Positions 1 through 64,000 of a stretch of 64,000 nucleotides of DNA are shown here, one piece after another. Positions within the stretch are counted from its first letter, which is position 1. The number at the start of each line of letters is the position of its first letter. The notes beneath the pieces were generated by a model. The model saw nothing but the letters and a program-made list of their open reading frames with translations. It did not search any database and had not been told where the DNA came from. This DNA is from Calothrix brevissima NIES-22 (GTDB lineage Bacteria > Cyanobacteriota > Cyanobacteriia > Cyanobacteriales > Nostocaceae). A program made the position numbers and the translations under genes. The stretch spans positions 3,781,083 through 3,845,082 of the forward strand of contig NZ_AP018207.1 of NCBI RefSeq assembly GCF_002367995.1. Reading direction: 5' to 3'.

Positions 1-618
1 AAAGAAGACTTACCAAAAATTTTATCTTCCATGCAAATCGGAGCCGATCGCATTCAGAAACTCATTTTAGGGTTGCGAAATTTCTCTCGCCTCGATGAAG
101 CTAATCTCAAAGAAGTTGATATTCACGAAGGTATTGATAGCTCGCTCTTAATTTTGCAAAATCGCTTAAAGGGTAAAGCCGATAATGCTGATATTGAAGC
201 AATCAAAGATTATGGTAATTTACCTAAAGTCGAGTGTTATCCTGGGCAACTCAACCAAGTATTTATATATATACTCAATAATGCAATTACTCGCTTGAAA
301 GCGTCAGCAATTAAGCCGCAAATTCGTATTCATACATCAGTTGTAGCAGAGAGTAATCAAGTAATAATTAAGATTACTGATAATGGTTTTAGAATCAAGG
401 AAGATACAACAGAAAAAATAATTGACTCTTTATTTAGCAATAAATCTCTGGGTGAAAATATAGGTATGTCTATTAGCAGACAGATTATTGCTCAACATCA
501 TGGTCAGTTACAGATTATGCCTATATTACCTGAAGGCTTAGAAATTACAATTTCAATTCCTATCAAGATGAAATCTGCTGACTTAGCTAATCATAGACCG
601 TTATACCAATTCTATTAG
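1..618 (+). CDS. Histidine kinase C-terminal part, 5'-truncated by window edge, degenerate ATPase
   Basis: The reading frame is open from base 1, so the start lies outside the window and the ATG at 31 is internal. The visible 205 residues align closely with the C-terminal half of the complete kinase at 34480-36192 (shared RNFSRLDEA, VECYPGQLNQVF), covering the end of the dimerisation helix and the HATPase_c domain. The ATP site is eroded. The N-box reads NNAITRL where the paralogue has ANAIDAL, the G1 box reads DNGFRI instead of DNGYGM, and the G2 box GTGLGLS is replaced by ENIGMS. The family autophosphorylates a His and passes phosphate to a response regulator; this copy probably binds ATP poorly or not at all. 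No regulator is visible downstream within the window. Confidence 0.8.
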   Translation, partial: KEDLPKILSSMQIGADRIQKLILGLRNFSRLDEANLKEVDIHEGIDSSLLILQNRLKGKADNADIEAIKDYGNLPKVECYPGQLNQVFIYILNNAITRLKASAIKPQIRIHTSVVAESNQVIIKITDNGFRIKEDTTEKIIDSLFSNKSLGENIGMSISRQIIAQHHGQLQIMPILPEGLEITISIPIKMKSADLANHRPLYQFY

Positions 619-831
619 GGCATTCTTAATTAAGAAAGCTAGCTGTATTAAAGGTTTAGTAGTTTGGATATGTTGCGTGATTTTAGCGAATTGCTATTAA
701 CTATTATTTAAGGTCTAGATGATTGCCGTAATTTCACGTATTTCCCAATATTGAGAATAAAGATTGTGTTAGTTTTTTGAGACAGTTGGGTAGCATAAGT
801 TATCAAAAAAAACTTATTTGTTATAAACTCG

Positions 832-1464
832 ATGCTAACAATTGACCTATCAACATCTGGAAACGAGATAAAACATCGTCATGCTGTGGCGATCGCATCT
901 TTGGCTACAATTAGCTTATTGGCTTCTTTAAGCGGATTTCACGGACATCCGGCTATTTCTAATTCTTGGGAAGGCTTGCTTTGGGGAATAGCCGATCCCG
1001 CAATCGACTTAAATCGTCTGGCTAGCCTTGTCGCTATTGGCTTACTCTCTGCGGCAATATTGCGTGGTGCTTTCATAGCTGCATCTTTTGGCGCAGCAGC
1101 AGCCTTTGGGATGGTAATAAATTTATTTCATCTAAATTTACCAGGTGCAGAAATCGGCTTGGCGATTTCCACAATTATCTTTAGTGCCATACTGCTGATA
1201 GAAAACAAACCGAATTGGATTGTCATCTCAGTATTAGGAGCGATCGCCGGTTTATTACATGGTTATGTTGGGGTAGAATCTGTTGTCAACACAGGAATCG
1301 TACCTTTAGTCATTTATGTTATGGGTTTTGCCTTAACTCAATGTGCCGTGCTAATGAGTGTGAGAGAAATTTACTCAATATTGCCCAACAAAATTACCTT
1401 TGCTGGTTTAGCTTTTTTTGCGATCGGTATAGTATTTTTCGGCAATGCAATTCACCTAATTTAA
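832..1464 (+). CDS. HupE/UreJ-like membrane protein lacking the metal-binding motif
   Basis: The 210-residue protein is strongly hydrophobic, with an N-terminal segment (about residues 17-35) and about five further helices. The pattern matches HupE/UreJ, a family of small permeases linked to nickel or cobalt uptake for hydrogenase and urease. HupE proteins carry a G-x-x-H-P-x-x-G-x-D-H signature. The equivalent segment here (residues 52-63) reads GIADPAIDLNRL, so both His and the Asp of the signature are gone. The second motif HGY (about residue 139) is kept, but the following GE pair is altered. Metal transport is therefore doubtful. A 10-bp palindromic hairpin lies 90 bp after the stop. No hydrogenase or urease gene is nearby. 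The ribosome binding site before ATG 832 is weak. Confidence 0.6.
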   Translation: MLTIDLSTSGNEIKHRHAVAIASLATISLLASLSGFHGHPAISNSWEGLLWGIADPAIDLNRLASLVAIGLLSAAILRGAFIAASFGAAAAFGMVINLFHLNLPGAEIGLAISTIIFSAILLIENKPNWIVISVLGAIAGLLHGYVGVESVVNTGIVPLVIYVMGFALTQCAVLMSVREIYSILPNKITFAGLAFFAIGIVFFGNAIHLI

Positions 1465-1553
1465 ATTTCTCCTGTGTATTTAACGCTCCTCACACTAATT
1501 TTCTGGATTGAAATCCTCACTATAAATTTAATATCAATTCAAATCATTCTTGA

Positions 1554-1574
1554 GGGCACAACAATGTTGTGCCC
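1554..1574 (+). terminator. Palindromic hairpin downstream of the HupE-like gene
   Basis: Perfect 10-bp arms (GGGCACAACA / TGTTGTGCCC) around a single base, followed by a T-rich stretch (CTAATTTTG). The position fits a terminator for the plus-strand gene ending at 1464, but the tight loop also fits a mobile palindromic repeat. Confidence 0.45.
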
Positions 1575-1626
1575 CTAATTTTGTTGCATAATTCCTTACA
1601 ATTTCTATCATCAATCACCAGCGAAT

Positions 1627-1720
1627 GTAGGTTGGATTGAGGGACGAAACCCAACACCGTCTTATAATCGTTGGGTTTCACTTCGTACCCTTCGGGAAGC
1701 AAGCTACAACCCAACCTACG
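1627..1720. repeat. GTAGGTTGG...CCAACCTAC palindromic repeat
   Basis: About 94 bp bounded by inverted GTAGGTTGG and CCAACCTAC, with internal inverted GAAACCCAAC / GTTGGGTTTC. A diverged relative with the same ends and the same GAAACCCAACACC core lies at 60137-60246. This is the kind of dispersed palindromic repeat common in cyanobacterial intergenic DNA. Confidence 0.7.
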
Positions 1721-1757
1721 CATTTGTTTCTATATATTAAGTTACATTTTCTAACCC

Positions 1758-2552
1758 CTAACCTAACAATTCCGCAATCTTCCCTGAAGTCAATTCCTGT
1801 ACATTACTGAAAACTACCGCCGCACCAGCTTGACGTAATGTTTCAGCATAAGCATCGCGACGCGCTGCTGTTTCTTGTACGTGAGGAGGTAAAACGCCAA
1901 CACCAATCCAAATTCGCTGTGGCTGTAAATCCCGTGCTTTGGTGACTGTATACATATCAGCTACCGTATCCCCAACATAAAATACAGGTGCTAAATTTTC
2001 TGAGCCATTTTCTAATATTTCCACAGTCGCAAACAGTCCTGTAGGATCTGGTTTTCCTGGTGCATCTTCCATCGCAATTAATACTGGAGCCTTTAAGCCA
2101 AGGCGTTTTTCTAAAATATAGTTAGCAGAACCACGAGTAGCACCGCTAAAAAATCCCCAAGCAATCTTAGCTTGTGTTAGCTGTTCTAAGTAGCTAGATT
2201 GTAATAATAAAGGTTCGTCGCAAATATAACCAGTAAAATTGTGAGGATCAGTACCTCGATAACGAGATTGAAAGAAAGCCACAATAGAATTGTAGTCAAG
2301 TTGGATTTGAGCGCGAGACTGTCCTTGAGATTCAAAATAACGGTAAGTTAATTCTTGAGATGCTTCCCAATCGTTATTCCAAACCCCTTCGGATTTTAAC
2401 TGGTCAATATCAATTGGTGTTGGACGATAGGCTTGATTGGTAAAATATTCAACAGTATCTGCGATCGCGCGCCGATAAGAACCGCTAACATCACGAATCA
2501 CGCCATCAATATCAAAAACTGCGATCGCTTTTAGTGAATTTGGGTTTGTCAT
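1758..2552 (-). CDS. HAD-superfamily phosphatase (TIGR01548-like)
   Basis: A haloacid-dehalogenase-type phosphohydrolase of 264 residues, probably cytosolic, substrate unknown. All four HAD motifs are present: motif I FDIDGV with the nucleophile Asp near the N terminus, motif II FSGAT, motif III Lys in PGKPDP, and motif IV GDTVADM. The start is set at 2552 (MTNPNSLKAI). The frame stays open to 2606, but the extra 18 codons are a translated copy of the GGGCATT tandem repeat, so a longer start is unlikely. The length and motif spacing resemble the HAD subfamily IA group found in cyanobacteria and archaea. It is transcribed alone and converges on the HupE-like gene. Confidence 0.8.
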   Translation of the reverse strand: MTNPNSLKAIAVFDIDGVIRDVSGSYRRAIADTVEYFTNQAYRPTPIDIDQLKSEGVWNNDWEASQELTYRYFESQGQSRAQIQLDYNSIVAFFQSRYRGTDPHNFTGYICDEPLLLQSSYLEQLTQAKIAWGFFSGATRGSANYILEKRLGLKAPVLIAMEDAPGKPDPTGLFATVEILENGSENLAPVFYVGDTVADMYTVTKARDLQPQRIWIGVGVLPPHVQETAARRDAYAETLRQAGAAVVFSNVQELTSGKIAELLG

Positions 2553-2891
2553 AATTTGGGGCATGGGGCATTGGGCATTGGGCATTGGAAATACAGCGAA
2601 TTGCAAGTTGGTGAGGTACAGATAATCGTTGATTGTAGGGGCATTGGCACTGCCATGCCCCGAAGCGCGTACCTCATTTACCTAAAATATGCTGTAAATT
2701 GCTTGCCCATTTATCTTTTAGAGAAATGATTTTTCAAAATTTAGATACTCTAACACAACAGCTTGTACTCCAATAATTCTCATACCCCATACCCCATGCC
2801 CAATAACTATTTACCCATATGACATAGTATTGGGTTAAAATAAGCGATCGCGAAGTTAGTAAGTACTGCTTGGATATTTCCGGAGGTTTGA
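2553..2891. other. Intergenic region with heptamer repeats, divergent promoters
   Basis: This 339-bp gap separates the divergent HAD and ycf65 genes and must hold both promoters. It contains a GGGCATT tandem repeat at 2561-2587, a related CATACCCCAT repeat near 2782-2808 and a HIP1-like site near 2846. No further coding sequence was seen. Confidence 0.5.
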
Positions 2892-3191
2892 TTGACCAAG
2901 TTTATTTTAAAAATTCTTTGGCTAGATGAGAACGTTGCTCTTGCAGTCGATCAAGTTGTTGGTAAAGGCACAAGTCCCTTAACCAAATATTTCTTCTGGC
3001 CCAGAAATGATGCTTGGGAAGAGTTAAAGAAGGAATTAGAGTCTAAACACTGGATTAGCGATTTAGATCGGGTTGAGTTACTCAACAAAGCCACAGAAGT
3101 AATTAACTACTGGCAAGAAGAAGGCAGAAACCGCCCAATGGCAGAAGCACAGTTGAAATTTCCCGAAGTTGCCTTCACTGGTAGCGCCTGA
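2892..3191 (+). CDS. ycf65: 30S ribosomal protein PSRP-3 / Ycf65
   Basis: A 99-residue protein matching plastid-specific ribosomal protein 3 (Ycf65), a cyanobacterial and plastid component of the small ribosomal subunit. Recognisable blocks are [39 protein letters not shown] and EVINYWQEE. The start is a TTG at 2892, chosen because a clean GGAGG at 2882-2886 sits five bases upstream and the homology begins immediately. It is a single gene, with a convergent neighbour 10 bp downstream. Regulation is not evident. Confidence 0.9.
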
Positions 3192-3201
3192 TATTTCTCC
3201 T

Positions 3202-4977
3202 TTAGCTTTTCTGTTGTGCAAGTTGCCACAATTTAATGGTTTTGTCCTTGCTAGCACTAGCAATTAATTGTGCAACTTGACTCACAGCAACGGTAGATAC
3301 AGAATCTGCATGGCCTGAGAGAGTAGCGATTTCTTTTGCTGTGCTAACTTGCCAGAGTTTAACAGTGCGATCGCGACTGGCACTAATCAACATTGTGCCA
3401 TCAATCGTAAAAGCCACTGCTACAACAGACCAAGAATGGCCTAACAGTGTGGTAATTACCTGACCAGTGTTTACCTGCCATAATTTTATTGTGTTATCGT
3501 CGCTACCCGTCGCTAAAATTTTTCCATCGGGACTAAATGCGACTGTTAAAACCGCCCATGCATGACCTGAAAGGATTCCTAATAAGGTGCAATTTGGGCG
3601 GTTTTTAAATTCTTTAGTTGTGTTATTAGATGCTAAAAGCACATCATTATTAAGTAATTTCCACATGCGAACAGTGCGATCGAAACTAGCACTAGCTAAT
3701 ATTTGTCCTTGAGGACTAAATGCGACTGAATTAACCTGTAATTGATGTCCGTTAAGAGTAGAAATCGCTTCCCCAGTATTGACATCCCAAAGTTTGATAG
3801 TCTTATCCCAGCTACCACTGGCGAGAATTTTTCCATCAGGACTAAAAGCCACGGATTTAACAGCGTGTGAATGTCCTAATAAAGTGCAAATTTCCTCAGA
3901 TGTACTAATATCCCACAATTTAATACTGCGATCGTCGCTAGCAGATGCCAATATTTTGCCATCAGGACTAAAATTAACTGATTTTACCGCTTGGGAATGT
4001 GCTGATAGGGTAGTTAATACCTTTTGGCTGTTTAAATCCCATAATTTGATGATTTTCTCATCACCACTGGCTAAAATTTTGCCATCAGGACTAAAAGCCA
4101 GAGAATGAATCTCCGTATTTACGTTACCAATTCCCTGTAGGGTGTGTATGCACTCCCATAAAGGTTGAGAAGCTTGGGAAGCGCCCAGAGATGGAAATGA
4201 ACGCGAATCGATTCCCATTGCTAGCATAACTTCATCAGCCGATTGAAAGCGATCGCGAATAGACTTATGCAGCAGTTTAGTAATAATTTTGCTGAGGCGG
4301 TTGCTTACCGTGGTGCTAAGATACTCTTGCCAAACCCAGCAATCATTAGCGACATCGTATAAATCAAATGGTGAAATCTGGGTCATCAGGTGAATACAAG
4401 TCACACCTAAGCTGTACAAATCACTAGCAAAAACAGCCTTTCCCCTTGTTTGTTCTGGTGCAATATATTCAGGACTACCAATACAATCTTGAGTAAGAAA
4501 CTGGTTAATTGCGCTAAAAATTTGAGTTGCAGCAAAATCAACTAAGACAAATTTTTGTGAATCGGTAAAAATTATATTTTCTGGTTTAATATCACAGTGA
4601 ATAATTTGGCGATCGTGAATCAATTTGATAACTGGTAATATATCTGCTAAAAGTTGCCAAATTTGATTTTCATTCCAAGCACCTTCTGATTCTAAAAAAG
4701 TTGCTAAATTACTCCCTGCAATAAACTCTTGTACTAAATAGCAATATTGCTCATCTTGAAAATATGCAATTAAAGATGGAATTTGTGGATGCTGACACAG
4801 TATTTTTAACTGTTGTGCTTTGTATATAAAGCTTTTTGGTGTTTGATTGCGCTGTGAAAATTGTTGCACCACACAAGGAACTGGGGGAAATTGATTCTCA
4901 TCTACAGCCAGGTAGGTTTTGCAGAATCCCCCTTTACCAATTAACTGAATTAAACGATAACGGTCTTGTATTAGCAA
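3202..4977 (-). CDS. Ser/Thr protein kinase with seven WD40 repeats, atypical active site
   Basis: A 591-residue protein with an N-terminal Hanks-type kinase (about residues 7-255), then a linker and seven WD40 repeats (about 285-588, each ending in IKLWDL-like motifs), enough for one closed propeller. The glycine-rich loop GKGGFCKTY (14-22) is intact. Catalytic Asp129 in HCD, Asn134 and metal-binding Asp147 (DFA rather than DFG) are kept. However, the beta-3 lysine expected in the family motif CVVKQF is Gln38, and the alpha-C glutamate position appears to be Lys53 when aligned by eye. No membrane segment is seen. The propeller probably recruits substrates or partners. Catalysis may be altered or lost. 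The stop lies close to that of the convergent ycf65. Confidence 0.88.
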   Translation of the reverse strand: MLIQDRYRLIQLIGKGGFCKTYLAVDENQFPPVPCVVQQFSQRNQTPKSFIYKAQQLKILCQHPQIPSLIAYFQDEQYCYLVQEFIAGSNLATFLESEGAWNENQIWQLLADILPVIKLIHDRQIIHCDIKPENIIFTDSQKFVLVDFAATQIFSAINQFLTQDCIGSPEYIAPEQTRGKAVFASDLYSLGVTCIHLMTQISPFDLYDVANDCWVWQEYLSTTVSNRLSKIITKLLHKSIRDRFQSADEVMLAMGIDSRSFPSLGASQASQPLWECIHTLQGIGNVNTEIHSLAFSPDGKILASGDEKIIKLWDLNSQKVLTTLSAHSQAVKSVNFSPDGKILASASDDRSIKLWDISTSEEICTLLGHSHAVKSVAFSPDGKILASGSWDKTIKLWDVNTGEAISTLNGHQLQVNSVAFSPQGQILASASFDRTVRMWKLLNNDVLLASNNTTKEFKNRPNCTLLGILSGHAWAVLTVAFSPDGKILATGSDDNTIKLWQVNTGQVITTLLGHSWSVVAVAFTIDGTMLISASRDRTVKLWQVSTAKEIATLSGHADSVSTVAVSQVAQLIASASKDKTIKLWQLAQQKS

Positions 4978-5121
4978 ACTTTTACTACCAAAATAATCCG
5001 TTAGATTAGATCTAACATAAATATATAGTTCAATATATAGTTGTATATATCCTTAACTTTGATGATTTTGTAGTCAGCACTTTACCGCTTTATAACCCAG
5101 CCAACACAAGAAAACCGAATT

Positions 5122-5763
5122 ATGGTTACCACAACCACCACAGCCGCAGAAACCAGAGTCTTACTAAAGAACATCAGTTGGCAGACATTTAAAATTATGC
5201 TATCTGAAATGGGTACAGACCGAAAAATTAAACTTGCCTATGATATTGGAATAATAGAAATTATGACTCCATTCATGGCGCACGAAAATTCAAATCGGCT
5301 GATTGAAGTGTTTGTTGGTGTATTGTGTGAAGAATTTGGATTAGAGATTAAAAGGTGTGGATCTCTCACATTAATTAGAGATGATTTAGAGCGTGGCGGA
5401 GAACCAGATAGTAGCTACTATATCCAAAATGAATTTTTAGTCAGAAATAAAGAAAATATAGATTTAGCCTCCGATCCACCCCCAGACCTTGTATTAGAAG
5501 TAGAATATTCCAAACCTAAAATAGACAAGTTACAGCTTTATGCTGCAATGGGAATTCCTGAATTTTGGCGTTACAACGGCACTGTATTGAGGATTTATCA
5601 GCTAGAAGCAGAAAAGTATTTAGAAGTAGAATTTAGTCCTACTTTTACATATATAGCGATAAAGGAAATACCTCGATTTATCCAAGCAAGTAAACAAAAT
5701 GGAGAGATTGCTACAACCCGTGCTTTCCGTACATGGGTTCAGGAACAAATGTCTAATTACTAA
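5122..5763 (+). CDS. Uma2-family (DUF820) putative endonuclease
   Basis: A 213-residue protein of the Uma2 / DUF820 family, which has a PD-(D/E)XK nuclease fold and is greatly expanded in cyanobacteria; the cellular role is largely unknown. The putative active-site run is visible as EPDSSYYI, then PDLVLEVEYS, followed by KIDKLQLYAAMGIPEFWRY, the usual family ending. The N terminus is rich in Thr. It is divergent from the WD40 kinase gene and monocistronic. Two further family members lie at 51577-52161 and 62446-63108. Confidence 0.8.
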   Translation: MVTTTTTAAETRVLLKNISWQTFKIMLSEMGTDRKIKLAYDIGIIEIMTPFMAHENSNRLIEVFVGVLCEEFGLEIKRCGSLTLIRDDLERGGEPDSSYYIQNEFLVRNKENIDLASDPPPDLVLEVEYSKPKIDKLQLYAAMGIPEFWRYNGTVLRIYQLEAEKYLEVEFSPTFTYIAIKEIPRFIQASKQNGEIATTRAFRTWVQEQMSNY

Positions 5764-5764
5764 T

Positions 5765-5876
5765 ACCAATTCTCTGAAAACTTGCACTTAATACTTGCTT
5801 CTTTTCTCTTGGCGTACTTGGCGTCTTGGCGGTTCATTAAATAAATATTAAGTGCATCATCATAGTGAATTGGTAT
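5765..5876. repeat. Dispersed palindromic repeat (ACCAATTC...GAATTGGTAT)
   Basis: Bounded by inverted ATACCAATTC and GAATTGGTAT, enclosing the phrase TCTTGGCGTACTTGGCGTC and inverted GCACTTAATA / TATTAAGTGC. Related copies lie at 45736-45811 (same strand) and about 52201-52265 (opposite strand). Nothing else was seen in the 324-bp gap between the Uma2 and KGG genes. Confidence 0.7.
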
Positions 5877-6087
5877 AACGCCGTAATTATTAAAGATTTT
5901 TTATCTAAAAAGTTTGATTCATCCCACGCTTTACTTTAAGTAAAACCTGAAATGAATCAAATAATAAGTTCAGAAAACTTATTTATTGGCGATGATGTAC
6001 CCTGCTGAATTTATTAGGCTATTTTGCCTAAAATTGACTCAAATTTTGAGTTAGAGGTAGCTTATTAACAGAAATTAAGCAATCGGC

Positions 6088-6435
6088 TTATTTATTCTTG
6101 TGGCTTTGTTTACCTGCTTTAGAATGTTGCTCTGCTGTACCACCACGAGTACTTGTTTCTTCACTATCATCATTCTCTTCATCATCGCTCTCATTATTTT
6201 GCTTGCTCTTGCTGCCTTTATGAGAACTCTTACCACCTTTGCTACCAATTTCAGCCATGTGTTCTCTATCTTGGCTTACAGCTTCTCCGCCTTTGCGGCC
6301 AGCTTCGCGAGCTTCTTCAGATGTAAACTCGTGAGCAGTACCTTTTTCATGAGCTGCATGTCCGCCTTTACTGGCGATTTCACGCTGCTTATCTTCATCC
6401 ATAGAAGCAAAGCCACGTTTACTTGTGTCTGCCAT
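6088..6435 (-). CDS. KGG-repeat stress-induced protein (Con-10/GsiB-like)
   Basis: A 115-residue, very hydrophilic protein with three KGG motifs (ASKGGHAAHEKG, GRKGGEAVSQDRE, GSKGGKSSHKGS). This pattern is that of the KGG domain found in general-stress and desiccation-associated proteins such as GsiB and conidiation protein Con-10. The C-terminal third is acidic and low-complexity (NNESDDEENDDSEE), probably disordered. The start at 6435 has a good ribosome binding site (AAGGAGTTATAAA before ATG). The family is thought to protect cells during water stress or starvation; that role here is inference. Confidence 0.8.
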   Translation of the reverse strand: MADTSKRGFASMDEDKQREIASKGGHAAHEKGTAHEFTSEEAREAGRKGGEAVSQDREHMAEIGSKGGKSSHKGSKSKQNNESDDEENDDSEETSTRGGTAEQHSKAGKQSHKNK

Positions 6436-6855
6436 TTTATAACTCCTTGTAGCTAACTAAAGCTGTAAAAATTTTTAACAAGTTGAAACCTAATTGGTTT
6501 CTTGTGTCAAATAATCTTGTTTTAAGTTAGCTACTTAACTCAGTCAGATTCATGTCTCCTTGGGGTGAATAATTAAAGACTGAACATAACTACAGATATA
6601 TGCTCATAAGTAGAAGCACTGAGATGATATTTTGTCTAGGTCTTTAGGGAGATTTAAAATTAAAATTTATAGATGCTTATTTAGTTATTTTATGTTAGTA
6701 AGCAATGATGATTTTGCAGAGCTTGCTTACTAAATTGGTAGACAAAATTGTGATGATTTTATTTTCCAGCTAAATGAAGATAGATTGCACAGTGCGATCG
6801 CTCTATTGAAAATTTACTTAACAGTGCAGCTGCGCAATCTCAGGCTCTTCAGCGC
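6436..6855. other. Non-coding region upstream of the KGG gene
   Basis: About 420 bp with no convincing coding sequence on either strand. It should contain the KGG promoter and possibly the 3' end of the transcript from the small gene at 6856-6966. A short hairpin GAAACC / GGTTTC occurs near 6485-6501. A 67-codon plus-strand frame at 6785-6988 is judged spurious. Confidence 0.4.
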
Positions 6856-6966
6856 TTATTGGGAAAAAAACCCAGCTACTAGCAACGGTAAAAGTATGAG
6901 AACAGAGACAATGAGAACTAGCGTGCCTGGATCGATGTTTAAAATTTTCTTATCGGGTTCTGGCAT
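6856..6966 (-). CDS. Small single-pass membrane protein (36 residues)
   Basis: A short gene read from the minus strand. ATG at 6966 is preceded by AAAGGTGCGAT, a good Shine-Dalgarno element with normal spacing, and the frame ends at TAA 6856-6858. The product begins MPEPDKKILNIDPGT, a charged N terminus, followed by one hydrophobic helix of about 19 residues (LVLIVSVLILLPLLVAGFF), ending SQ. The composition and size resemble the tiny one-helix subunits of photosynthetic and respiratory complexes. I do not recognise the family and assign no function. It lies 97 bp downstream of the secreted protein gene at 7064-7660 on the same strand. Confidence 0.6.
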   Translation of the reverse strand: MPEPDKKILNIDPGTLVLIVSVLILLPLLVAGFFSQ

Positions 6967-7063
6967 ATCGCACCTTTGGACAAATTAGGTGAATACACTC
7001 AGCCTAAACTATTTTTACCCCTCGATTCCAGCAATATTTAAATCTACTTAACTGTACTTAACT

Positions 7064-7660
7064 CTACTTAACCAAGGAGAATACAGAATTTGGTCTTTTA
7101 ACTTTGGCTATATTGCGCCGAATTGCTGGCTGATTCGCCATTGAATAACCCATGAAGAGAATATTTTGTCGCTCTTTAGCGGGAAATGAAACAGTATGAA
7201 TTATGCCATCTTGCTTCCACATCAGAGAAGAAAAAGGTAGCTTGGGATTTTGCTCGTTTCCATCTAAAAAGTAGCCTTGAATATTCTTAGCTAGTGAAAT
7301 TTCATCACCTTTAGCTTTATGTTTAGCAAACTCGTACAGCGCACTCACAGAATTAGGATTATCCGTGCTAAAAGTTCCGACTAAACAAGATGTAGTCGCA
7401 GCTTCACAGTTAAACAAACCGACAATCAAACCGCGAGGACTAGGAAAAACGCGCACAGTTAGTTTACTCAGCAAATCGCGATCGCTCCCATCACCTAAGC
7501 GGATGTGTTCTGGTAAGCGCATTCCATAACCAGCAGGAATGTTTTGCTGAATTTCTGGTAATTGAGCCGTAAAAACTTCTGAGGGGAGAGCAGTAGCCGG
7601 AAATGTACTGCCCAAAACAGCTAGAACAACTGGTAAAGTAACAAAATTACGACGCAGCAT
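7064..7660 (-). CDS. Secreted hypothetical protein
   Basis: A 198-residue protein with a clear Sec signal peptide: RR near the N terminus, hydrophobic run FVTLPVVLAVLGS, and a probable cleavage site near TALPS (about residue 25). The mature part has a Cys pair (NCEAATTSC) that could form a disulfide, and ends in a basic segment. I do not recognise the family; it has the look of a cyanobacterium-specific exported protein. It is probably monocistronic or cotranscribed with the small membrane gene downstream. Confidence 0.6.
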   Translation of the reverse strand: MLRRNFVTLPVVLAVLGSTFPATALPSEVFTAQLPEIQQNIPAGYGMRLPEHIRLGDGSDRDLLSKLTVRVFPSPRGLIVGLFNCEAATTSCLVGTFSTDNPNSVSALYEFAKHKAKGDEISLAKNIQGYFLDGNEQNPKLPFSSLMWKQDGIIHTVSFPAKERQNILFMGYSMANQPAIRRNIAKVKRPNSVFSLVK

Positions 7661-7799
7661 GTTTTAACCATTTTTCTAAGTGAATAAATTCAACATAAAT
7701 GAAAAAATGGTTAAAAGGCTTTAGAAAAATTACCGATTAATTTCTATCAAAAGAACACAATCAATATTTACCCATAGACTAGTTGAAAATAAGGAGATT

Positions 7800-7880
7800 G
7801 TTGACGGTTGACTGTTGATTGTTGACTGTGCTTACTTAGTTACATCCTGAACAACTGACAACTGACAACTGACAACTAAC
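7800..7880. repeat. Heptamer tandem repeats (TTGACTG / CAACTGA)
   Basis: The left half contains TTGACGG, TTGACTG and TTGATTG variants and the right half four CAACTGA-type units, an inverted pair of degenerate 7-bp arrays. It separates the secreted-protein and CobO-like genes. Confidence 0.7.
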
Positions 7881-7884
7881 AAAT

Positions 7885-9021
7885 TTAAAAATCTACCCCT
7901 CGCTTGAGTTCTACACCATGATTTGCATAGTGTTTATGACAATAAACTTCGGAGTGAATGCTAGCTAAATCAAAGTATGAAGGTTGATTTTGACAGCGAC
8001 CGGTGATAATGACTTCTGTATCGCGGGGTTTACGGAGTAAGGCTTGAACGATAGGTTCTACGGGAAGCAATTCTAAATCAACTGTCGGATTGAGTTCATC
8101 TAAAATGATAGTTTTATACAATCCAGAAGCGATCGCAGTTTTGGCGATTTCCCAACCTCTCTCAGCTTCTACGTAATCTAATTCTTGCCGAGAATTACGC
8201 CAAACGATCGCATCTCGCCCACAACGTTGATGATCGACTACTTCAGGGTATGATTGCTGCAAAGCCGCGATCGCTGCATCTTCTGTGTAACCGCTACCGC
8301 CTTTAAGCCATTGCATAATCATCACTCTAGTAGAACCAGGATGATTTATACCTCTACCAATTGCTTGTAAAGCTTTACCTAATGCACTTGTAGATTTACC
8401 CTTACCTGCACCTGTGTAAATTTCAATACCATCAATCAACAGTGCTTTTGCTGTTGGGTGATCTTGCGGTTTCATCTCCGAATGCAAATCAGCAATATCT
8501 AGTAGCTTTTGCGGAGCAGCTCTTCCAGTAGCGATAATTTCTAAATCTTGGGGTTTAGATTTAAGTGTTGCTACCACATCATCCACTGGGAGCAAACCTA
8601 AATCTAGAACTGGGTTAATTTCGTCTAAAACCACTACTGAATACAATCCAGAGGCGATCGCACCTTTGGCTACATCCCACCCTCTAGCAGCTTCCACGCA
8701 GTCAAAAGCTGTGATTTCATCCGGGCCAAAAAATTCCGCTCTCCCAGTGCGAACTTGGTCGATTAAATGGGGGAAACCTCGCTGTAAAGCTGCAATTGCG
8801 CCATCTTCATCGTAATCACGCTCAGGCCCTTTCAAAAATCTTAATAATAAGACACGGTTTGCATGACTAGGTGTATTAATTCCTAAACCAATCGAGCGCA
8901 AAACCACACCTAAAGCTGCTTGGGATTTTCCTTTACCAGCACCATCGTAAACGTGAATTTGACCAGTAAGCCGTTCAGGACGCACTTGCGCCGTGCGAAT
9001 ACCGATACCGTTCCTTGTCAT
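7885..9021 (-). CDS. Tandem-duplicated cob(I)alamin adenosyltransferase-like protein (CobO/BtuR family)
   Basis: A 378-residue protein made of two CobO/BtuR-like domains in tandem (about residues 18-190 and 193-378). Each half has its own P-loop (GAGKGKSQ and GAGKGKST), the downstream GYTEDAAIAAL-type segment, a Walker-B-like VVLDEINP / IILDELNP, and a DLEIIATGR / DTEVIITGR strand. The C terminus GVELKRGVDF resembles the normal end of BtuR. The family transfers adenosyl from ATP to cobalt of corrinoids. The canonical GNGKGKTT motif is GAGKGKS in both halves. Normal enzymes are about 200 residues and dimerise; here an intramolecular pair may form. A separate canonical enzyme may exist elsewhere, so activity is not certain. 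Confidence 0.75.
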   Translation of the reverse strand: MTRNGIGIRTAQVRPERLTGQIHVYDGAGKGKSQAALGVVLRSIGLGINTPSHANRVLLLRFLKGPERDYDEDGAIAALQRGFPHLIDQVRTGRAEFFGPDEITAFDCVEAARGWDVAKGAIASGLYSVVVLDEINPVLDLGLLPVDDVVATLKSKPQDLEIIATGRAAPQKLLDIADLHSEMKPQDHPTAKALLIDGIEIYTGAGKGKSTSALGKALQAIGRGINHPGSTRVMIMQWLKGGSGYTEDAAIAALQQSYPEVVDHQRCGRDAIVWRNSRQELDYVEAERGWEIAKTAIASGLYKTIILDELNPTVDLELLPVEPIVQALLRKPRDTEVIITGRCQNQPSYFDLASIHSEVYCHKHYANHGVELKRGVDF

Positions 9022-9212
9022 CTCTCAAAAAGCTGTATTGTAACAGTTTTTAATCTTAACGAAAGTCTTGTACTCTCAGGTGAAGCAGTTATCATAGCAC
9101 TTGCGTAAGTAGAGCGGTGCAATTTAAAGATAGCGGGAGAAGGCTGTCATTAGTCATTGGGAGCATCCCACTTTTTTAATCAATACCCTATAAGGGTATT
9201 GCTACACAAACA

Positions 9213-9262
9213 AAGCCTGCCTCCGCAGGCTTCAAAAACTTATAGCCTGCGGAGGCAGGCTT
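9213..9262. repeat. AAGCCTGCCTCCGCAGGCTT inverted repeat
   Basis: Two facing copies, 9213-9232 and 9244-9262, of a sequence that is itself palindromic (AGCCTGC / GCAGGCT). A sister copy occurs at about 38030-38048. It looks like a non-coding dispersed element able to form a cruciform or RNA hairpin. Confidence 0.75.
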
Positions 9263-9388
9263 CGTCTTTATAGCCCCAGGCTTCCAGCCTGCGGGCGTTT
9301 TAAAAACTGGGATGCACCCTTGATCATTGGTATAGATTTCAAGCTATTTACGTTTCGTAACATAGTTTGGTGCAATTACCGACTTACG

Positions 9389-9409
9389 TACATGATTCTG
9401 GAACATGTA
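9389..9409. promoter_or_regulatory. Near-perfect palindrome upstream of fraC, possible operator
   Basis: TACATG-A-TTC-TG-GAA-CATGTA: both the outer hexamers and the inner TTC/GAA are inverted repeats, with one extra base. It lies 74 bp upstream of the fraC start, a plausible position for a transcription-factor dimer. The factor is unknown. Confidence 0.3.
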
Positions 9410-9482
9410 TGAGATAATTTCCCCCATCACTGTGGTTGTGCCAGTTATACTCTCTAAAGTTAACCGTTACAGTTAAACCTTT

Positions 9483-10043
9483 ATGTTTGATTTGAATTTG
9501 TTTGAAAATTGGGACTTTCCTCGAGTTTTGCCAGTAGGCGCAGTTTTATTTGATTTATTATTTATCCTGATGGCTATCTCGATTGAGGCATATTGTTTCA
9601 GTAGTAGATTAAATTTTGACAAGAAAACTAGCATTTTTTACGCTATTTCTATCAATCTTTTTTCTAGCGTTGTTGGTTGGGTAGTATTTTTCATTCTTCA
9701 ACCGATATTGCCATTGCAAATAAAATCAGAATTAATTAACTTTGTATTTTTTAATAGCCTGAAGTCTAGCAATACCCAATCATTAGTAATTTTGACTGCG
9801 TTTATTATTTTCTTCGGTACGTTTATAGTTAAATTATTCCTCTTAAGAGGTTTTACATTTCTTCTCAGTGAAGACTTGGGTAAGAAGAAATCACCAGAAA
9901 TCACACCAAACCAAGAGCGTCAAAGATGGCGTCATCTCAACAGAAATAAATTCATCAGTAATCGCTTAGTTTCTACTATGTTAATTGCTAACTCTTTAAG
10001 CTATAGTGCGATAACTCTGGTTTTATTGTTCAGGATGAAATAG
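9483..10043 (+). CDS. fraC: Filament integrity protein FraC
   Basis: A 186-residue membrane protein with about four helices (about residues 18-40, 52-73, 98-120 and 160-183) and a basic loop before the last helix (NQERQRWRHLNRNKF). Size, topology and the gene order fraC-fraD-fraE match the Anabaena fra operon. In heterocyst-forming cyanobacteria FraC is needed at the septum for filament integrity and for intercellular exchange through septal junctions. The start is ATG 9483. fraD begins 70 bp after the stop. The call rests on recognisable sequence plus order. Confidence 0.85.
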   Translation: MFDLNLFENWDFPRVLPVGAVLFDLLFILMAISIEAYCFSSRLNFDKKTSIFYAISINLFSSVVGWVVFFILQPILPLQIKSELINFVFFNSLKSSNTQSLVILTAFIIFFGTFIVKLFLLRGFTFLLSEDLGKKKSPEITPNQERQRWRHLNRNKFISNRLVSTMLIANSLSYSAITLVLLFRMK

Positions 10044-10113
10044 CAAAGATTTTATGGAATTGGTATAGATAACGAAATAGCGATCGCTAAATAATCTAGA
10101 GGTGCTGTAAACT

Positions 10114-11157
10114 ATGAACACATTATTTAAAGACTTATTGGGTTTAACCACTTTTATTTCTGATGTTTATGCAGGAATTAAAAAATTTTTTGTTCCTGAA
10201 AGAGCTTATGCTTGGCAAACGTTACTCTATTTAAGTATCTTCTCTTGGGCAATATCATACTTTGCCACTGGCGCTATCAGAGATACTATTGCATTTTTTG
10301 GTTGGTTGTTTCTCATCGCAGGTACAGCTTGGTATACTACCGATGACCCAGCCAGAATCCCTGGGACTTATATGCCTGTAGGTGCAGTCATCACAGGATT
10401 TTTAGTCAGTGTTTTTGCCTTTGGTCACAGCGATAAGAATGTACTCACAACGAATACAATTGTTTATTGGCCGACAATTTCAGCATTAATTACTGCTATA
10501 CCAGAGTTTTTTGAAGGTAGCGGTACTGATGCCAAAACTCAACTTCCTAAACCAGAAGATAGGCAAAAAATTGTGGTTTTAGTTGCTAGCTCAATGTTGC
10601 TCAGTTGCTGGATTCAATTTTATTTTGTTGTGAATAACTGGGTAGCAGAATATCCTAGTTTATTATCAGATAATTTTCAACGCAGTACCTTTGTAATTAG
10701 AACTGAGCCACCAGTAAAGATTTCACCCAATGGTGCAGCGATTTTGAAAGAAATACAACCCAGAATCGAGAGATCTATAGAAAAACAATCTTGGTCGCAA
10801 GTAGAAAGATGGCTGCAAAATGCTAATGCGAATATCGCCAACTTGGGACAGAAAGTGCTGGAAGACAAACGCCTAAGAGACAAAGAAGAGAAGAATTTAT
10901 GGCGGATTGAACCCAGAATTACCAATCCCAATCCTCGCAAAAAAGACGAATATAATCTAGATATACTCAGCATTTGGACTGGGCCTAGTTCCGACCCAAG
11001 AGGCTATTATTTAAAACAGTCTTGTCAAATTCGCCCAATTGCAGAATCTAAGAATAAATCAACTACTCAAAAGTCAGAACAAACTTCCCTAATTGCAGAA
11101 ATTGAGTGCGGCCCTATTAGTAAACCCATAATTGGGTTACCTCCTGCTCAACGCTAA
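10114..11157 (+). CDS. fraD: Septal junction protein FraD
   Basis: A 347-residue protein. The N-terminal half has about five membrane helices (from about residue 35 to 190, the last in VLVASSMLLSCWIQFYFVV). The C-terminal half is soluble, begins with an amphipathic helical stretch (SIEKQSWSQVERWLQNAN) and is expected in the periplasm. FraD is a structural part (plug) of septal junctions in Anabaena, and its loss fragments filaments. The start at 10114 is supported by GAGGTG about ten bases upstream. It is cotranscribed with fraC. Its separation from fraE by 369 bp of repeats is unusual for the operon. Confidence 0.87.
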   Translation: MNTLFKDLLGLTTFISDVYAGIKKFFVPERAYAWQTLLYLSIFSWAISYFATGAIRDTIAFFGWLFLIAGTAWYTTDDPARIPGTYMPVGAVITGFLVSVFAFGHSDKNVLTTNTIVYWPTISALITAIPEFFEGSGTDAKTQLPKPEDRQKIVVLVASSMLLSCWIQFYFVVNNWVAEYPSLLSDNFQRSTFVIRTEPPVKISPNGAAILKEIQPRIERSIEKQSWSQVERWLQNANANIANLGQKVLEDKRLRDKEEKNLWRIEPRITNPNPRKKDEYNLDILSIWTGPSSDPRGYYLKQSCQIRPIAESKNKSTTQKSEQTSLIAEIECGPISKPIIGLPPAQR

Positions 11158-11167
11158 ACTATAGTTT

Positions 11168-11247
11168 GTCAACAGTTAACAGTCAACAGTCAACAGTCAA
11201 CAGTCAACAGTCAACAGTCAACAGTCAACAGTCAACAGTCAACAGTC
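11168..11247. repeat. Eleven-unit GTCAACA heptamer array between fraD and fraE
   Basis: Eleven head-to-tail 7-bp units (ten GTCAACA and one GTTAACA), beginning 10 bp after the fraD stop. It is of the STRR class (short tandemly repeated repetitive sequence) known from heterocystous cyanobacteria. Unit number is likely to vary between strains. Confidence 0.95.
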
Positions 11248-11390
11248 TGATATTCTCGGTTGTTCCTTGATCGAGAATAGTACGTTTATTCCTAATTTGC
11301 TGTAATAGTTTGCTGATTGTCTCTAACCGAGAATTCCGGTAGAGACAATTTTTCATTCTTTATTTAAAATTTTGGCGTAGATGTGTTCTG

Positions 11391-11521
11391 GGTACCATTG
11401 GTCATTTGTCATTGGTCATTTGTCAGAGACGCGATGAATCGCGTCTGTACAATTGTCCCCCTTGTCCTCCTTGTCCTCCTTACCTAGCACCTAGCCCCTA
11501 GCCCCTAGCCCCTAGCCCCTA
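11391..11521. repeat. Mixed short tandem repeats just upstream of fraE
   Basis: Contains GTCATTTGTCATTGGTCATT, a CCTCCTTGT block and then about 5.5 copies of CCTAGCC (11483-11521), ending six bases before the fraE start. No good ribosome binding site remains before ATG 11527. Confidence 0.85.
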
Positions 11522-11526
11522 ATAAT

Positions 11527-12309
11527 ATGATGAATTTCAGCAGAATCTTTGTAATGGCGAGTAATGTATTTCAGGAAGTGATACGCGATCGCATTTTATA
11601 TATTATTGGTTTTTATACGCTCATTCTCGCCGTCGCAATGCGCATACTTCCAGAAATTGCAGCTAGTACTGAAGGCAAAATCTTCTTAGATTTTGGCATA
11701 GCTTTAATGGGCGTTATCGGTTTAATCGTTTCTGTGTTTGTCGGTACAGGACTCATCAACAAAGAAATCGAAAAACGCACCGTTTTAGTATTGATTGCTA
11801 AACCCATCAGTCGCAGTGAATTTATCACTGGTAAATATTTCGGTTTATCAGCTGTGCTAGCTGTACTCGTCACGACTATGACGGTGATTTACTTAGGATT
11901 TCTCCAAATAGCACATATTCCCTATGGGATAGCTAGTATTTTAATAGCTGTCCTGTTTTTATTTCTGCAAATATCTTTAATTAATGCTGTCGCTATCAGC
12001 TTCGGTTCATTTACCAGTTCTTTGTTAGCGGTAATTTTAACCTTTGCTGTTTATTTAATGGGCAATATCTCCCAAGATTTATTGAAATTTGGTCGTCTCA
12101 GCCAGAATCCTGGTATTGAACATTTAACTCAAGCTTTGTATTTAATCTTGCCCGATTTATCGAGATTAGATTTAAAAAATCAAGCGGTTTATGGTTTACA
12201 AGCATTACCTAGCCCAACAGCATTAGCCATGAATGCTGGCTACGGTTTACTTTACAGTTCCATGCTGTTAGCGATCGCTATTTTGATATTCTCACGCCGT
12301 GAGTTTTAA
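11527..12309 (+). CDS. fraE: FraE, ABC-2-type membrane permease
   Basis: A 260-residue protein with about six hydrophobic helices and the ABC-2 permease motif at LINKEIEKRTVLVLIAKPISRSEF-type region (about residues 78-100). It is the third gene of the fra set; Anabaena fraE mutants fragment and fail to mature heterocysts. It lacks an ATPase partner here, as in the known locus. Two ATGs (11527 and 11530) are possible starts. Because the 369-bp fraD-fraE gap is filled with repeats, expression may depend on read-through from fraC or on a local promoter; none could be identified. Confidence 0.82.
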   Translation: MMNFSRIFVMASNVFQEVIRDRILYIIGFYTLILAVAMRILPEIAASTEGKIFLDFGIALMGVIGLIVSVFVGTGLINKEIEKRTVLVLIAKPISRSEFITGKYFGLSAVLAVLVTTMTVIYLGFLQIAHIPYGIASILIAVLFLFLQISLINAVAISFGSFTSSLLAVILTFAVYLMGNISQDLLKFGRLSQNPGIEHLTQALYLILPDLSRLDLKNQAVYGLQALPSPTALAMNAGYGLLYSSMLLAIAILIFSRREF

Positions 12310-12320
12310 TTATAGGCTAA

Positions 12321-12346
12321 GTAGCCAGGACTTTAGCCCTGGCTAC
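12321..12346. terminator. Bidirectional hairpin between fraE and the pentapeptide gene
   Basis: Nine-bp perfect arms GTAGCCAGG / CCTGGCTAC with an 8-base loop, between two convergent genes. There is no long T-run, so intrinsic termination is only possible. Confidence 0.5.
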
Positions 12347-12377
12347 AAACTGATGCACCCATAATTTAGATAATTCC

Positions 12378-13028
12378 TTAAATAAACGCTATTTGTGGTT
12401 CCTGAATTGTACCGTCAGGCATAATTGCGTCCCGCAATTTGGTATAAATTATTTTTGTGCCCCAAAGCCTAGCTTCTGTTAAATTTGCCGATGTTAAATT
12501 TGCCCATGTCAGGTCTGCACCAATTAAATTAGCATCAGTTAAATCTGCTTCTAATAAAATTGCACCACATAGCTTTGCGCCTGCTAGATTAGCGCGGATT
12601 AATTTCGCTTCAATTAAAGATGCTTCAATTAAACAGGCTTCACTGAGGTCAGCTTCGCTTAAATCAACGCCACACAAAGAAGCTCTAGAAAAATTAGTAC
12701 CACAAAATTGCGATCGCCATAAAACTGCTCCACATAAATTTGCTTGGGTTAAATCAGCATCAATTAAATTCGCTTCTGATACCACAGCTTGCATTAAATT
12801 AGCCTCGCGCAGGTTAGCACCGATTAAAATAGAACCAGACAGATTAGCCTCGCGCAGGTTAGCACCCGTGAGCATAGAACCAGACAGATTAGCACCACGC
12901 AAATCTGCTCCTAAAAAGTTAACACCACTCAAATCAACTGCTCTCAGGTCAATTCCGCTTAAGTCGCATCCGCTAAAATCCCTACTGTGACTAAATATTA
13001 AGTCCTGTTTGTCAGCATAATTTCTCAT
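12378..13028 (-). CDS. Pentapeptide-repeat protein
   Basis: A 216-residue cytosolic protein. Residues about 17-195 are nearly continuous A(D/N)LxX pentapeptides (for example LSGVNFLGADLRGANLSGSM), enough for about nine turns of a right-handed quadrilateral beta-helix. There is no signal peptide or extra domain. The family is very abundant in cyanobacteria; some members mimic DNA or bind gyrase, but most have no known role. Two near-identical segments (GANLREANLSGS at about residues 54-75) point to recent internal duplication. The opposite strand is open for 177 codons only because of the repeat periodicity. Confidence 0.85.
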   Translation of the reverse strand: MRNYADKQDLIFSHSRDFSGCDLSGIDLRAVDLSGVNFLGADLRGANLSGSMLTGANLREANLSGSILIGANLREANLMQAVVSEANLIDADLTQANLCGAVLWRSQFCGTNFSRASLCGVDLSEADLSEACLIEASLIEAKLIRANLAGAKLCGAILLEADLTDANLIGADLTWANLTSANLTEARLWGTKIIYTKLRDAIMPDGTIQEPQIAFI

Positions 13029-13160
13029 GGTAGTACCTCAAGGTGTAAATTATGGCAACAGTCTATTGTGTAAGTTACTGTATATCGAGATTACACCCGA
13101 AAACCAGATATTTAGCAGATTAAATCGATAATAATTTCTGCAAAGATTCACCAAAAGCCC

Positions 13161-13186
13161 AAAAACAGGCTTTCAAGCCGTTTTTT
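13161..13186. terminator. Symmetrical A/T-flanked hairpin
   Basis: AAAAAC-A-GGCTT, loop TC, AAGCC-GTTTTTT: a stem with one bulge flanked by an A-run and a T-run, so it could terminate on either strand. It lies 133 bp upstream of the pentapeptide gene, where a terminator is not expected, and may end an unannotated short transcript. Confidence 0.35.
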
Positions 13187-13574
13187 AAACAAAAATTGCT
13201 GACATAAGTCAGGGAAATTTGATATATAAAAATTTTTAACTTCAGTTAAAGAGCAAGATGTGTCAATGGTTATTATTCTTCCTTGTCTTTTTTTCCTACT
13301 TGTTTACTAGCAAGGGTAGTTGAAGTACTTCTCCCAAACCTACCCATATCTCACATTAAGTTTTTAAATTGGTAATGGTTATATAGATTACTGTGAACTA
13401 CTTTGTTACTGAACAGTGTAGTTAATGGATGCATAATAGCAACTTTGTTGCAATAAAGAAGTAATTAAAATTAACCATAATTAGCTTTAGGAATTAACAA
13501 AATTTTGCTGAATTGCTATAAGTCCTCAAGAATTGACAAAAGCTCTCTCCAAATACAAAGGAGGTTATAAAATT

Positions 13575-13670
13575 ATGAAGTATAGGACGTTAATTCAACC
13601 TCAAGCTTTATATTTAGGCAAATTAAATATGTTAAATTCTATATATTACTATTGTATTGGCAAATACTAG
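13575..13670 (+). CDS. Possible 31-residue peptide
   Basis: ATG 13575 follows AAAGGAGG (ten bases upstream), one of the strongest ribosome binding sites in the window, and the frame runs 31 codons to TAG at 13670. The peptide (MKYRTLIQPQALYLGK at its start) is Tyr-rich, with no helix or known motif. It ends 41 bp before the ATPase gene, so it could be a leader peptide or be chance. Confidence 0.25.
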   Translation: MKYRTLIQPQALYLGKLNMLNSIYYYCIGKY

Positions 13671-13711
13671 ACGAACAATCATCATAAAATACTAGTAAAA
13701 CAATAAAAAAT

Positions 13712-15085
13712 ATGAGCCAATCTAATTCAAATAAAAGTAAAAAAAAGGAAATAACACAGGGTATTACTAGTATTTCTGTAAGTGGTTATAAATCACTCTA
13801 TGAAGAATGCTTTATAGAAGTGCGCCCATTAACTATTTTGGCTGGTGCAAATAGCTCTGGAAAATCTAGCATAATGCAGCCTTTACTGATGCTAAAGCAA
13901 ACTTTAGAAGCTACTTACGATCCCGGCGCTCTCTTACTGAATGGGCCAAATGTTAAGTTTACTTCCGCAACACAATTGTTTTCTAAAGTATTTGGGAGAG
14001 AACGTATTACGGAATTTTCAATCTATATTGAAGTAGATAATAATGAATCTATTAAAAATACTTTTATTAAGTATCCACGCAAGGCAATAGATGTGCTAAA
14101 GATGGAATATGAAGCAGGTGGTAAAAAATTAGTCCTTTCACCTGATATGCTTCCAGGCGATGTGATAAAAATTTTGCCTGAGCCATATTTAGCATTTTAT
14201 GAATTAGCAAAAGAAGTAGAAGCTTTAAAGAATCAAAGTATCTGGATTGTTGAGCGAAATCGTTGTTTTTTAGAGTTTGCTTTGTTGATGGGTAAAAAAA
14301 CAATGACACCTTCATTGCTTCAATCTTTAAATCCTACTAGCCCTTCTGAAACCTTTGGACGTTATATTAGTCAAATAATACACGTACCAGGACTTAGAGG
14401 TAATCCTGAACGTAATTATAAGACTACAGCGATAGGCAGTGAATTCCCTGGTACATTTGAGAACTATGTTGCTAGTGTTATAAATCACTGGCAGAAAAAT
14501 AAAGATAAACGTCTTCAAGATTTAGGTGACACACTGGAAACTCTAGGACTAACTTGGAAGGTTGAGGCTAAACAAGTAGATGATACACAAGTAGAGCTAA
14601 GAGTAGGTCGCTTACCACGTCATTCTAATGCGAAAAGCGATGTAGTCAGTATTGCTGATGTTGGCTTTGGAGTTTCACAAACTTTACCTGTTTTAGTTGC
14701 CTTGTTGGTAGCAGAACCTGGACAATTAGTCTACATTGAGCAACCAGAAATTCACCTGCATCCTCGTGCCCAAGCGGCTTTAGCAGAAGTATTTGCTCAT
14801 GCAGCTAATCGTGGGGTGAAAGTAGTTGTGGAAACTCATAGCGCGTTGTTACTTTTAGCAGTGCAATCCTTAGTAGCAGAGGGTAAGCTATCACAAAAAT
14901 TAGTCAAACTGCACTGGTTTACCAGGCAAGAAGATGGTATCACAAAAGTTAGTAGTAGTAATTTAGATGACACTGGTGCTTTTGGAGATTGGCCAGAAGA
15001 TTTCGGTGATGTATCTTTAAATCTTGAAAGCCGTTATTTAAAAGCGGCTGAGGCTCGTTTATTCAATAATTCACATGGCAATTAA
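13712..15085 (+). CDS. AAA/OLD-like ABC ATPase (DUF3696 type) paired with a PIN protein
   Basis: A 457-residue ATPase of the AAA_15/OLD-like branch of ABC ATPases. It begins with the typical strand ISVSGYKSLYEECFIEVRPLT-like region, then Walker A GANSSGKSS (residues 45-53). A signature-like GFGVSQTLP is followed by Walker B VYIEQPEIHLHP and the H-loop VVETHS. The C terminus contains FGDWPEDFGD, a common ending of DUF3696 proteins. No TOPRIM domain follows, unlike OLD nucleases; instead the nuclease is probably the next gene, which overlaps by 11 bp. Relatives occur in anti-phage and other conflict modules (PARIS AriA is an analogy). The actual function here is inferred from architecture. Confidence 0.8.
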   Translation: MSQSNSNKSKKKEITQGITSISVSGYKSLYEECFIEVRPLTILAGANSSGKSSIMQPLLMLKQTLEATYDPGALLLNGPNVKFTSATQLFSKVFGRERITEFSIYIEVDNNESIKNTFIKYPRKAIDVLKMEYEAGGKKLVLSPDMLPGDVIKILPEPYLAFYELAKEVEALKNQSIWIVERNRCFLEFALLMGKKTMTPSLLQSLNPTSPSETFGRYISQIIHVPGLRGNPERNYKTTAIGSEFPGTFENYVASVINHWQKNKDKRLQDLGDTLETLGLTWKVEAKQVDDTQVELRVGRLPRHSNAKSDVVSIADVGFGVSQTLPVLVALLVAEPGQLVYIEQPEIHLHPRAQAALAEVFAHAANRGVKVVVETHSALLLLAVQSLVAEGKLSQKLVKLHWFTRQEDGITKVSSSNLDDTGAFGDWPEDFGDVSLNLESRYLKAAEARLFNNSHGN

Positions 15086-15626
15086 AGTAGTTTCTAAGCG
15101 CTTGGTAATAGATGCTTCTGTTGCACGTTCATCCGGGGGAGAAGAAGCTACTTATCCAACATCAGTAAATTGCCGAGATTTTTTAAAAGCAGTTTTAGAT
15201 ATCTGTCACCAAGTCGTCATGACACCAGATATAAAAGAGGAGTGGGACAAGCATCAATCAACTTTTGCGCGTAAATGGCGAATTCAAATGGTGGCAAGAA
15301 AAAAGTTTAAATTTGAGGATATTCCAATTAATAGTGATTTATGGAAACGGATAGAAAGTATAGCCGCTAATGATAAAGAATGTTCGGAAATGACTAAAGA
15401 TTTGCGGTTGATAGAAGCAGCATTAGCAACAGATAAAATTGTGATATCTTTGGATGATAAAACGGCAAGAACGCTTTTTAGTCGAGTATCTACTTTAGTA
15501 GATGAACTGAAGAATATTGTATGGGTAAATCCAGATAAAATAGAGCTAGAGAACCCAATTGAATGGCTAAAAAACGGTGCTGAAGTAGAAAACGATCGCC
15601 TACTGAAGAATTTCTGCGATCGCTAA
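15075..15626 (+). CDS. PIN-domain ribonuclease-like effector
   Basis: A 183-residue protein. PIN-like acidic residues are visible: Asp13 in LVIDAS, Glu55/Glu56 in PDIKEEW, Asp109 in KDLRLIEAALATDK, and Asp127/Asp128 in VISLDDKT; the spacing fits a PIN nuclease. PIN domains cut single-stranded RNA in toxins and RNA processing. The ATG lies inside the end of the ATPase gene in a different frame (11-bp overlap), implying translational coupling and a shared complex. It is larger than VapC toxins (about 130) and has no antitoxin beside it, so the ATPase may control it. The rpsB leader begins about 60 bp after the stop. Confidence 0.72.
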   Translation: MAIKVVSKRLVIDASVARSSGGEEATYPTSVNCRDFLKAVLDICHQVVMTPDIKEEWDKHQSTFARKWRIQMVARKKFKFEDIPINSDLWKRIESIAANDKECSEMTKDLRLIEAALATDKIVISLDDKTARTLFSRVSTLVDELKNIVWVNPDKIELENPIEWLKNGAEVENDRLLKNFCDR

Positions 15627-15689
15627 ATTCTCCACGAGCGTCCACAACAACCCAAATGTGTTACCCTAGTATGGCTCATTAATCTCGCA

Positions 15690-15750
15690 CATCCAGGAGT
15701 TCGGGTGTTTCCCAATTGAGAAATACGCCTGGATGGAGGTTTAACCCGAA
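15690..15750 (+). promoter_or_regulatory. Predicted H-type pseudoknot in the rpsB 5' leader
   Basis: Two interleaved perfect helices. Stem 1 is CATCCAGG (15690-15697) with CCTGGATG (15728-15735). Stem 2 is TTCGGGT (15700-15706) with ACCCGAA (15744-15750). Loops are 2, 21 and 8 nt, sterically sensible, and the 21-nt loop holds a small TTTC/GAAA hairpin. Stem 2 ends two bases before the GGAG (15753-15756) used by the rpsB start. The layout parallels the S2-binding leader known in gamma-proteobacterial rpsB mRNAs and suggests autoregulation. Confidence 0.6.
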
Positions 15751-15765
15751 TCGGAGTAAGAATAT

Positions 15766-16560
15766 ATGCCAGTCGTTTCATTGGCTCAGATGATGGAGTC
15801 AGGGGTTCACTTTGGGCATCAGACCCGCCGTTGGAACCCAAAAATGTCTCCGTACATTTATACTTCCCGCAATGGTGTACATATTATCGACTTGGTGCAA
15901 ACTGCCCAGTTGATGGAAGATGCATATGCTTATATGCGTACACAGGCAGAACAAGGTAAGAAATTCCTCTTTGTCGGTACTAAGCGACAAGCAGCAGGAA
16001 TTATTGCCCAAGAAGCTAGTCGTTGTGGTTCCCACTACATCAACCAACGTTGGTTGGGTGGAATGCTCACCAACTGGACAACTATTAAAACCCGTGTAGA
16101 CCGTCTCAAAGATTTGGAACGCCGCGAAGAAAGCGGAGCATTGGACTTGTTGCCGAAAAAAGAAGCTTCAATGTTACGCCGGGAAATGGCGAAGCTACAA
16201 AAATATTTGGGCGGGATTAAAACCATGCGGAAAGTTCCCGATGTGGTGGTAATTGTAGACCAACGCCGGGAGTATAACGCAGTTCAAGAATGTCAAAAAT
16301 TGGGAATTCCCATTGTATCGATGTTAGATACAAACTGTGACCCCGATGTCGTAGATATTCCTATCCCAGCAAATGACGACGCTATCAGATCTATTAAGCT
16401 GATCGTTGGTAAATTGGCGGATGCGATTTATGAAGGTCGTCATGGTCAGTTAGATGCTGAAGAGGATTATGAAGATTACGAAGGTGCTGAAGAAGACTAT
16501 GACTATGACGACACTGAGTTGTCTGGTACATACGCAAGCGATGACGAAGACGAAGAATAA
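15766..16560 (+). CDS. rpsB: 30S ribosomal protein S2
   Basis: A 264-residue S2 with clear family blocks: [38 protein letters not shown] and [16 protein letters not shown]2 joins the 30S subunit late and helps bind S1. The last about 35 residues are an acidic tail ([20 protein letters not shown]), typical of cyanobacterial S2 and absent in E. coli. The start ATG 15766 has GGAG at 15753-15756. It is followed by tsf after 155 bp, the usual gene order. Confidence 0.97.
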
Positions 16561-16570
16561 TTAGTTAAAA

Positions 16571-16612
16571 AATGAAGTATGAAAAGTTAAAAATAAAATT
16601 TCATACTTCATT
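16571..16612 (+). terminator. Long hairpin between rpsB and tsf, possible attenuator
   Basis: Perfect 14-bp A+T-rich arms, AATGAAGTATGAAA and TTTCATACTTCATT, separated by 14 bases. There is no T-run after it, so it may act as an mRNA stabiliser or a partial terminator that sets the S2 to EF-Ts ratio. Confidence 0.45.
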
Positions 16613-16715
16613 ACTTGACAATTGATCGTTTTTTGATCCCCAGCCCTGAGTAAGATAGAAATACTCAACACCCGTGAGCGATTACAACTCGAGGTCAACT
16701 AGGAATTGAGGCAAC

Positions 16716-17660
16716 ATGGCGGCAATATCTGCAAAACTAGTCCAAGAGCTACGCCAAAAAACCAATGCTGGCATGATGGACTGCAAAAAAGCACTAACAG
16801 AAACTGATGGCGATATCGAAAAAGCCATAGATTGGTTGCGGCAAAAGGGCATCGCTAAAGGTGGTACAAAAGGCGATCGCGTTGCAGCTGAAGGTCTAGT
16901 AGAGACTTACATAGAGTCAAATTCTCAAGTAGGTGTACTGATAGAAGTCAACTGCCAAACCGATTTTGTTGCCCGTAACGATGCTTTTAAGGCTTTAGTG
17001 AAAAATCTGGCAAAACAAGCGATCGCAGCTGATAGCGTTGAAGCTTTATTAGCTCAACCCTACACTGAAGATGCAAGTGTAACTGTCGATGAATTCATTA
17101 AGCAAACTATTACTCAGCTTGGTGAAAATATCCAAGTACGCCGCTTTGTCAATTTTTCCATCGCCGAAGGCAAATCCGGTATAGTAGACAGCTATATTCA
17201 CACTGGTGGTCGAGTTGGTGTATTAGTTGAAGTAGAATCTGAAACTAATGCAGTAGTTGGTAATGAAGAGTTACAAACTTTAGCACGGAACACTGCCATG
17301 CAAATAGCTGCTTGCCCCAACGTGGAATTTGTCAGTGTCAGCGAAATCCCGGCTGAAGTTGCTGAAAAAGAAAAAGAAGTAGAATTGGGGCGGGACGATT
17401 TAGCTAACAAGCCACAGAACGTCAAAGAAAAGATTGTTCAAGGACGGATTGAAAAACGTCTTAAAGAGTTGGCTTTGCTAGATCAGCCTTTCATTCGCGA
17501 TCAAAGCATTTCTGTGGAAGACTTGGTGAAGCAAGTTAAGTCTAAACTAGGTCAAGACATCACAATTAAACGCTTTGTGCGCTATGTACTAGGTGAAGGC
17601 ATTGAAAAGCAAGAAAGCAACTTTGCTGACGAAGTCGCTGCTCAAATAGGTGCTAAATAA
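16716..17660 (+). CDS. tsf: Translation elongation factor Ts
   Basis: A 314-residue EF-Ts, the nucleotide exchange factor for EF-Tu. The N-terminal UBA-like domain reads [20 protein letters not shown], followed by [12 protein letters not shown], then the core motif [16 protein letters not shown] (about residues 73-88). A second core segment [16 protein letters not shown] follows. The ending [14 protein letters not shown] is typical. Length is near that of other bacterial factors, with no extra S1 domains. It is cotranscribed with rpsB or partly separated from it by the hairpin at 16571-16612. Two hairpin terminators follow. Confidence 0.97.
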
Positions 17661-17724
17661 TTTAGTCATTCTTACAAAGTTGAGGCAGTCCGTTGGCGGG
17701 GTTCCCCCGCTTAAAGGAACTGCA

Positions 17725-17765
17725 GTCTGAGCGCCGGAAGCCGGCGCTCAGACTTTGCGCTTTTT
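17725..17765 (+). terminator. Strong intrinsic terminator after tsf
   Basis: Perfect 13-bp G+C-rich arms GTCTGAGCGCCGG / CCGGCGCTCAGAC with a 3-base loop, then TTTGCGCTTTTTC. It lies 65 bp after the tsf stop. Confidence 0.85.
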
Positions 17766-17821
17766 CATTAGTTATTTGTTATTAGTATTAACAACAAATG
17801 ACTAAAGATAAATAGCTTGTT

Positions 17822-17864
17822 AAAATACAGGTCAAGCAGAGTCTGCTGACCTGTATTTTTTTTT
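17822..17864 (+). terminator. Second strong terminator, downstream of tsf
   Basis: Arms AAAATACAGGTCA-AGCAGA and TCTGC-TGACCTGTATTTT form a long hairpin followed by a run of nine T. It is a textbook intrinsic terminator only 57 bp after the first. It may be a backup, or it may end a separate short RNA started between the two. Confidence 0.8.
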
Positions 17865-17959
17865 GAGAATTTTTATTTTGATAAATTCCGAGTTAATACT
17901 GTAGTCCTAAACAATTTAGGGCTAAGGGACATCCAATTTTTTAAATACCCAATCAATTT

Positions 17960-18015
17960 GTAGTGCGAGCGTCTCGCTCGCTTTAGAACAACAGCGAGCA
18001 AGATGCTCGCACTAC
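17960..18015. repeat. GTAGTGCGAGC...GCTCGCACTAC inverted repeat
   Basis: Eleven-bp perfect outer arms, with internal GCGAGC repeats that can also pair (GAGCGTCTCGCTC). Outer partially inverted AAGGGACAT / AGTCCCT flanks extend it to about 17920-18052. It is a dispersed palindromic type element with no coding potential. Confidence 0.75.
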
Positions 18016-18143
18016 GGAAATATGGGTAATTTATTTTTTGTAAGTCCCTAAATTTTCGACTGCAATTAACAATTCAAAATTCAAAAATGACTAATGACCA
18101 ATGAAAATTGTACAGATGTGATTCATCGCGTCTCTCATGACCA

Positions 18144-21140
18144 ATGATAAACCACTCACTATATCTACTGATGGGATTTTTGGCGATCGCTTTCTTCAAC
18201 TATCCCGCAGTAGCACAGATTACTCAAGATAATACTCTCGGTACAGAAAGTTCAGTAATTACACCCAACGTGACGATTAAAGGTGCAACTGCTGACCGCA
18301 TAGATGGCGGCGCAATTCGCGACACAAATTTATTTCACAGTTTTCAAGAATTTAATATTGAAGAGGGCAAAACAGTTTATTTTGCTAATCCTACGGGAAT
18401 TACTCATATTTTTAGCCGGATAACGGGCAGTAATTCCTCAAATATTCTCGGCACTTTAGGCGTAGATGGCAATGCAAATTTATTCTTAATTAATCCGAAT
18501 GGTATAGTTTTTGGGCGCAATGCCAAATTAGATATTAACGGTTCATTTATAGCGAGTACAGCTAGTAGCCTTAAATTTGTTGATGGTTATCAATTCAGTA
18601 CTGCTGTATCTTCCACAAAACCACTGTTAACTGTTAGCGCTCCCATTGGCTTACAATTTGGGGCGAATCCGGGAAGTATCGTTAATCGTGCAGTTAATGG
18701 TTTGGAAGTTCAGCCAGAAAAAACTTTAGCTTTGGTTGGTGGTGATGTCATTCTCGAAGCGGGAATTGTCCGGGCGATTGATGGACGAATTGAGTTAGGG
18801 AGTGTTGCGGGTAATAGTTTAGTAAATCTCACACCAATAGTTACTGGCTATAGTCTTGGCTATCAAGGCGTTTCAGATTTCCAAAATATTTCTCTCTCAC
18901 AACAAGCTAACGTTGTCACCAGTGGTAACACTGGCGGTTACATTCAAGTACAGAGCCGTCGTTTGCAGATGAGCGATGGTTCTAAAATTCAAATAAATAC
19001 CTTAGGAACAGGAACAGGTAGCAGTTTGACTGTGAATGCTACTGATTCCATAGAAGTAATAGGATCTGCAATTAACAGTCAGAATCTTAGCAGTATAGCC
19101 ACTACAACTAATAGCACTGGGGATGGAGCTTCCTTAATTATTAATACTCCTGTGTTAAAAATTCGCGATGGGGCACAAGTTTATACTTTCACTAATAGGC
19201 AAGGAAAAGGTGGAAATTTGACCGTTAATGTGCCTAATTCCGTAGAATTAAGCGGCACAGGTCTGTATCCTAGCGTGTTGATAGCTGTGACTCAAGGACC
19301 AGGAAATGCAGGGACATTGACGATTAATACTCCTGTGTTGCTGATTCGTGATGGTGCAGAAGCTTCATCTAGCACCATATCAGATGGTCGAGGAGGAAAT
19401 GTTATTGTCAATGCTTCGGAATTAATTCAAGTAATTGGTGTTTCTGCCAATAATAAGCCTAGTGCATTAATCGCTGTGACTCAAGGTCAAGGTGATGCAG
19501 GTTCTTTAACCATTAATACTCCTGTGTTACAAGTCTTGGATGGTGCGCAGGTTTCATCTTCAACTCGTTACTTCGGTAAGGGGGGAAATTTAACTGTGAA
19601 TGCGGCAAAATTAGTCCAAGTCAGGGGAAGTGCAGCGAATGGTCAATCGGCTCTCTTAGTTTCGCAAACTGAAGGTAAAGGTGATGCAGGTTCTTTAACA
19701 ATTAATACGCCTGTATTTCAAATTTTAGATGGGGCGCAGGTGGGGTCTGGTACTTTTGGGGCGGGGAAGGGCGGAAGTTCGACTATCAATGCTACTGAAT
19801 TAGTCCAAATTCGCGGGACTACACCTAACAATCAGCGTTCCAGTGGTTTATTCGCTTCCACCAGACAAACAGGTGATGCGGGTTCTTTAACAATTAATAC
19901 GCCTGTATTGCAAATTTTAGATGGGGCGCTGATTTCCGCTAGCACTTTCGGTTCTGGGCGGGGGGGAACTGTAGCAGTTAATGCTTCTAAATCTGTAGAA
20001 GTAATTGGTACTTCCGCTAATGGTCTAAATCCTAGCAAAATAGACGTACAAGCTAACCGTAGAGCTACAGGAGACGCTGGCGCTTTAACTATCACCGCCC
20101 CTGTGTTACTGGTTCGGGATGGCGGACAAATTTCCACTAACACCTTTGGTTTGGGAAAAGCGGGAACTTTAACGATTAATGCTTCCCAATTAGTGCAACT
20201 TACAGGAACCTCAGCTAATCAACAAATTCCTAGCGGTTTGTTTGCACAAACTGAAAATCAAGGTGATGGGGGTTCTTTGACGATACAAACCCCTGAGTTA
20301 CTAATATCACAGGGAGCGCAGGCTACAGTTGGTAGTAAAGGTGAAGGAATTGCAGGTAATTTGAGCATTACCGCCGATAAAATCAGGCTGGATAATAGCA
20401 AAATTACAGCCCAAACTAGCTCGACAAATGGCGGTAATATCACTTTAGATATCAAAGACTTTCTATTACTGCGCCACAATAGCCAAATCTCAACAACTGC
20501 GGGAACTGCAAATGCTGGCGGGGATGGTGGAAACATTACAATTCAGGCTCCATTTATTGTCAGCGTTGCGCAAGAAAATAGTGATATCACCGCCGATGCT
20601 TTTCAAGGTCGAGGGGGAAAGATTAATATTTCTACCCAAGGCGTTTTTGGGTTGCAGTTTCGCGAACGACAAACTGATTTAAGTGATATCACTGCTAGTT
20701 CACAATTTGGGGTTGCGGGTATTGTGGAAATCAGCAATGCAGATGTCGATCCTTCTCAAGGCTTGACAGAATTACCCAAAGATGTAGTAAATGTAGCGGG
20801 ATTAATTAATCAAAATCTTTGTGTAGCTGCGAGTCAGGGTAGCGAATTTATTGTTACAGGTCGTGGTGGTTTACCTGCTTCACCCCGCGAAGTCTTAAAC
20901 CCAGACACAGCTTGGGAGGATTGGCGAATAGTACAACCAGAGGGTTTATCAACAACAGCAGCTATTACTAGCCATCAGCAACAGCATCAACCAGATAATG
21001 CAGCAAAAATTGTTGAAGCTCAAGGTTGGGTGAAAGGGGTGGATGGTGCGGTGAATTTGATTGCTGAACCTGTGGTAGTTACACCTAAAGCTAGTTGGTT
21101 TAATGCGCCCAATTGTCAGGGTTTGAGGGAAAAAGCATGA
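18144..21140 (+). CDS. Two-partner-secretion exoprotein TpsA1 (filamentous haemagglutinin-type)
   Basis: A 998-residue secreted protein. A signal peptide (about residues 1-25, ending AVAQ) precedes a TPS/haemagg_act domain (about 26-150) with NLFHSFQEFNI, ANPTGITHIFSRITG and NLFLINPNGIVFG. The passenger is a beta-helix with seven recognisable repeats of about 70 residues (LTINTPVLQILDGAQV, then GKGG). The C terminus carries CVAASQGSEFIVTGRGGLP and a final NC pair. It is exported across the outer membrane by a TpsB pore, most likely the one at 26801-28582. The ATG at 18144 lies next to a TCATGACCAATGA repeat. The CHAT gene starts inside its stop codon (ATGA). Confidence 0.88.
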   Translation: MINHSLYLLMGFLAIAFFNYPAVAQITQDNTLGTESSVITPNVTIKGATADRIDGGAIRDTNLFHSFQEFNIEEGKTVYFANPTGITHIFSRITGSNSSNILGTLGVDGNANLFLINPNGIVFGRNAKLDINGSFIASTASSLKFVDGYQFSTAVSSTKPLLTVSAPIGLQFGANPGSIVNRAVNGLEVQPEKTLALVGGDVILEAGIVRAIDGRIELGSVAGNSLVNLTPIVTGYSLGYQGVSDFQNISLSQQANVVTSGNTGGYIQVQSRRLQMSDGSKIQINTLGTGTGSSLTVNATDSIEVIGSAINSQNLSSIATTTNSTGDGASLIINTPVLKIRDGAQVYTFTNRQGKGGNLTVNVPNSVELSGTGLYPSVLIAVTQGPGNAGTLTINTPVLLIRDGAEASSSTISDGRGGNVIVNASELIQVIGVSANNKPSALIAVTQGQGDAGSLTINTPVLQVLDGAQVSSSTRYFGKGGNLTVNAAKLVQVRGSAANGQSALLVSQTEGKGDAGSLTINTPVFQILDGAQVGSGTFGAGKGGSSTINATELVQIRGTTPNNQRSSGLFASTRQTGDAGSLTINTPVLQILDGALISASTFGSGRGGTVAVNASKSVEVIGTSANGLNPSKIDVQANRRATGDAGALTITAPVLLVRDGGQISTNTFGLGKAGTLTINASQLVQLTGTSANQQIPSGLFAQTENQGDGGSLTIQTPELLISQGAQATVGSKGEGIAGNLSITADKIRLDNSKITAQTSSTNGGNITLDIKDFLLLRHNSQISTTAGTANAGGDGGNITIQAPFIVSVAQENSDITADAFQGRGGKINISTQGVFGLQFRERQTDLSDITASSQFGVAGIVEISNADVDPSQGLTELPKDVVNVAGLINQNLCVAASQGSEFIVTGRGGLPASPREVLNPDTAWEDWRIVQPEGLSTTAAITSHQQQHQPDNAAKIVEAQGWVKGVDGAVNLIAEPVVVTPKASWFNAPNCQGLREKA

Positions 21141-23758
21141 AGTTTTGGCGGTTGATATTAATTGCTAGTTTGAGTTTGCTACTTAGCTTGGGTTCCTCAA
21201 CTTTATTTGCGGTGAATGCTGAAGATTCCGCGATCGCACTTTTGCAACAGGGTAAAAAATATTATGATGCTCAACAGTTTGCCCAAGCTGCGCAAACACT
21301 ACAACAGGCGTTAAAAATTTCCCAAAATACTAAAGATATCCTTCAGCAAGCCCAAGCTTTAACTTTTACATCTTTAGCCCAGCAAAAACTAGGACAATGG
21401 CAACCAGCACAAGCAGCAATTAATCAAAGCTTGTCGTTATTAAAAGATTTACCACCCAGCCTCCAGGTTAATCAAGCCCGTGCCCAAGCCGAGAATGCGC
21501 AAGCACATTTACAACTAGCCACAGGTAACGGGGAAGCGGCTTTAGCAGCTTGGCAGAATGCAGAATTATTATATAGCCAAGCAAGCGATCGCACTGGCGT
21601 TATGGGTAGCCAGATGAATCAAGCTTTAGCGATGCAATCTTTAGGGCTGTACCGTCGCGCCAGCAAGATTTTAACCCAGCTAGAACAACAAATTCAGCAA
21701 CAACCAGATTCTGAGTTTAAGGTAACTGGTTTGCTCAATTTGGGCAATATTTACCGCCAAGTGAGGGATTTAGAACAGTCTCAGAAGATTTTACAGAATA
21801 GTTTAGCGATCGCGCAACGAGTTGGCTTACCCCAAGCTGAAAGTCAAGTTTTACTCGCTTTAGGTAATACTGAGGTAGTTTTAGCCAAAAGAGCAAAAGC
21901 AGTTAATGATACAGAATTTATTCAGCAATATATTAAACAAGGCTTAAATCGCTATCAACAAGCAGAGCAAATTACTACTTCACAATTAATCAAAGCTCAA
22001 GCCAAGCTTAATCAATTTGCTGTCTTAATTGAAAGCCAAGAATTTTCATCTATTACTAATTTAATCCCAGAAATTACTAATGCTCTCCAGGAATTACCTC
22101 CTAGCCGCTCTGCTATTTATGCTCGCGTAAACTTTGCCCAGAACCTGATTAAATTCAATCCTGATTATTCCGAAATTCAGCCCATATTAAATACCGCAAT
22201 TGCCCAATCAAAAAATTTAGCAGATAAACGAGCAGAATCATATGCTCTTGGTATTTTTGGCGAATTCTATGAAAAAATATCTGCATGGGAAAAGGCACAA
22301 AAATTTACCCAATCTGCTCTAATAATTGCCCAAGCAAATAATGCATCAGATATTGCTTATCAATGGCAATGGCAAATGGGCAGAATTCTCCAAAATCAGG
22401 CGGAAAAAACCACAAATAAGCGGGACGCCAACCCCGAAGCGATTAAATATTACACTCAAGCTTTTAATACTCTCAAGGATTTACGCAGCGATTTAGTTGC
22501 TCTGAATCCAGAAATTCAATTTTCTTTTCGAGAAACTGTAGAACCTGTATATAGACAATTAGTTGATTTATTTTTGCGTTCTTCTGAACCCAGCCGAGAA
22601 GATTTAAAGCAAGCTCGCAATATTATGGAATCTCTACAATTAGCTGAATTAGATAATTTCTTTGGCGATGCTTGTGCTAAACCAGTAGCAGTAAATATTG
22701 ATGATTTAGACCCTAACGCCGCAGTTATTTATCCAATTATCCTACCAGATAGATTAGAGGTAATTATTAAATTACCAGGTGTTGATAATTTACGTCACTA
22801 TGCCAATCAAAATGTTTCGCCAATGCAAGTAGATGAAACAGTTCAACAACTGCGACAATCTGCTGAAAAAATAATTAGTAGCCTTTTTCGCTTTAAAAAA
22901 CAATCTCAACAATTATATAACTGGTTAATTAAACCTTTTGAAACCGAGTTAGAAATCACTAATAATCGCGAACAAAGTCAAATTAAAAACTTAGTATTTA
23001 TTTTAGATGGTTCGCTGCGAAATTTACCTATGTCTATGCTTTATGGCGGAAAAAATTATTTAATAGAAAGATATGCAGTCAGCGTCACATCAGGATTGCA
23101 ATTACTAGAACCGAAACCTTTAAAAAGAGAAAATTTAAATGTTTTAATTGCTGGTGCTACTGATGCTCCTAGCTTCCAAAAAGCAGGTTTAGGAACTATA
23201 GAGAGCGTCGCTTTAGAATTAACAGGAATAAAACAAAGAGTGCCCCATAGCCAAATTCTAGAAAATAAAAAATTTATTCAAGAGAATATCCGTCAAGAAA
23301 TTAATTCCCATACTTTTAATGTTGTTCACTTAGCAACTCACGGTAAATTTAGTTCCAATCCAGAGGAAACCTATATTTTAGATTGGCAAGCCCAAATTCG
23401 CGTTAAAGATTTAAATGAATTACTACGTTTAGATTATCCCCGAATGCACAAGCCAATTGAATTACTAATTCTCAGTGCTTGTGAAACAGCTAAAGGTGAT
23501 AATCGCGCTGCTTTGGGATTAGCAGGAATAGCAATTAGCGCTGGCGCGCGTAGTACTCTCGCCGCAGTTTGGCAAGTTAATGATGCTTCCACGGCTGAAT
23601 TTATGATTAGGTTTTACCAGGAACTTAATAAACCTCACATTACTAAAGCAGAAGCATTGCGTAATGTGCAATTAGCTTTTCTTCATCAGTTTCCTAACAC
23701 AGATTTTCATCGTCCCTATCATTGGGCATCTTTTATTTTGGTAGGGAATTGGTTGTAA
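21137..23758 (+). CDS. Secreted TPR-CHAT caspase-like protein (CHAT1)
   Basis: An 873-residue protein. The start is placed at 21137, whose ATG overlaps the TpsA1 stop (ATGA), and gives a clean signal peptide (MKFWRLILIASLSLLLSLGS). About residues 30-430 are TPR-like helical repeats. The C-terminal CHAT domain (about 560-873) has the clan-CD catalytic pair: His at about 734 in VVHLATHGKFSS and Cys at about 782 in LLILSACETAKGD, and ends YHWASFILVGNW. CHAT domains are relatives of caspases and separase. Secretion signal and coupling to TpsA1 suggest it acts on, or is activated with, the exported adhesin outside the cytoplasm; that is inference. Confidence 0.87.
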   Translation: MKFWRLILIASLSLLLSLGSSTLFAVNAEDSAIALLQQGKKYYDAQQFAQAAQTLQQALKISQNTKDILQQAQALTFTSLAQQKLGQWQPAQAAINQSLSLLKDLPPSLQVNQARAQAENAQAHLQLATGNGEAALAAWQNAELLYSQASDRTGVMGSQMNQALAMQSLGLYRRASKILTQLEQQIQQQPDSEFKVTGLLNLGNIYRQVRDLEQSQKILQNSLAIAQRVGLPQAESQVLLALGNTEVVLAKRAKAVNDTEFIQQYIKQGLNRYQQAEQITTSQLIKAQAKLNQFAVLIESQEFSSITNLIPEITNALQELPPSRSAIYARVNFAQNLIKFNPDYSEIQPILNTAIAQSKNLADKRAESYALGIFGEFYEKISAWEKAQKFTQSALIIAQANNASDIAYQWQWQMGRILQNQAEKTTNKRDANPEAIKYYTQAFNTLKDLRSDLVALNPEIQFSFRETVEPVYRQLVDLFLRSSEPSREDLKQARNIMESLQLAELDNFFGDACAKPVAVNIDDLDPNAAVIYPIILPDRLEVIIKLPGVDNLRHYANQNVSPMQVDETVQQLRQSAEKIISSLFRFKKQSQQLYNWLIKPFETELEITNNREQSQIKNLVFILDGSLRNLPMSMLYGGKNYLIERYAVSVTSGLQLLEPKPLKRENLNVLIAGATDAPSFQKAGLGTIESVALELTGIKQRVPHSQILENKKFIQENIRQEINSHTFNVVHLATHGKFSSNPEETYILDWQAQIRVKDLNELLRLDYPRMHKPIELLILSACETAKGDNRAALGLAGIAISAGARSTLAAVWQVNDASTAEFMIRFYQELNKPHITKAEALRNVQLAFLHQFPNTDFHRPYHWASFILVGNWL

Positions 23759-23794
23759 TAAGTAGAGTGATTTAAAAGATAGCTGGTGAGGGCT

Positions 23795-23845
23795 GTCATT
23801 AGTCATTAGTCATTAGTCATTTGTCATTAGTCATTTGTCATTTGT
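23795..23845. repeat. GTCATTA/GTCATTT heptamer array
   Basis: Seven head-to-tail units between the convergent CHAT1 and CHAT2 genes. The preceding bases (23760-23794) match 9108-9146. After it come imperfect TACCTTTGCGTTAA repeats (about 23875-23930). Confidence 0.9.
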
Positions 23846-23966
23846 GAAAGATATAGACTTAAAAAAACTCTGCGTACCTTTGCGTTAACCTTAGCGTACC
23901 TTTGCGTTAAAAAAAGCATACCTTTGTACAAATGAATTTAATCAAATGACTCTACCCCAAAAACAG

Positions 23967-26723
23967 TTATTGCCAATTGCCTACTAATACATAAGGTGCC
24001 CAATAATATGGATGGGGAGGAAGATTTTTTAACTCAGGAAAAGTTGGATTCGATTTTAAAGATTCTAAAAGCGATAATTGAGCCTTTCGCAGCGCTTCTA
24101 TTTGTTTAGTTCCTGGCTGCTTTAAGTGCTGATAAAATTCACCCATAAATACTGCAGTAGAAGTATCGCCCACAGGCCAAAGACTTGCAAGGGTACTACG
24201 TGCGCCTGAACGCACAGCCATACCAGCTAAACCTAAAACAGCGCGTTCGTCACCAGTAGCAGTTTCGCAAGCACTCAGCACTAATAGTTCTACTGTTGTA
24301 CCTGTTTCTTTTAACAAATTACTCAATTCATCAATACTAATACTTTGACCATCGCCAGTAATAATAAAATTACGCTGGGGATTTGAACTAAATAATCCAT
24401 GTGTTGCTAAGTGAACTACTGGGTAATTCTGTTGTAAGTTTTTCTGAATTGTTTTAGCAGTAAACTCTTGATTGAGTAACTTCTGGGAACCGGGAAAAGT
24501 TTGTTTAATTTGTTCTAATTCCTTAGGTACGTTAACTAGTGCGGCAAAAAATTCGCCTTGAATTTTAATTTGTTCGCTAACTCCAGCCGCTAATACTTTC
24601 AAATTTTGTCTTTGCAGTTTTTGTGGTGAAATTAATTGCAAGCTAGGAACCAAAGCAACGCTATATTTTTCAATGAGATATTTTTGTCCATCATACAAGG
24701 CTGCTATAGGTACTCGCTGCAATCTGCCATTTAATACGAAGACTAAATTTTGAATTTGGTTGCTGTTTAACTGATTCTCGAAAGGTTTAATTAACCAGTT
24801 ATAAACTTCTGCAAAAATTGGTAACAGTGTCTCAATATTTTCTTTTAACTCTCTGGGGTTAGGGTTAGATGTGGAGAAAATATTCCGGGCAGAGTTATTA
24901 ATACTACTGTTATCTAAATAATCATAAAGTTTGTCTAAAGTCTCATTGACTGCTGATTCTTGAATGGGAATTTTGACTTCTTGTAAGGGTTTTCCTGCTA
25001 AAGAAAGAATGACTTCTATTCTATCTGGTAACACAATAGGATAAATGACGGCGGCGGAGGGGTCAATATTATCAATTTGTACGGCTACATTTGTAGTCTC
25101 AGAACAAGGATCTTGAAAGAAGTTATCTAATTCGGCTAATTGTAGAGATTCGATAACTCTCCGCGCTAATTCTAAACGATCTTGAGCTTTTTTCGTCTCA
25201 GCTTTTTGCCGATTAAGGTTAGGATTGGGAACGATGAGGTAGTTTAATTCTTCATTGCTCAAATTTGATTTCAAGAGCAAATCAACTAATTCTATATATA
25301 CAGGTTTGACTTCTTGGATAAAATCAAATTGAACGTCTTGGTTATTAGCATTTAAATCGCTACGTAGAGATTGTAGTGTATTAAATGCTGCGGTGTAGGC
25401 TGCGATCGCGCCTTTGGAATTTCCCTGTTTTCTAAGTAAACCGCCTAATTGCGATTGCCATAAATAAGTAATTTCCCTAGCATCACCAGTAATATTTTGC
25501 TCTTGGGATAACATCAGCGCTTGCTGCGTCAGTTGAGTTGCTTGAGTTAATTCACCTTGTTGGCGGTAAAATTTCCCTAAATAGCCAAGAGCGTAGGCTT
25601 CGGCTCGTTTATCTTGTAAAGTTCGCGCCTGTTGTAGTGCATTCTTGAGTAAAGATTCTACCTCTGGTGTTTGGGCGCTGTGGAGTAGAGATTCAGCATA
25701 GTTAATCTGAGCATAAATTCCCGCACGACTGGGCGTCAAAGTCGCTAGTTGAGAAGGAATTTGATTTTGCAATGTTTGCGCATCTTGGCTCAACTGCAAT
25801 TGTAACTGCGAGTTAAAATCTTGGGCGCGTTGAATTAATTTTGCTTCCGAAAATCTCGTCCAAGAAGCAATACGGCGGTTGGTTTGTTCGTTCCACCATT
25901 CTTGGGTTTCTAGTAATAGCTGAAAATGATTGAGTTGGGCTTGAACTTGAGCAATTGCTGGCGCTGAAGCTATATTTGCTGCTTGCTGATAGTAGTTAAC
26001 AGCTTTTTGGTAAGGTGCTAGGGCATCAACAACAGATTTGCGGTCAATAATTTCTGTAACTAGATCATAATCCCAGCGATCGCGGATTTGATTGCCTAAT
26101 GCCCGTTCTGTATTCCCTAAACTCAATAGCACAGCGCTTTTTGCTGGCGATTCGGGAAGCGAGGATATACTTAACTGCAAAATTTCCTGGGATTTTTGCA
26201 ATAAACCTTGTCTGCGCAGTACATCACCCAAACTCTGTAAACCAATAACTTGAGTGCGAGTTAAAGAATCTGGCTTTTGAGTCAGATTTTTTTGCAGTTG
26301 CTCGATTTGGCTAGCGCTACAGTTAGGGTTAGGAATCGCAAAAACTTGAAGTAAAGTCTTGCAGGCTTTAGGATACAGCCCTAAATCTTGTAAAGCCTGA
26401 GATTTATTAATCAGGCTTTTCGTCATCCCTTCGCGATCGCCTATCTTCTCATAAGACTCAGCCGCTTGTTGCCATAACTGCGCTGCGCCTTCCAAATCTC
26501 CAGCATTGTAGCGCCGTTCCCCATCTCTAGCTAACTCCAAAGCACCAGCTTCAGCATTCTGCTGTGGACAAGGAGAGGCTGAAGAACAGCTTTGATTAGA
26601 TATAGCTTGTAAATTAAGGGAATGCGACCTAACGGGGATAGTAATGGTTGATAACAGTCCCAATAAGCCGGAAAAAATCAATATTAATAAACGATGGTAT
26701 TTTTTATAAATCATTTTTGTCAT
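23967..26723 (-). CDS. Secreted TPR-CHAT caspase-like protein (CHAT2)
   Basis: A 918-residue paralogue of CHAT1. A signal peptide (hydrophobic LLILIFSGLLGLLSTITI) is followed by a Cys-containing linker (CSSASPCPQQN), TPR-like repeats (about 60-480) and the CHAT domain (about 590-918). The catalytic His775 lies in VVHLATHGLFSS and Cys819 in LLVLSACETATGD; the end is YYWAPYVLVGNW. ATG 26723 overlaps the last unit of a GTCATTT array; ATG 26714 three codons on is an equally good start. It is the last gene of the minus-strand TpsA2-TpsB-CHAT2 cassette, 77 bp after TpsB. Confidence 0.87.
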   Translation of the reverse strand: MTKMIYKKYHRLLILIFSGLLGLLSTITIPVRSHSLNLQAISNQSCSSASPCPQQNAEAGALELARDGERRYNAGDLEGAAQLWQQAAESYEKIGDREGMTKSLINKSQALQDLGLYPKACKTLLQVFAIPNPNCSASQIEQLQKNLTQKPDSLTRTQVIGLQSLGDVLRRQGLLQKSQEILQLSISSLPESPAKSAVLLSLGNTERALGNQIRDRWDYDLVTEIIDRKSVVDALAPYQKAVNYYQQAANIASAPAIAQVQAQLNHFQLLLETQEWWNEQTNRRIASWTRFSEAKLIQRAQDFNSQLQLQLSQDAQTLQNQIPSQLATLTPSRAGIYAQINYAESLLHSAQTPEVESLLKNALQQARTLQDKRAEAYALGYLGKFYRQQGELTQATQLTQQALMLSQEQNITGDAREITYLWQSQLGGLLRKQGNSKGAIAAYTAAFNTLQSLRSDLNANNQDVQFDFIQEVKPVYIELVDLLLKSNLSNEELNYLIVPNPNLNRQKAETKKAQDRLELARRVIESLQLAELDNFFQDPCSETTNVAVQIDNIDPSAAVIYPIVLPDRIEVILSLAGKPLQEVKIPIQESAVNETLDKLYDYLDNSSINNSARNIFSTSNPNPRELKENIETLLPIFAEVYNWLIKPFENQLNSNQIQNLVFVLNGRLQRVPIAALYDGQKYLIEKYSVALVPSLQLISPQKLQRQNLKVLAAGVSEQIKIQGEFFAALVNVPKELEQIKQTFPGSQKLLNQEFTAKTIQKNLQQNYPVVHLATHGLFSSNPQRNFIITGDGQSISIDELSNLLKETGTTVELLVLSACETATGDERAVLGLAGMAVRSGARSTLASLWPVGDTSTAVFMGEFYQHLKQPGTKQIEALRKAQLSLLESLKSNPTFPELKNLPPHPYYWAPYVLVGNWQ

Positions 26724-26763
26724 TTGTCATTTGTCATTTGTCATTTGTCATTTGTCATTTGTC
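26719..26763. repeat. Six-unit GTCATTT heptamer array at the CHAT2 start
   Basis: Six perfect units, followed by CCTTGTC-type repeats up to about 26790. It occupies the TpsB-CHAT2 gap, removing any obvious ribosome binding site. Confidence 0.93.
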
Positions 26764-26800
26764 CCCCTTGTCTCCCTTGTCCTCCTTTTCCCCTAGCCCC

Positions 26801-28582
26801 TCAAAACGCTTTATACTCCAACTGAAAATACAAACCGTTGTCTTGCCATGTCCGCTTGTCGGTATCAATATTTACCAATGGTATACCCCAGTCAAAGCGG
26901 GCGGTGAATTGATCGCCCATTTGCCAAAGTAGTCCTAATCCTGTACCTGCTAGGGTATTAGTGTTGGGATTGTCTCTGCCTGTATTCCAAACAGTGCCAA
27001 AATCGATAAATGGCGTGACTTGTAAAGTTCCTTTAACTTCTGGGAAGCTGGCGACGGGTAATCGCAGTTCTGCAGAAGCAAAAAAGCCATTATCGCTGAG
27101 TAAAGCATCTTGGCGATAACCTCTTACTGTTCCTTGACCGCCTAGACTAAACTGTTCCAGGGAAAGTAGAGAAGTAGTGGCTAATTGTAGGTTAGAACGC
27201 AATAACAAAGTCGGCGCGATCGCATTTTGGCTATTTGGTTGACTGAGAAGGCGCAAATAAATCATTTGTCCCCGCCAGAGAAAATAACGGCTGTCTGGTT
27301 CGCTGTTATTAACTGTGGCGTTAAAGGCTCCAATTCCTAAGTTAAATTCCGAACGGGCGGCGAAAACTTCTTGGCGACTGCGTTGTAGCCATTCCTGAGC
27401 AAAACTTAATTCTGTTAACCTGGTTTCTCCTTGGTTGTCAGCGCCAGGAAATAAGGGAAATTCAACGCCTTGAATGGAAGAATTACTTTCTCTTCTGGCG
27501 GCGCTTAGACTTAATGTCAGTTCTTGGCTAATATCTGGGGTAGCTCTTTGCAGGATAGGTTGACGAAAAGATAGCTCAAACTCACGGGAATCTACCTCAA
27601 TATCTAAATCATTAAATGGTGGTTCAATAATGCGGTTATTGCTAATGCGATAGTTAAAACCTATACTGCCATTCCGAGCATTTATTGGTAAAGTATAACC
27701 ACCTTCAAAGCTATTGCTGCCATCGGTATTTTTATAAGTAAAATTAAAGCGATCGCCTAATCCTAAAAGGCTATTTTCCGATAAAGCGATACTCCGCTCT
27801 AAACTACCAACGCTAGGGTTACGGTTGTTATTTAAATTCAGTTGGGCGCTAAAGGTTTTCGCCGCTTTGACTGTAACTGTCAGGGAATTTACACCCGGAC
27901 GAGTGCCTGCGGTAAGTTCTGCGTCTAAGCTTTCAATTAGGGGATTGAGTTGCAAAAGTTGCAACGCTTCCTGGAGACGGTTAATATTAAGTGGTGTATG
28001 AGTGGCGATCGCAATGCGACTGCGAACATAATCAGGGTTCAAGCGTCCTTTGACGACGTTAACCTGAATATCCGATAAACTGCCTTCGACTACCTGAACT
28101 TTAACAGTTCCACCGCGAAATTCTTGGGCTGGGATATAAGCACCAGAGGTAATATAACCCTTTTGCACATAGAATTCAGTGATTTGATTAGCCGCCCTCA
28201 GCAGTTGTGCAAAAGAAATTGGTTTGCCAGTAAAATTAGCGATCGCTGAATTTAACTGTTCTTGATTAAATGCCGTATTTCCCACAAACTCAAACCTCTG
28301 CACCGTAATAGTTCCGGGAATATCCAAAACTTCATCCGGGGTTGGTGGTGGCGTTGGTTGTACTTGAATTGGTGGATTAGTCGGTGGTAGAGGGTTAGGT
28401 GGAGTTTGTTCCGGTGGTTTAGGGGTAACCGGATTAATCGACTGGGCGCAAGCAGAGTTTATCTGATACAGCAGATGCAACAATAGCATCACACTCACAC
28501 AAGGAGATAAATAACTTCTCTGTCGCCAAACATAAGTTCTCAAAGTACTTTTTAGACTATTATCTTGCATTCTCCTCTGCAA
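26801..28582 (-). CDS. TpsB outer-membrane pore (ShlB/FhaC/HecB family)
   Basis: A 593-residue outer-membrane transporter. After the signal region (SVMLLLHLLYQINSACA) comes a Pro-rich linker (about residues 50-85), then two POTRA domains (about 90-245; ITVQRFEFVGNTAFNQEQL and the following VEGSLSDIQV), then a 16-strand beta-barrel. The family motif VRGYRQ is present in GGQGTVRGYRQD, and FIDFGTVW matches the FxDxG motif. The terminal residue is Phe (LEYKAF), as expected for BAM recognition. It secretes TpsA partners; it is the only TpsB in the window and probably serves both TpsA1 and TpsA2. MQRRM and the Met five codons on are alternative starts. Confidence 0.9.
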   Translation of the reverse strand: MQRRMQDNSLKSTLRTYVWRQRSYLSPCVSVMLLLHLLYQINSACAQSINPVTPKPPEQTPPNPLPPTNPPIQVQPTPPPTPDEVLDIPGTITVQRFEFVGNTAFNQEQLNSAIANFTGKPISFAQLLRAANQITEFYVQKGYITSGAYIPAQEFRGGTVKVQVVEGSLSDIQVNVVKGRLNPDYVRSRIAIATHTPLNINRLQEALQLLQLNPLIESLDAELTAGTRPGVNSLTVTVKAAKTFSAQLNLNNNRNPSVGSLERSIALSENSLLGLGDRFNFTYKNTDGSNSFEGGYTLPINARNGSIGFNYRISNNRIIEPPFNDLDIEVDSREFELSFRQPILQRATPDISQELTLSLSAARRESNSSIQGVEFPLFPGADNQGETRLTELSFAQEWLQRSRQEVFAARSEFNLGIGAFNATVNNSEPDSRYFLWRGQMIYLRLLSQPNSQNAIAPTLLLRSNLQLATTSLLSLEQFSLGGQGTVRGYRQDALLSDNGFFASAELRLPVASFPEVKGTLQVTPFIDFGTVWNTGRDNPNTNTLAGTGLGLLWQMGDQFTARFDWGIPLVNIDTDKRTWQDNGLYFQLEYKAF

Positions 28583-28825
28583 CTCTGCGAATCTGCTTAA
28601 TATAAAAAATTTACTTTATTTCTGAGAAAATACACCTAAAATCCTCACATCTAAATACACAATGTCATTAATTCCTAGCGACTTGGCTGGTAAAACACTC
28701 TGCGAAACTTCGCGCTAACCTCCGCGTGCCTTTGCGTTTAAAAAGTTATTAACTTCTACAAAGCGATACTAACTAAGCCGATAATTGCACAGAACATTGT
28801 TAAGAAAGCTAAATGCCCATTGCCC

Positions 28826-31800
28826 TTACTGACAATCAGGTGAACCTAGCCCAGAATTATAAGGACTCGCATTAGGCGATTGACTAGCGAGAACCACCAC
28901 ACCTTGCTTATTCACATACCAACCTCTAGCCGGTAGGGGTAGTTGGGAAGTAGACTGCACCTCTGTAGCCGCCCTAGCAGCAGGCTCAAAACTAAATAAA
29001 GCAGCACTACTTAGCTGTTCGCTAGGACGAGGTGGTAAACCACCGCGCCCGGTAATAGTAAATTCGCTGCGATTTTGACTAGTAGTCGCGCGACAAGCTT
29101 GTGCTACCACTTGTTCCGGTTTGGCTACCTCTTGCGGTAAATCCACAACTTCAAAATTACTTTCCGCTTCTGGGGTGGTGATGCTGATTTGTCCAGCAAT
29201 ACCTAATTGAGAACTAGCGCTAATTTGACAAGTCGGACAGTTAAATAATCCTCTGGTGTTGATGCTGATATTACCACCTCTACCGGCAACAGCATCAGCC
29301 GTAATCTTACTTCCTTCTAGCAACGCTACAAAGTTAGCAGGGCTAAAGCCAGTAATCTTGATGTTACCTCCGTTACCAGTTCCCCCAGCCGTGGCAGATA
29401 TTTGGCTGTTATGGCGCATGAGTAAAGAACGTGTTTTCAGGGTAATGTTACCGCCTTCACCAGAGGTAGTAGCAGCAGAGATAGTGCCTTGATGATCTAA
29501 GAAGATGGAATTAGCCACTACTTGCATATTCCCAGCATTGCCAGTACCTAAACTTTGTACGTCAATTTTTGCCCCATCTCGCACAATTAACCTATCAGTA
29601 TAAATTCGGATATCCCCAGAAGCACCAGTAGCTATTAATTCTGGTAATGTAGCTCGACCTGCCGCCGCAGATATCCCACCTAATGTCAAATCTCCGACAG
29701 TGGTACCGCTCAGTTCAATAGATTCAGAAGCGTTAACAGTTAGGGTTCCCCCAATCCCCGCACCCAAGGTAGCAGTTGACGCATCTGCTCCTTCCCGGAG
29801 AATCAACTTTTTGGTATTAATTGTTAAATCGCCTGAGCGGGAAGCACTAAAACCCGTGGTTCCCAATCCGCTAGGAAATCTTGGATCGGGTAAGACTCCG
29901 GCAATTTCTACAGACTCGCTAGCATTAACAATGACATTGCCTCCAGGCCCCCCAAAGGGAATGACGCCAGCCGGGGTAGAAGTTCCTGTATTACTGCCAA
30001 TTACCCCTGTTTCTACAAATAGTTTGCCAGTGTCAATCCGCAAATCGCCGCCCCTTCCCGTACCAAAGGTACTATTGGTGTAGATTCCAGTTAACAACGC
30101 TGCCCCTATTGGTGTTCTTTGGATCTGAACGCTATCAGTTGCGTTAATGTCAATACTTCCACCTAGACCATTACCGAAGGTCGCACTGACGAAGGTAGCT
30201 CCATCCTGGAGTAATAATTGTTTGGTATCAATTTTAATGTTACCTGCCGTCCCTGTACTACCAATGACATTTCCTGTTTGAATGGCAGAACCATTTAAGT
30301 CAATGATATCGGAGGCAAAAATGTTCAGGTTGCCCCCGACACCCTGAGAAAATGTGAGGTTAGTTATGATACCACCATTACGCATCATTAAGGAGGGAGT
30401 CTGAAGATTGAGGTTACCGGAACTACCTGCACCAGAATTGCTCATAAAAATGCCAGTTCCGCGATCGCTCGGCTTCAGTGAACCCAACAAGGCTCCGACT
30501 TGAAAAGTTCCTTGCATTTCGGCAAATCCAGTACCGACTATTTCTACTGAGTCGGTGGCGCGAATATTAATATCTCCGCCGGTTCCATTACCAAATGTTG
30601 ACGCCGATAAAAAAGCGCGATCGCTAATTGTCAACTTACCCGTATCAATGATGATGTTTCCACCAGATCCGGCACCTTGATTGTCTGCTGTAATCGTACC
30701 TTGACTATTCAGTACAATCGCACCAGCATTTATCCGCAACGTTCCTGCATTGCCTGTGCCATCATTCTTGACTGTCACTAGGGCACCATCTGTGATTGTT
30801 AATTTTCCGGTATTAATTGTCACATCTCCAGAATTGCCGCTTGGTATAGGGGGCACTTGCAATAACTCTTGCAAGCTGGGATCGACAATGTTGCCTGATG
30901 AGATGATCAGACTGGGATTAACAGAACCAGGAACTTTTCCACTCACTTCTACTGCATCCGTAGCGTTAATTGTCACGCTACCAGCAGTACCGCTAGCTAA
31001 GGTAGAAGCATCGACTCTGCCACCATCTTTAACTACCAAACGCTGAGTATTAATAGTGACACTACCAGCCTTTCCCTCACCACCAGTAGCGGCTGATATT
31101 GAGCTGGGGGTGAAAATATCTGGTGTGACGCCTATTAGCTCTACCAACTTTGAGGCATTAATCGTCACATTACCGCCAGAACCTGTTCCAGCTGCACCAG
31201 CCGTGACAGAAGCAATACTCGCGCCGGACATTGCCGTTAACTGTTGTGTTGATATAGTTAGCCTACCCGCATCACCTGCCCCAAAAGTTGCTGCTGTAAT
31301 ATTGCTTAATTGCCTGGGGTTAACTGGCGAAAATCCTAATACTTTTACAGAATCGGCGGCATTAATCTCAACATTTCCCGCATTTGCACCAGTGTAAGTC
31401 ACCGCAGATATGGCGGCTCCATCTTGCACCAGCAACTTAGGGGTAGAAACCGTAATATCGCCGCTTTTACCACCGCCTATAGTTTCTGTAAATAAGTTGC
31501 TAGCAATTTGTCCATCAGCTGTGGTTCCCTGTAAAGTCAAGGATTCAGTGGCTTTGGCATTAATTCCCCCGGCAGCATCATCACCCAGGGTTTGAATTAA
31601 AACCACTGAGCCATCCTTAATGCTAATATTTCTTCCTTGCAACTGAATTGAGCCACTACCTAAACCGCTAGCATCTGCTAAGGCTTTTTGCGATAAAGAA
31701 ATATCCTGAAAGTTGCTTACTCCTTCATAGCCTAAATTCCAGCCTTGAGCAGTCGTATCTAGGTTGACTAAACCCCCAGCGACGCTACCTAATTCAATGC

Positions 31801-32497
31801 GTCCGCCTTTGGCTGTAACAATTCCACCCTCAAAGTTAATGTCACCACCCACTAAGGCGAGAGTCTTTCCTGGCTCTACCTTCAGTCCGGTACTATCGCC
31901 GATGGTAAATGGCGAGAACATCGGACTTTGTAAAGAAATGTTATGCCCATCGCCTTGGATATTGATTGCTTGTGGATTTTGCCCAAATTGCAAGCCAATG
32001 GGCACGCTAATAGTGAGTTGTGGGTTAACTGGATTACTAGCACTAAATTCTGCACCATCAGCAAATTTGACTTTTTCTGCCGTACTTGCTAAAAAAGAGC
32101 CACCTATATTGAGTTGGGCTTTGGGGCCAAAGTTAATCCCACTGGGGTTGATCAAGATAAAATTAGCACCATAATTTTCCCGGATCAGTCCATTAATGTT
32201 GGAGATCGATCCACCAGTGACTCGGCTGATGATATTAGTAACATTAGTTACATTATTTGCGTTCTTGAAAAAAGCCTCGCTACCCTCAAGTACAGAGAAG
32301 TCGCGAAAGCTGTGAAACAGGTTACTACCGGATTGTGTACCGCCTGTAATTTCCCAGAGGTTACCGGATTGTAAAACCTGACTATTGCTAGGAAGTGTGT
32401 TATCAGCAGATATTTGGGCGCTAGCAGGAAAACTAGCTATTAGACAGCAAATATAAACACTACCAGTAGCAACAATGTGGCTAGATATTTGTTTCAT
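28826..32497 (-). CDS. Two-partner-secretion exoprotein TpsA2 (filamentous haemagglutinin-type)
   Basis: A 1223-residue exoprotein. A signal peptide (ends ASFPASA) precedes a TPS domain with NLFHSFRDFSVLEG, IISRVTGG and NFILINPSGINFG, then about ten or eleven beta-helix repeats (VTINTGKLTITDGALV type). A conserved LLMRHNSQISATAG segment occurs, shared with TpsA1. The C-terminal segment (CRATTSQNRSEF, TITGRGGLPPRPSEQL, ending PDCQ) is homologous to that of TpsA1. It is the first gene of the minus-strand cassette; TpsB begins 243 bp downstream. Many long frames on the opposite strand are artefacts of the repeat composition. Confidence 0.9.
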   Translation of the reverse strand: MKQISSHIVATGSVYICCLIASFPASAQISADNTLPSNSQVLQSGNLWEITGGTQSGSNLFHSFRDFSVLEGSEAFFKNANNVTNVTNIISRVTGGSISNINGLIRENYGANFILINPSGINFGPKAQLNIGGSFLASTAEKVKFADGAEFSASNPVNPQLTISVPIGLQFGQNPQAINIQGDGHNISLQSPMFSPFTIGDSTGLKVEPGKTLALVGGDINFEGGIVTAKGGRIELGSVAGGLVNLDTTAQGWNLGYEGVSNFQDISLSQKALADASGLGSGSIQLQGRNISIKDGSVVLIQTLGDDAAGGINAKATESLTLQGTTADGQIASNLFTETIGGGKSGDITVSTPKLLVQDGAAISAVTYTGANAGNVEINAADSVKVLGFSPVNPRQLSNITAATFGAGDAGRLTISTQQLTAMSGASIASVTAGAAGTGSGGNVTINASKLVELIGVTPDIFTPSSISAATGGEGKAGSVTINTQRLVVKDGGRVDASTLASGTAGSVTINATDAVEVSGKVPGSVNPSLIISSGNIVDPSLQELLQVPPIPSGNSGDVTINTGKLTITDGALVTVKNDGTGNAGTLRINAGAIVLNSQGTITADNQGAGSGGNIIIDTGKLTISDRAFLSASTFGNGTGGDINIRATDSVEIVGTGFAEMQGTFQVGALLGSLKPSDRGTGIFMSNSGAGSSGNLNLQTPSLMMRNGGIITNLTFSQGVGGNLNIFASDIIDLNGSAIQTGNVIGSTGTAGNIKIDTKQLLLQDGATFVSATFGNGLGGSIDINATDSVQIQRTPIGAALLTGIYTNSTFGTGRGGDLRIDTGKLFVETGVIGSNTGTSTPAGVIPFGGPGGNVIVNASESVEIAGVLPDPRFPSGLGTTGFSASRSGDLTINTKKLILREGADASTATLGAGIGGTLTVNASESIELSGTTVGDLTLGGISAAAGRATLPELIATGASGDIRIYTDRLIVRDGAKIDVQSLGTGNAGNMQVVANSIFLDHQGTISAATTSGEGGNITLKTRSLLMRHNSQISATAGGTGNGGNIKITGFSPANFVALLEGSKITADAVAGRGGNISINTRGLFNCPTCQISASSQLGIAGQISITTPEAESNFEVVDLPQEVAKPEQVVAQACRATTSQNRSEFTITGRGGLPPRPSEQLSSAALFSFEPAARAATEVQSTSQLPLPARGWYVNKQGVVVLASQSPNASPYNSGLGSPDCQ

Positions 32498-32641
32498 TAT
32501 GTATCGGGGAAGATCAAACCCAGGGAAAAATTACTTAAATGTTTTTTAGTGTAAATTCAGTAAATTTAACTAAAAATAATCATAATATTATGAGTGTATA
32601 TTCAAGCCTAAATTTTGGTCAATAAAGGGAGTGAAGCAAAT

Positions 32642-33160
32642 ATGAATAAATGGCTATCTTGGATAACTATAGGAATGACTCCAATCTTTGCTTTGGGTGC
32701 GGTTACAGCAATCTCTACACCCAGCAAAGCTAGCAACGTCCAAGTCACCTGTAAGGCTAACACCAATACACCAACGGTAACTTTGACTTTGGTTCAAGGT
32801 GGAACTGCTAAAGAGTACAATATTTTGAATTTTCTTCCCCAATACTTCTCGGCTACAGATGCTTTACAAAAGTGTCAAAACACTGCTCAAACTTTACAGA
32901 ATATTTATGATACAGGTAGCTCTAAATATTTAACGACGGATAAGCTAAATAACCAACCTGTTGTTTGTGCGGTAGAACGCCGAGGCATTGGTTGCGATCA
33001 TTATAGTGCGCAAATTTTATTCAGTTTGAAACCATCTGACAACCCCTCTCAAGCTTTATACGAAATGTTAGGTAAGGATTTTAAACAAGCACAACGTCCC
33101 GATTCTCGGACTATTAGCCGTACTTATACGGAGACCAAACCTTTTTGGTGGCCGTTTTAA
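32642..33160 (+). CDS. COP23-domain secreted protein
   Basis: A 172-residue protein with a signal peptide (WITIGMTPIFALGAVTAI, cleavage near SKAS). The mature part has the COP23 pattern: CKANTNTPTVTL, CQNTAQTLQNIY, NNQPVVCAVERRGIGCDHYSAQILF, with four conserved Cys. COP23 is named for a circadian oscillating membrane-associated protein of cyanobacteria; the function is unknown. The start is placed at ATG 32642 because GGGAG lies nine bases upstream; an in-frame upstream start at 32615 lacks this. It is divergent from TpsA2. A 15-bp hairpin follows. Confidence 0.78.
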   Translation: MNKWLSWITIGMTPIFALGAVTAISTPSKASNVQVTCKANTNTPTVTLTLVQGGTAKEYNILNFLPQYFSATDALQKCQNTAQTLQNIYDTGSSKYLTTDKLNNQPVVCAVERRGIGCDHYSAQILFSLKPSDNPSQALYEMLGKDFKQAQRPDSRTISRTYTETKPFWWPF

Positions 33161-33231
33161 CTAAATATGCAAGAGAGAGCAGAAGCAGTAGTTAAGCTGT
33201 TACGCATTTAAACTGTATATTTTGCACTCAG

Positions 33232-33284
33232 ATAGTCAAAAGTCCATAGTTAATAGTCAAAGGCTAACTTGGACTTTTGACTAT
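33232..33284 (+). terminator. Hairpin downstream of the COP23 gene
   Basis: Perfect 15-bp arms ATAGTCAAAAGTCCA / TGGACTTTTGACTAT around a 23-base loop, 71 bp after the stop. It resembles the AAAGTCA heptamer family of this genome and may be a repeat-derived terminator. Confidence 0.5.
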
Positions 33285-33424
33285 ATATGATGTTGTCTCT
33301 GTTTCCTATCCTCTTTCTTCCATTCAGGAATATGATTAACTAAAACGTATTGAGTTATACCAACTATTGTTTTGGGAATCATTGGTTGTAAGTACACCTT
33401 TCCCAGAAAAATATTGGGTATTTT

Positions 33425-34483
33425 ATGGAAATTGCACAAATTGTTTACAGATGGACGATTTTGTGGCGGAGAAAGTGGAGATTAGGTATTAAGGCTAGAT
33501 GTTTCTATTTGTGTGCGATCGCTCTTTGTGTGATATTAATCGCTAATGCTTGTAGTGTTGGGCAAAACCAATCTCTTCAACCACTGCGGATCGGAATTAC
33601 CAGTTGGGTAGGCTTTGATATTGTACGCTATGCCCAACCCGCAGGCATCTTCAAGCAACGGGGACTAACAGTGGAGTTGGTACAATTTGACAACCAGCAA
33701 GATTCTAGTCGAGCCGTGATTCGTGGCGGATTAGATGCGGCGTTTGTGTCTTTTTGGGATGCGATGCAAGTCGATCCAGGTAACGATAAACCTGTGGTAT
33801 TAATGACAACCAATATTTCTGCTGGTGCAGATGGAATTGTTGCCAAACCAGCAATTAAATCTGTCGCAGATTTGCGCGGTAAACAAGTAGGCGCAAAGTT
33901 AGGTACTGTCAATCATTTGATTTTATTAGAAGCTTTAAAAGCTCATAAAATCAAACCTGCTGAGGTGAAAATTCTCGATTACTCCAATGAGGTAGCAGCC
34001 GAGAAAATTAAAACAGGTGCGATTGATGCGGCGGTGTTATGGGAACCGATGTTAGGGGAAACGGCGAAAAAAATCAAGGGCAATATCATTCATACTACTA
34101 AGCAACTAGACAGTCTAGTAATTGATATTTTGATGTCTAGCGACAGTACGGTGAAAACGAAAAAAGCCGAATTCAAGCAATTTCTCTTAGCATGGTTTGA
34201 TGTCATGCAAGCTGTAGAAACCCAGCCGAAAAAGGTGTTTGACAATGTTGCGCAAATATTGGGACAAAGTAGTGATTCTGTTGCTGCTGATTATGCAGGG
34301 TTAAAAAAAGGCGATATGACTTTAAATCGGCGGATGTTCGCCGCAGATAGTCGTCTTAATTCTGCAAAAAAAGAAATTATACAACTGCTGCAAGCAGATC
34401 CGCGTCACGGACGAGTTATTCGCCAAGATGTAGAGATTAACACCGTACTTGTCAATGAAGCAATTGCGGGATGGAAATCATGA
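33425..34483 (+). CDS. ABC-type solute-binding protein (NMT1/SsuA family), coupled to a sensor kinase
   Basis: A 352-residue periplasmic binding protein of the nitrate/sulfonate/thiamine-precursor group. A long basic N terminus precedes the hydrophobic LCAIALCVILIANAC with a possible lipoprotein Cys43 (weak lipobox). The mature part shows PLRIGITSWVGFDIVRYAQ, AGIFKQRGLTVELVQF, DAAFVSFWDAM and KTGAIDAAVLWEPMLGE, the usual two-lobe pattern. No permease or ATPase gene is adjacent. Instead the stop overlaps the start of a histidine kinase (ATGA), so it may deliver a ligand signal to that kinase rather than feed a transporter. Confidence 0.82.
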   Translation: MEIAQIVYRWTILWRRKWRLGIKARCFYLCAIALCVILIANACSVGQNQSLQPLRIGITSWVGFDIVRYAQPAGIFKQRGLTVELVQFDNQQDSSRAVIRGGLDAAFVSFWDAMQVDPGNDKPVVLMTTNISAGADGIVAKPAIKSVADLRGKQVGAKLGTVNHLILLEALKAHKIKPAEVKILDYSNEVAAEKIKTGAIDAAVLWEPMLGETAKKIKGNIIHTTKQLDSLVIDILMSSDSTVKTKKAEFKQFLLAWFDVMQAVETQPKKVFDNVAQILGQSSDSVAADYAGLKKGDMTLNRRMFAADSRLNSAKKEIIQLLQADPRHGRVIRQDVEINTVLVNEAIAGWKS

Positions 34484-36192
34484 GCCAGTCAACTAAAAAT
34501 CTCTTATCGCAGCAACTACTGATAGGTTTTGGTATTTCTCTGACAACTGTTGGCTTAACCACCTTGGCATTAAACCACTTCTTGATTCAAGCAAAACTAG
34601 AAAAAGAACTAGAACAACGTGCGCAATCGATTACTTTGGGAGTAAGTTTTTCCACAGAAGGATTAATCGAACTGGGAAATACGAGCATTATTAAAAGAAT
34701 AGTCCAAAATTATGCCACGATGGCATCGGTAATTGAAGTCGCCATTGTGAGTCCCGATGGACAAACCCTAGCTCGGAGTGGAGCGCAAGCAAATAATACT
34801 CCCTATACCGCCATTTATCCACAATTGACGCAAGTTGTACAACAGGCTGCACAAACAGGTATAGACAGGAATTTTCGCACGCAAATAAATGGTAAACCAG
34901 TATTAGTGGAAATTTTGCCCTTTAGTAGCACATTATTTGCCAAAGAAAATCGACGCGGATTAGCGATCGCAATTCTCGATGTGAAAGAATTACAACAGCA
35001 AGCTTGGCAAAATTTCTCTGCTTCTACCATTACCCTAGTCGTTGGCATGTCAGCAATTTTGGTATTGATGACAATGATGATTCAGCGATTAGTTTTACAT
35101 CCCTTGCATCGGTTGAATAAAGCTGTCACCGATAGTCCCAGCATTGACTATTTTGTCATGCCTAGTAGTTTGCCTAACAATGAAATCAAATTCCTGGCGC
35201 AGACAATTCAAGCAGCAGCTACCAGAGTAGAAGCTTATCAGCAACTCGAACAGGAAATAGCACAGCGCAAAAAAGTTGAAGCGGCTTTACTAGAGTCAGA
35301 AGCACAACTACGACAGCAAGCGCAAGATTTAGAAAAAGCTATGCAAGAGTTGCAGCAAGCGCAAATACGCATCATTCAAACGGAAAAAATGTCGAGTTTA
35401 GGACAGCTAGTTGCAGGTGTAGCCCACGAAATTAATAATCCAGTCGGCTTTATTCACGGTAATCTCAATCATATTGAGAATTATACTCAAGATTTGTTGC
35501 AATTAATCCAGGTCTATCGCCAAAAATATCCTGATAATCCAGAAATTAACCACAAAGTAGCAGAAATCGACCTAGAATTTATCCAGCAAGACCTTCCCAA
35601 GCTGATAGGTTCCATGAAAACAGGTACAGAACGTATCCGGGGAATTGTTCAATCTTTACGCAACTTCTCGCGTCTGGATGAAGCTAAGTTGAAAGTAGTA
35701 GATGTACATGAGGGGGTTGAAAGTACGCTGCTAATTCTCCAAAGCCGTTTTAACGCTAAACCTGGCTTTGCTGGTATCGAAGTCATTAAAGACTACAGCC
35801 AGTTACCCAAGGTGGAATGTTATCCAGGACAATTAAATCAGGTATTCATGAATATTTTGGCAAATGCCATCGATGCGTTAGAAGCATCAACTAGCCATCA
35901 ATTAGCTGCAAAAACAAATCCCCAAATTTCTATTGTTACCCAAGTTTTAGCAGACAAAGCCGTCTCTATTCATATTCATGATAACGGTTACGGCATGGAT
36001 GAAACAGTAAAAGCCAAGTTATTCGACCCCTTTTTTACTACCAAACCCGTAGGTAAAGGTACTGGTTTAGGCTTATCTATTAGTTATCAAATAATTGTTG
36101 GCAATCACGGTGGTAAACTCTACTGTAATTCTTTCCCAGAACAGGGGACTGAGTTTGTCATCGAAATTCCCATTTATCAGGGAAATCGCTAA
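34480..36192 (+). CDS. Membrane sensor histidine kinase
   Basis: A 570-residue kinase. The start is set at 34480 (ATGA overlap with the binding-protein stop), rather than the in-frame ATG at 34471. The first membrane helix (about residues 12-34) is followed by a periplasmic sensor (about 35-185), a second helix (about 186-208), a HAMP-like linker and a Gln/Glu-rich coiled coil (about 255-305). HisKA carries the phospho-acceptor His in LVAGVAHEINNP. HATPase_c has an intact N-box (NILANAIDAL), DNGYGM, FFTTKPVGKGTGLGLS. It phosphorylates an unknown response regulator; none is adjacent. It is a close paralogue of the degenerate kinase at 1-618. Confidence 0.9.
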   Translation: MSQSTKNLLSQQLLIGFGISLTTVGLTTLALNHFLIQAKLEKELEQRAQSITLGVSFSTEGLIELGNTSIIKRIVQNYATMASVIEVAIVSPDGQTLARSGAQANNTPYTAIYPQLTQVVQQAAQTGIDRNFRTQINGKPVLVEILPFSSTLFAKENRRGLAIAILDVKELQQQAWQNFSASTITLVVGMSAILVLMTMMIQRLVLHPLHRLNKAVTDSPSIDYFVMPSSLPNNEIKFLAQTIQAAATRVEAYQQLEQEIAQRKKVEAALLESEAQLRQQAQDLEKAMQELQQAQIRIIQTEKMSSLGQLVAGVAHEINNPVGFIHGNLNHIENYTQDLLQLIQVYRQKYPDNPEINHKVAEIDLEFIQQDLPKLIGSMKTGTERIRGIVQSLRNFSRLDEAKLKVVDVHEGVESTLLILQSRFNAKPGFAGIEVIKDYSQLPKVECYPGQLNQVFMNILANAIDALEASTSHQLAAKTNPQISIVTQVLADKAVSIHIHDNGYGMDETVKAKLFDPFFTTKPVGKGTGLGLSISYQIIVGNHGGKLYCNSFPEQGTEFVIEIPIYQGNR

Positions 36193-36669
36193 CTGCTGGG
36201 AGCAGATTTCCCCAATGACTAACTAATAAAAAATTTATGAGAATTGGCTGGCTTTAATAGTATTTGATAGTGTTGTAGTTAATTCATACCCAACAATCTT
36301 AGAATAATTAAGGTTTGAAACTGTAAGTTAAATTCTGGCCAAACCTGCTCATTACTAGCCAAAAATGGGTAGTGTTGGCGAGCTATGATATGATGAGATC
36401 AGGTGGAGCCGCCGTTAAATCGGATGGTAAGCAGTACTTTACCTATTTTTTTGGACAAGACAACGCTCAAAAGCGTTGAATCAACAGTCTGTAACAATTC
36501 GTGCAAGTAATCCCAAACTTTATGGATGGGATAGAGGGATTGCCGTTTATCCCTGTAGTTTTAGGACTTTGGACTAAGATTACAAATGTAAATGTCTAGC
36601 CTTGTCTACCGTTGAGTAGTTTTGTTCAGATTTTTACAAGCGGTATGTTGAATTATGTAACAAAAATTT
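36193..36669. other. Non-coding region with consecutive hairpins, candidate small RNA
   Basis: A 477-bp gap with no convincing gene. Three short stems follow one another: GGTAA / TTACC (36426-36443) followed by T7 (36446-36452), CAACGCT / AGCGTTG (36461-36477) and GGGATA / TATCCC (about 36528-36555). The first could end a short transcript read on the plus strand. No known cyanobacterial RNA (SRP, 6S, tmRNA, RNase P) was recognised. Confidence 0.35.
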
Positions 36670-36927
36670 ATGCCTCCTCGTTGGCCTACCAAACCCGATC
36701 GCCAAGACCCAGCTTACCGCAAAATAGATGACAGAATGAACTTTGCTGTTCATGTAGCGATCGCGGCGACGATAAACTCCGGACTATGGTTTTTCTACAA
36801 TCTCAAAGCAGCTAACTGGGAATGGCTACCTTGGGTATCAGTCAGTTGGCTGGTGATTTTGTTAGTCCATTTTCTTTATATCAGCGCGATCGCCAATTAT
36901 TCCGATACCCCACCCAAATCTACCTAA
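36670..36927 (+). CDS. 2TM-domain small membrane protein
   Basis: An 85-residue protein with a charged N terminus (PTKPDRQDPAYRKIDDRM) and two helices (FAVHVAIAATINSGLWFFY and WVSVSWLVILLVHFLYI) separated by the loop NLKAANWEWLP. This matches the 2TM domain family, whose role is unknown; in other proteins the domain sits beside histidine kinases and regulators. It is monocistronic as far as can be seen. Confidence 0.75.
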   Translation: MPPRWPTKPDRQDPAYRKIDDRMNFAVHVAIAATINSGLWFFYNLKAANWEWLPWVSVSWLVILLVHFLYISAIANYSDTPPKST

Positions 36928-37046
36928 ATATAGACCATAAATGCTAGGGCGATGTAACCTGTGACTGTAGAGTTAGCCCAGCCAATTGAGCGATAATAAT
37001 AAAGAACCTGAGAGTTAGCGCTTTTCGTTGATATGGGGTGATTTTT

Positions 37047-37355
37047 ATGGCTAAGACTAACACCACAGAAATGCTAGAAGCCCTAGCAGCTGAAATAGGG
37101 GAAAATGTTTACATAGACATTGCTAAGTGGCATCTTTATTTATCTAATGCCAAATTGCATACAGTTGTCGCCGAACAGCTATATCCCTTAATTACTTCCA
37201 ATACGGTGAATGAAGACAGAGTTATCGCCGTGTTAGCTGCAATTCCTGTAAAAATTGGTGGTGGAAGGAAAGAAATTCCCTTAATCGATTTACTACCCCT
37301 GCAATGTCAGGTAAGTTTAGTCGATATTCTCGAAAAATTCCAACGCGAGTTGTAA
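37047..37355 (+). CDS. DUF3181 cyanobacterial protein
   Basis: A 102-residue soluble protein of the cyanobacterium-specific DUF3181 family, recognisable by NTTEMLEALAAEIGENVYIDIAKWHLYL and the ending LPLQCQVSLVDILEKFQREL in pieces. The start is ATG 37047 with GGGGTG eight bases upstream; a GTG at 37038 is too close to that site to be the start. The function is unknown. It is the first of three small plus-strand genes (37047-37984). Confidence 0.75.
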   Translation: MAKTNTTEMLEALAAEIGENVYIDIAKWHLYLSNAKLHTVVAEQLYPLITSNTVNEDRVIAVLAAIPVKIGGGRKEIPLIDLLPLQCQVSLVDILEKFQREL

Positions 37356-37416
37356 CATCTCTACTTTCAGTGTCCCTAGTGACTTTTGCAGCATCCTCTT
37401 AGCAGAGGTGGAGGAC

Positions 37417-37638
37417 ATGAATACATATCAGTTTCACGATGAATCTAGCCTAGCCGAAACAGCCGAGAATCTAGGTAAAAAAGCTTTGGCCTTAGGTTTG
37501 ATTCCTAGTTTTGTAGTGCGTTATTTTCCTGATAGCAGGGAATATTACATTCCTAAGGAAACAGAATCGGAACCGTTAACACCAGAAGAGGCATATATGC
37601 GGTTAAGAAAAATACTAGAACAATCTGGTAAGGCTTAA
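37417..37638 (+). CDS. Conserved small protein, unknown function
   Basis: A 73-residue acidic protein (MNTYQFHDESSLAETAENLG at the start), no membrane segment, with a conserved-looking YFPDSREYYIPKE core. The start ATG 37417 has GAGG at 37405-37408 with 8-base spacing; the in-frame GTG 37408 overlaps that site. I do not recognise a named family. It lies 61 bp after the DUF3181 gene. Confidence 0.55.
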   Translation: MNTYQFHDESSLAETAENLGKKALALGLIPSFVVRYFPDSREYYIPKETESEPLTPEEAYMRLRKILEQSGKA

Positions 37639-37780
37639 TCTCACTATTTTCCGATTTTCAGGCAGAATTGGCGATATTTAAACATTAAATTCTGACCAAT
37701 TCTCCACAACTTCCTGACTAATTTTTCTCAAAACCCTAAATTACGCATTACGAATTACAAATTACAAAGAGGTGAATTAT

Positions 37781-37984
37781 ATGTTTTTACAAACCAAAGA
37801 TACCCAGGATTTAATTAAAATTGTCGATTTTGAAGAATTGATCGATCCTAATAAAGATACTGTTCACGGTAAAGACCAAGAAGGTCAAGAAGAACAAGAA
37901 ACAGATATCTTCAAAAAAGAAGAGTTAGTTTTTCCCTCAGGAGAAAGTCTTCCCCGTTGTTGGCTAGATGCTAATTATAGATAG
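37781..37984 (+). CDS. Conserved small cyanobacterial protein, unknown function
   Basis: A 67-residue acidic protein with DLIKIVDFEELIDPNKD near the N terminus, an EEQE-rich middle and the C terminus FPSGESLPRCWLDANYR, which is strongly protein-like. The start ATG 37781 follows AAAGAGG with 8-base spacing. No named family is assigned; it resembles short proteins conserved across cyanobacteria. It is the last of three small genes in the same orientation. Confidence 0.6.
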   Translation: MFLQTKDTQDLIKIVDFEELIDPNKDTVHGKDQEGQEEQETDIFKKEELVFPSGESLPRCWLDANYR

Positions 37985-38002
37985 GTTATACCATATTAAC
38001 GC

Positions 38003-38052
38003 TCTCAGGCTAGAAGCCTGGAGCTAAACAAAGCCTGCCTACGCAGGCTAAA
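38003..38052. repeat. AGGCT/AGCCT double hairpin repeat
   Basis: Contains CAGGCTAGAAGCCTG followed by AGCCTGCCTACGCAGGCT, two adjacent palindromes of the type seen at 9213-9262. It lies between convergent genes and may also help termination. Confidence 0.65.
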
Positions 38053-38140
38053 TTATATGTATCTTCATCTTGAATTGGTATTAGCTAAAAATGGGTAATA
38101 AATCGGGAAATAATATATTACCCAATGATTAACTATTGCT

Positions 38141-38605
38141 CTATGAAGTAGCTTTATCTTGGACTATTGCATCTGACTTTTCACTAGAAGAAAATGCTTT
38201 AGTTATCCAGTAAGTCAAAATATGAGATAAAACACCCATAGGCCCGGCAAATAAACACAGTATCAGAGAGTGAATTGTCCAAATACCTGTAGTTTGTCCT
38301 TGCCAATATATCCAACGCCCGACGAATAAATCCATCACCAGAAAATGAATCCAACCAGTAGCGGCGGCTGTTTCATCAGCAAAAAATTTGGCAATATCAG
38401 CTAACTGAGGATTAGATAAAGCTTGAGCATTTTCTGGGGTAATGCTGGTAACAAACAAATACAAATAGGCTCCAGCTAATGGTAAAAAGGGTATATATGA
38501 TTCCATCACTTTTCGAGTGAATTTCCAATTAGGGAGGAGAATCATCAATGCCCAAAAAGGTAATACAAAAAGATTGGCAATGTTAAATAATTGCGTGATG
38601 TTCAT
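38141..38605 (-). CDS. ABA4-like membrane protein (DUF4281)
   Basis: A 154-residue protein with four membrane helices (about residues 7-26, 37-55, 83-103 and 110-137). It matches the ABA4-like family: FNIANLFVLPFWALMILLPNW, GWIHFLVMDLFVGRWIYW and FAGPMGVLSHILTYWI. Plant ABA4 is required for neoxanthin formation; the bacterial members are linked to carotenoid metabolism but are not well characterised. The start at 38605 lies 41 bp after the stop of the EamA gene, so the two may be cotranscribed. Confidence 0.82.
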   Translation of the reverse strand: MNITQLFNIANLFVLPFWALMILLPNWKFTRKVMESYIPFLPLAGAYLYLFVTSITPENAQALSNPQLADIAKFFADETAAATGWIHFLVMDLFVGRWIYWQGQTTGIWTIHSLILCLFAGPMGVLSHILTYWITKAFSSSEKSDAIVQDKATS

Positions 38606-38646
38606 AGATTTGATTGCTTGTTATTGGTGACTAAATCTGCCACAAA

Positions 38647-39483
38647 TTATCCTACTCCTAAAATGGATTCGTGGAGAAATATCACAGACAATAACACAGA
38701 TAAGATGGGAGTCAGCAAGGCAATATTTGAGCAAATCCCTGTGGTGGTTAGCCGCAAAGCATGATTCCAAAGTATAAATGCGATCGCACCCGGGAAAATT
38801 GCCAAATAAAGGATTCCTAAAAATTGAGTATTTGTTAGTTCATAGCTGAATCCAAACCGAGGTATCATACATATTAAAAATAATAATCCAAATAAATTAA
38901 ATAGAAACATCCCAATATAGGCATCAATTTTTCTGTGTTTAATTAAAACTGAAAATAATGCCCAGGATAACGCCGCAGAGAAACTGGAAATTGTCCCTAA
39001 ATTCATGCCTATATTCAGTGATTTGCCTTGGGCAATCAAAGTGTATAATCCAATAAATTCTAAACAATTAATTAAAGCTGATTTTTTAGATATTGGTTCC
39101 TTAAACCATAAACCTGACAACAACAACATCAGTAATGGATATAGGTAAAAAATTACTACAACTTGAGAAGCGGGCAGAAGTTGATATCCTTTCAAATAGA
39201 AAATCTGTTGAATACCAAAACCAATTATTCCCGTAACTATAAAAAATCCAGGTTGTTTTTTGAATATTTTACTGCATTCCTGTATTTTTACCTGGAATAA
39301 CAAGTTTATTCCTAAAATTAGAGTAGTAAAAAAGCCAACATAGACTGCTACAACAAAACTATCTATTGTAGAAAATGTTAACTTAAAGCTAACTCCTAAA
39401 GTTGCCCATAAAGACACAGCCAATAATGCATATATCATTCCTCTAAAATGGTTTTTATACCTGGATAAAATCAGATTTGACAT
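38647..39483 (-). CDS. EamA/DMT-superfamily transporter, apparently lacking the last helix
   Basis: A 278-residue inner-membrane protein with about nine hydrophobic helices in the EamA (drug/metabolite transporter) pattern: GMIYALLAVSLWATLGVSFK opens the first repeat, and LGTISSFSAALSWALFSVLIKH the second. The protein ends HESILGVG directly after helix 9, where family members continue with a tenth helix. The start at 39483 (MSNLILS) is chosen over a TTG at 39495. The substrate is unknown. No frameshifted remnant of helix 10 is evident in the 41 bp before the ABA4-like gene. Confidence 0.75.
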   Translation of the reverse strand: MSNLILSRYKNHFRGMIYALLAVSLWATLGVSFKLTFSTIDSFVVAVYVGFFTTLILGINLLFQVKIQECSKIFKKQPGFFIVTGIIGFGIQQIFYLKGYQLLPASQVVVIFYLYPLLMLLLSGLWFKEPISKKSALINCLEFIGLYTLIAQGKSLNIGMNLGTISSFSAALSWALFSVLIKHRKIDAYIGMFLFNLFGLLFLICMIPRFGFSYELTNTQFLGILYLAIFPGAIAFILWNHALRLTTTGICSNIALLTPILSVLLSVIFLHESILGVG

Positions 39484-39595
39484 TAATTTGTCCAAGATAA
39501 ATTAGTCACTGCATATTAAAAGGAAACGGGTAAAAGAGGAAATAGTTTTCCTTTACCTGTTCCCTATTGTAGATTACCTTTTAATGCTGACTAAC

Positions 39596-40636
39596 CTATA
39601 AAGCCACTAGTTGCGATTCTATCTCCGCAGATTTTAAATCACGACCGATGAATACTAAACGAGTTTGTCTAGCTTCTTCAGGTTGCCAAGGGCGATCGTA
39701 AAATTTATCAAAGCGGGTGCCTACACCTTGCATAACTAAACGCATAGGTTTATTAGGGACAACCACAAAACCTTTAATCCGATAAATCTCTTGTTGATTG
39801 ACTATTTGTTGCAGCTGTTGTTGGAGCTTTTCTGGGTCAAAAGCCCGGTCTAAAATAACATGAGTCGAGGTAATTTCCTCATCATGGTCGTGGTCTTCTT
39901 CGGTGTCGTGATGACTAGGGCGACTATCTAAATTATCTTCCACAGCCGCTTGCAAACCGAGTAAGATAGATGGATCGATTTGACCGCGATCGCTCTCGAC
40001 AATCTTCACCACTCTGGGTAACTCTTGTTTAACTAACTCCTCAACTTGGGCTTTAGTCTGTGCATCCACCAAGTCAGTTTTATTCAAAACTACCAAGTCT
40101 GCACAAGCTAGTTGGTCTTCAAACAGTTCTTGCAATGGTGTTTCATGTTCTAGACTATCATCAGCTTGCCGTTGGGCTGCTACCGCCTCTGGATTGCTAG
40201 CAAATGTCCCTGCTGCTACCGCCGCACAATCAACAACGGTAATTACCGCATCTACCGTTGCACCAGTGCGAATTTCTTGCCAACGGAAAGCCTTAATTAA
40301 GGGTTTAGGTAAAGCTAACCCAGAAGTTTCAATGATAATCGAGTCAATGCGATCGCGCCGCTTGAGTAACTCTTGCATCGTCGGATAAAACTCTTCTTGT
40401 ACGGTGCAGCACAAACAGCCATTAGTTAACTCAAAGATATTACCGCCATCCTGACTATCTTCGGGACAAATTTGACAGGATTTCAGCAATTCGCCATCAA
40501 TACCGAGTTCGCCAAATTCATTAACTAAAACCGCAATCCGGCGTCCTTGGTTGTTTTGTAGCAGGTGGCGAATTAGGCTGGTTTTACCACTACCTAAGAA
40601 GCCTGTGATTACTGTGACAGGAATTTTTGTAGCCAT
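39596..40636 (-). CDS. CobW/COG0523 metal-chaperone GTPase
   Basis: A 346-residue P-loop GTPase. It shows Walker A GFLGSGKTSL, the metal-binding GCLCC motif (LTNGCLCCTVQEE), Walker B with IIETSGLALP, the guanine-specificity NKTD (VVLNKTDLVDAQ) and a His/Asp-rich segment (HHDTEEDHDHDEE) before the CobW_C domain, which ends RLVFIGRDL. The family inserts or delivers Zn, Co or Fe; the CLCC and His-rich loop support metal binding, but the partner is not shown. No Zur-box was identified. Neighbours do not point to cobalamin synthesis. Confidence 0.88.
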   Translation of the reverse strand: MATKIPVTVITGFLGSGKTSLIRHLLQNNQGRRIAVLVNEFGELGIDGELLKSCQICPEDSQDGGNIFELTNGCLCCTVQEEFYPTMQELLKRRDRIDSIIIETSGLALPKPLIKAFRWQEIRTGATVDAVITVVDCAAVAAGTFASNPEAVAAQRQADDSLEHETPLQELFEDQLACADLVVLNKTDLVDAQTKAQVEELVKQELPRVVKIVESDRGQIDPSILLGLQAAVEDNLDSRPSHHDTEEDHDHDEEITSTHVILDRAFDPEKLQQQLQQIVNQQEIYRIKGFVVVPNKPMRLVMQGVGTRFDKFYDRPWQPEEARQTRLVFIGRDLKSAEIESQLVAL

Positions 40637-40752
40637 TGTTTAACGCGAATTTTGCCCAAAAGCCATACTTGGCCTCTAAGTGCATTTTCCCCCATCGCCC
40701 CATTTATTGGAAATCCGGACAAAGATGTATGAAAGAGGACAAGGGGAAAGGC

Positions 40753-40832
40753 AGAGGGGCAGGGGGCAGGGTGCAGGGGGAGACAAGGAGGACAAGGAAG
40801 ACAAGGGAGACAACTGACAACTGACAACTGAC
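40753..40832. repeat. G-rich and GACAACT short tandem repeats
   Basis: A purine-rich block (GGGGCAGGGGGCAGG), then GACAAGGAG-type 9-mers and three GACAACT heptamers. The same 9-mer occurs inside the end of the glycosyltransferase gene at 50591-50630. Confidence 0.85.
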
Positions 40833-40840
40833 TATTGACT

Positions 40841-40908
40841 AAATAAAATTTGGGGCAACTTCCTTGAGATCGCCTCATGTCATCAGGTGACCCCAGGGAA
40901 ATTGCCCC
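40841..40908 (-). terminator. Terminator of the heme oxygenase gene
   Basis: On the minus strand, GGGGCAATTTCC pairs with GGAAGTTGCCCC (one G-U pair), with a long partly paired loop, followed by AAATTTTATTT. It lies 35 bp after the heme oxygenase stop. Confidence 0.65.
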
Positions 40909-40942
40909 GAGAATTTATCCAAATTGATTGGACAAAAAATTA

Positions 40943-41656
40943 TTACTCAGCAGTAGCCAGTTCGGTGCTGCCACGGGCGCGCTTTCTGGTTAAGCTGTTG
41001 TACAGCATGATACCAATAGCTTTGATTAAATTACCTTCTAATTCTTTGAACATCTTCATGTTCATGCCAAAAGCAGCGTTGGCTTCTTCCACAATGCGAT
41101 CGGCTGTAGCTTCATCGATGGGTAATTCATCTAAAGCTTGACGATACTTCGCTTTAAATGCCTTCTCGTCAGTAATATCTGCAAATTCATAAAATGCAGT
41201 ACCACCTTCAGTCAGGTTCATTGCTGTTTGGGCAATACCTTTGAGAATTTGACCGCCAGATAAATCACCTAAATAACGGGTGTAAGAATGGGCAATTAAT
41301 AATTCTGGTTCTGTGGCAGAGATTTCTCTGATGCGTTGTACGTAAGCTTCCCCAGATGGAGATAGCTGTACTTGTTCCCGCCAGTTAAAACCGTAGTAGT
41401 AACTCAGGTCTTCCTCTAAGGTTTGCTTCCGGTTGAGTTCGGTAAAATTAATTTTGCTAACAATCGGATGATTCTGGTGTTTTTCCATTTCCTCTTCCAT
41501 AGCTGAGTAGATGAAATAGAAATTACCAACTAGCTTGCGGTATGAGTTTTTCTCCACCACTCCTTTTAAAAAGCACTTGACAAAACCAACATTTTCTGCC
41601 ATCGTATGGGCTTTTTTAGTACCTACACGCAACTTGCTTGCTAAATTGCTACTCAT
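40943..41656 (-). CDS. ho1: Heme oxygenase (phycobilin synthesis)
   Basis: A 237-residue heme oxygenase, which opens heme with ferredoxin electrons to biliverdin IX-alpha, the precursor of phycobilins. Key features are the axial His in GTKKAHTMAENVGF, KCFLKGVVEKNSYRKLVGNF, the distal-helix GDLSGGQILKGIAQ and the product-side AFGMNMKMF. The start is placed at 41656 (MSSNLASKLRVG), where cyanobacterial Ho1 proteins begin; 17 upstream codons in frame look non-coding. It is monocistronic, with a good terminator downstream. The usual oxygen-regulated second copy (ho2) is not here. Confidence 0.93.
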   Translation of the reverse strand: MSSNLASKLRVGTKKAHTMAENVGFVKCFLKGVVEKNSYRKLVGNFYFIYSAMEEEMEKHQNHPIVSKINFTELNRKQTLEEDLSYYYGFNWREQVQLSPSGEAYVQRIREISATEPELLIAHSYTRYLGDLSGGQILKGIAQTAMNLTEGGTAFYEFADITDEKAFKAKYRQALDELPIDEATADRIVEEANAAFGMNMKMFKELEGNLIKAIGIMLYNSLTRKRARGSTELATAE

Positions 41657-42434
41657 GCTAAATTTCTCAACTTTAAAAGATCTACTACCAGAGTTTCGAT
41701 TTATCAACGGCTAAATTAGGCCATTAAAACGTTACATTAGAACGATTTGATGAGAATTTATATTAAAAATCTTTAAGCTAGCAGTATTTGCAGTTTGTTA
41801 CACAGCAAATTGTCCAAATCTTTAGTTTGGGAAAATAATTCGTAGTTGTCCTGAGCTAATTTTCCGATTTGCCGCAATAACTGCTGATATGGCGGTAAAT
41901 CAAAGGATGTGATGTTTACTACAATCTAGCGCTTTGCTACTGAAAGACTGATTCATGATTCACTCACGAAAATCTGGCAAATTTCTAGTAAAGTTTGCAG
42001 ACATTATTGATCAATTTCCCCTTCTCCAAGAAATTAAGGAATCTTCACGAATAACTAGAAAATTTTATAAGTATTTTCTCTAGTAAACAGTATTCTTATA
42101 TTAGAGATATGCTCTAAATATCACCAATATATATAAGTAAGCCTATAGATTTTCATGGAATAAAAAGTAAAGAATCGCGATCGCCAAAACTGGTATCAGT
42201 AAATATGCAGTGATGCTGTACTACTTACCACAATACGAGAAGCGCAGCGATCGATTTTGCCAAAGTTACTATCAAGTAACTGGTGCGATCTATCAGCATT
42301 ATCACTGATAAATGTAATACCAGTAATTTATCTATATATAGTTACTTATGCAAATTAAGCAGTAATAAGTCAGAATTGTTGAACAAAGTATAAAGTGCTA
42401 TTCTCCTGTGTGATTGTGTGGAGTGTTTTCATAT
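41657..42434. other. Long divergent intergenic region between ho1 and glmM
   Basis: A 778-bp A+T-rich gap, presumably with both promoters. It holds HIP1-like sites near 42176 and 42246, a hairpin GTTACT-ATCA-AGTAAC at 42265-42280 and an imperfect TATCAG / CTGATA pair just after. No gene, tandem repeat or known RNA was recognised. Confidence 0.4.
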
Positions 42435-43892
42435 ATGGTTTCATCAATAACTCGTACTCAAAGCGGACTGAATGGAGTTTCTGCTATTGCAGACAATATT
42501 ATCGCCAATAATTTTGCCCCAAATTTAATATCGCTACCAAAAAATCCCTTATTTGGTACAGATGGGATTCGCGGGCGAGTAGGAGACTTACTAAATGCAC
42601 CTTTAGCATTGCAAATCGGTTATTGGGCGGGGATTGTTTTACAGACTCACGCCAATCGTTTAGGCCCTGTAATTCTCGGACAGGACTCCAGAAACTCCAG
42701 CGATATGCTAGCAATGGCCTTGAGTGCAGGGTTAACAGCAGCCGGAATTGAGGTTTGGTATTTAGGTTTATGTCCTACACCGTGCGTTGCTTATCTGACA
42801 AGCATTACAGATGCTATTGGCGGGGTGATGATTTCTGCTAGCCATAACCCACCAGAAGACAACGGTATTAAAATCTTTGGTGCAGATGGTGGAAAGTTAC
42901 CACTAGCATTGCAAGCAGAAATTGAAGCTGGATTACGGGGTAATAAAGCTGTTATTAGTGTAAATAATTGCGGACGCTATTATTCACGTCAAGAATTAGT
43001 GACAAATTATGGTGATGCGTTAAAACAACCTTTGCAAGGTGCAGTAAATCTTCAGGGAATGAAGATTGTTTTAGATTTAGCCTGGGGTGCGGCTGTGGGG
43101 TTAGCCCCAAAAGTTTTTCGGGAATTGGGGGCAGAGGTTATTTGCTTGCATAATGAAGCAGATGGCGATCGCATTAATGTTGATTGCGGTTCTACCCATT
43201 TAGAAATGCTGCAAGCTACGGTACAAGAACATAATGCTAACGTTGGTTTTGCTTTTGATGGCGATGCCGATCGCGTTTTAGCTGTGGATAGCACAGGGAG
43301 ACAAGTTAACGGCGATTACATTCTTTACCTTTGGGGACGCCACCTCAAGCAACAGCAACAGTTACCAGATAATTTGATTGTTTCCACTGTGATGGCTAAC
43401 TTAGGCTTTGAAAGAGCTTGGGAACAGCTAGGCGGAAAATTAATTCGCACTGCTGTGGGCGATCAATATGTGCAAGCCGAAATGTTACGCACTGGGGGAA
43501 TGCTAGGCGGCGAACAGTCTGGTCATATTCTGTGTCTGCATTATGGCATGACCGGAGATGGCTTATTAACAGCTTTGCACATAGCAGCGTTAATTAAAGA
43601 AGCTGGCGTAGAACTTCATGAAATGATAGACCAAAGCTTTCAGACATACCCCCAACTATTAAAGAACGTGCGCGTATTAGATCGCGATCGCCGCATGGCT
43701 TGGAAAGATTGCGAACCTCTACAAAAAGCGATCGCCCAAGCCGAAACCGCAATGGGTGATGCTGGGAGAATTTTAGTGCGTGTTTCTGGCACAGAACCAG
43801 TTATCAGGGTTATGGTGGAAGCTGCCAATGCAGAATTGGCTCACCACTGGACAAACGAACTAGTTTCTCAAGTCCAGCAACATTTAGGATAA
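42435..43892 (+). CDS. glmM: Phosphoglucosamine mutase
   Basis: A 485-residue phosphohexomutase that converts glucosamine-6-phosphate to glucosamine-1-phosphate for UDP-GlcNAc synthesis. It shows the N-terminal [11 protein letters not shown], the phospho-Ser loop [18 protein letters not shown], the metal site [14 protein letters not shown], the sugar-binding GEQSGHI and the phosphate-binding end [15 protein letters not shown]. The start at 42435 (MVSSITRT) is used; the in-frame GTG at 42414 overlaps the GGAG at 42418-42421. It lies directly upstream of the hps polysaccharide genes, to which it may supply an amino-sugar precursor. Confidence 0.92.
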
Positions 43893-43893
43893 A

Positions 43894-43945
43894 CAGTGCT
43901 GTAGTGCTGAGTTATACGTAATTCAGACTCAGCACTTCAGTACTG
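43894..43945 (+). terminator. Hairpin between glmM and hpsL
   Basis: AGTGCTGAGT (43903-43912) pairs with ACTCAGCACT (43927-43936), extended by outer CAGT / ACTG. It fills the 59-bp gap and ends six bases before the hpsL start, so it could terminate glmM transcripts or mask hpsL translation. Confidence 0.5.
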
Positions 43946-43951
43946 AAACCA

Positions 43952-45625
43952 ATGGCGAAACCCCAGAAAAAATCTTCTCAAGTTGGAAAATCGAAAAAGC
44001 GTAGGCGTAGCCCGCCGCAGGTATCGCAATCTGACAAACCTACCCTTAGCCTCAAAGAACAGCTAGCCCAAAAGCGCAAAGCTAACCTAGCAAAAAAAGA
44101 ATTTATTAGTTTACTAACCGCCGCCGTCGGTGGCGGTCTCTTCTTAGGTATAATACTATTTGCTGCTGGTGGAATTAAAGCAGCAGTTCCCGGCATTTTA
44201 GCAATTATTATTCTTGCTTTAGCTTACAAATATCCCCGCCAAGCTTTATTTGCTTTCATAATTTACGTTCCCTTTGGCGGAACTATTACTTATTACATCG
44301 GTAATAGCCCTATATTGCAATTAGCTAAAGATGCTTTTTATATTCCCGCTTTAATCGGAATTTGGCAAACTTGTCGCAAACAGGGGTTACCTTTTATTAT
44401 TCCCAAAGCTATTAAAATTCCCTTATTTATCTTATTAGGCTTTTGTTTATTAACCTTACTATTTATTAATGGTGGACAGCAGTTTGACTCGTCGCCTGTA
44501 GGACTATTAGAAAAACCAGTCAAGGAAATACCTTTAGGTATGGGTATTTTAGGACTCAAAGTATTTTTAGGCTATGTTCCCCTAATTACCTGCGCTTATT
44601 ATTTAATTCGCAATCACAAAGATTTTCTATTTTTATCTAGGCTACAAGTTGTCATCACATTAGTTTGTTGCATTCTCGGCTTGATTCAATATTTATTATT
44701 ACTAACTGGTGTATGCCAGGGTACCAGAGATTATGTAGGAGATGCTTTATTTAGAGCTACTTTAGAAGCGCGATGTTATTTTGGTGGCTCATTATTATAT
44801 AGTCCCGAAGAAGGAGCAATTCGCCTGCCTGGAACTTTTGTTGCGCCTTGGCAATGGGCATGGTTTTTAATTTCTAGCACCTTTTTTAACTTTGCTACTG
44901 GCTTTACAGATCCTGCGATAATTTGGCGATTTATCAGTTTAGGTTCCTTAGCTGCAGTCTTTATTAATGCTGTAATTTCAGGGCAGAGAATTGCCTTAGC
45001 ATTAGTTCCGACATGCTTTATATTTTTGCTATTTTTAACAGGACAAATTGCCAACATTAAACGTTTTATTCCCATCATTTTAGGATTAGCAACAATTCTG
45101 GGAATTGCAATGGTAAATAACCCAGAAATAGTCCAAGAAAGATTGGATAGCTTCACTACTCGTTGGCAAGCTGCTCCACCCCAAGAGTTTATAATTCAGC
45201 AATTCAACGATACCTTAAACAATCTCGATAACCCGTTAGGAAATGGCTTAGGAAGAGCCACTAATTCTGCTCGTTCAATGGGGGAAACCAAACTTATAGA
45301 AACTTACTATCCTAAAGTAATTTATGAAGTAGGAATTTGCGGATTAATTGGCTTCTTACTTTTGGTGACTACTCTCACCAAAACTAGTTTTAAAGCTTAT
45401 CGTTCCCTAAAAAATCGGAACTTACGGAGTTATGGCGCAGCTTTGTGGGTATTTATAGTCTTTATTAGCTATAACACCTATTATTATCCTTTAGATGTCG
45501 ATCCAGTTGGCGTTTATTACTGGTTTTTCGCCGGAGTTCTGTTGAAATTGCCTTTAATAGATCAACAAGATAAAGAAAATATATCAGTGCAATCGACAGC
45601 TAAAAGAAAGCGCTCATTAACTTAA
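43952..45625 (+). CDS. hpsL: Hormogonium polysaccharide protein HpsL (O-antigen ligase/polymerase-like)
   Basis: A 557-residue membrane protein. A basic, low-complexity cytosolic N terminus (GKSKKRRRSPP, then LSLKEQLAQKRKANLAK) is followed by about twelve membrane helices and a long periplasmic loop (about residues 245-290, with Cys residues). The C-terminal half contains DNPLGNGLGRATNSARS, the region corresponding to the Wzy/WaaL loop. It matches HpsL, named in the hormogonium polysaccharide gene set of filamentous cyanobacteria and needed for the slime used in gliding. It is followed by four glycosyltransferases in the same direction. Confidence 0.72.
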   Translation: MAKPQKKSSQVGKSKKRRRSPPQVSQSDKPTLSLKEQLAQKRKANLAKKEFISLLTAAVGGGLFLGIILFAAGGIKAAVPGILAIIILALAYKYPRQALFAFIIYVPFGGTITYYIGNSPILQLAKDAFYIPALIGIWQTCRKQGLPFIIPKAIKIPLFILLGFCLLTLLFINGGQQFDSSPVGLLEKPVKEIPLGMGILGLKVFLGYVPLITCAYYLIRNHKDFLFLSRLQVVITLVCCILGLIQYLLLLTGVCQGTRDYVGDALFRATLEARCYFGGSLLYSPEEGAIRLPGTFVAPWQWAWFLISSTFFNFATGFTDPAIIWRFISLGSLAAVFINAVISGQRIALALVPTCFIFLLFLTGQIANIKRFIPIILGLATILGIAMVNNPEIVQERLDSFTTRWQAAPPQEFIIQQFNDTLNNLDNPLGNGLGRATNSARSMGETKLIETYYPKVIYEVGICGLIGFLLLVTTLTKTSFKAYRSLKNRNLRSYGAALWVFIVFISYNTYYYPLDVDPVGVYYWFFAGVLLKLPLIDQQDKENISVQSTAKRKRSLT

Positions 45626-45924
45626 GCAATCATCTAAAAATAACTCATCCATATAATAGTACCGTAAACTCTCGGAGGGCAGATAATTATTTGTAGATTA
45701 GGCTAGATTCAAGATTTAGTAATTTTAAATCTAGCCCAATTCTCTATAAAATTGCACTTAATAATTGCTGCTTTCTCTTGGCGTACTTGGGGGTTTATTC
45801 AATAAATATTGAATACATAATTGTAGCAAATTTATCTAACTTGATTTTAAATATTAATAATTAGAATTATCCTAATTATTCAAATATATAAACAATATAT
45901 TTAATCTAATTAAAGCATATCTAA
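45626..45924. other. hpsL-glycosyltransferase gap with dispersed repeat
   Basis: A 299-bp non-coding gap. Bases 45736-45811 (CCAATTCTCTATAAAATTGC onward, including TCTTGGCGTACTTGG) are a second copy of the repeat at 5765-5876. The rest is A+T-rich leader before the glycosyltransferase gene. Confidence 0.6.
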
Positions 45925-47085
45925 ATGATAACAATACTCATAACTGGAGAAAAACATCTTAGTATTCCTAATCTACCTCGAAACTCTAGACATACATTAA
46001 TTAGCTCTAAACCATTTCCTTCAGGCAGGTATCCCTTAGAAAGGTTTTGGCATCCTTTTAACAGTTTAAATTCTTTGCAAGCTTTTAATAAAAATTATCA
46101 ATTAATTCATGCTTTTAATAGCATACAATATACCAATAAACCTTGGTTTGTAACCTTTGAAGACCATAGATTTTTATATAGAAATCCTAAAAATAAATTT
46201 GCAGAAAGAATTTATAATATATTGAACGAACGGTTAGCTTTAGAAAATTGTCAACAGCTAATAGCTATATCAGATTATGCCAAACTGAGATTCGTTAATA
46301 GAACTCAAGATTGGTCTATTGCTCATAAGTTACAGGAAAAAATAATTGTTATTTCGCCAAATTTTTCAGTCAGAGCCAATAATCATAAAACATACGGTGT
46401 AAATGAGAAGTTACAACTAATATTTATCGGGAACCATTTAGCACGTAAAGGTGGAATTGTTGCTTTAAGACTAGCCAAAAAAGCAGAAATATTAGGATTA
46501 CCTATTCATATACATATAGTTTCTGGCTTAAAACATGGTGCAGGAGTACCTACTGATTATCCCGATCCATCTAAATATGCAGATGACTTAAAGTTATTAG
46601 ATTTACAAAATGTCAGTTTATATCGAAATATTCCTAACGAACAAGTTTTAAATTTATTATCACAAAGCCATTTTCAAATTTTAGCTACATTACATGACAC
46701 TTATGGCTATAGCGTAATTGAAGGTTTTTCAGTAGCTACGCCGGCTATTACTACTAATATATGTGCTTTACCAGAATTTGTTTATCCTGGTGAAAATGGC
46801 TATCACTTAGAATTACCTATTAATGAAATACGTCATTGGCGTAATTGGATGCATGGAGAAAAAACTAAAACTGATGAATATTGGGAAATCGTAAATAGCA
46901 CCTACGACTATTTAGCAGAAGCCGCACTGCAAAAAATCCTCCACTTTTTTGACAGAAATGATAAACGATCGCATTATGAATATCTCAGTTTAGGTTCGCT
47001 AAATCAAGCCAAAAATTTTCATAATGCCGAAAAATACAATGAATTTTTTGACAACCTTTATGCAACAGCATCTAAATTAATTTGA
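45925..47085 (+). CDS. GT4-family glycosyltransferase
   Basis: A 386-residue GT-B fold glycosyltransferase, probably acting at the cytoplasmic face of the membrane on a lipid-linked sugar. The N-terminal half shows LIHAFNSIQYTNKPWFVTFEDH, and the C-terminal half the nucleotide-binding LQLIFIGNHLARKGGIVALRLA and the E-x7-E-like stretch YGYSVIEGFSVATPAITTN. The donor and acceptor are not identifiable. It has no ATG-proximal Shine-Dalgarno of note. It lies 21 bp upstream of the GT2 gene and in the hps run. Confidence 0.8.
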   Translation: MITILITGEKHLSIPNLPRNSRHTLISSKPFPSGRYPLERFWHPFNSLNSLQAFNKNYQLIHAFNSIQYTNKPWFVTFEDHRFLYRNPKNKFAERIYNILNERLALENCQQLIAISDYAKLRFVNRTQDWSIAHKLQEKIIVISPNFSVRANNHKTYGVNEKLQLIFIGNHLARKGGIVALRLAKKAEILGLPIHIHIVSGLKHGAGVPTDYPDPSKYADDLKLLDLQNVSLYRNIPNEQVLNLLSQSHFQILATLHDTYGYSVIEGFSVATPAITTNICALPEFVYPGENGYHLELPINEIRHWRNWMHGEKTKTDEYWEIVNSTYDYLAEAALQKILHFFDRNDKRSHYEYLSLGSLNQAKNFHNAEKYNEFFDNLYATASKLI

Positions 47086-47106
47086 GCTATTTAGCTAGAA
47101 AAAATT

Positions 47107-48093
47107 ATGAGTGATTTACCTTTAATTTCTGTAGTTATTCCTACTTATTCTCGTGAAGAAGCATTAAGGGATACTGTAGTAGATGTCCTTAAACAAGATT
47201 ATCCGAATTTTGAAGTTTTAGTAGTAGACCAAACACCAAAACATCAACCAGAAATTCAAATTTATCTGGAAGAAATGGCAACAATAGATAAAATAAAATG
47301 GTTCCGTTTAAATTGGGCGAGTTTACCAGGGGCGCGTAATTATGGTATCCGTCGCTCACAGGGTGAGATAATTTTATTTATTGATGATGATGTTCAATTA
47401 AAGCCAGAGTTTTTATCAGCCCATGTGAAAAACTATTTGCAAAAACCAGAAGTAGGGGCTGTTGCGGGACGAGTATTTGACAGAATGAAATTAGGCGATT
47501 CTGGGGGAGAATTGGAAATTGAATATCTTCCTCCCGAAGCAATGGAACCGGGAATTGCTTGGTATTACATAGATTTAGTCCACACTATTAAACCTCAGCA
47601 AGTTTTAACAGCTAGGGGTTGTAATATGTCTTTTCGTCGGGAAATTTTTACTAAATATGGGCTGAGATTTGATGAAAGGTTTCGCGGTAGCGCGGTACGC
47701 GAAGAATCGGATTTTTGTTTGCGGGTGCGACAGACAGGATATAAGATTTGGTACGACCCAGAGGCTAATTTAGTGCATTTGGGTGAAGAGACTGGGGGTT
47801 GTCATGATATTAGTACGCGATCGCTCGAATATCAACTCACCTTTTACCACAATCATTTTTTACTCGGTCTGAAAAACCTTACAGTTAGCCAAGCTTTACG
47901 CCTTTACTCCCGTTTATTTGATTGTCACGTACTGGGACGACCTCCTTGTCATAAAAGCGGTTCTCCCATAACAATCTTCATTCGTGGCTGTTTCTATATT
48001 TTGGGTTTTCTGAAAGCTGTATGGACTGTGATTCAATCAATTTGGGATGATGGACAAATTTATAGCCGTCTTGACCAACAGAATTTTAATTAA
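47107..48093 (+). CDS. hpsN: GT2-family glycosyltransferase (HpsN-like)
   Basis: A 328-residue GT-A glycosyltransferase. It has the nucleotide-sugar strand LISVVIPTYSREEALRDTV, the metal-binding ILFIDDDVQLKPEF (DxD-type), the acceptor-side ARGCNMSFRREIF and REESDFCLRVRQTGY (ED motif). One or two hydrophobic helices near the C terminus (ITIFIRGCFYILGFLKAVW) should anchor it to the membrane. It matches the glycosyltransferase called HpsN in hormogonium polysaccharide loci; the name is from memory of that set, and the sugar is unknown. Confidence 0.6.
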   Translation: MSDLPLISVVIPTYSREEALRDTVVDVLKQDYPNFEVLVVDQTPKHQPEIQIYLEEMATIDKIKWFRLNWASLPGARNYGIRRSQGEIILFIDDDVQLKPEFLSAHVKNYLQKPEVGAVAGRVFDRMKLGDSGGELEIEYLPPEAMEPGIAWYYIDLVHTIKPQQVLTARGCNMSFRREIFTKYGLRFDERFRGSAVREESDFCLRVRQTGYKIWYDPEANLVHLGEETGGCHDISTRSLEYQLTFYHNHFLLGLKNLTVSQALRLYSRLFDCHVLGRPPCHKSGSPITIFIRGCFYILGFLKAVWTVIQSIWDDGQIYSRLDQQNFN

Positions 48094-48159
48094 TTTGCAA
48101 ATATATAAACTCTGTTTTTTTCAGTAAAAATTATCTACCTTATATAACTAATAATAATT

Positions 48160-49338
48160 ATGAAAATTTTAGTTGCTAGCCATACTTATATTGTAGACTT
48201 AAATTGCCAAAAATTACGCGCTTTATCTCAACTAGAATCGGGAATTGAGGTTACGGTTGTTGTTCCTAAAAGATGGCGACCTGGTGGCGTACAAAATAAA
48301 ATTATTGCCACAGAATATCGAGATGAAGGTGCATTTAAAATTGTACCTATTGCTAATTTTAGTCAAAATCAGCAAGGATTACTGACATTTGGTACAGATT
48401 TAATCGCTTTATTACAACAGTTTCGTCCCGATATAATTCAGGTAGAACAAGGTTCTAGGGGACTGGCTTATACTCAAGCGATCGCGTTAAATTTACTTTT
48501 GGGTTTAAATGCCAAAAATATATTTTTTACTTGGTGGAATTTACCCTATAAACTCAAATTACCAGTTGCTTTATTAGAAAAATATAACCTGAGTCATAGC
48601 GACGGGATTATTTGTGGTAATCAAGATGGGGCAGAAATATTCAGAAAAAAAGGCTATACAAGACCAATAAAGGTTATGCCGCAGTTGGGTGTAGATGAGC
48701 AATTATTTACTCCTCAATCGCAACCAGAGTTAGCTGCAAAATTAGGTATTTCACCTAGTGATTTTGTGGTCGGTTTTGTGGGGAGATTTGTGCCAGAAAA
48801 GGGTTTATTAACTCTTTTGCAAGCATTGATTAGTATCAAAGATAAATCTTGGAAGCTACTGCTATTGGGTAGAGGAGAGTTACAGACAGAATTACTGAAG
48901 ATAGCCGCAGAAAATCAAATTCAAGAACGAGTAATTATTCTTGAAAGTGTTCCCCATCATGCAGTACCTGAGTATATTAATTTGATGAGTACTTTAGTAT
49001 TGCCATCAAAAACGACATATAAATTTAAAACTTTAACTGCTATTGGCTGGAAGGAACAATTCGGTCATGTAATTATTGAGGCGATGGCTTGCAAAGTTCC
49101 GGTGATTGGTTCTAATTCTGGCGAGATTCCTCATGTAATTGGTGATGCTGGTTTGGTATTCCCGGAAGGAGATGTTCAGGCTTTAGGGAGTTGCTTAACG
49201 CAATTAATTGATAACCCTGAATTTGCTATGAGGTTGGGGTGTATGGGGTATCAAAAGGTGATGGATAAATATACGAATCAGGCTTTGGCGCGTCAGCAGT
49301 TAGATTTTTATCAAGAAGTTGTTAATAGTAAATTTTAA
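48160..49338 (+). CDS. hpsO: GT4-family glycosyltransferase (HpsO-like)
   Basis: A 392-residue GT-B glycosyltransferase. It has MKILVASHTYIVDLNCQKLRA at the start in pieces, VVPKRWRPGG, FFTWWNLPY, then the C-terminal donor domain VVGFVGRFVPEKGLLTLLQA and HVIIEAMACKVPVIGSNSGEIP (E-x7-E). It corresponds to HpsO in hormogonium polysaccharide clusters. It lies 66 bp after the GT2 gene and is very likely in the same transcription unit. Donor sugar is unknown. Confidence 0.68.
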   Translation: MKILVASHTYIVDLNCQKLRALSQLESGIEVTVVVPKRWRPGGVQNKIIATEYRDEGAFKIVPIANFSQNQQGLLTFGTDLIALLQQFRPDIIQVEQGSRGLAYTQAIALNLLLGLNAKNIFFTWWNLPYKLKLPVALLEKYNLSHSDGIICGNQDGAEIFRKKGYTRPIKVMPQLGVDEQLFTPQSQPELAAKLGISPSDFVVGFVGRFVPEKGLLTLLQALISIKDKSWKLLLLGRGELQTELLKIAAENQIQERVIILESVPHHAVPEYINLMSTLVLPSKTTYKFKTLTAIGWKEQFGHVIIEAMACKVPVIGSNSGEIPHVIGDAGLVFPEGDVQALGSCLTQLIDNPEFAMRLGCMGYQKVMDKYTNQALARQQLDFYQEVVNSKF

Positions 49339-49415
49339 TTTTAAACGCAAAGGGGCGCGGAGGTTTACGCAAAGGGGCGCAGAGAAGAGATTTTGTTGGA
49401 GGGATGGATGAATTT

Positions 49416-50660
49416 ATGAAAATATTACAGGTTGTTCCTTCTGTTTCTCTTGTTTATGGGGGGCCTAGTCAAATGGTGTTAGGATTGGCTCCGGCTTTGG
49501 TAAGGGAAGGTGTAGAGGTTACGTTAATTACTACTGATAGTAATGGTGATAATGGACAAAAACCTCTGGATGTGCCTTTAAATTCTCCTGTTAAACAAGA
49601 TGGGTATGAAATAATTTATTTTCGTTGTGCGCCGTTTCGTCGTTATAAGTTTTCTCTAGATTTACTTGCTTGGTTAAAATGTCATGCTGGTGAGTTTGAT
49701 TTGGCGCATATTCATGCTTTATTTTCGCCTGTGAGTAGTGTAGCTGCGGCTATCTGTCGTCAGCAAAATTTACCTTATATTTTGCGCCCTTTGGGAACTC
49801 TCGATCCGGCTGATTTACGTAAAAAGAAATTATTAAAACAGTTATATGCAGCTATTATTGAAAAGCAAAATTTGGTTGGTGCATCTGCAATTCATTTTAC
49901 TAGCGATCGCGAAGCTAAAACATCAGCAAAATTTGGTGTGAAGACTCAAGATTTAGTAATTCCTTTGGGTGTGATTCCGCCTAAATATAATAAACAACAA
50001 GAAAAGAGTTTAGTCCGCAATCAATTAGGGATTCCTAGTGATGTACCTATCATATTATTTATGTCGCGGATTGACCCCAAAAAAGGGTTAAATTTGTTAA
50101 TTCCCGCTTTAGAAAAACTATTAGCAATTGGTTTTAATTTTCGCTTTGTCTTGGCTGGGACAAATCCCCAAGATCCTGATTATGAACAAAGTATTATTAC
50201 AAAAATTCATAATTCACCACTGCGATCGCACTCTACAATTACAGGCTTTGTCACTGGCGAGCTAAAAGCTAGTTTACTGCAAGCTGCTGATGTGTTCGTC
50301 TTGCCTTCCTACTATGAAAATTTTGGTATTGCTGTGGCTGAAGCGATGGTAGCAGGAATCCCTGTAGTAATTTCCGACCAAGTGCATATTTGTCAGCAGA
50401 TACAGGAAAGTCAGTCAGGTTGGGTAGGTGGACTAGATATAGAGGTACTGGTAAATTTATTGCAAACGGCTTTAGAAAATCCCCAAGAATGCCAACGTCG
50501 GGGATTAAACGCCCAACAATATGCACTAAAAAATTATAGTTGGGATGCGATCGCCTGCCAAACTATCGCCGCATACCAGGAAATCTTAGGAAGACAAGGG
50601 AGACAAGGAGGACAAGGAGGACAAGGAAGAAATAAATATTTCAACTCACCCCCAATCTAA
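49416..50660 (+). CDS. hpsP: GT4-family glycosyltransferase (HpsP-like) with repeat-derived C terminus
   Basis: A 414-residue GT-B glycosyltransferase corresponding to HpsP. It shows MKILQVVPSVSLVYGGPSQM, LAHIHALFSPVSS, PYILRPLGTLDPADLRKKK, the donor motif IILFMSRIDPKKGLNLLIPA and ENFGIAVAEAMVAGIPVVIS. The start is set at 49416 because ATG 49404 touches the GGAGGG without spacing. The last about 22 residues (GRQGRQGGQGGQGRNK) are encoded by a GACAAGGAG tandem repeat and are not part of the fold. It is the last gene of the hps run. Confidence 0.7.
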   Translation: MKILQVVPSVSLVYGGPSQMVLGLAPALVREGVEVTLITTDSNGDNGQKPLDVPLNSPVKQDGYEIIYFRCAPFRRYKFSLDLLAWLKCHAGEFDLAHIHALFSPVSSVAAAICRQQNLPYILRPLGTLDPADLRKKKLLKQLYAAIIEKQNLVGASAIHFTSDREAKTSAKFGVKTQDLVIPLGVIPPKYNKQQEKSLVRNQLGIPSDVPIILFMSRIDPKKGLNLLIPALEKLLAIGFNFRFVLAGTNPQDPDYEQSIITKIHNSPLRSHSTITGFVTGELKASLLQAADVFVLPSYYENFGIAVAEAMVAGIPVVISDQVHICQQIQESQSGWVGGLDIEVLVNLLQTALENPQECQRRGLNAQQYALKNYSWDAIACQTIAAYQEILGRQGRQGGQGGQGRNKYFNSPPI

Positions 50661-50670
50661 AAATCTCTCT

Positions 50671-50693
50671 CCTAGCCCCTAGCCCCTAGCCCC
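50671..50693. repeat. CCTAGCC heptamer array
   Basis: About three units of CCTAGCC directly after the hpsP stop, the same unit as before fraE (11483-11521). Confidence 0.9.
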
Positions 50694-50831
50694 TTCATTG
50701 AGCTTTTTTAAGGGAAATTACATAACATCACATTTTCTTTCGCGTCTCTTAACCCGATGGGAAAACCGGGGTTTTATGTCACGTTTGCGTAGTAGAATAC
50801 TTAATGCCTTCTAACTACAAGGAAGCCTCTC

Positions 50832-51470
50832 ATGACTCTGCGTCTAGGTGATACAGTACCCAACTTTACTCAAGCCTCTACACATGGCGATATAGATTTT
50901 TATGAATGGGCAGGTGACAGCTGGGTAGTGCTGTTTTCTCACCCTGCCGATTTTACACCTGTTTGCACCACCGAATTAGGCACGGTTGCTAAACTAAAAC
51001 CAGAATTTGACAAGCGCAATGTCAAAGCGATCGCTCTCAGCGTTGATGATGTAGAATCTCACAAAGGATGGGTGGGTGATATTGAAGAAACCCAAAGCAC
51101 AACTCTCAACTACCCAATTTTGGCAGATGCAGATCGTAAGGTTTCTGACCTATACGATATGATTCATCCCAATGCTAATGCATCTGTGACAGTGCGATCG
51201 GTTTTTGTCATCGATCCTAACAAAAAGCTACGTCTGAGTTTCACATATCCCCCCAGCACAGGACGCAATTTTGATGAACTGTTGCGAGTCATCGATTCTC
51301 TGCAATTAACAGATAATTACAGCGTAGCTACACCAGCTGACTGGAAAGATGGAGATGATGTAGTAATTGTCCCCTCTTTGAAAGATCCAGAAGTGTTGAA
51401 GGAGAAATTCCCTAAAGGTTACGAGGTAATCAAACCTTACTTGCGCATGACACCCCAGCCTAACAAGTAA
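50832..51470 (+). CDS. 1-Cys peroxiredoxin (Prx6 family)
   Basis: A 212-residue thiol peroxidase that reduces H2O2 and organic peroxides in the cytosol. The peroxidatic Cys lies in HPADFTPVCTTELG (about residue 47), with the supporting Arg in SVTVRSVFVIDP. The long C-terminal domain (TPADWKDGDDVVIVPS through RMTPQPNK) is that of the Prx6 type rather than 2-Cys enzymes. The start has AAGGAAG upstream. It is a single gene with a clean terminator 33 bp downstream. Confidence 0.92.
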   Translation: MTLRLGDTVPNFTQASTHGDIDFYEWAGDSWVVLFSHPADFTPVCTTELGTVAKLKPEFDKRNVKAIALSVDDVESHKGWVGDIEETQSTTLNYPILADADRKVSDLYDMIHPNANASVTVRSVFVIDPNKKLRLSFTYPPSTGRNFDELLRVIDSLQLTDNYSVATPADWKDGDDVVIVPSLKDPEVLKEKFPKGYEVIKPYLRMTPQPNK

Positions 51471-51502
51471 GTCTGAAAATCATTTTCTATTGTCTGTTTT
51501 TC

Positions 51503-51537
51503 AGGCGCGAAGGTAAAACTTTGCGCCTTTATATTTA
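51503..51537 (+). terminator. Intrinsic terminator of the peroxiredoxin gene
   Basis: AGGCGCGAAG pairs with CTTTGCGCCT (one G-U) around a 6-base loop, followed by TTATATTT. Confidence 0.8.
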
Positions 51538-51576
51538 TGCGTGAAAATAAAGATAAAAGTTAGTCTGGTAAGCATT

Positions 51577-52161
51577 ATGTTCTCATCTCCCTTGGTGTTG
51601 CAAATTCCACCATCAATGCAAATGACAGACGAACAATTCTTTGAGTTTTGTCAAGTAAATCGTGACTTACGTATTGAGCGTAATACATTAGGAGAGATAT
51701 CAATTATGCCACCCACGGGTTCAGAGTCTGGCAATCGTAACTTCAATATTGCCTTACAGGTAGGAGTTTGGGCAGAAAAAGATGGTACAGGTATTTGTTT
51801 TGACTCTAGTACAGGATTTAAGCTATCAAATGGTGCAGATAGATCCCCTGATGTTTCTTGGATGAAATTAGAACGTTGGAATACTTTGTCTCCTGAACAA
51901 CAACAAAGATTTGCACCTATTTGTCCAGATTTTGTGATTGAATTGCGATCGCCTAGCGATAATCTCCAACCTCTCAAGGATAAAATGGCAGAATATATGC
52001 GCGAAGCAGGAATACAATTAGGCTGGTTAATCGATCGCCAAAATCATCAAGTTTATGTTTACCGTCCTGGGTTATCTACAGAATGTTTAGATAATCCTGA
52101 TACAGTAAGTGGCAATCCGGTGTTACCTGGGTTTATTTTGAATATGAGTAAAGTTTGGTAA
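51577..52161 (+). CDS. Uma2-family putative endonuclease
   Basis: A 194-residue Uma2/DUF820 protein. The start is placed at ATG 51577 (MFSSPLVLQIPPS), a normal N terminus for the family; the longer GTG start at 51541 adds only a Lys-rich tail. Family blocks are MTDEQFFEFCQVN, IMPPTGSESGNRN, RSPDVSW, CPDFVIELRSPSDNL with the nuclease-like D and ExR, and KMAEYMREAGIQLGWLIDR. Cellular role unknown. It is convergent with the dynamin-J gene. Confidence 0.85.
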   Translation: MFSSPLVLQIPPSMQMTDEQFFEFCQVNRDLRIERNTLGEISIMPPTGSESGNRNFNIALQVGVWAEKDGTGICFDSSTGFKLSNGADRSPDVSWMKLERWNTLSPEQQQRFAPICPDFVIELRSPSDNLQPLKDKMAEYMREAGIQLGWLIDRQNHQVYVYRPGLSTECLDNPDTVSGNPVLPGFILNMSKVW

Positions 52162-52200
52162 AGAATTTTGAAGTTAGTATTTTAGTCTTGATACCATAAA

Positions 52201-52265
52201 TTTTTCAAAGAAAGAATAAACCGCCAAGTACGCCAAGAACGCCAAGTAAGAAGAAAGTCAGAGAG
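52201..52265. repeat. Dispersed repeat copy (inverted)
   Basis: The reverse complement contains CTTGGCGTACTTGGCGG followed by TTTATTC, matching the core of the repeats at 5765-5876 and 45736-45811. It separates two convergent genes. Confidence 0.55.
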
Positions 52266-52276
52266 TTTTCTAGATA

Positions 52277-54514
52277 TTAATCAGATAAAATGGTATAAGC
52301 TTCATTAATTAATCGCATCTTTTCTTGAGCTTGTTTTTGTAATTGTGGTTGATTCACAAATAAATCTGGATGCCATTTTTTTACTAAGCTTTTATAAGCC
52401 TGTTTCACTTCATTAATTGATACACCAGGCTGTAAACCTAATATATTATAGGCGCGAGTAATTTTATCTTTTTCTGCTTGATTTTTCGGTTGCTGCGGTG
52501 CTTTATTACTTTGGGATGAATTCTGCTGTTGTTTGTTAGCTTGATAACCAGGAGAACGCATTTCTGCTTTCATTCTTGCTATCTCTTGATCGATTTCCCA
52601 ATTGCGAAAATTTGTGTCTACTTCTGCGGGATTGGGTGAGGTTGAAGCTTTGGGTGGAGGAGATGTATTCACGCGCTGATTTGAATTGACTTGATTAGTC
52701 TCAGCAGTTTTATAGGAATATCTATATGTTGAGGATGTAGAATTACTCGCTTTTTCTTTTTGAGAATAAGTTGTTTGTTCCTTTTCAACTGGTGGGGTAT
52801 ATGGTATATATTTAGGTATTTCCCGATAAGATTGATAATTTGTCGGTATTTTAGCTTTATTTAACTCTTGGAGTAATTGATTAAAACTAATTTGTAATTG
52901 TTGCAAATCTTTTCTTTTATTGGCGATTTCTAGGGGTTCTGGACTACCAGAAAAACGAGTTACCCTTTTAGCTTTATACTCAAATTCTGCTAAAATTGCT
53001 AATCCTTGATTGCTCAATTCAGTGAAATAATCTTCAGTCACGCCTATGCAGATTTTCGCCACTTGCTGATGATAGGATTCCTGCGCTGATTTATCGTCAG
53101 TTTCTTGAATATTTTTGTTTAATAAATAAGAAATACTCCCAACTACCGCCGCACCTACAGGCCCCCCTAATAACCAACCTATACCACCACCTACGGCAAT
53201 TGCACCAGCAGGTTCTGTTAAATCGTTATTACTCCCTGGTTTTGGTGGTAATGTAATTTGTGGTTCGCTAGGTAAGGAAATAGATAAATCTTCTGGCCTT
53301 TCTTCTTTAAAAAATTCGTAAGCTTGATACAGCCATTTCATAATATTTAGTTGTAACTCGCTGAGGTCTTTTTTTAAAGTACCAAATTGCCAAGTTTTAA
53401 ATTTATCTTCGGCAATTGCAACTGTAGCATCAGTTTGATATTTCTTAAGCAGATTTGGTAATTCTAGCCAATTGCGTAATTCAGTAACACTTTTATTTAA
53501 ACCTTGTTGAATTAAATTAGCGGCTTTTTGTTTAACTTCAATTTTTGCAGTTTCTTTCTCATCAAAAGACTTAACTTCCTTGAGTAAAAGCTCAATTTTT
53601 GCTTGTAAATTTAATTGAATTTGGGAAGCGATCGCCTGCACTCGCGGTAATCGCACATCACCCCGATTTTGTTGTAAAATAGTGACTATATTTTGCAAAG
53701 CTGCTTCAAAGGTTGCTAACCCACTACTCGTAGCACCAGCAGCATCACCTTTTAATCTCGCTCTTAACGCAGGTAACGCATCCACCCGATATAAATTACT
53801 AAATCCTGGCGGTAACTCAGCGCGAAAACTTTCCGCAACAAATAACAGGCGATTTTGTACTTGCTGTTGTTCTTCGGGTTCTAGCAAGTTAATAAAATTA
53901 GCGACGAAAATAACTGTTTTAATACCCCTATCTAATAGCCAATCGCGCAGGTTTTCCCGTTCGCCTAAAGTCATTAACTTGCGTGCATCAAGTAATTGTA
54001 CTACCAAATCTGTAGATAAAAGGCGATCGCGTACTATAATATCTTGGGCTTCGCGATCGTTTGTACCAGGTAAATCTAATAATTCTATACCCCTAGCTAA
54101 AAACGGATGGGGACAAAAAACTTCTACAGATGCTACATCTTGGCGCATCTGTCTGTTACCATCCAAAATTGCATATTGCTGTAAAATTTCGGTACCACTA
54201 CGATAAATTTCGGTACCATCTCTTAACATAATTCGCGTGCGTAAATCGCTACCATATTTAACAGTAATCGCCGCGCCTGTAGTGGGAATTAAATCAATTG
54301 GTAAAGTGCGATTTCCTAAAATGGCATTTAATAAAGTTGATTTACCATGATTAAAAGGGCCAAAGACTGCAATCTGAAAGTTAGGATTAGTCAGATAATG
54401 AGAAATAGTGTTGATATCTTGAGATAGTTGTGAATTGCGCTCTAGGTTTAGCAATCTCGATGCTGATTTAAGTGTATTGACTAAATCCTGGTAACTTTCA
54501 GATTGTTTTTGCAT
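52277..54514 (-). CDS. Dynamin-like GTPase fused to a C-terminal J-domain
   Basis: A 745-residue protein. The N-terminal GTPase has G1 GPFNHGKST (residues 52-60), switch I TTGAAIT and G3 DLPGTND. G4 is unclear (ANFINLL in place of a canonical NKxD). A helical trunk with a predicted hydrophobic, Gly-rich paddle follows (AGAIAVGGGIGWLLGG and onward), then a Ser/Gln/Pro-rich linker (about 560-675). A DnaJ domain closes the protein (about 680-745), with the essential HPD at 715-717 in KKWHPDLF. The dynamin part should bind and bend membranes; the J-domain should call an Hsp70. It lies 278 bp downstream of the BDLP gene on the same strand, and is likely a partner. Confidence 0.85.
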   Translation of the reverse strand: MQKQSESYQDLVNTLKSASRLLNLERNSQLSQDINTISHYLTNPNFQIAVFGPFNHGKSTLLNAILGNRTLPIDLIPTTGAAITVKYGSDLRTRIMLRDGTEIYRSGTEILQQYAILDGNRQMRQDVASVEVFCPHPFLARGIELLDLPGTNDREAQDIIVRDRLLSTDLVVQLLDARKLMTLGERENLRDWLLDRGIKTVIFVANFINLLEPEEQQQVQNRLLFVAESFRAELPPGFSNLYRVDALPALRARLKGDAAGATSSGLATFEAALQNIVTILQQNRGDVRLPRVQAIASQIQLNLQAKIELLLKEVKSFDEKETAKIEVKQKAANLIQQGLNKSVTELRNWLELPNLLKKYQTDATVAIAEDKFKTWQFGTLKKDLSELQLNIMKWLYQAYEFFKEERPEDLSISLPSEPQITLPPKPGSNNDLTEPAGAIAVGGGIGWLLGGPVGAAVVGSISYLLNKNIQETDDKSAQESYHQQVAKICIGVTEDYFTELSNQGLAILAEFEYKAKRVTRFSGSPEPLEIANKRKDLQQLQISFNQLLQELNKAKIPTNYQSYREIPKYIPYTPPVEKEQTTYSQKEKASNSTSSTYRYSYKTAETNQVNSNQRVNTSPPPKASTSPNPAEVDTNFRNWEIDQEIARMKAEMRSPGYQANKQQQNSSQSNKAPQQPKNQAEKDKITRAYNILGLQPGVSINEVKQAYKSLVKKWHPDLFVNQPQLQKQAQEKMRLINEAYTILSD

Positions 54515-54716
54515 ATTTTTCTAATTTTATATTGTGTATGCAAATTTATGGTCAATTGCAACATACAGATAAACACAGATTTTTATCGGTTTATATCTGT
54601 GTTTTAATTCTTTATTTATTAGTATCGCCTAAGATGAGCATAGCCTAACTTGCTTTTCCAAGGTGAGCTATAAAATCTTACTTAGGGTGAGAATATGGGT
54701 ACTTTTCTCTCTGTGT

Positions 54717-54776
54717 TCTCTGTGTCTCTGCGGTTAAAAAATATAATATTTTATTCAACCACAGAGACGCAGAGGC
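54717..54776. repeat. CTCTGTG...CACAGAG inverted repeat between the dynamin genes
   Basis: CTCTGTGTCTCTGCGGTT faces AACCACAGAGACGCAGAG with two mismatches; the loop is A+T-rich. CTCTGCG-type repeats also occur near 23870, 28697 and 49346. It could act as a weak terminator after BDLP. Confidence 0.65.
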
Positions 54777-54792
54777 GCAGAGATAAGAGAAT

Positions 54793-56874
54793 TTAACTAT
54801 AGTAAGCGATTAAGTTACTATAAGCAGCTTCAATCTTTTGTAATTGCTCTATCACCTGTTCCTGCAAACTTTTCAGCCGCTTTAATTCACCTTCGCGATT
54901 AATTTCTTGTGTGGCTTTTTGCTTGAGGAGATTATCTAATTCCGATTTGCGAGATGTGATATCGTCGTTGATTCGCTTGCTCACTTCTCTTTCATAAACA
55001 TCAAAACATTCTTTAACTGCATCATATACAGTTTGCGATTGCTCGTGAGCTACTTGGGGTAGGTGTTTAACTAACTCTTTCTTAGCGGTTTTTACTAATT
55101 CTTTCCGCGCTTGATCTGCTTGGAGAAAGCCAACACCTAAACCTAACAATGCAAAGCCAATCGGCCCGAGAAAAATACCTGTTACTGCTGTAATTATACC
55201 GCCAATACCAATGACAGTGAAGTAATTTAATAAGATATTTTTCCAATCAAATCCTGCGCCAGCTAACGCTACACCAGCTAAATTACCTCGCGATAAAGAT
55301 AACAACCCCATCGCCCATTTTGCCCATCCGGGAGAGTTATCATCTTCAGTAGTAGCTGATGCATGTACTTTGACTTGTTGTCCGGTTAATTTTTCGGTAA
55401 TTTGGTCTGTAACTTGGCTATAAGATGCGCCATATTGTGCAGCACTTACAGAAAGTTCTCTAAATGCGCCATTGATATCTTTTTCTGCTGTTAAAGTCCA
55501 AGCCGAAAATTTATCGGTAATGTATTGCTCAAATGCTTTTTGCAAAGCAGTATTAAAAGCATCTCGCTTTCCACTACTGAGGAAATCGAATAAATTTAAC
55601 TCTGGTTGATAACGTAAGAAATCGGTTTCAAAGGTATCGCCTAAGCCTAAAACATAGCTGCGGAATGATTCAGAAATTTTTCTCGCTTGGGTGTCTCTGG
55701 TGTTGATGATTTCTTTTTGAAATTGATCGCGGATATTTGTCAACTTTTTAAATTCTGGTTCTACAGAATCAATTTTTTGTTTCAATTCATTGACATCTTT
55801 ATCCAGCAATGGTAAACGTCTATCTATGGCTTCGCGAGTGTGATTACAAGCTTGTCGCGCTAAAGTTCTTACTTGTCGCAATTCCGCGATCGCGCGTTCT
55901 CTAGTCAAAAAAGTATTTAAAGATCCCATAAACTCAGGAAATCCAGTCCCAGTTAAATCAGCTTCGGGATTTTTTAATCTTTTTCTCAGTGCTTGAATTG
56001 AGGAAAGTTCAAATACACGTTCATTGTAAATGCTCTGTCCATCTATATAGCAATATTCTGCCAAATTCGCCTGAAATACTTGTCTTAATCTTGCTTCGGC
56101 GGCGCTTAATTCTTCCACGTCATCAGGATCTATGAGTGATTCTTTAACCTGATCCCAAGCATTAATTAAAAAGAAAACACTCAATCCTCGACCTTTAATG
56201 TAATTTTCTAAATAGCGACGCTCACCTAAAGTACAAGGTTGAGATGCTCTCATGACAAACAAAATTGCATGACAATTATTGACATATCCTAAAGATAATT
56301 CATTCCGCGCTTCAGTATCATTTAACCCAGGACTGTCAACAATTTCAATACCCTTTTCTAAAAGAGCTAAGGGATATTCAACCACAGCATAATCAACATC
56401 AGGAAAAGCTTGTTTTTTCTCCTGTTCTAATTTCTTCGCTTCTGCTGGATCGATAGTATATTTATATTTAAAACTTTGAAAATCTAGCTGTTGCGGACTT
56501 TTACCATCATTAAAGTGAATTGTGACTTTTTTCTCCGGCCCGTAGCGTAAAACTGTTAATACAGCAGTACAAGGATTCACATCACTGGGTAATAAATTCT
56601 CACCAATTAAGGCGTTAAGAAACGTACTTTTACCTCGTTTCATATCGCCTAATACTAATAGGCGAAATACACCTTTTTGCAGATTTTTACTAGCTGCTGT
56701 AATATCTTCAATATCTCGTTCTAAACTCAGTTTACCAGAAGAAGATTCACCAGCTAATTCTGCTTGATTAATTGTGTCAGCAAGTTGGCTTAAACATACA
56801 GCCATTTTTGCTCTTACTTGCGCTACACGTTCTAAATCGTTGAGAAATTTGTCAGCCGCAACTTGATTAGTCAT
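54793..56874 (-). CDS. bdlp: Bacterial dynamin-like protein BDLP
   Basis: A 693-residue dynamin-family GTPase, the same length as Nostoc punctiforme BDLP, whose structure is known, and clearly its orthologue by sequence. G1 is GDMKRGKST (residues 76-84), switch I Thr lies in NPCTAV, G3 is DSPGLND and the specificity region is LINAWDQ. The helical neck and trunk follow (about 320-690). The membrane-inserting paddle is the hydrophobic stretch about 567-606 (FTVIGIGGIITAVTG). It polymerises on and tubulates membranes upon GTP binding. It lies 14 bp after a small coiled-coil membrane protein gene and upstream of the dynamin-J gene. Confidence 0.93.
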   Translation of the reverse strand: MTNQVAADKFLNDLERVAQVRAKMAVCLSQLADTINQAELAGESSSGKLSLERDIEDITAASKNLQKGVFRLLVLGDMKRGKSTFLNALIGENLLPSDVNPCTAVLTVLRYGPEKKVTIHFNDGKSPQQLDFQSFKYKYTIDPAEAKKLEQEKKQAFPDVDYAVVEYPLALLEKGIEIVDSPGLNDTEARNELSLGYVNNCHAILFVMRASQPCTLGERRYLENYIKGRGLSVFFLINAWDQVKESLIDPDDVEELSAAEARLRQVFQANLAEYCYIDGQSIYNERVFELSSIQALRKRLKNPEADLTGTGFPEFMGSLNTFLTRERAIAELRQVRTLARQACNHTREAIDRRLPLLDKDVNELKQKIDSVEPEFKKLTNIRDQFQKEIINTRDTQARKISESFRSYVLGLGDTFETDFLRYQPELNLFDFLSSGKRDAFNTALQKAFEQYITDKFSAWTLTAEKDINGAFRELSVSAAQYGASYSQVTDQITEKLTGQQVKVHASATTEDDNSPGWAKWAMGLLSLSRGNLAGVALAGAGFDWKNILLNYFTVIGIGGIITAVTGIFLGPIGFALLGLGVGFLQADQARKELVKTAKKELVKHLPQVAHEQSQTVYDAVKECFDVYEREVSKRINDDITSRKSELDNLLKQKATQEINREGELKRLKSLQEQVIEQLQKIEAAYSNLIAYYS

Positions 56875-56888
56875 ATTGACTCTCTAAA

Positions 56889-57209
56889 TTAAGGTTTATT
56901 TTTGGGAGATTCCAGAAACAGCTTGTAAGCCATCCAAACCAGCGCGCCAAACATCACAATTCCCGCAACAGTTGCGGCTATCCTCGCAGCAACCAAAACC
57001 GCCACACCAATTCCAAAAAGCTGTAAACCAAGAATGGCTTTTTTCATCCAAGGTTGAGAGAACTTTTCTGACGGATGCTTGACAGTTTTATGAAAAGGTG
57101 CATTAGAAGGATTGAGATCCGCTTCCATTTCCCGAAGTCTTAATTCCACTTCGCGCTGTCTGAGATCGCGTTCGCGCTGTTCTAAGTCATGATTGCGATC
57201 GCCTGCCAT
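56889..57209 (-). CDS. Small coiled-coil membrane protein preceding BDLP
   Basis: A 106-residue protein. Residues about 8-31 are a charged helix of heptad-like Arg/Glu/Leu repeats (LEQRERDLRQREVELRLRE), then a linker, then two close hydrophobic helices (AILGLQLFGIGVAVLVAA and IAATVAGIVMFGALVWMAY). The start at 57209 has GAGGTGG upstream. It is separated by 14 bp from BDLP and so should be cotranscribed. The family is not known to me; by position it might anchor or regulate the dynamin. Confidence 0.7.
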   Translation of the reverse strand: MAGDRNHDLEQRERDLRQREVELRLREMEADLNPSNAPFHKTVKHPSEKFSQPWMKKAILGLQLFGIGVAVLVAARIAATVAGIVMFGALVWMAYKLFLESPKNKP

Positions 57210-57538
57210 TGGTTTCCACCTCGTTGACGATAATGAGATATTTTCAGTACTTGTAATCCGTATTTGTGTATTTTATTTTACTAACAAATAAAATACCTCA
57301 GTATAATTTCTATTTTCATGACAATTCTTAACAACACAATTGCTCAGATATATTAAATTTCACCACTTGAGCTTGCTTTTTCGGAATTTTAGCTTCACTT
57401 CCCCAACCCAGTAGATAAGTAAAGGAAGAACAACCAGGAAAATGAGATAAACAACTGACAACTGACAACTGACTACTGACCATTGACAAATGATATGTAA
57501 AATGGTCAGCGTATCTCGCTCAATGTAGGCGATCGCTC
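57210..57538. other. Divergent intergenic region with heptamer repeats
   Basis: A 329-bp gap that must hold the promoters of the dynamin operon (minus) and the ABC permease (plus). It contains three ACAACTG heptamers at 57451-57471, and further TGAC-type units to about 57490. No gene was seen. Confidence 0.45.
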
Positions 57539-58435
57539 ATGGCCATGACAAAACGGCAAATGCCGTCATTTTTACGCTTTCCCAAAAATCCAAATCTTTC
57601 TCAAGTGTTAATGTTGATTGGGTTAGCCATTACTCTATTTTTTATCTTCCTAGCGTTCTTTGCACCTGTATTTCAAGCTTGGGGATGGCTACAAAGTCCC
57701 ACAGAGTTGTTAAATAACCCAGTTTACGATCCACCTTCCGGTAAATATTGGTTTGGTACTAGTCTTTTAGGACATGATGTTTTTTCTCGAACCATCTTCG
57801 GCGCTCAAGCTGCGTTGCAAGTGGTGATTTTAGCAACAGCCTTAAGTATGGTAATTGGCGTGCCTTTAGGCATGGTTAGCGGCTATCTCGGCGGTAGACT
57901 AGATAAAATCCTGCTGTTTATCATGGATAGTATTTATACACTACCAGGATTACTACTGTCAGTAACACTGGCATTTATTGTGGGACGGGGAATATTAAAT
58001 GCCGCGATCGCTATTAGTATTGCCTACATTCCCCAATATTACCGAGTTGTGCGCAACCACACCGTTAGCGTCAAAACCGAAGTATTTATCGAAGCCGCGC
58101 AAGCAATGGGCGCTTCTACTTGGACTGTGCTATCTCGCTATCTATTTTTCAACGTTATTCAAAGCGTACCTGTATTATTTACCCTCAACGCCGCCGATGC
58201 GATTTTAGTTTTAGGCGGTTTAGGATTTTTAGGTTTAGGATTACCAGAAACCGTTCCCGAATGGGGAAGAGATTTAAAACTAGCACTAGAAGGATTATCC
58301 ACAGGGATTTGGTGGACTACACTGTTTCCCGGTTTAGCAATGACATTAATGGTGGTAGGGTTATCACTACTTGGTGAAGGTTTAAATGAATTTGTCAATC
58401 CGCGTTTACGACGACAGAATAGTATTCGGAAATAA
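57539..58435 (+). CDS. ABC transporter permease, DppC/OppC type
   Basis: A 298-residue inner-membrane permease of the peptide/nickel family. An N-terminal helix (VLMLIGLAITLFFIFLAFF) and the OppC_N segment (WFGTSLLGHDVFSRTIFGAQ) are followed by the five-helix permease core. The coupling EAA loop is VFIEAAQAMGASTWTVLSRYLF. Partner genes (DppB-like permease, ATPases, binding protein) are not adjacent, which is usual in cyanobacteria. ATG 57539 and 57545 are both possible starts. The region before it is repeat-rich. Confidence 0.88.
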   Translation: MAMTKRQMPSFLRFPKNPNLSQVLMLIGLAITLFFIFLAFFAPVFQAWGWLQSPTELLNNPVYDPPSGKYWFGTSLLGHDVFSRTIFGAQAALQVVILATALSMVIGVPLGMVSGYLGGRLDKILLFIMDSIYTLPGLLLSVTLAFIVGRGILNAAIAISIAYIPQYYRVVRNHTVSVKTEVFIEAAQAMGASTWTVLSRYLFFNVIQSVPVLFTLNAADAILVLGGLGFLGLGLPETVPEWGRDLKLALEGLSTGIWWTTLFPGLAMTLMVVGLSLLGEGLNEFVNPRLRRQNSIRK

Positions 58436-58493
58436 TTTAGCTCGTTGTGAACATTAATTAGTACACAGACCAATTTTGGATTTGGAGATTCAG

Positions 58494-58697
58494 GTGAAAG
58501 ACAATTTGACTTTAGTTGCTGCGGCTACAGGCGGATTTATGCTTTCTGTAGCTTTATCCGGTATTTTACGGGGAACACCAGTTACAGCTTGGCAAGTTGA
58601 ATCAGGTGTACGCCAAGCGAATGTCACCAATTTGCAATTTGCAGCTAATAAAAACGAGAATTCAGAATTTTTTAGCAACAACACCCAAAAAAGCTAA
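58494..58697 (+). CDS. Small membrane or exported protein, unknown function
   Basis: A 67-residue protein beginning at GTG 58494, chosen because GGAG at 58484-58487 has ideal 6-base spacing. One hydrophobic stretch (LTLVAAATGGFMLSVALSGIL) could be a membrane anchor or signal. The rest is polar and ends in an Asn/Ser-rich tail (ENSEFFSNNTQKS). No family was recognised. It lies 58 bp after the permease gene and may be cotranscribed. Confidence 0.45.
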   Translation: MKDNLTLVAAATGGFMLSVALSGILRGTPVTAWQVESGVRQANVTNLQFAANKNENSEFFSNNTQKS

Positions 58698-58705
58698 GAT
58701 GCTTT

Positions 58706-58866
58706 TTGGGCATTGGGCATTGGGCATTGGGCATGGGCAAAAGTCAAAAGTCAAAAGTCAAGAGTCAAGAGTCAATAATCATTTATTTTCCTCCTTGTCC
58801 TCCTTGTCTCCCTTGTCTTCCTTGTCCCCCTGCTCCCTGCCCCCTGCCCCCTACCTAGCCCCTAAT
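58706..58866. repeat. Cluster of five different short tandem repeats
   Basis: In order: GGGCATT heptamers, AAAAGTC/AAGAGTC heptamers, TCCTTGTCC 9-mers, CTGCCCC units and a CTAGCCCCTA end. It fills the gap before the ROK kinase gene. A 91-codon frame that crosses it is not a gene. Confidence 0.92.
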
Positions 58867-58876
58867 CCCTAAAAAA

Positions 58877-59788
58877 GTGGTGAATTCTCAAGTAATTGGT
58901 ATTGATTTGGGGGGAACAGCGATTAAGCTGGGGCGATTTGACCGAGATGGCAATTGTCTGCAATCTCTGACAGTAGCAACTCCCCAACCATCGACGCCAG
59001 AGGCTGTACTGGCGGTAATGGTAGATGCGATCGCTCAAGTTGATCCAGATAATCAAACTGTGGCTATTGGTGTGGGTACTCCCGGCCCGGCTGATGCTCA
59101 GGGACGCATCGCTAAAATCGCCATTAACTTAGCAGGGTGGCGAGATGTACCCTTAGCCGATTGGTTAGAAGCGAAAATTGCTAAACCCACAATTATTGGT
59201 AATGATGCTAACTGCGCCGGTTTAGGCGAAGCTTGGTTAGGCGCTGGGCGCAGTTTTCAAAATTTTATTATGCTGACATTGGGCACTGGTGTAGGCGGTG
59301 CTATCTTCCTCAATGGCAAACTTTTTATTGGACATCAAGGTGCAGGGGGAGAACTCGGTTTAATTAGCTTTAACCCTGAAGGGCCGATGTGTAATAGTGG
59401 TAATCGCGGTTCTTTAGAACAATACACCTCAATCACAGCAATCCGTCGCCGCACTGGTAAAGAACCTTGGGAATTGGGCACTTTAGCCGCCGCCGCAGAT
59501 CAAGAAGCTTTAGCTTTTTGGCAAGAATATGGCAGAGACTTAGGTATTGGCTTAACAAGTTTGATTTATGTATTAACGCCAGAAGCGATCGTCATTGGTG
59601 GCGGAGTTAGTGCGAGTTTCCGGTTTTTTGTACCAGCCGTCAAAGCAGAAATAGAACAAAGAGTGATGCCGACATCGCGTGTCGGTTTACAAATTATACA
59701 GGCAGAATTGGGTAATGCTGCGGGTATGGCAGGTGCAGCAAAGTTAGCATGGCAACATATTTCTGAATCGTCAAATATCCATCTGTAA
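58877..59788 (+). CDS. ROK-family sugar kinase (glucokinase-like), zinc motif degenerate
   Basis: A 303-residue ROK protein, probably phosphorylating glucose or a related sugar in the cytosol. The phosphate motif GIDLGGTAIKLG opens the protein, with the catalytic Asp in IGNDANCAGLGEAWLGAG and adenosine-side TLGTGVGGAI. The family's zinc motif CxCGxxGCxE is here CNSGNRGSLE, with only one Cys kept, and the preceding His (GEIGHM in the family) is replaced in GAGGELGLISF. No DNA-binding domain is present, so it is not a repressor. The start is GTG 58877 or the next codon, also GTG. No good ribosome binding site is seen. Confidence 0.85.
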   Translation: MVNSQVIGIDLGGTAIKLGRFDRDGNCLQSLTVATPQPSTPEAVLAVMVDAIAQVDPDNQTVAIGVGTPGPADAQGRIAKIAINLAGWRDVPLADWLEAKIAKPTIIGNDANCAGLGEAWLGAGRSFQNFIMLTLGTGVGGAIFLNGKLFIGHQGAGGELGLISFNPEGPMCNSGNRGSLEQYTSITAIRRRTGKEPWELGTLAAAADQEALAFWQEYGRDLGIGLTSLIYVLTPEAIVIGGGVSASFRFFVPAVKAEIEQRVMPTSRVGLQIIQAELGNAAGMAGAAKLAWQHISESSNIHL

Positions 59789-59859
59789 TTATCTTGCAAT
59801 CTGAAAGAATAAAAAATTTAAAATTAAAAATACAGTACAAACAAATATTCACGAAATAT

Positions 59860-60090
59860 ATGGAAATAACAAAAGTATCCAGTGAGGGACAAGTAATTCT
59901 TCCTGAGGAATTGCTAAAAGCTTCAGGCTGGGAAATCGGACAGGAATTAATAGCAATTAATATGGGTGATAGTATCCTTCTCAAACCTAAGAAACCTTTT
60001 CCAGAAACCACATTAAATGATGTTGCAGCCTGCTTAAAATATGAAGGCTCGCCAAAATCTTTAGAAGATATGAATGATGCTATCAGCTAA
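59860..60090 (+). CDS. AbrB/SpoVT-type antitoxin-like protein without a toxin partner
   Basis: A 76-residue protein with a swapped-hairpin AbrB domain: EITKVSSEGQVILPEELLKA followed by GWEIGQELIAI and DSILLKPKKPFP in pieces. The C-terminal tail (LNDVAACLKYEGSPKSLEDM) resembles that of VapB antitoxins, which binds the toxin. The start is set at ATG 59860 where homology begins. No PIN or other toxin gene follows; the next 312 bp are a palindromic repeat and a hairpin. It may be a remnant, or regulate a toxin elsewhere. Confidence 0.75.
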   Translation: MEITKVSSEGQVILPEELLKASGWEIGQELIAINMGDSILLKPKKPFPETTLNDVAACLKYEGSPKSLEDMNDAIS

Positions 60091-60136
60091 TTTTAAAGTA
60101 TATAAGTAGGTGGTTGGAATTAAATATAAGATTGAC

Positions 60137-60246
60137 GTAGGTTGGGGAGCCACTGCGTTGGACGGGTTTCCCGGCTTGAAGCAAGTGGCGTTTGAGGAAC
60201 GAAACCCAACACCAGCATGGGTTACGCTATCGCTAACCCATCCTAC
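60137..60246. repeat. GTAGGTTGG...ATCCTAC palindromic repeat
   Basis: Second member of the family at 1627-1720: inverted ends, GAAACCCAACACC core and an added GGGTTACGCTATCGCTAACCC hairpin. Confidence 0.7.
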
Positions 60247-60372
60247 AAATAATTATGTCTCCCTACTTAGTTAGGCAATTGGATTACCAATTCTGACACT
60301 TGTTGAATGTGCGATCGCATCCATAAAGCACTTCCTCAATTTATCCATGAGGAAAAATAATTTGCAATCGAC

Positions 60373-60397
60373 AAAGGGCGAGATTTCCCCGCCCTTT
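60373..60397. terminator. Hairpin between abrB-like gene and rca
   Basis: AAAGGGCG pairs with CGCCCTTT around a 9-base loop; on the plus strand it is followed by ATACTTTAATTTTT. It sits 6 bp outside the rca stop, and can serve both converging transcripts. Confidence 0.65.
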
Positions 60398-60402
60398 ATA
60401 CT

Positions 60403-61674
60403 TTAATTTTTCCCATTCGGACGCTGAATAATCGTCTCTATCACGCGCCGCTTCGCTTTTGGATCGATTCCTACCAAACGCAGATATTCACCGCTATATT
60501 CCTCTAGACATGATTCTAAAGCCGAAATGGCATCGGAATGTGCATCAATGTGAGTATTCAGACAACTTTGCCAAGAACCTGTACGAAAACGACGTTCATC
60601 AACGTGTTCAATATTAATGGTGTAACCTTGCGCCAAAATTTGCCGAATCTGTTCTTGGGTTTCTAATGTTAAATGTGGACTCGACGCTTGCTTATTTGCA
60701 CCATTCGTTTTTGCAACTTGCTTTCCACTATCACTTGACGGCTGACTAGTTGGTGTCACATTGGGAGGTGGCGCAGCTTGATAAGTTCTACCGCGATTGA
60801 GGCGATTATATTCATCAACCAACTGGGAATTTTCTACCCGTTTTTGTTCACCTACCATCAAGTGACCAGATTCAATTAAATGGGATAGGCTAAAATCTGG
60901 CTTTTTAAATGCTGGCGGCCCTTCTAAGCTATTGACAACACGTAAGGAAATGCGCTCAAATCCTATATTATGGATAAACTCACGGATTTGTTCGTCATAA
61001 ATGCGCGATCGCAATGCACTAAAGAAATCAATCGATTGATTAACAAAAGTATCAACTAACTGTTCTACTTCTTTTTGCGAAAGTCCATCTGGTGCAAAAA
61101 TTCCGCCCACAATCCCCACTTTATCATCACGGCTGGGTTCCCAATAAAATTTTTCCATGCGCCCGTCACGAATTAACGGTGCATACAGGGTAGTAAAATC
61201 ATTACCGGTGACAATAATCGGTACGCGACGCAAAGGTGTGGAATCGTAGCTTCCAGGTAACTGCACATCGGTAGGATTATCCGCAATATTCATCAGTGTG
61301 GCATTCACCAACTGAGTATTTACTGTATATTGAGTGCCTTCATCAAATCTACCTGCACCCGCATCTAAATCGTTAATCATCAACACGCACATTTTACCGC
61401 GCACTTTGCTTAATTCCGACGTTTCTCGGTAGCGTAAGCGAATTAAACGTGCTGGATCTCCCGCATCAGGACTTTCTAATTCACCACCAGAGATGAGTGT
61501 TACTTCCACACCCATTTTTTCAAAAGCTAATTCACATTGAAAGGTTTTACCTTCACCTTTACGTCCATGAATCCCTAAAATCAAAGGTACTCTAATACCA
61601 GGAAGATTTAAGAAGTTTTTGGTAATGTGGACAGCAATTTTATCCAAAAATCGAGGAGCAATGTAGTAACCCAT
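60403..61674 (-). CDS. rca: Rubisco activase with C-terminal SSUL domain
   Basis: A 423-residue AAA+ protein. The N-terminal motor (about residues 1-290) has Walker A GIHGRKGEGKT, Walker B CVLMINDLDAG and Arg-finger region GRMEKFYWEPSRDD. A flexible linker (about 295-333, Pro/Ser/Gln-rich) leads to a RbcS-like SSUL domain (about 336-415, starting with ETQEQIRQILAQGY and GSWQSC). In heterocystous cyanobacteria the SSUL domain brings Rca to Rubisco in carboxysomes, where the motor remodels inhibited Rubisco. No rbcLXS genes are nearby. It appears monocistronic. Confidence 0.93.
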   Translation of the reverse strand: MGYYIAPRFLDKIAVHITKNFLNLPGIRVPLILGIHGRKGEGKTFQCELAFEKMGVEVTLISGGELESPDAGDPARLIRLRYRETSELSKVRGKMCVLMINDLDAGAGRFDEGTQYTVNTQLVNATLMNIADNPTDVQLPGSYDSTPLRRVPIIVTGNDFTTLYAPLIRDGRMEKFYWEPSRDDKVGIVGGIFAPDGLSQKEVEQLVDTFVNQSIDFFSALRSRIYDEQIREFIHNIGFERISLRVVNSLEGPPAFKKPDFSLSHLIESGHLMVGEQKRVENSQLVDEYNRLNRGRTYQAAPPPNVTPTSQPSSDSGKQVAKTNGANKQASSPHLTLETQEQIRQILAQGYTINIEHVDERRFRTGSWQSCLNTHIDAHSDAISALESCLEEYSGEYLRLVGIDPKAKRRVIETIIQRPNGKN

Positions 61675-61763
61675 AAAATTGTTCTTGCCTGGGAGTTATT
61701 AAAATAATGCTACGTGTTTTTGTGTCAAATTTTATTTATCTTTTGGTATAAAGATAATCCTAA

Positions 61764-62144
61764 CTACCACAATCGCTGAATTGGATAGGCATCAAAAATT
61801 GTATCAGCACTCAGTATAGGAATATTTTCTACTATAGACTGTGCAATTAACAGCCTGTCAAATGGATCGCGGTGATGTAAAGGAAGTTGGGAAACAACTA
61901 TAATCTCTTCTCTAGCAATCGGTATTACTTCAATACCATTGTTAATTATTTGCTGTTCAATAAACTCTGGAAAACTCATATTGAAGTTGAGTTTACCAAT
62001 ACTGTGTTTGATTGCCATTTCCCAAACACTGACAAGACTCAGCAGGTTATCATTGTTTTCAATTTGCGATCGCAAATTCTCGCTAATTCTTGGATTACCC
62101 ATAACAAACCAAATAAAAGTATGAGTATCCAGTATTTGTCTCAT
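61764..62144 (-). CDS. VapC-type PIN toxin
   Basis: A 126-residue PIN-domain protein, probable RNase toxin. The acidic residues are Asp6 (ILDTHTF), Glu42 (SVWEMAIKHS), Asp93 (HHRDPFDRLL) and Asp114 (LSADTIFDAY). The LPLHHRDPFDRLLIAQS block is typical of the subgroup. The start overlaps the antitoxin stop by 4 bp (ATGA), the normal order of antitoxin then toxin. It probably cuts a specific RNA when free of antitoxin; the target is not known. Confidence 0.88.
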   Translation of the reverse strand: MRQILDTHTFIWFVMGNPRISENLRSQIENNDNLLSLVSVWEMAIKHSIGKLNFNMSFPEFIEQQIINNGIEVIPIAREEIIVVSQLPLHHRDPFDRLLIAQSIVENIPILSADTIFDAYPIQRLW

Positions 62145-62368
62145 TCCATATATTCCTTAAAATCTTCTAATGGTTCGTCAAAGTCATCAGATATAGTTAT
62201 TAATCCCTTAGCACTACCAAACTGAGGACGGCGTTTAACTGGTGATACAGGTGTTAACTTGACTACAGGTTGATTGTCTTTGATAATAATAATTTCTTCA
62301 CCGCTCAGGGCTGCTTCAATCAAATCAGATAAGTGTTGTGATGCTTCATCTAGAGTAATTTGCTGCAT
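62141..62368 (-). CDS. Phd/YefM-family antitoxin
   Basis: A 75-residue antitoxin with the Phd/YefM N-terminal DNA-binding fold (ITLDEASQHLSDLIEAALSG, EEIIIIKDNQPVVKL) and an acidic C-terminal tail that should block the toxin (SDDFDEPLEDFKEYME). The pair with the downstream PIN toxin forms a type II module and is expected to repress its own promoter at about 62370-62445. Confidence 0.88.
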   Translation of the reverse strand: MQQITLDEASQHLSDLIEAALSGEEIIIIKDNQPVVKLTPVSPVKRRPQFGSAKGLITISDDFDEPLEDFKEYME

Positions 62369-62445
62369 AAATACTACCTTCAGATATTTAATTCTAGGTT
62401 AATCTCAATCTCTATATCAATATTCAAGCCAAAATATTTGAGTAA

Positions 62446-63108
62446 TTATCTTAAAAATTGTTGATGCACTTGCGAGTTCAATCCTTGCTGTAATATCGCT
62501 AAAACTTGCGTCATTTCTCCAGTTAATAATGCAGTCACATCCAACCATAAACCAGGAAATACACGACTTTTAATAATCCCATCAGCATCAGGGTTTAATG
62601 TGACATACTCACCATTTTCTAAAATAAACCAATCAAATTTATTTTCAAATACTTGCCAAACAATATATTCTTTAACGCCATTGCGACGATATACTCGCTT
62701 TTTATCATATAAATCATTAGCCGCACTACTAGCAGCAACTTCTGCAATTAATTCAGGTGCGCCTTCTATATAGTCATCTTCGCTAATTCGAGTTTGTCCA
62801 CCGAGTTGTTCGTTAAGTATCAGTACAACATCCGGTTGTACTTCATTATCTGCATCTAAGCGGACTGTTGTATTATCGCCTAACTCCACACCTGGGGTAG
62901 AAACTTTGTAAGTACCTAACCAGATAATCAAGTTCCCATGAGGCTGTCCATGACTTTTAAAACGTAATGGTGAGGCCACGTAAACGACTCCTTCGATTAA
63001 TTCTGCTTTTTTAATATTCGACATCGTATGATAGCGACGTTCAAATTCTCGGCGAGTTAGGCGATCGCCACTTTCTAAAGGTGGTATTTTGATATCTGAA
63101 GCTGTCAT
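62446..63108 (-). CDS. Uma2-family putative endonuclease
   Basis: A 220-residue Uma2/DUF820 protein. It has GDRLTRREFERRYHTM, LIEGVVYVASPLRFKSHG, EVQPDVVLI (Asp of the nuclease core), APELIAEVAASSAANDLYDKK (ExA) and YRRNGVKEYIVWQV in order. The extended C-terminal tail (MTQVLAILQQGLNSQVHQQF) is common in one clade. Cellular role unknown. It is transcribed in the same direction as its neighbours but with its own gap on both sides. Confidence 0.87.
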   Translation of the reverse strand: MTASDIKIPPLESGDRLTRREFERRYHTMSNIKKAELIEGVVYVASPLRFKSHGQPHGNLIIWLGTYKVSTPGVELGDNTTVRLDADNEVQPDVVLILNEQLGGQTRISEDDYIEGAPELIAEVAASSAANDLYDKKRVYRRNGVKEYIVWQVFENKFDWFILENGEYVTLNPDADGIIKSRVFPGLWLDVTALLTGEMTQVLAILQQGLNSQVHQQFLR

Positions 63109-63155
63109 TTATGAATTCCTCAAAAAAATTTCTCTGCATCTAGTATAAGCAATTC

Positions 63156-63767
63156 TTATATAAACCAATTTTTCCAAGCTTCCCAACGATCTACAAGTTG
63201 AGCAAATTCCTCGTAACCACCGGATCTTGGATGAGCACCATCATAATTTCTTGCTTCTTCTCTCCAAATTGTTGATTTTTGTAAATATTGAAAAATGTTG
63301 AGATAGGGAATATTTAATTCCTGACAAACTAAACCAAACTTTTGGACTAAATTAGCAATTCGTTGATTTTGTGCCTCATCTGTGCATGGAGGCGGACTTA
63401 CCATCAAAACTGGATATAGTTGTTGAGCCTGACTCAAAATATTGTGGATATTATCAATTGAATCTTCAACAGCAACACGAGTTTTACCGTTTTCAATAGT
63501 CGTGTCATTTACCCCAAAGGAAAATACTACTCTCCCGTCACATTCTTTTGGTAGGCGATAGCTAGCTTCTCTATACCAACGGTTTCTTAGTTCTGTACTT
63601 GTTTCTCGCCGCACACCTAAATTATAGTAAGTAATTTCATAACCTTTCTTCTGCGCATTTACACAAATTCTCCCAGTCCAGCCAAGACATTCTTGATCGC
63701 CTGTACCATTTACAAAAGACTCACCCAGAAAGCAAATTCTCATTTGGGATGGAGATTTTTCAGTCAT
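63156..63767 (-). CDS. SGNH/GDSL-family hydrolase
   Basis: A 203-residue putative esterase. Block I carries the nucleophile Ser in FLGESFVNGTGD (GES instead of GDS). Block II Gly lies in YYNLGVRRETS. Block III Asn is in FSFGVNDTT. Block V has the Asp-His pair in YDGAHPRSGGYEEFA. The family deacylates lipids, sugars or peptidoglycan-linked acyl groups; there is no signal peptide, so it is likely cytosolic. The start at 63767 (MTEKSPSQM) could also be the Met nine codons on (MRICFLG), where homology starts. Confidence 0.83.
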   Translation of the reverse strand: MTEKSPSQMRICFLGESFVNGTGDQECLGWTGRICVNAQKKGYEITYYNLGVRRETSTELRNRWYREASYRLPKECDGRVVFSFGVNDTTIENGKTRVAVEDSIDNIHNILSQAQQLYPVLMVSPPPCTDEAQNQRIANLVQKFGLVCQELNIPYLNIFQYLQKSTIWREEARNYDGAHPRSGGYEEFAQLVDRWEAWKNWFI

Positions 63768-63799
63768 TAAACCTCTACTCCATTGCTATAAAAATAAAA

Positions 63800-63827
63800 A
63801 AGAGAGGTAAAAATATATACCTCTCTT
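63800..63827. terminator. Hairpin upstream of the SGNH gene
   Basis: Perfect 10-bp arms AAGAGAGGTA / TACCTCTCTT, 33 bp outside the SGNH start. It could end a minus-strand transcript from beyond the window. After it only a short ACAAATG repeat (about 63921-63942) is seen up to base 64000. Confidence 0.5.
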
Positions 63828-64000
63828 GAATGAATTTAATTATTTAAGCTTAGTAAGTCGGCGGGAATAAACCAAACTAGATTACGCAAAGTAAATATGG
63901 TTGAAACCCTACGAATGACAAAGGACAAATGACAAATGACAGACTTCACCAGTTGTCTTTAATTGCACCGACTTACTCAAATCAGCTTTTAGTATCTGCT

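Follow-up and report, generated by a model that had tools for sequence, protein, structure and literature searches.

Among bacterial dynamins, BDLP (BDLP1) of N. punctiforme is structurally well known (PDB 2j68, 2j69 and 2w6d), and it is accompanied by a second dynamin, termed BDLP2 or Tandem A, with the spacing between BDLP1 and BDLP2 printed as 525 bp (PMC5827413 / PMC4159319). In PMC5827413, the text and a figure legend disagree on the upstream gene of the tandem, and the terms "DnaJ" and "J domain" are absent from both texts on BDLP2/Tandem A (PMC5827413, PMC4159319). Here, we describe a cyanobacterial locus that bears on the release of bacterial dynamins from membranes and on their occurrence in pairs. 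It gives a concrete and testable answer beside an orthologue of this dynamin, namely a second dynamin with a conserved J-domain that would be expected to bring DnaK to the pair. No published mention of this J-domain was found in the open-access literature searched.

The locus comprises three genes on the reverse strand of the window (the whole 64-kb stretch of DNA analysed, to which all coordinates refer). The first gene of the cluster (56889..57209) encodes a 106 aa protein with, as judged by eye, a coiled-coil-like N-terminus and a hydrophobic segment; it lies 14 nt ahead of the gene for a 693 aa BDLP (54793..56874; Pfam PF21808 and Dynamin_N), the orthologue of N. punctiforme BDLP with 88% identity. 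Downstream of both is the gene for a 745 aa dynamin-like protein (DLP) with a C-terminal J-domain, hereafter DLP-J (52277..54514). The coordinates, strand and lengths of these products (745, 693 and 106 aa) were confirmed as exact, and the dynamin GTPase motifs and intact HPD named in a preliminary description of the locus were all present in the translation. Homologues of the 106 aa protein were found in 53 of the 58 fused named loci and in 5/6 loci with a separate J gene. DLP-J occupies the position of BDLP2 (PMC5827413, PMC4159319) and is a putative member of the Tandem A/BDLP2 clade, a label that rests on its position beside Tandem B (the NosDLP orthologue). The three genomes with a BDLP closest to that of N. 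punctiforme (98%, the best identity among the genomes searched) all encode a fused protein, located 125, 483 and 494 nt downstream. A simple scan, whose total was not above that of shuffled sequences, found no coding-strand terminator between BDLP and DLP-J; the same gap contains a strong palindromic hairpin carrying a repeat that is present in 3/63 homologous gaps. No Hsp70 gene was found in the window, the Hsp70 matches of this genome all lying elsewhere, or in the 20 neighbourhoods listed. Genome G164 has an Hsp70-like frame of 536 aa (E 1e-10) at a distance of about 3.3 kb from its second, distant DLP (locus L145).

In the translation of DLP-J, the Pfam domains Dynamin_N and DnaJ fall within a single open frame. 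The G domain (residues 48-206; 53897..54373), which contains the P-loop GPFNHGKST and the DLPGTND motif and has residues conserved among the homologues, matches Dynamin_N with E 5e-23 and 82.4 bits against a curated cut-off of 27. It is followed in the AlphaFold2 model by trunk helices (about residues 284-402; 53309..53665), also recovered by Foldseek, and by returning trunk helices (residues 481-553; 52856..53074), at about the end of which the unfused DLP homologues stop. Between them lies a glycine-rich, hydrophobic stretch (about residues 430-465; 53120..53227) corresponding to the paddle-like segment of the preliminary description; its hydrophobicity was borne out, the model puts it between trunk helices at low confidence, and the helix predicted at residues 452-467 has low pLDDT. 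The best Foldseek matches of the DLP-J model were the BDLP structures 2j69/2j68 (E 5e-17, with a low whole-chain TM of about 0.3). In the model, DLP-J has a long helical trunk after its G domain, and the inserted membrane tip is predicted at low confidence.

The canonical G4 motif of GTP-specific GTPases, (N/T)-x-x-D, reads guanine. The corresponding motif of DLP-J, N-F-I-N (residues 206-209; 53888..53899), has no aspartate, and its positions 1, 2 and 4 are N, F and N (N-F-x-N) in all 108 DLP homologues aligned; the G4 motif of BDLP, N-A-W-D, is invariant in 15/15 sequences. The two motifs were paired by spacing, since hhalign places a gap beside them, and no Asp occurs within the motif of DLP-J. 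Lacking the canonical guanine-specificity motif, DLP-J is not classed by its sequence as an ordinary GTPase, because the G4 aspartate is absent. Since this absence extends to 108/108 homologues, DLP-J may be a regulatory subunit, and the motifs suggest that the two dynamins divide the work, with BDLP as the GTP-driven subunit. Such a division bears on LeoA, for which GTPase activity was reported as not detected (PMC9950537).

The C-terminal part of DLP-J consists of a fast-evolving linker predicted to be disordered (residues 554-628; 52631..52855), a pre-J helix (residues 629-651; 52562..52630) with the motif F-x-x-W-E-x-D-x-E-I-x-x-M-K starting at residue 636, and the J-domain (residues 684-745; 52280..52465) with an HPD motif at residues 715-717 (52364..52372). 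The DnaJ match (residues 688-745; E 5e-14, 52.5 bits against a cut-off of 27.8) together with the intact HPD places DLP-J by its sequence among the J-domain proteins (Hsp40) of class C, which have the J-domain only. The solved folds ranked top for the J-domain model were J-domains, including the DnaK-bound J-domain of DnaJ (5nro_B), on which 58 residues of the model superimpose at 1.4 A (E 0.014). The HPD is present in 57 of the 58 named fused loci, the exception being HHD in Sphaerospermopsis (L198); K704 and Y707 are found in 46/46 sequences, and K712 and K713 (K or R) in 46 and 43 of the 46. The pre-J residues F636, E640, E644 and K649 are likewise present in 46/46. A first, stricter pre-J pattern matched 44 of the 58 fused rows, the remaining 14 having N for D; the pattern was derived from linked sequences and then loosened, hence its presence in 24/24 dynamin-linked or orphan J rows versus 0/32 other J rows is descriptive. 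Median dN/dS was 0.08 for the G domain, 0.15 for the pre-J motif, 0.17 for the J-domain, 0.22-0.28 for the trunk and 0.61 for the linker, which makes the pre-J motif and the J-domain the most constrained parts after the G domain; the sequence pairs compared, like the genome counts below, share phylogeny and are not independent. Two candidate roles of the pre-J helix were considered. A docking site holding the J-domain was rejected, as the AlphaFold2 tail model had no confident docking, and a membrane-binding amphipathic helix was unsupported (hydrophobic moment about 0.10, net charge 0).

A search of 192 genomes from the same family (Nostocaceae) found the intact fusion in 101, which rules out a chance fusion or an assembly error; the latter had been considered in the preliminary description in case close relatives proved to lack the protein. 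All 101 genomes encode BDLP, and among the 104 BDLP genomes of the family sample, 103 contain DLP-J or a piece of it. Intact DLP-J and BDLP are both absent from 88/192 family genomes, and their function is therefore dispensable. In the named loci with a DLP (n=65, a set that partly overlaps the family sample, as do its counts), BDLP is located upstream on the same strand in 64, and no more than 700 nt away in 61 of these; the remaining locus is interrupted by a contig end. Outside the family, DLP was unfused in the genomes searched, one list in this survey being limited to the top 80 among 439 confirmed matches. Elsewhere in the order, 45 genomes have an unfused DLP (a number that leaves out a fragment of unfused DLP in G127), and in 39 of them no J gene of the pre-J type was found at the locus by a neighbour search that listed matches down to about 4e-10 and that divergent J neighbours may escape; for 24 of the 26 unfused loci L013-L038, the surrounding 1500 bases were inspected with a J query, and none of these 24 has a J gene there. 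The dynamin pair can therefore work without a J-protein there.

In three other cyanobacterial lineages, the unfused DLP gene is followed by a free J-protein gene (six named loci, with gaps from 4 to 167 nt): 167 nt in Oscillatoria PCC 10802, 71-79 nt in Laspinema (with Oscillatoria HE19RPO) and 4 nt in Aliterella. Fused DLPs form a single clade with SH-aLRT 100 in a quick-search, midpoint-rooted tree of 65 of the 108 rows, in which an 85% identity threshold reduced the fused sequences from 71 to 29 and the broken L203 was left out. The sampled dynamin-linked J-domains and one orphan also form one clade (support 95/87) in a tree of 56 rows and 69 columns with one J-domain per locus, of which 15 are fused J-domains and 8 come from neighbouring J genes, omitting L068 (without HPD) and L123 (broken frame). 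Because these J-domains share one clade and a common pre-J helix motif, the fusion probably joined existing neighbours, a DLP gene and an adjacent J gene. This likely origin and the altered G4 motif go beyond the preliminary description. The natural series of no J gene, an adjoining J gene, a J gene at 4 nt and a fused J-domain provides ready controls.

We propose that DLP-J is the second dynamin of a conserved cyanobacterial BDLP tandem, and that its trunk and G domain would co-assemble with BDLP at the cytoplasmic membrane. A flexible arm would hold the J-domain out from DLP-J, the J-domain would recruit DnaK and stimulate its ATPase, and DnaK loaded on the BDLP/DLP-J assembly would pull it apart or reset it. 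An Hsp70 step at the dynamin assembly is the best reading because the J-domain and its HPD are conserved, the pairing with BDLP is near-obligate in the family sample and a J-protein is linked to the dynamin in some lineages where it is unfused. These observations give partial support to the built-in uncoating step put forward in the preliminary description, perhaps at septa or thylakoids; such a step is not universal, given the 39 of 45 unfused-DLP genomes without such a J gene. For the reading as a whole, that DLP-J brings DnaK to the BDLP/DLP-J assembly and remodels it, we estimate a probability of about 0.45. Its parts differ in strength: from general J-domain biology, DLP-J very probably recruits DnaK; the dynamin assembly is the likelier client; and an outcome that is mainly disassembly, and not assembly, would stand slightly below even odds.

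The arm itself could also fit a different client. DLP-J could be a membrane-bound tether that delivers DnaK to sites of membrane remodelling or damage, where other membrane proteins, and not the dynamin coat, would be its substrates. AlphaFold2 puts the J-domain on a long disordered arm (linker pLDDT mostly about 30) that has no confident docking in the models of DLP-J and of its tail, and a linker evolving fast beside a slowly evolving J-domain and pre-J motif is what a tether would display. However, the J clade is tied to DLP, and the fused protein is coupled to BDLP within the family. Both ties point to a client within the pair and make delivery to other proteins unlikely.

The J-domain could also act before any coat exists, by aiding the folding or hetero-oligomerisation of large dynamins as an assembly factor and not an uncoating factor. 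Hsp70/J systems also drive assembly, as reported for VIPP1 (PMC10602608), and three lineages encode the J-protein as a separate gene beside the DLP gene in the cluster. Permanent fusion would be unnecessary for a folding helper, however, and in the order most of the unfused homologues manage without J. We give this explanation the same chance as delivery.

J-domains serve folding or targeting as well, and that of DLP-J might be a docking module that does no Hsp70 work, which may also be true of the DnaJ domain in ZipN, a division protein of cyanobacteria. ZipN is reported to localise to the FtsZ ring through this domain and becomes diffuse once it is removed (PMC7766704), so a cyanobacterial DnaJ domain can act in localisation; the HHD of the Sphaerospermopsis member is in line with it. 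Against this stand the HPD in 57/58 loci, the conservation of K704, Y707 and K712/K713 and the dN/dS of 0.17, and we consider pure docking improbable. A role of the cluster in phage defence or envelope stress, of the LeoABC/DynA sort and with a J-domain that senses or triggers the response, is more improbable still: the LeoA/LeoBC models of PADLOC match both dynamins (DLP-J at best E 3e-12, BDLP at 1e-16), and these matches and the delayed lysis after phage infection reported for Bacillus DynA (PMC9950537) would agree with it, but the matches score low (44 and 59 bits, in a library without curated cut-offs), two further dynamins of the genome match the same models, and the fusion is a single clade across the family, unlike a mobile defence island.

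The proposed Hsp70 step at the dynamin assembly has partial parallels in known systems. In the cyanobacterial "Chaperone clade", as described, a gene with a DnaK domain lies downstream of the dynamin gene; this is another DLP clade, linked to DnaK itself and with no J-domain fusion (PMC5827413). ZipN/Ftn2/ARC6 resembles DLP-J in having a DnaJ domain and in taking part in a membrane-remodelling process of cyanobacteria; unlike in DLP-J, this domain is N-terminal and is combined with TPR and no dynamin (PMC7766704). In the Chlamydomonas chloroplast, HSP70B, CDJ2 and CGE1 are reported to assemble and disassemble VIPP1, so that a dedicated J-protein and Hsp70 control the oligomerisation of a membrane-remodelling protein, one that cyanobacteria have as well (PMC10602608); VIPP1 is related to ESCRT-III and does not belong to the dynamins, and CDJ2 is a protein of its own, unlike the fused J-domain of DLP-J. 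A further parallel is the uncoating of clathrin by auxilin/Hsc70, in which a coat-associated J-protein brings Hsp70 to a membrane coat (PMC4436892). Auxilin is itself no dynamin and binds a coat built from a different protein, whereas DLP-J carries the J-domain on the dynamin itself, and homology between the two is claimed for the J-domain alone. Tentatively, and with more doubt than for the Hsp70 step as such, DLP-J could be a G4-altered regulatory dynamin with its own Hsp70-recruiting arm, fixed early in heterocyst-forming cyanobacteria, in which DnaK and GTP would drive a cycle of coat assembly and release. Such a system would be the bacterial equivalent of clathrin/auxilin/Hsc70, with a dynamin itself carrying the recruiting arm.

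The cluster under study is encoded on the minus strand of the window and comprises a 106-aa protein (56889-57209) that starts with a coiled-coil-like region and also has a hydrophobic segment, BDLP (54793-56874; Pfam Dynamin_N and bacterial dynamin helical domain, E 7e-184), and DLP-J (52277-54514), a 745-aa dynamin-like protein (DLP) in which Pfam recognises Dynamin_N (residues 48-206) and DnaJ (residues 688-745). The solved BDLP of Nostoc punctiforme and the BDLP of the window match over their full length with 88% identity. The gap between BDLP and DLP-J contains a near-perfect palindrome (54708-54783; RNA folding -39.9 kcal/mol, z -8.3), the repeat motif of which is present in 3 of 63 homologous gaps. 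Peroxiredoxin and Uma2 genes (50832-52161) are convergent to the cluster; within the examined stretches, they were found in 26 and 29, respectively, of the 58 fused loci among the matches listed.

An AlphaFold2 model of DLP-J, built from an alignment of 39 homologues (mean pLDDT 76, pTM 0.54), predicts a G domain that leads into long trunk helices, a hydrophobic tip modelled with low confidence, and returning helices, followed by a disordered linker, an isolated helix (residues 629-651), and a J-domain with three main helices. The BDLP structures 2j69 and 2j68 hold the top Foldseek ranks. For a separate model of the tail (mean pLDDT 68), the structural matches are J-domains, none of which reaches E 0.001, including the J-domain of DnaK-bound DnaJ (5nro_B; 1.4 A over 58 residues). 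Sequence constraint tracks this predicted anatomy: in 34 fused sequences, the median dN/dS is 0.08 for the G domain, 0.15 for the pre-J motif, 0.17 for the J-domain, 0.20 for the tip, 0.22-0.28 for the trunk, and 0.61 for the linker. The HPD signature is intact in 57 of the 58 fused loci among the matches listed; the sole exception, in Sphaerospermopsis aphanizomenoides (L198), reads HHD.

The dynamin and J-domain architecture reported in the preliminary description beside a well-known bacterial dynamin is real and conserved, being intact in 101 of 192 Nostocaceae genomes, and its linkage to BDLP was borne out, since all 101 fusion genomes possess BDLP. A DLP-J match at E 1e-30 was obtained in 109 of the 192 genomes, the other 8 being fragments or decayed copies. 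No intact unfused DLP-J orthologue was seen in this family sample, and four genomes have a distant second DLP copy (39-57% identical) that lacks the J-domain. Only one (G128) of the 104 genomes with BDLP has no DLP-J match, while neither BDLP nor an intact fusion is present in 88 genomes, of which 6 retain a piece of DLP-J. In a 148-genome sample of the order Cyanobacteriales, the fusion occurs in 4 of 8 Nostocaceae genomes (G000, the genome studied here, G077, G094, and G111) and in no genome outside this family. Unfused homologues (E 1e-80 or better) are found in 45 genomes of other families of the same sample; the match stops before the linker in 44 of them and at residue 638 in G015, where the homologue's own frame is 551 aa. 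Among 291 genomes of the class, 42 encode this DLP, and matches reaching into the J-domain are confined to Nostocaceae (8 genomes). Among the genera represented in the best 80 of 439 matches of a GTDB scan are Nostoc, Anabaena, Calothrix, Cylindrospermum, Chlorogloeopsis, and Dolichospermum, all of them heterocyst formers. A decayed remnant (L142/L167; L167 is assigned to Fischerella muscicola) retains the pre-J helix and J-domain without a G domain, with no BDLP match listed at the locus; at another locus (L150), DLP-J is intact and BDLP is in pieces.

Outside Nostocaceae, six named loci among the matches listed have a separate J gene 3' of the unfused DLP on the same strand, with gaps of 167 nt in Oscillatoria PCC 10802, 71-79 nt in three Laspinema and Oscillatoria HE19RPO, and 4 nt past the dynamin stop codon in Aliterella atlantica (L217). 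Such an adjoining gene is present in 6 of the 45 genomes of the order sample that have the unfused DLP, and two further genomes (G014 and G045) carry this J type without the DLP, one of the two copies being broken. The free neighbouring J-proteins and the fused form have in common the helix motif F-x-x-W-E-x-D-x-E. A 56-row J-domain tree groups the 23 dynamin-linked J-domains with one orphan (Kastovskya) in a single clade (bootstrap 95, SH-aLRT 87), within which the 15 fused J-domains are again a clade (96/89); the 32 other J-domains, those of the own genome included, lie outside and lack the helix motif. In the class sample, matches to the helix plus J-domain in an open frame are found within the order only, two more (G452 and G441) being interrupted by stop codons. 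Fused sequences constitute one clade of the DLP tree (SH-aLRT 100), and the DLPs with a J neighbour are scattered over three places. The simplest scenario starts from an ancient association between this DLP and a single dedicated J-protein, followed by several losses and one fusion early in the heterocyst formers; gene-pair transfer or repeated gain is a possible alternative. In the free J-protein of A. atlantica (L217:8004-8444), the pre-J helix occurs twice, in similar copies; a broken 124-aa relative (L134), in a stretch with no dynamin match, also has two copies. Among the matches listed, two BDLP copies are present in five of the six separate-J loci (L155, L156, L158, L165, L186, and L217), and a single BDLP in 57 of 58 fused loci, the 58th being cut by a contig end.

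The guanine-specificity motif G4 normally ends in an aspartate that reads guanine, and in other G proteins an Asp-to-Asn change at this position makes them less specific for GTP. In BDLP the motif is N-A-W-D and in all 108 DLP homologues, fused and unfused alike, N-F-x-N, the two being paired by spacing because a gap in the profile alignment adjoins the motif. The altered G4 suggests that DLP-J binds guanine nucleotides weakly or differently, and that it is the regulatory half of the BDLP/DLP-J pair.

Further dynamin and Hsp70 loci were also found. The own genome has a second pair (L042, G000:C1:8198000-8217000), consisting of a 960-aa BDLP with a long N-terminal extension and a shortened DLP homologue (424 aa, 57% identical over 11-338) without a J-domain. 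At another own-genome locus (L105, G000:C1:5782000-5800000), a divergent Hsp70 (730 aa) is clustered with LysM, TPR, and GrpE-like proteins, and a 638-aa GTPase with a dynamin-like match and a hydrophobic N-terminus is encoded a few kb away. An 878-aa dynamin-like GTPase is fused to a TerB domain (L107:7661-10297), and the second DLP pair of genome G164 (L145) includes a distant DLP homologue with an Hsp70-like 536-aa frame (E 1e-10 against DnaK) ~3.3 kb away.

Excerpts of Michie et al. 2014 describe Nostoc BDLP1 and BDLP2 in tandem with a 525 bp gap; the words 'DnaJ', 'J domain', and 'heat shock' do not occur in its text (PMC4159319). The Tandem A/B arrangement is treated in excerpts of Jilly et al. 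2018, the main text of which contains no 'DnaJ', 'J-domain', or 'co-chaperone' (PMC5827413). The terms 'DnaJ', 'J-domain', and 'chaperone' are absent from the SynDLP paper (PMC10104851), as are 'DnaJ' and 'J-domain' from a 2023 review (PMC9950537). No description of a dynamin-J-domain fusion was found in the titles and abstract starts of the open-access papers listed by the searches; as far as searched, the architecture is undescribed, and automated gene annotation may well label the J-domain of DLP-J.

According to excerpts of one study, the N. punctiforme BDLP (NosDLP) forms assemblies around membranes in vitro, and a GFP-tagged version was observed at the cell periphery and occasionally in septal rings (PMC5827413). 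In the most likely mechanism, the dynamin part of DLP-J would join or cap the BDLP assembly, the J-domain on its long arm would load DnaK, and ATP would be spent to disassemble or reset the assembly. This mechanism, in line with the DnaK-driven disassembly suggested in the preliminary description, is plausible and directly testable. We infer DnaK binding because the J-domain is intact, and with less confidence the dynamin assembly as client and the direction of the effect. Against the model, own-genome matches place no Hsp70 gene in the window, most unfused homologues of the order have no adjoining J gene, and a cyanobacterial DnaJ domain can serve localisation alone, as an excerpt on ZipN states (PMC7766704).

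DLP-J combines two known kinds of protein, a bacterial dynamin and a class C J-protein. Precedents for the DnaK step are provided, in the excerpts consulted, by CDJ2/HSP70B acting on VIPP1 assemblies (PMC10602608) and by auxilin/Hsc70 acting on clathrin (PMC4436892), and a reported clade of DLPs whose genes adjoin one for DnaK (PMC5827413, in part) is a precedent that links a dynamin to Hsp70.
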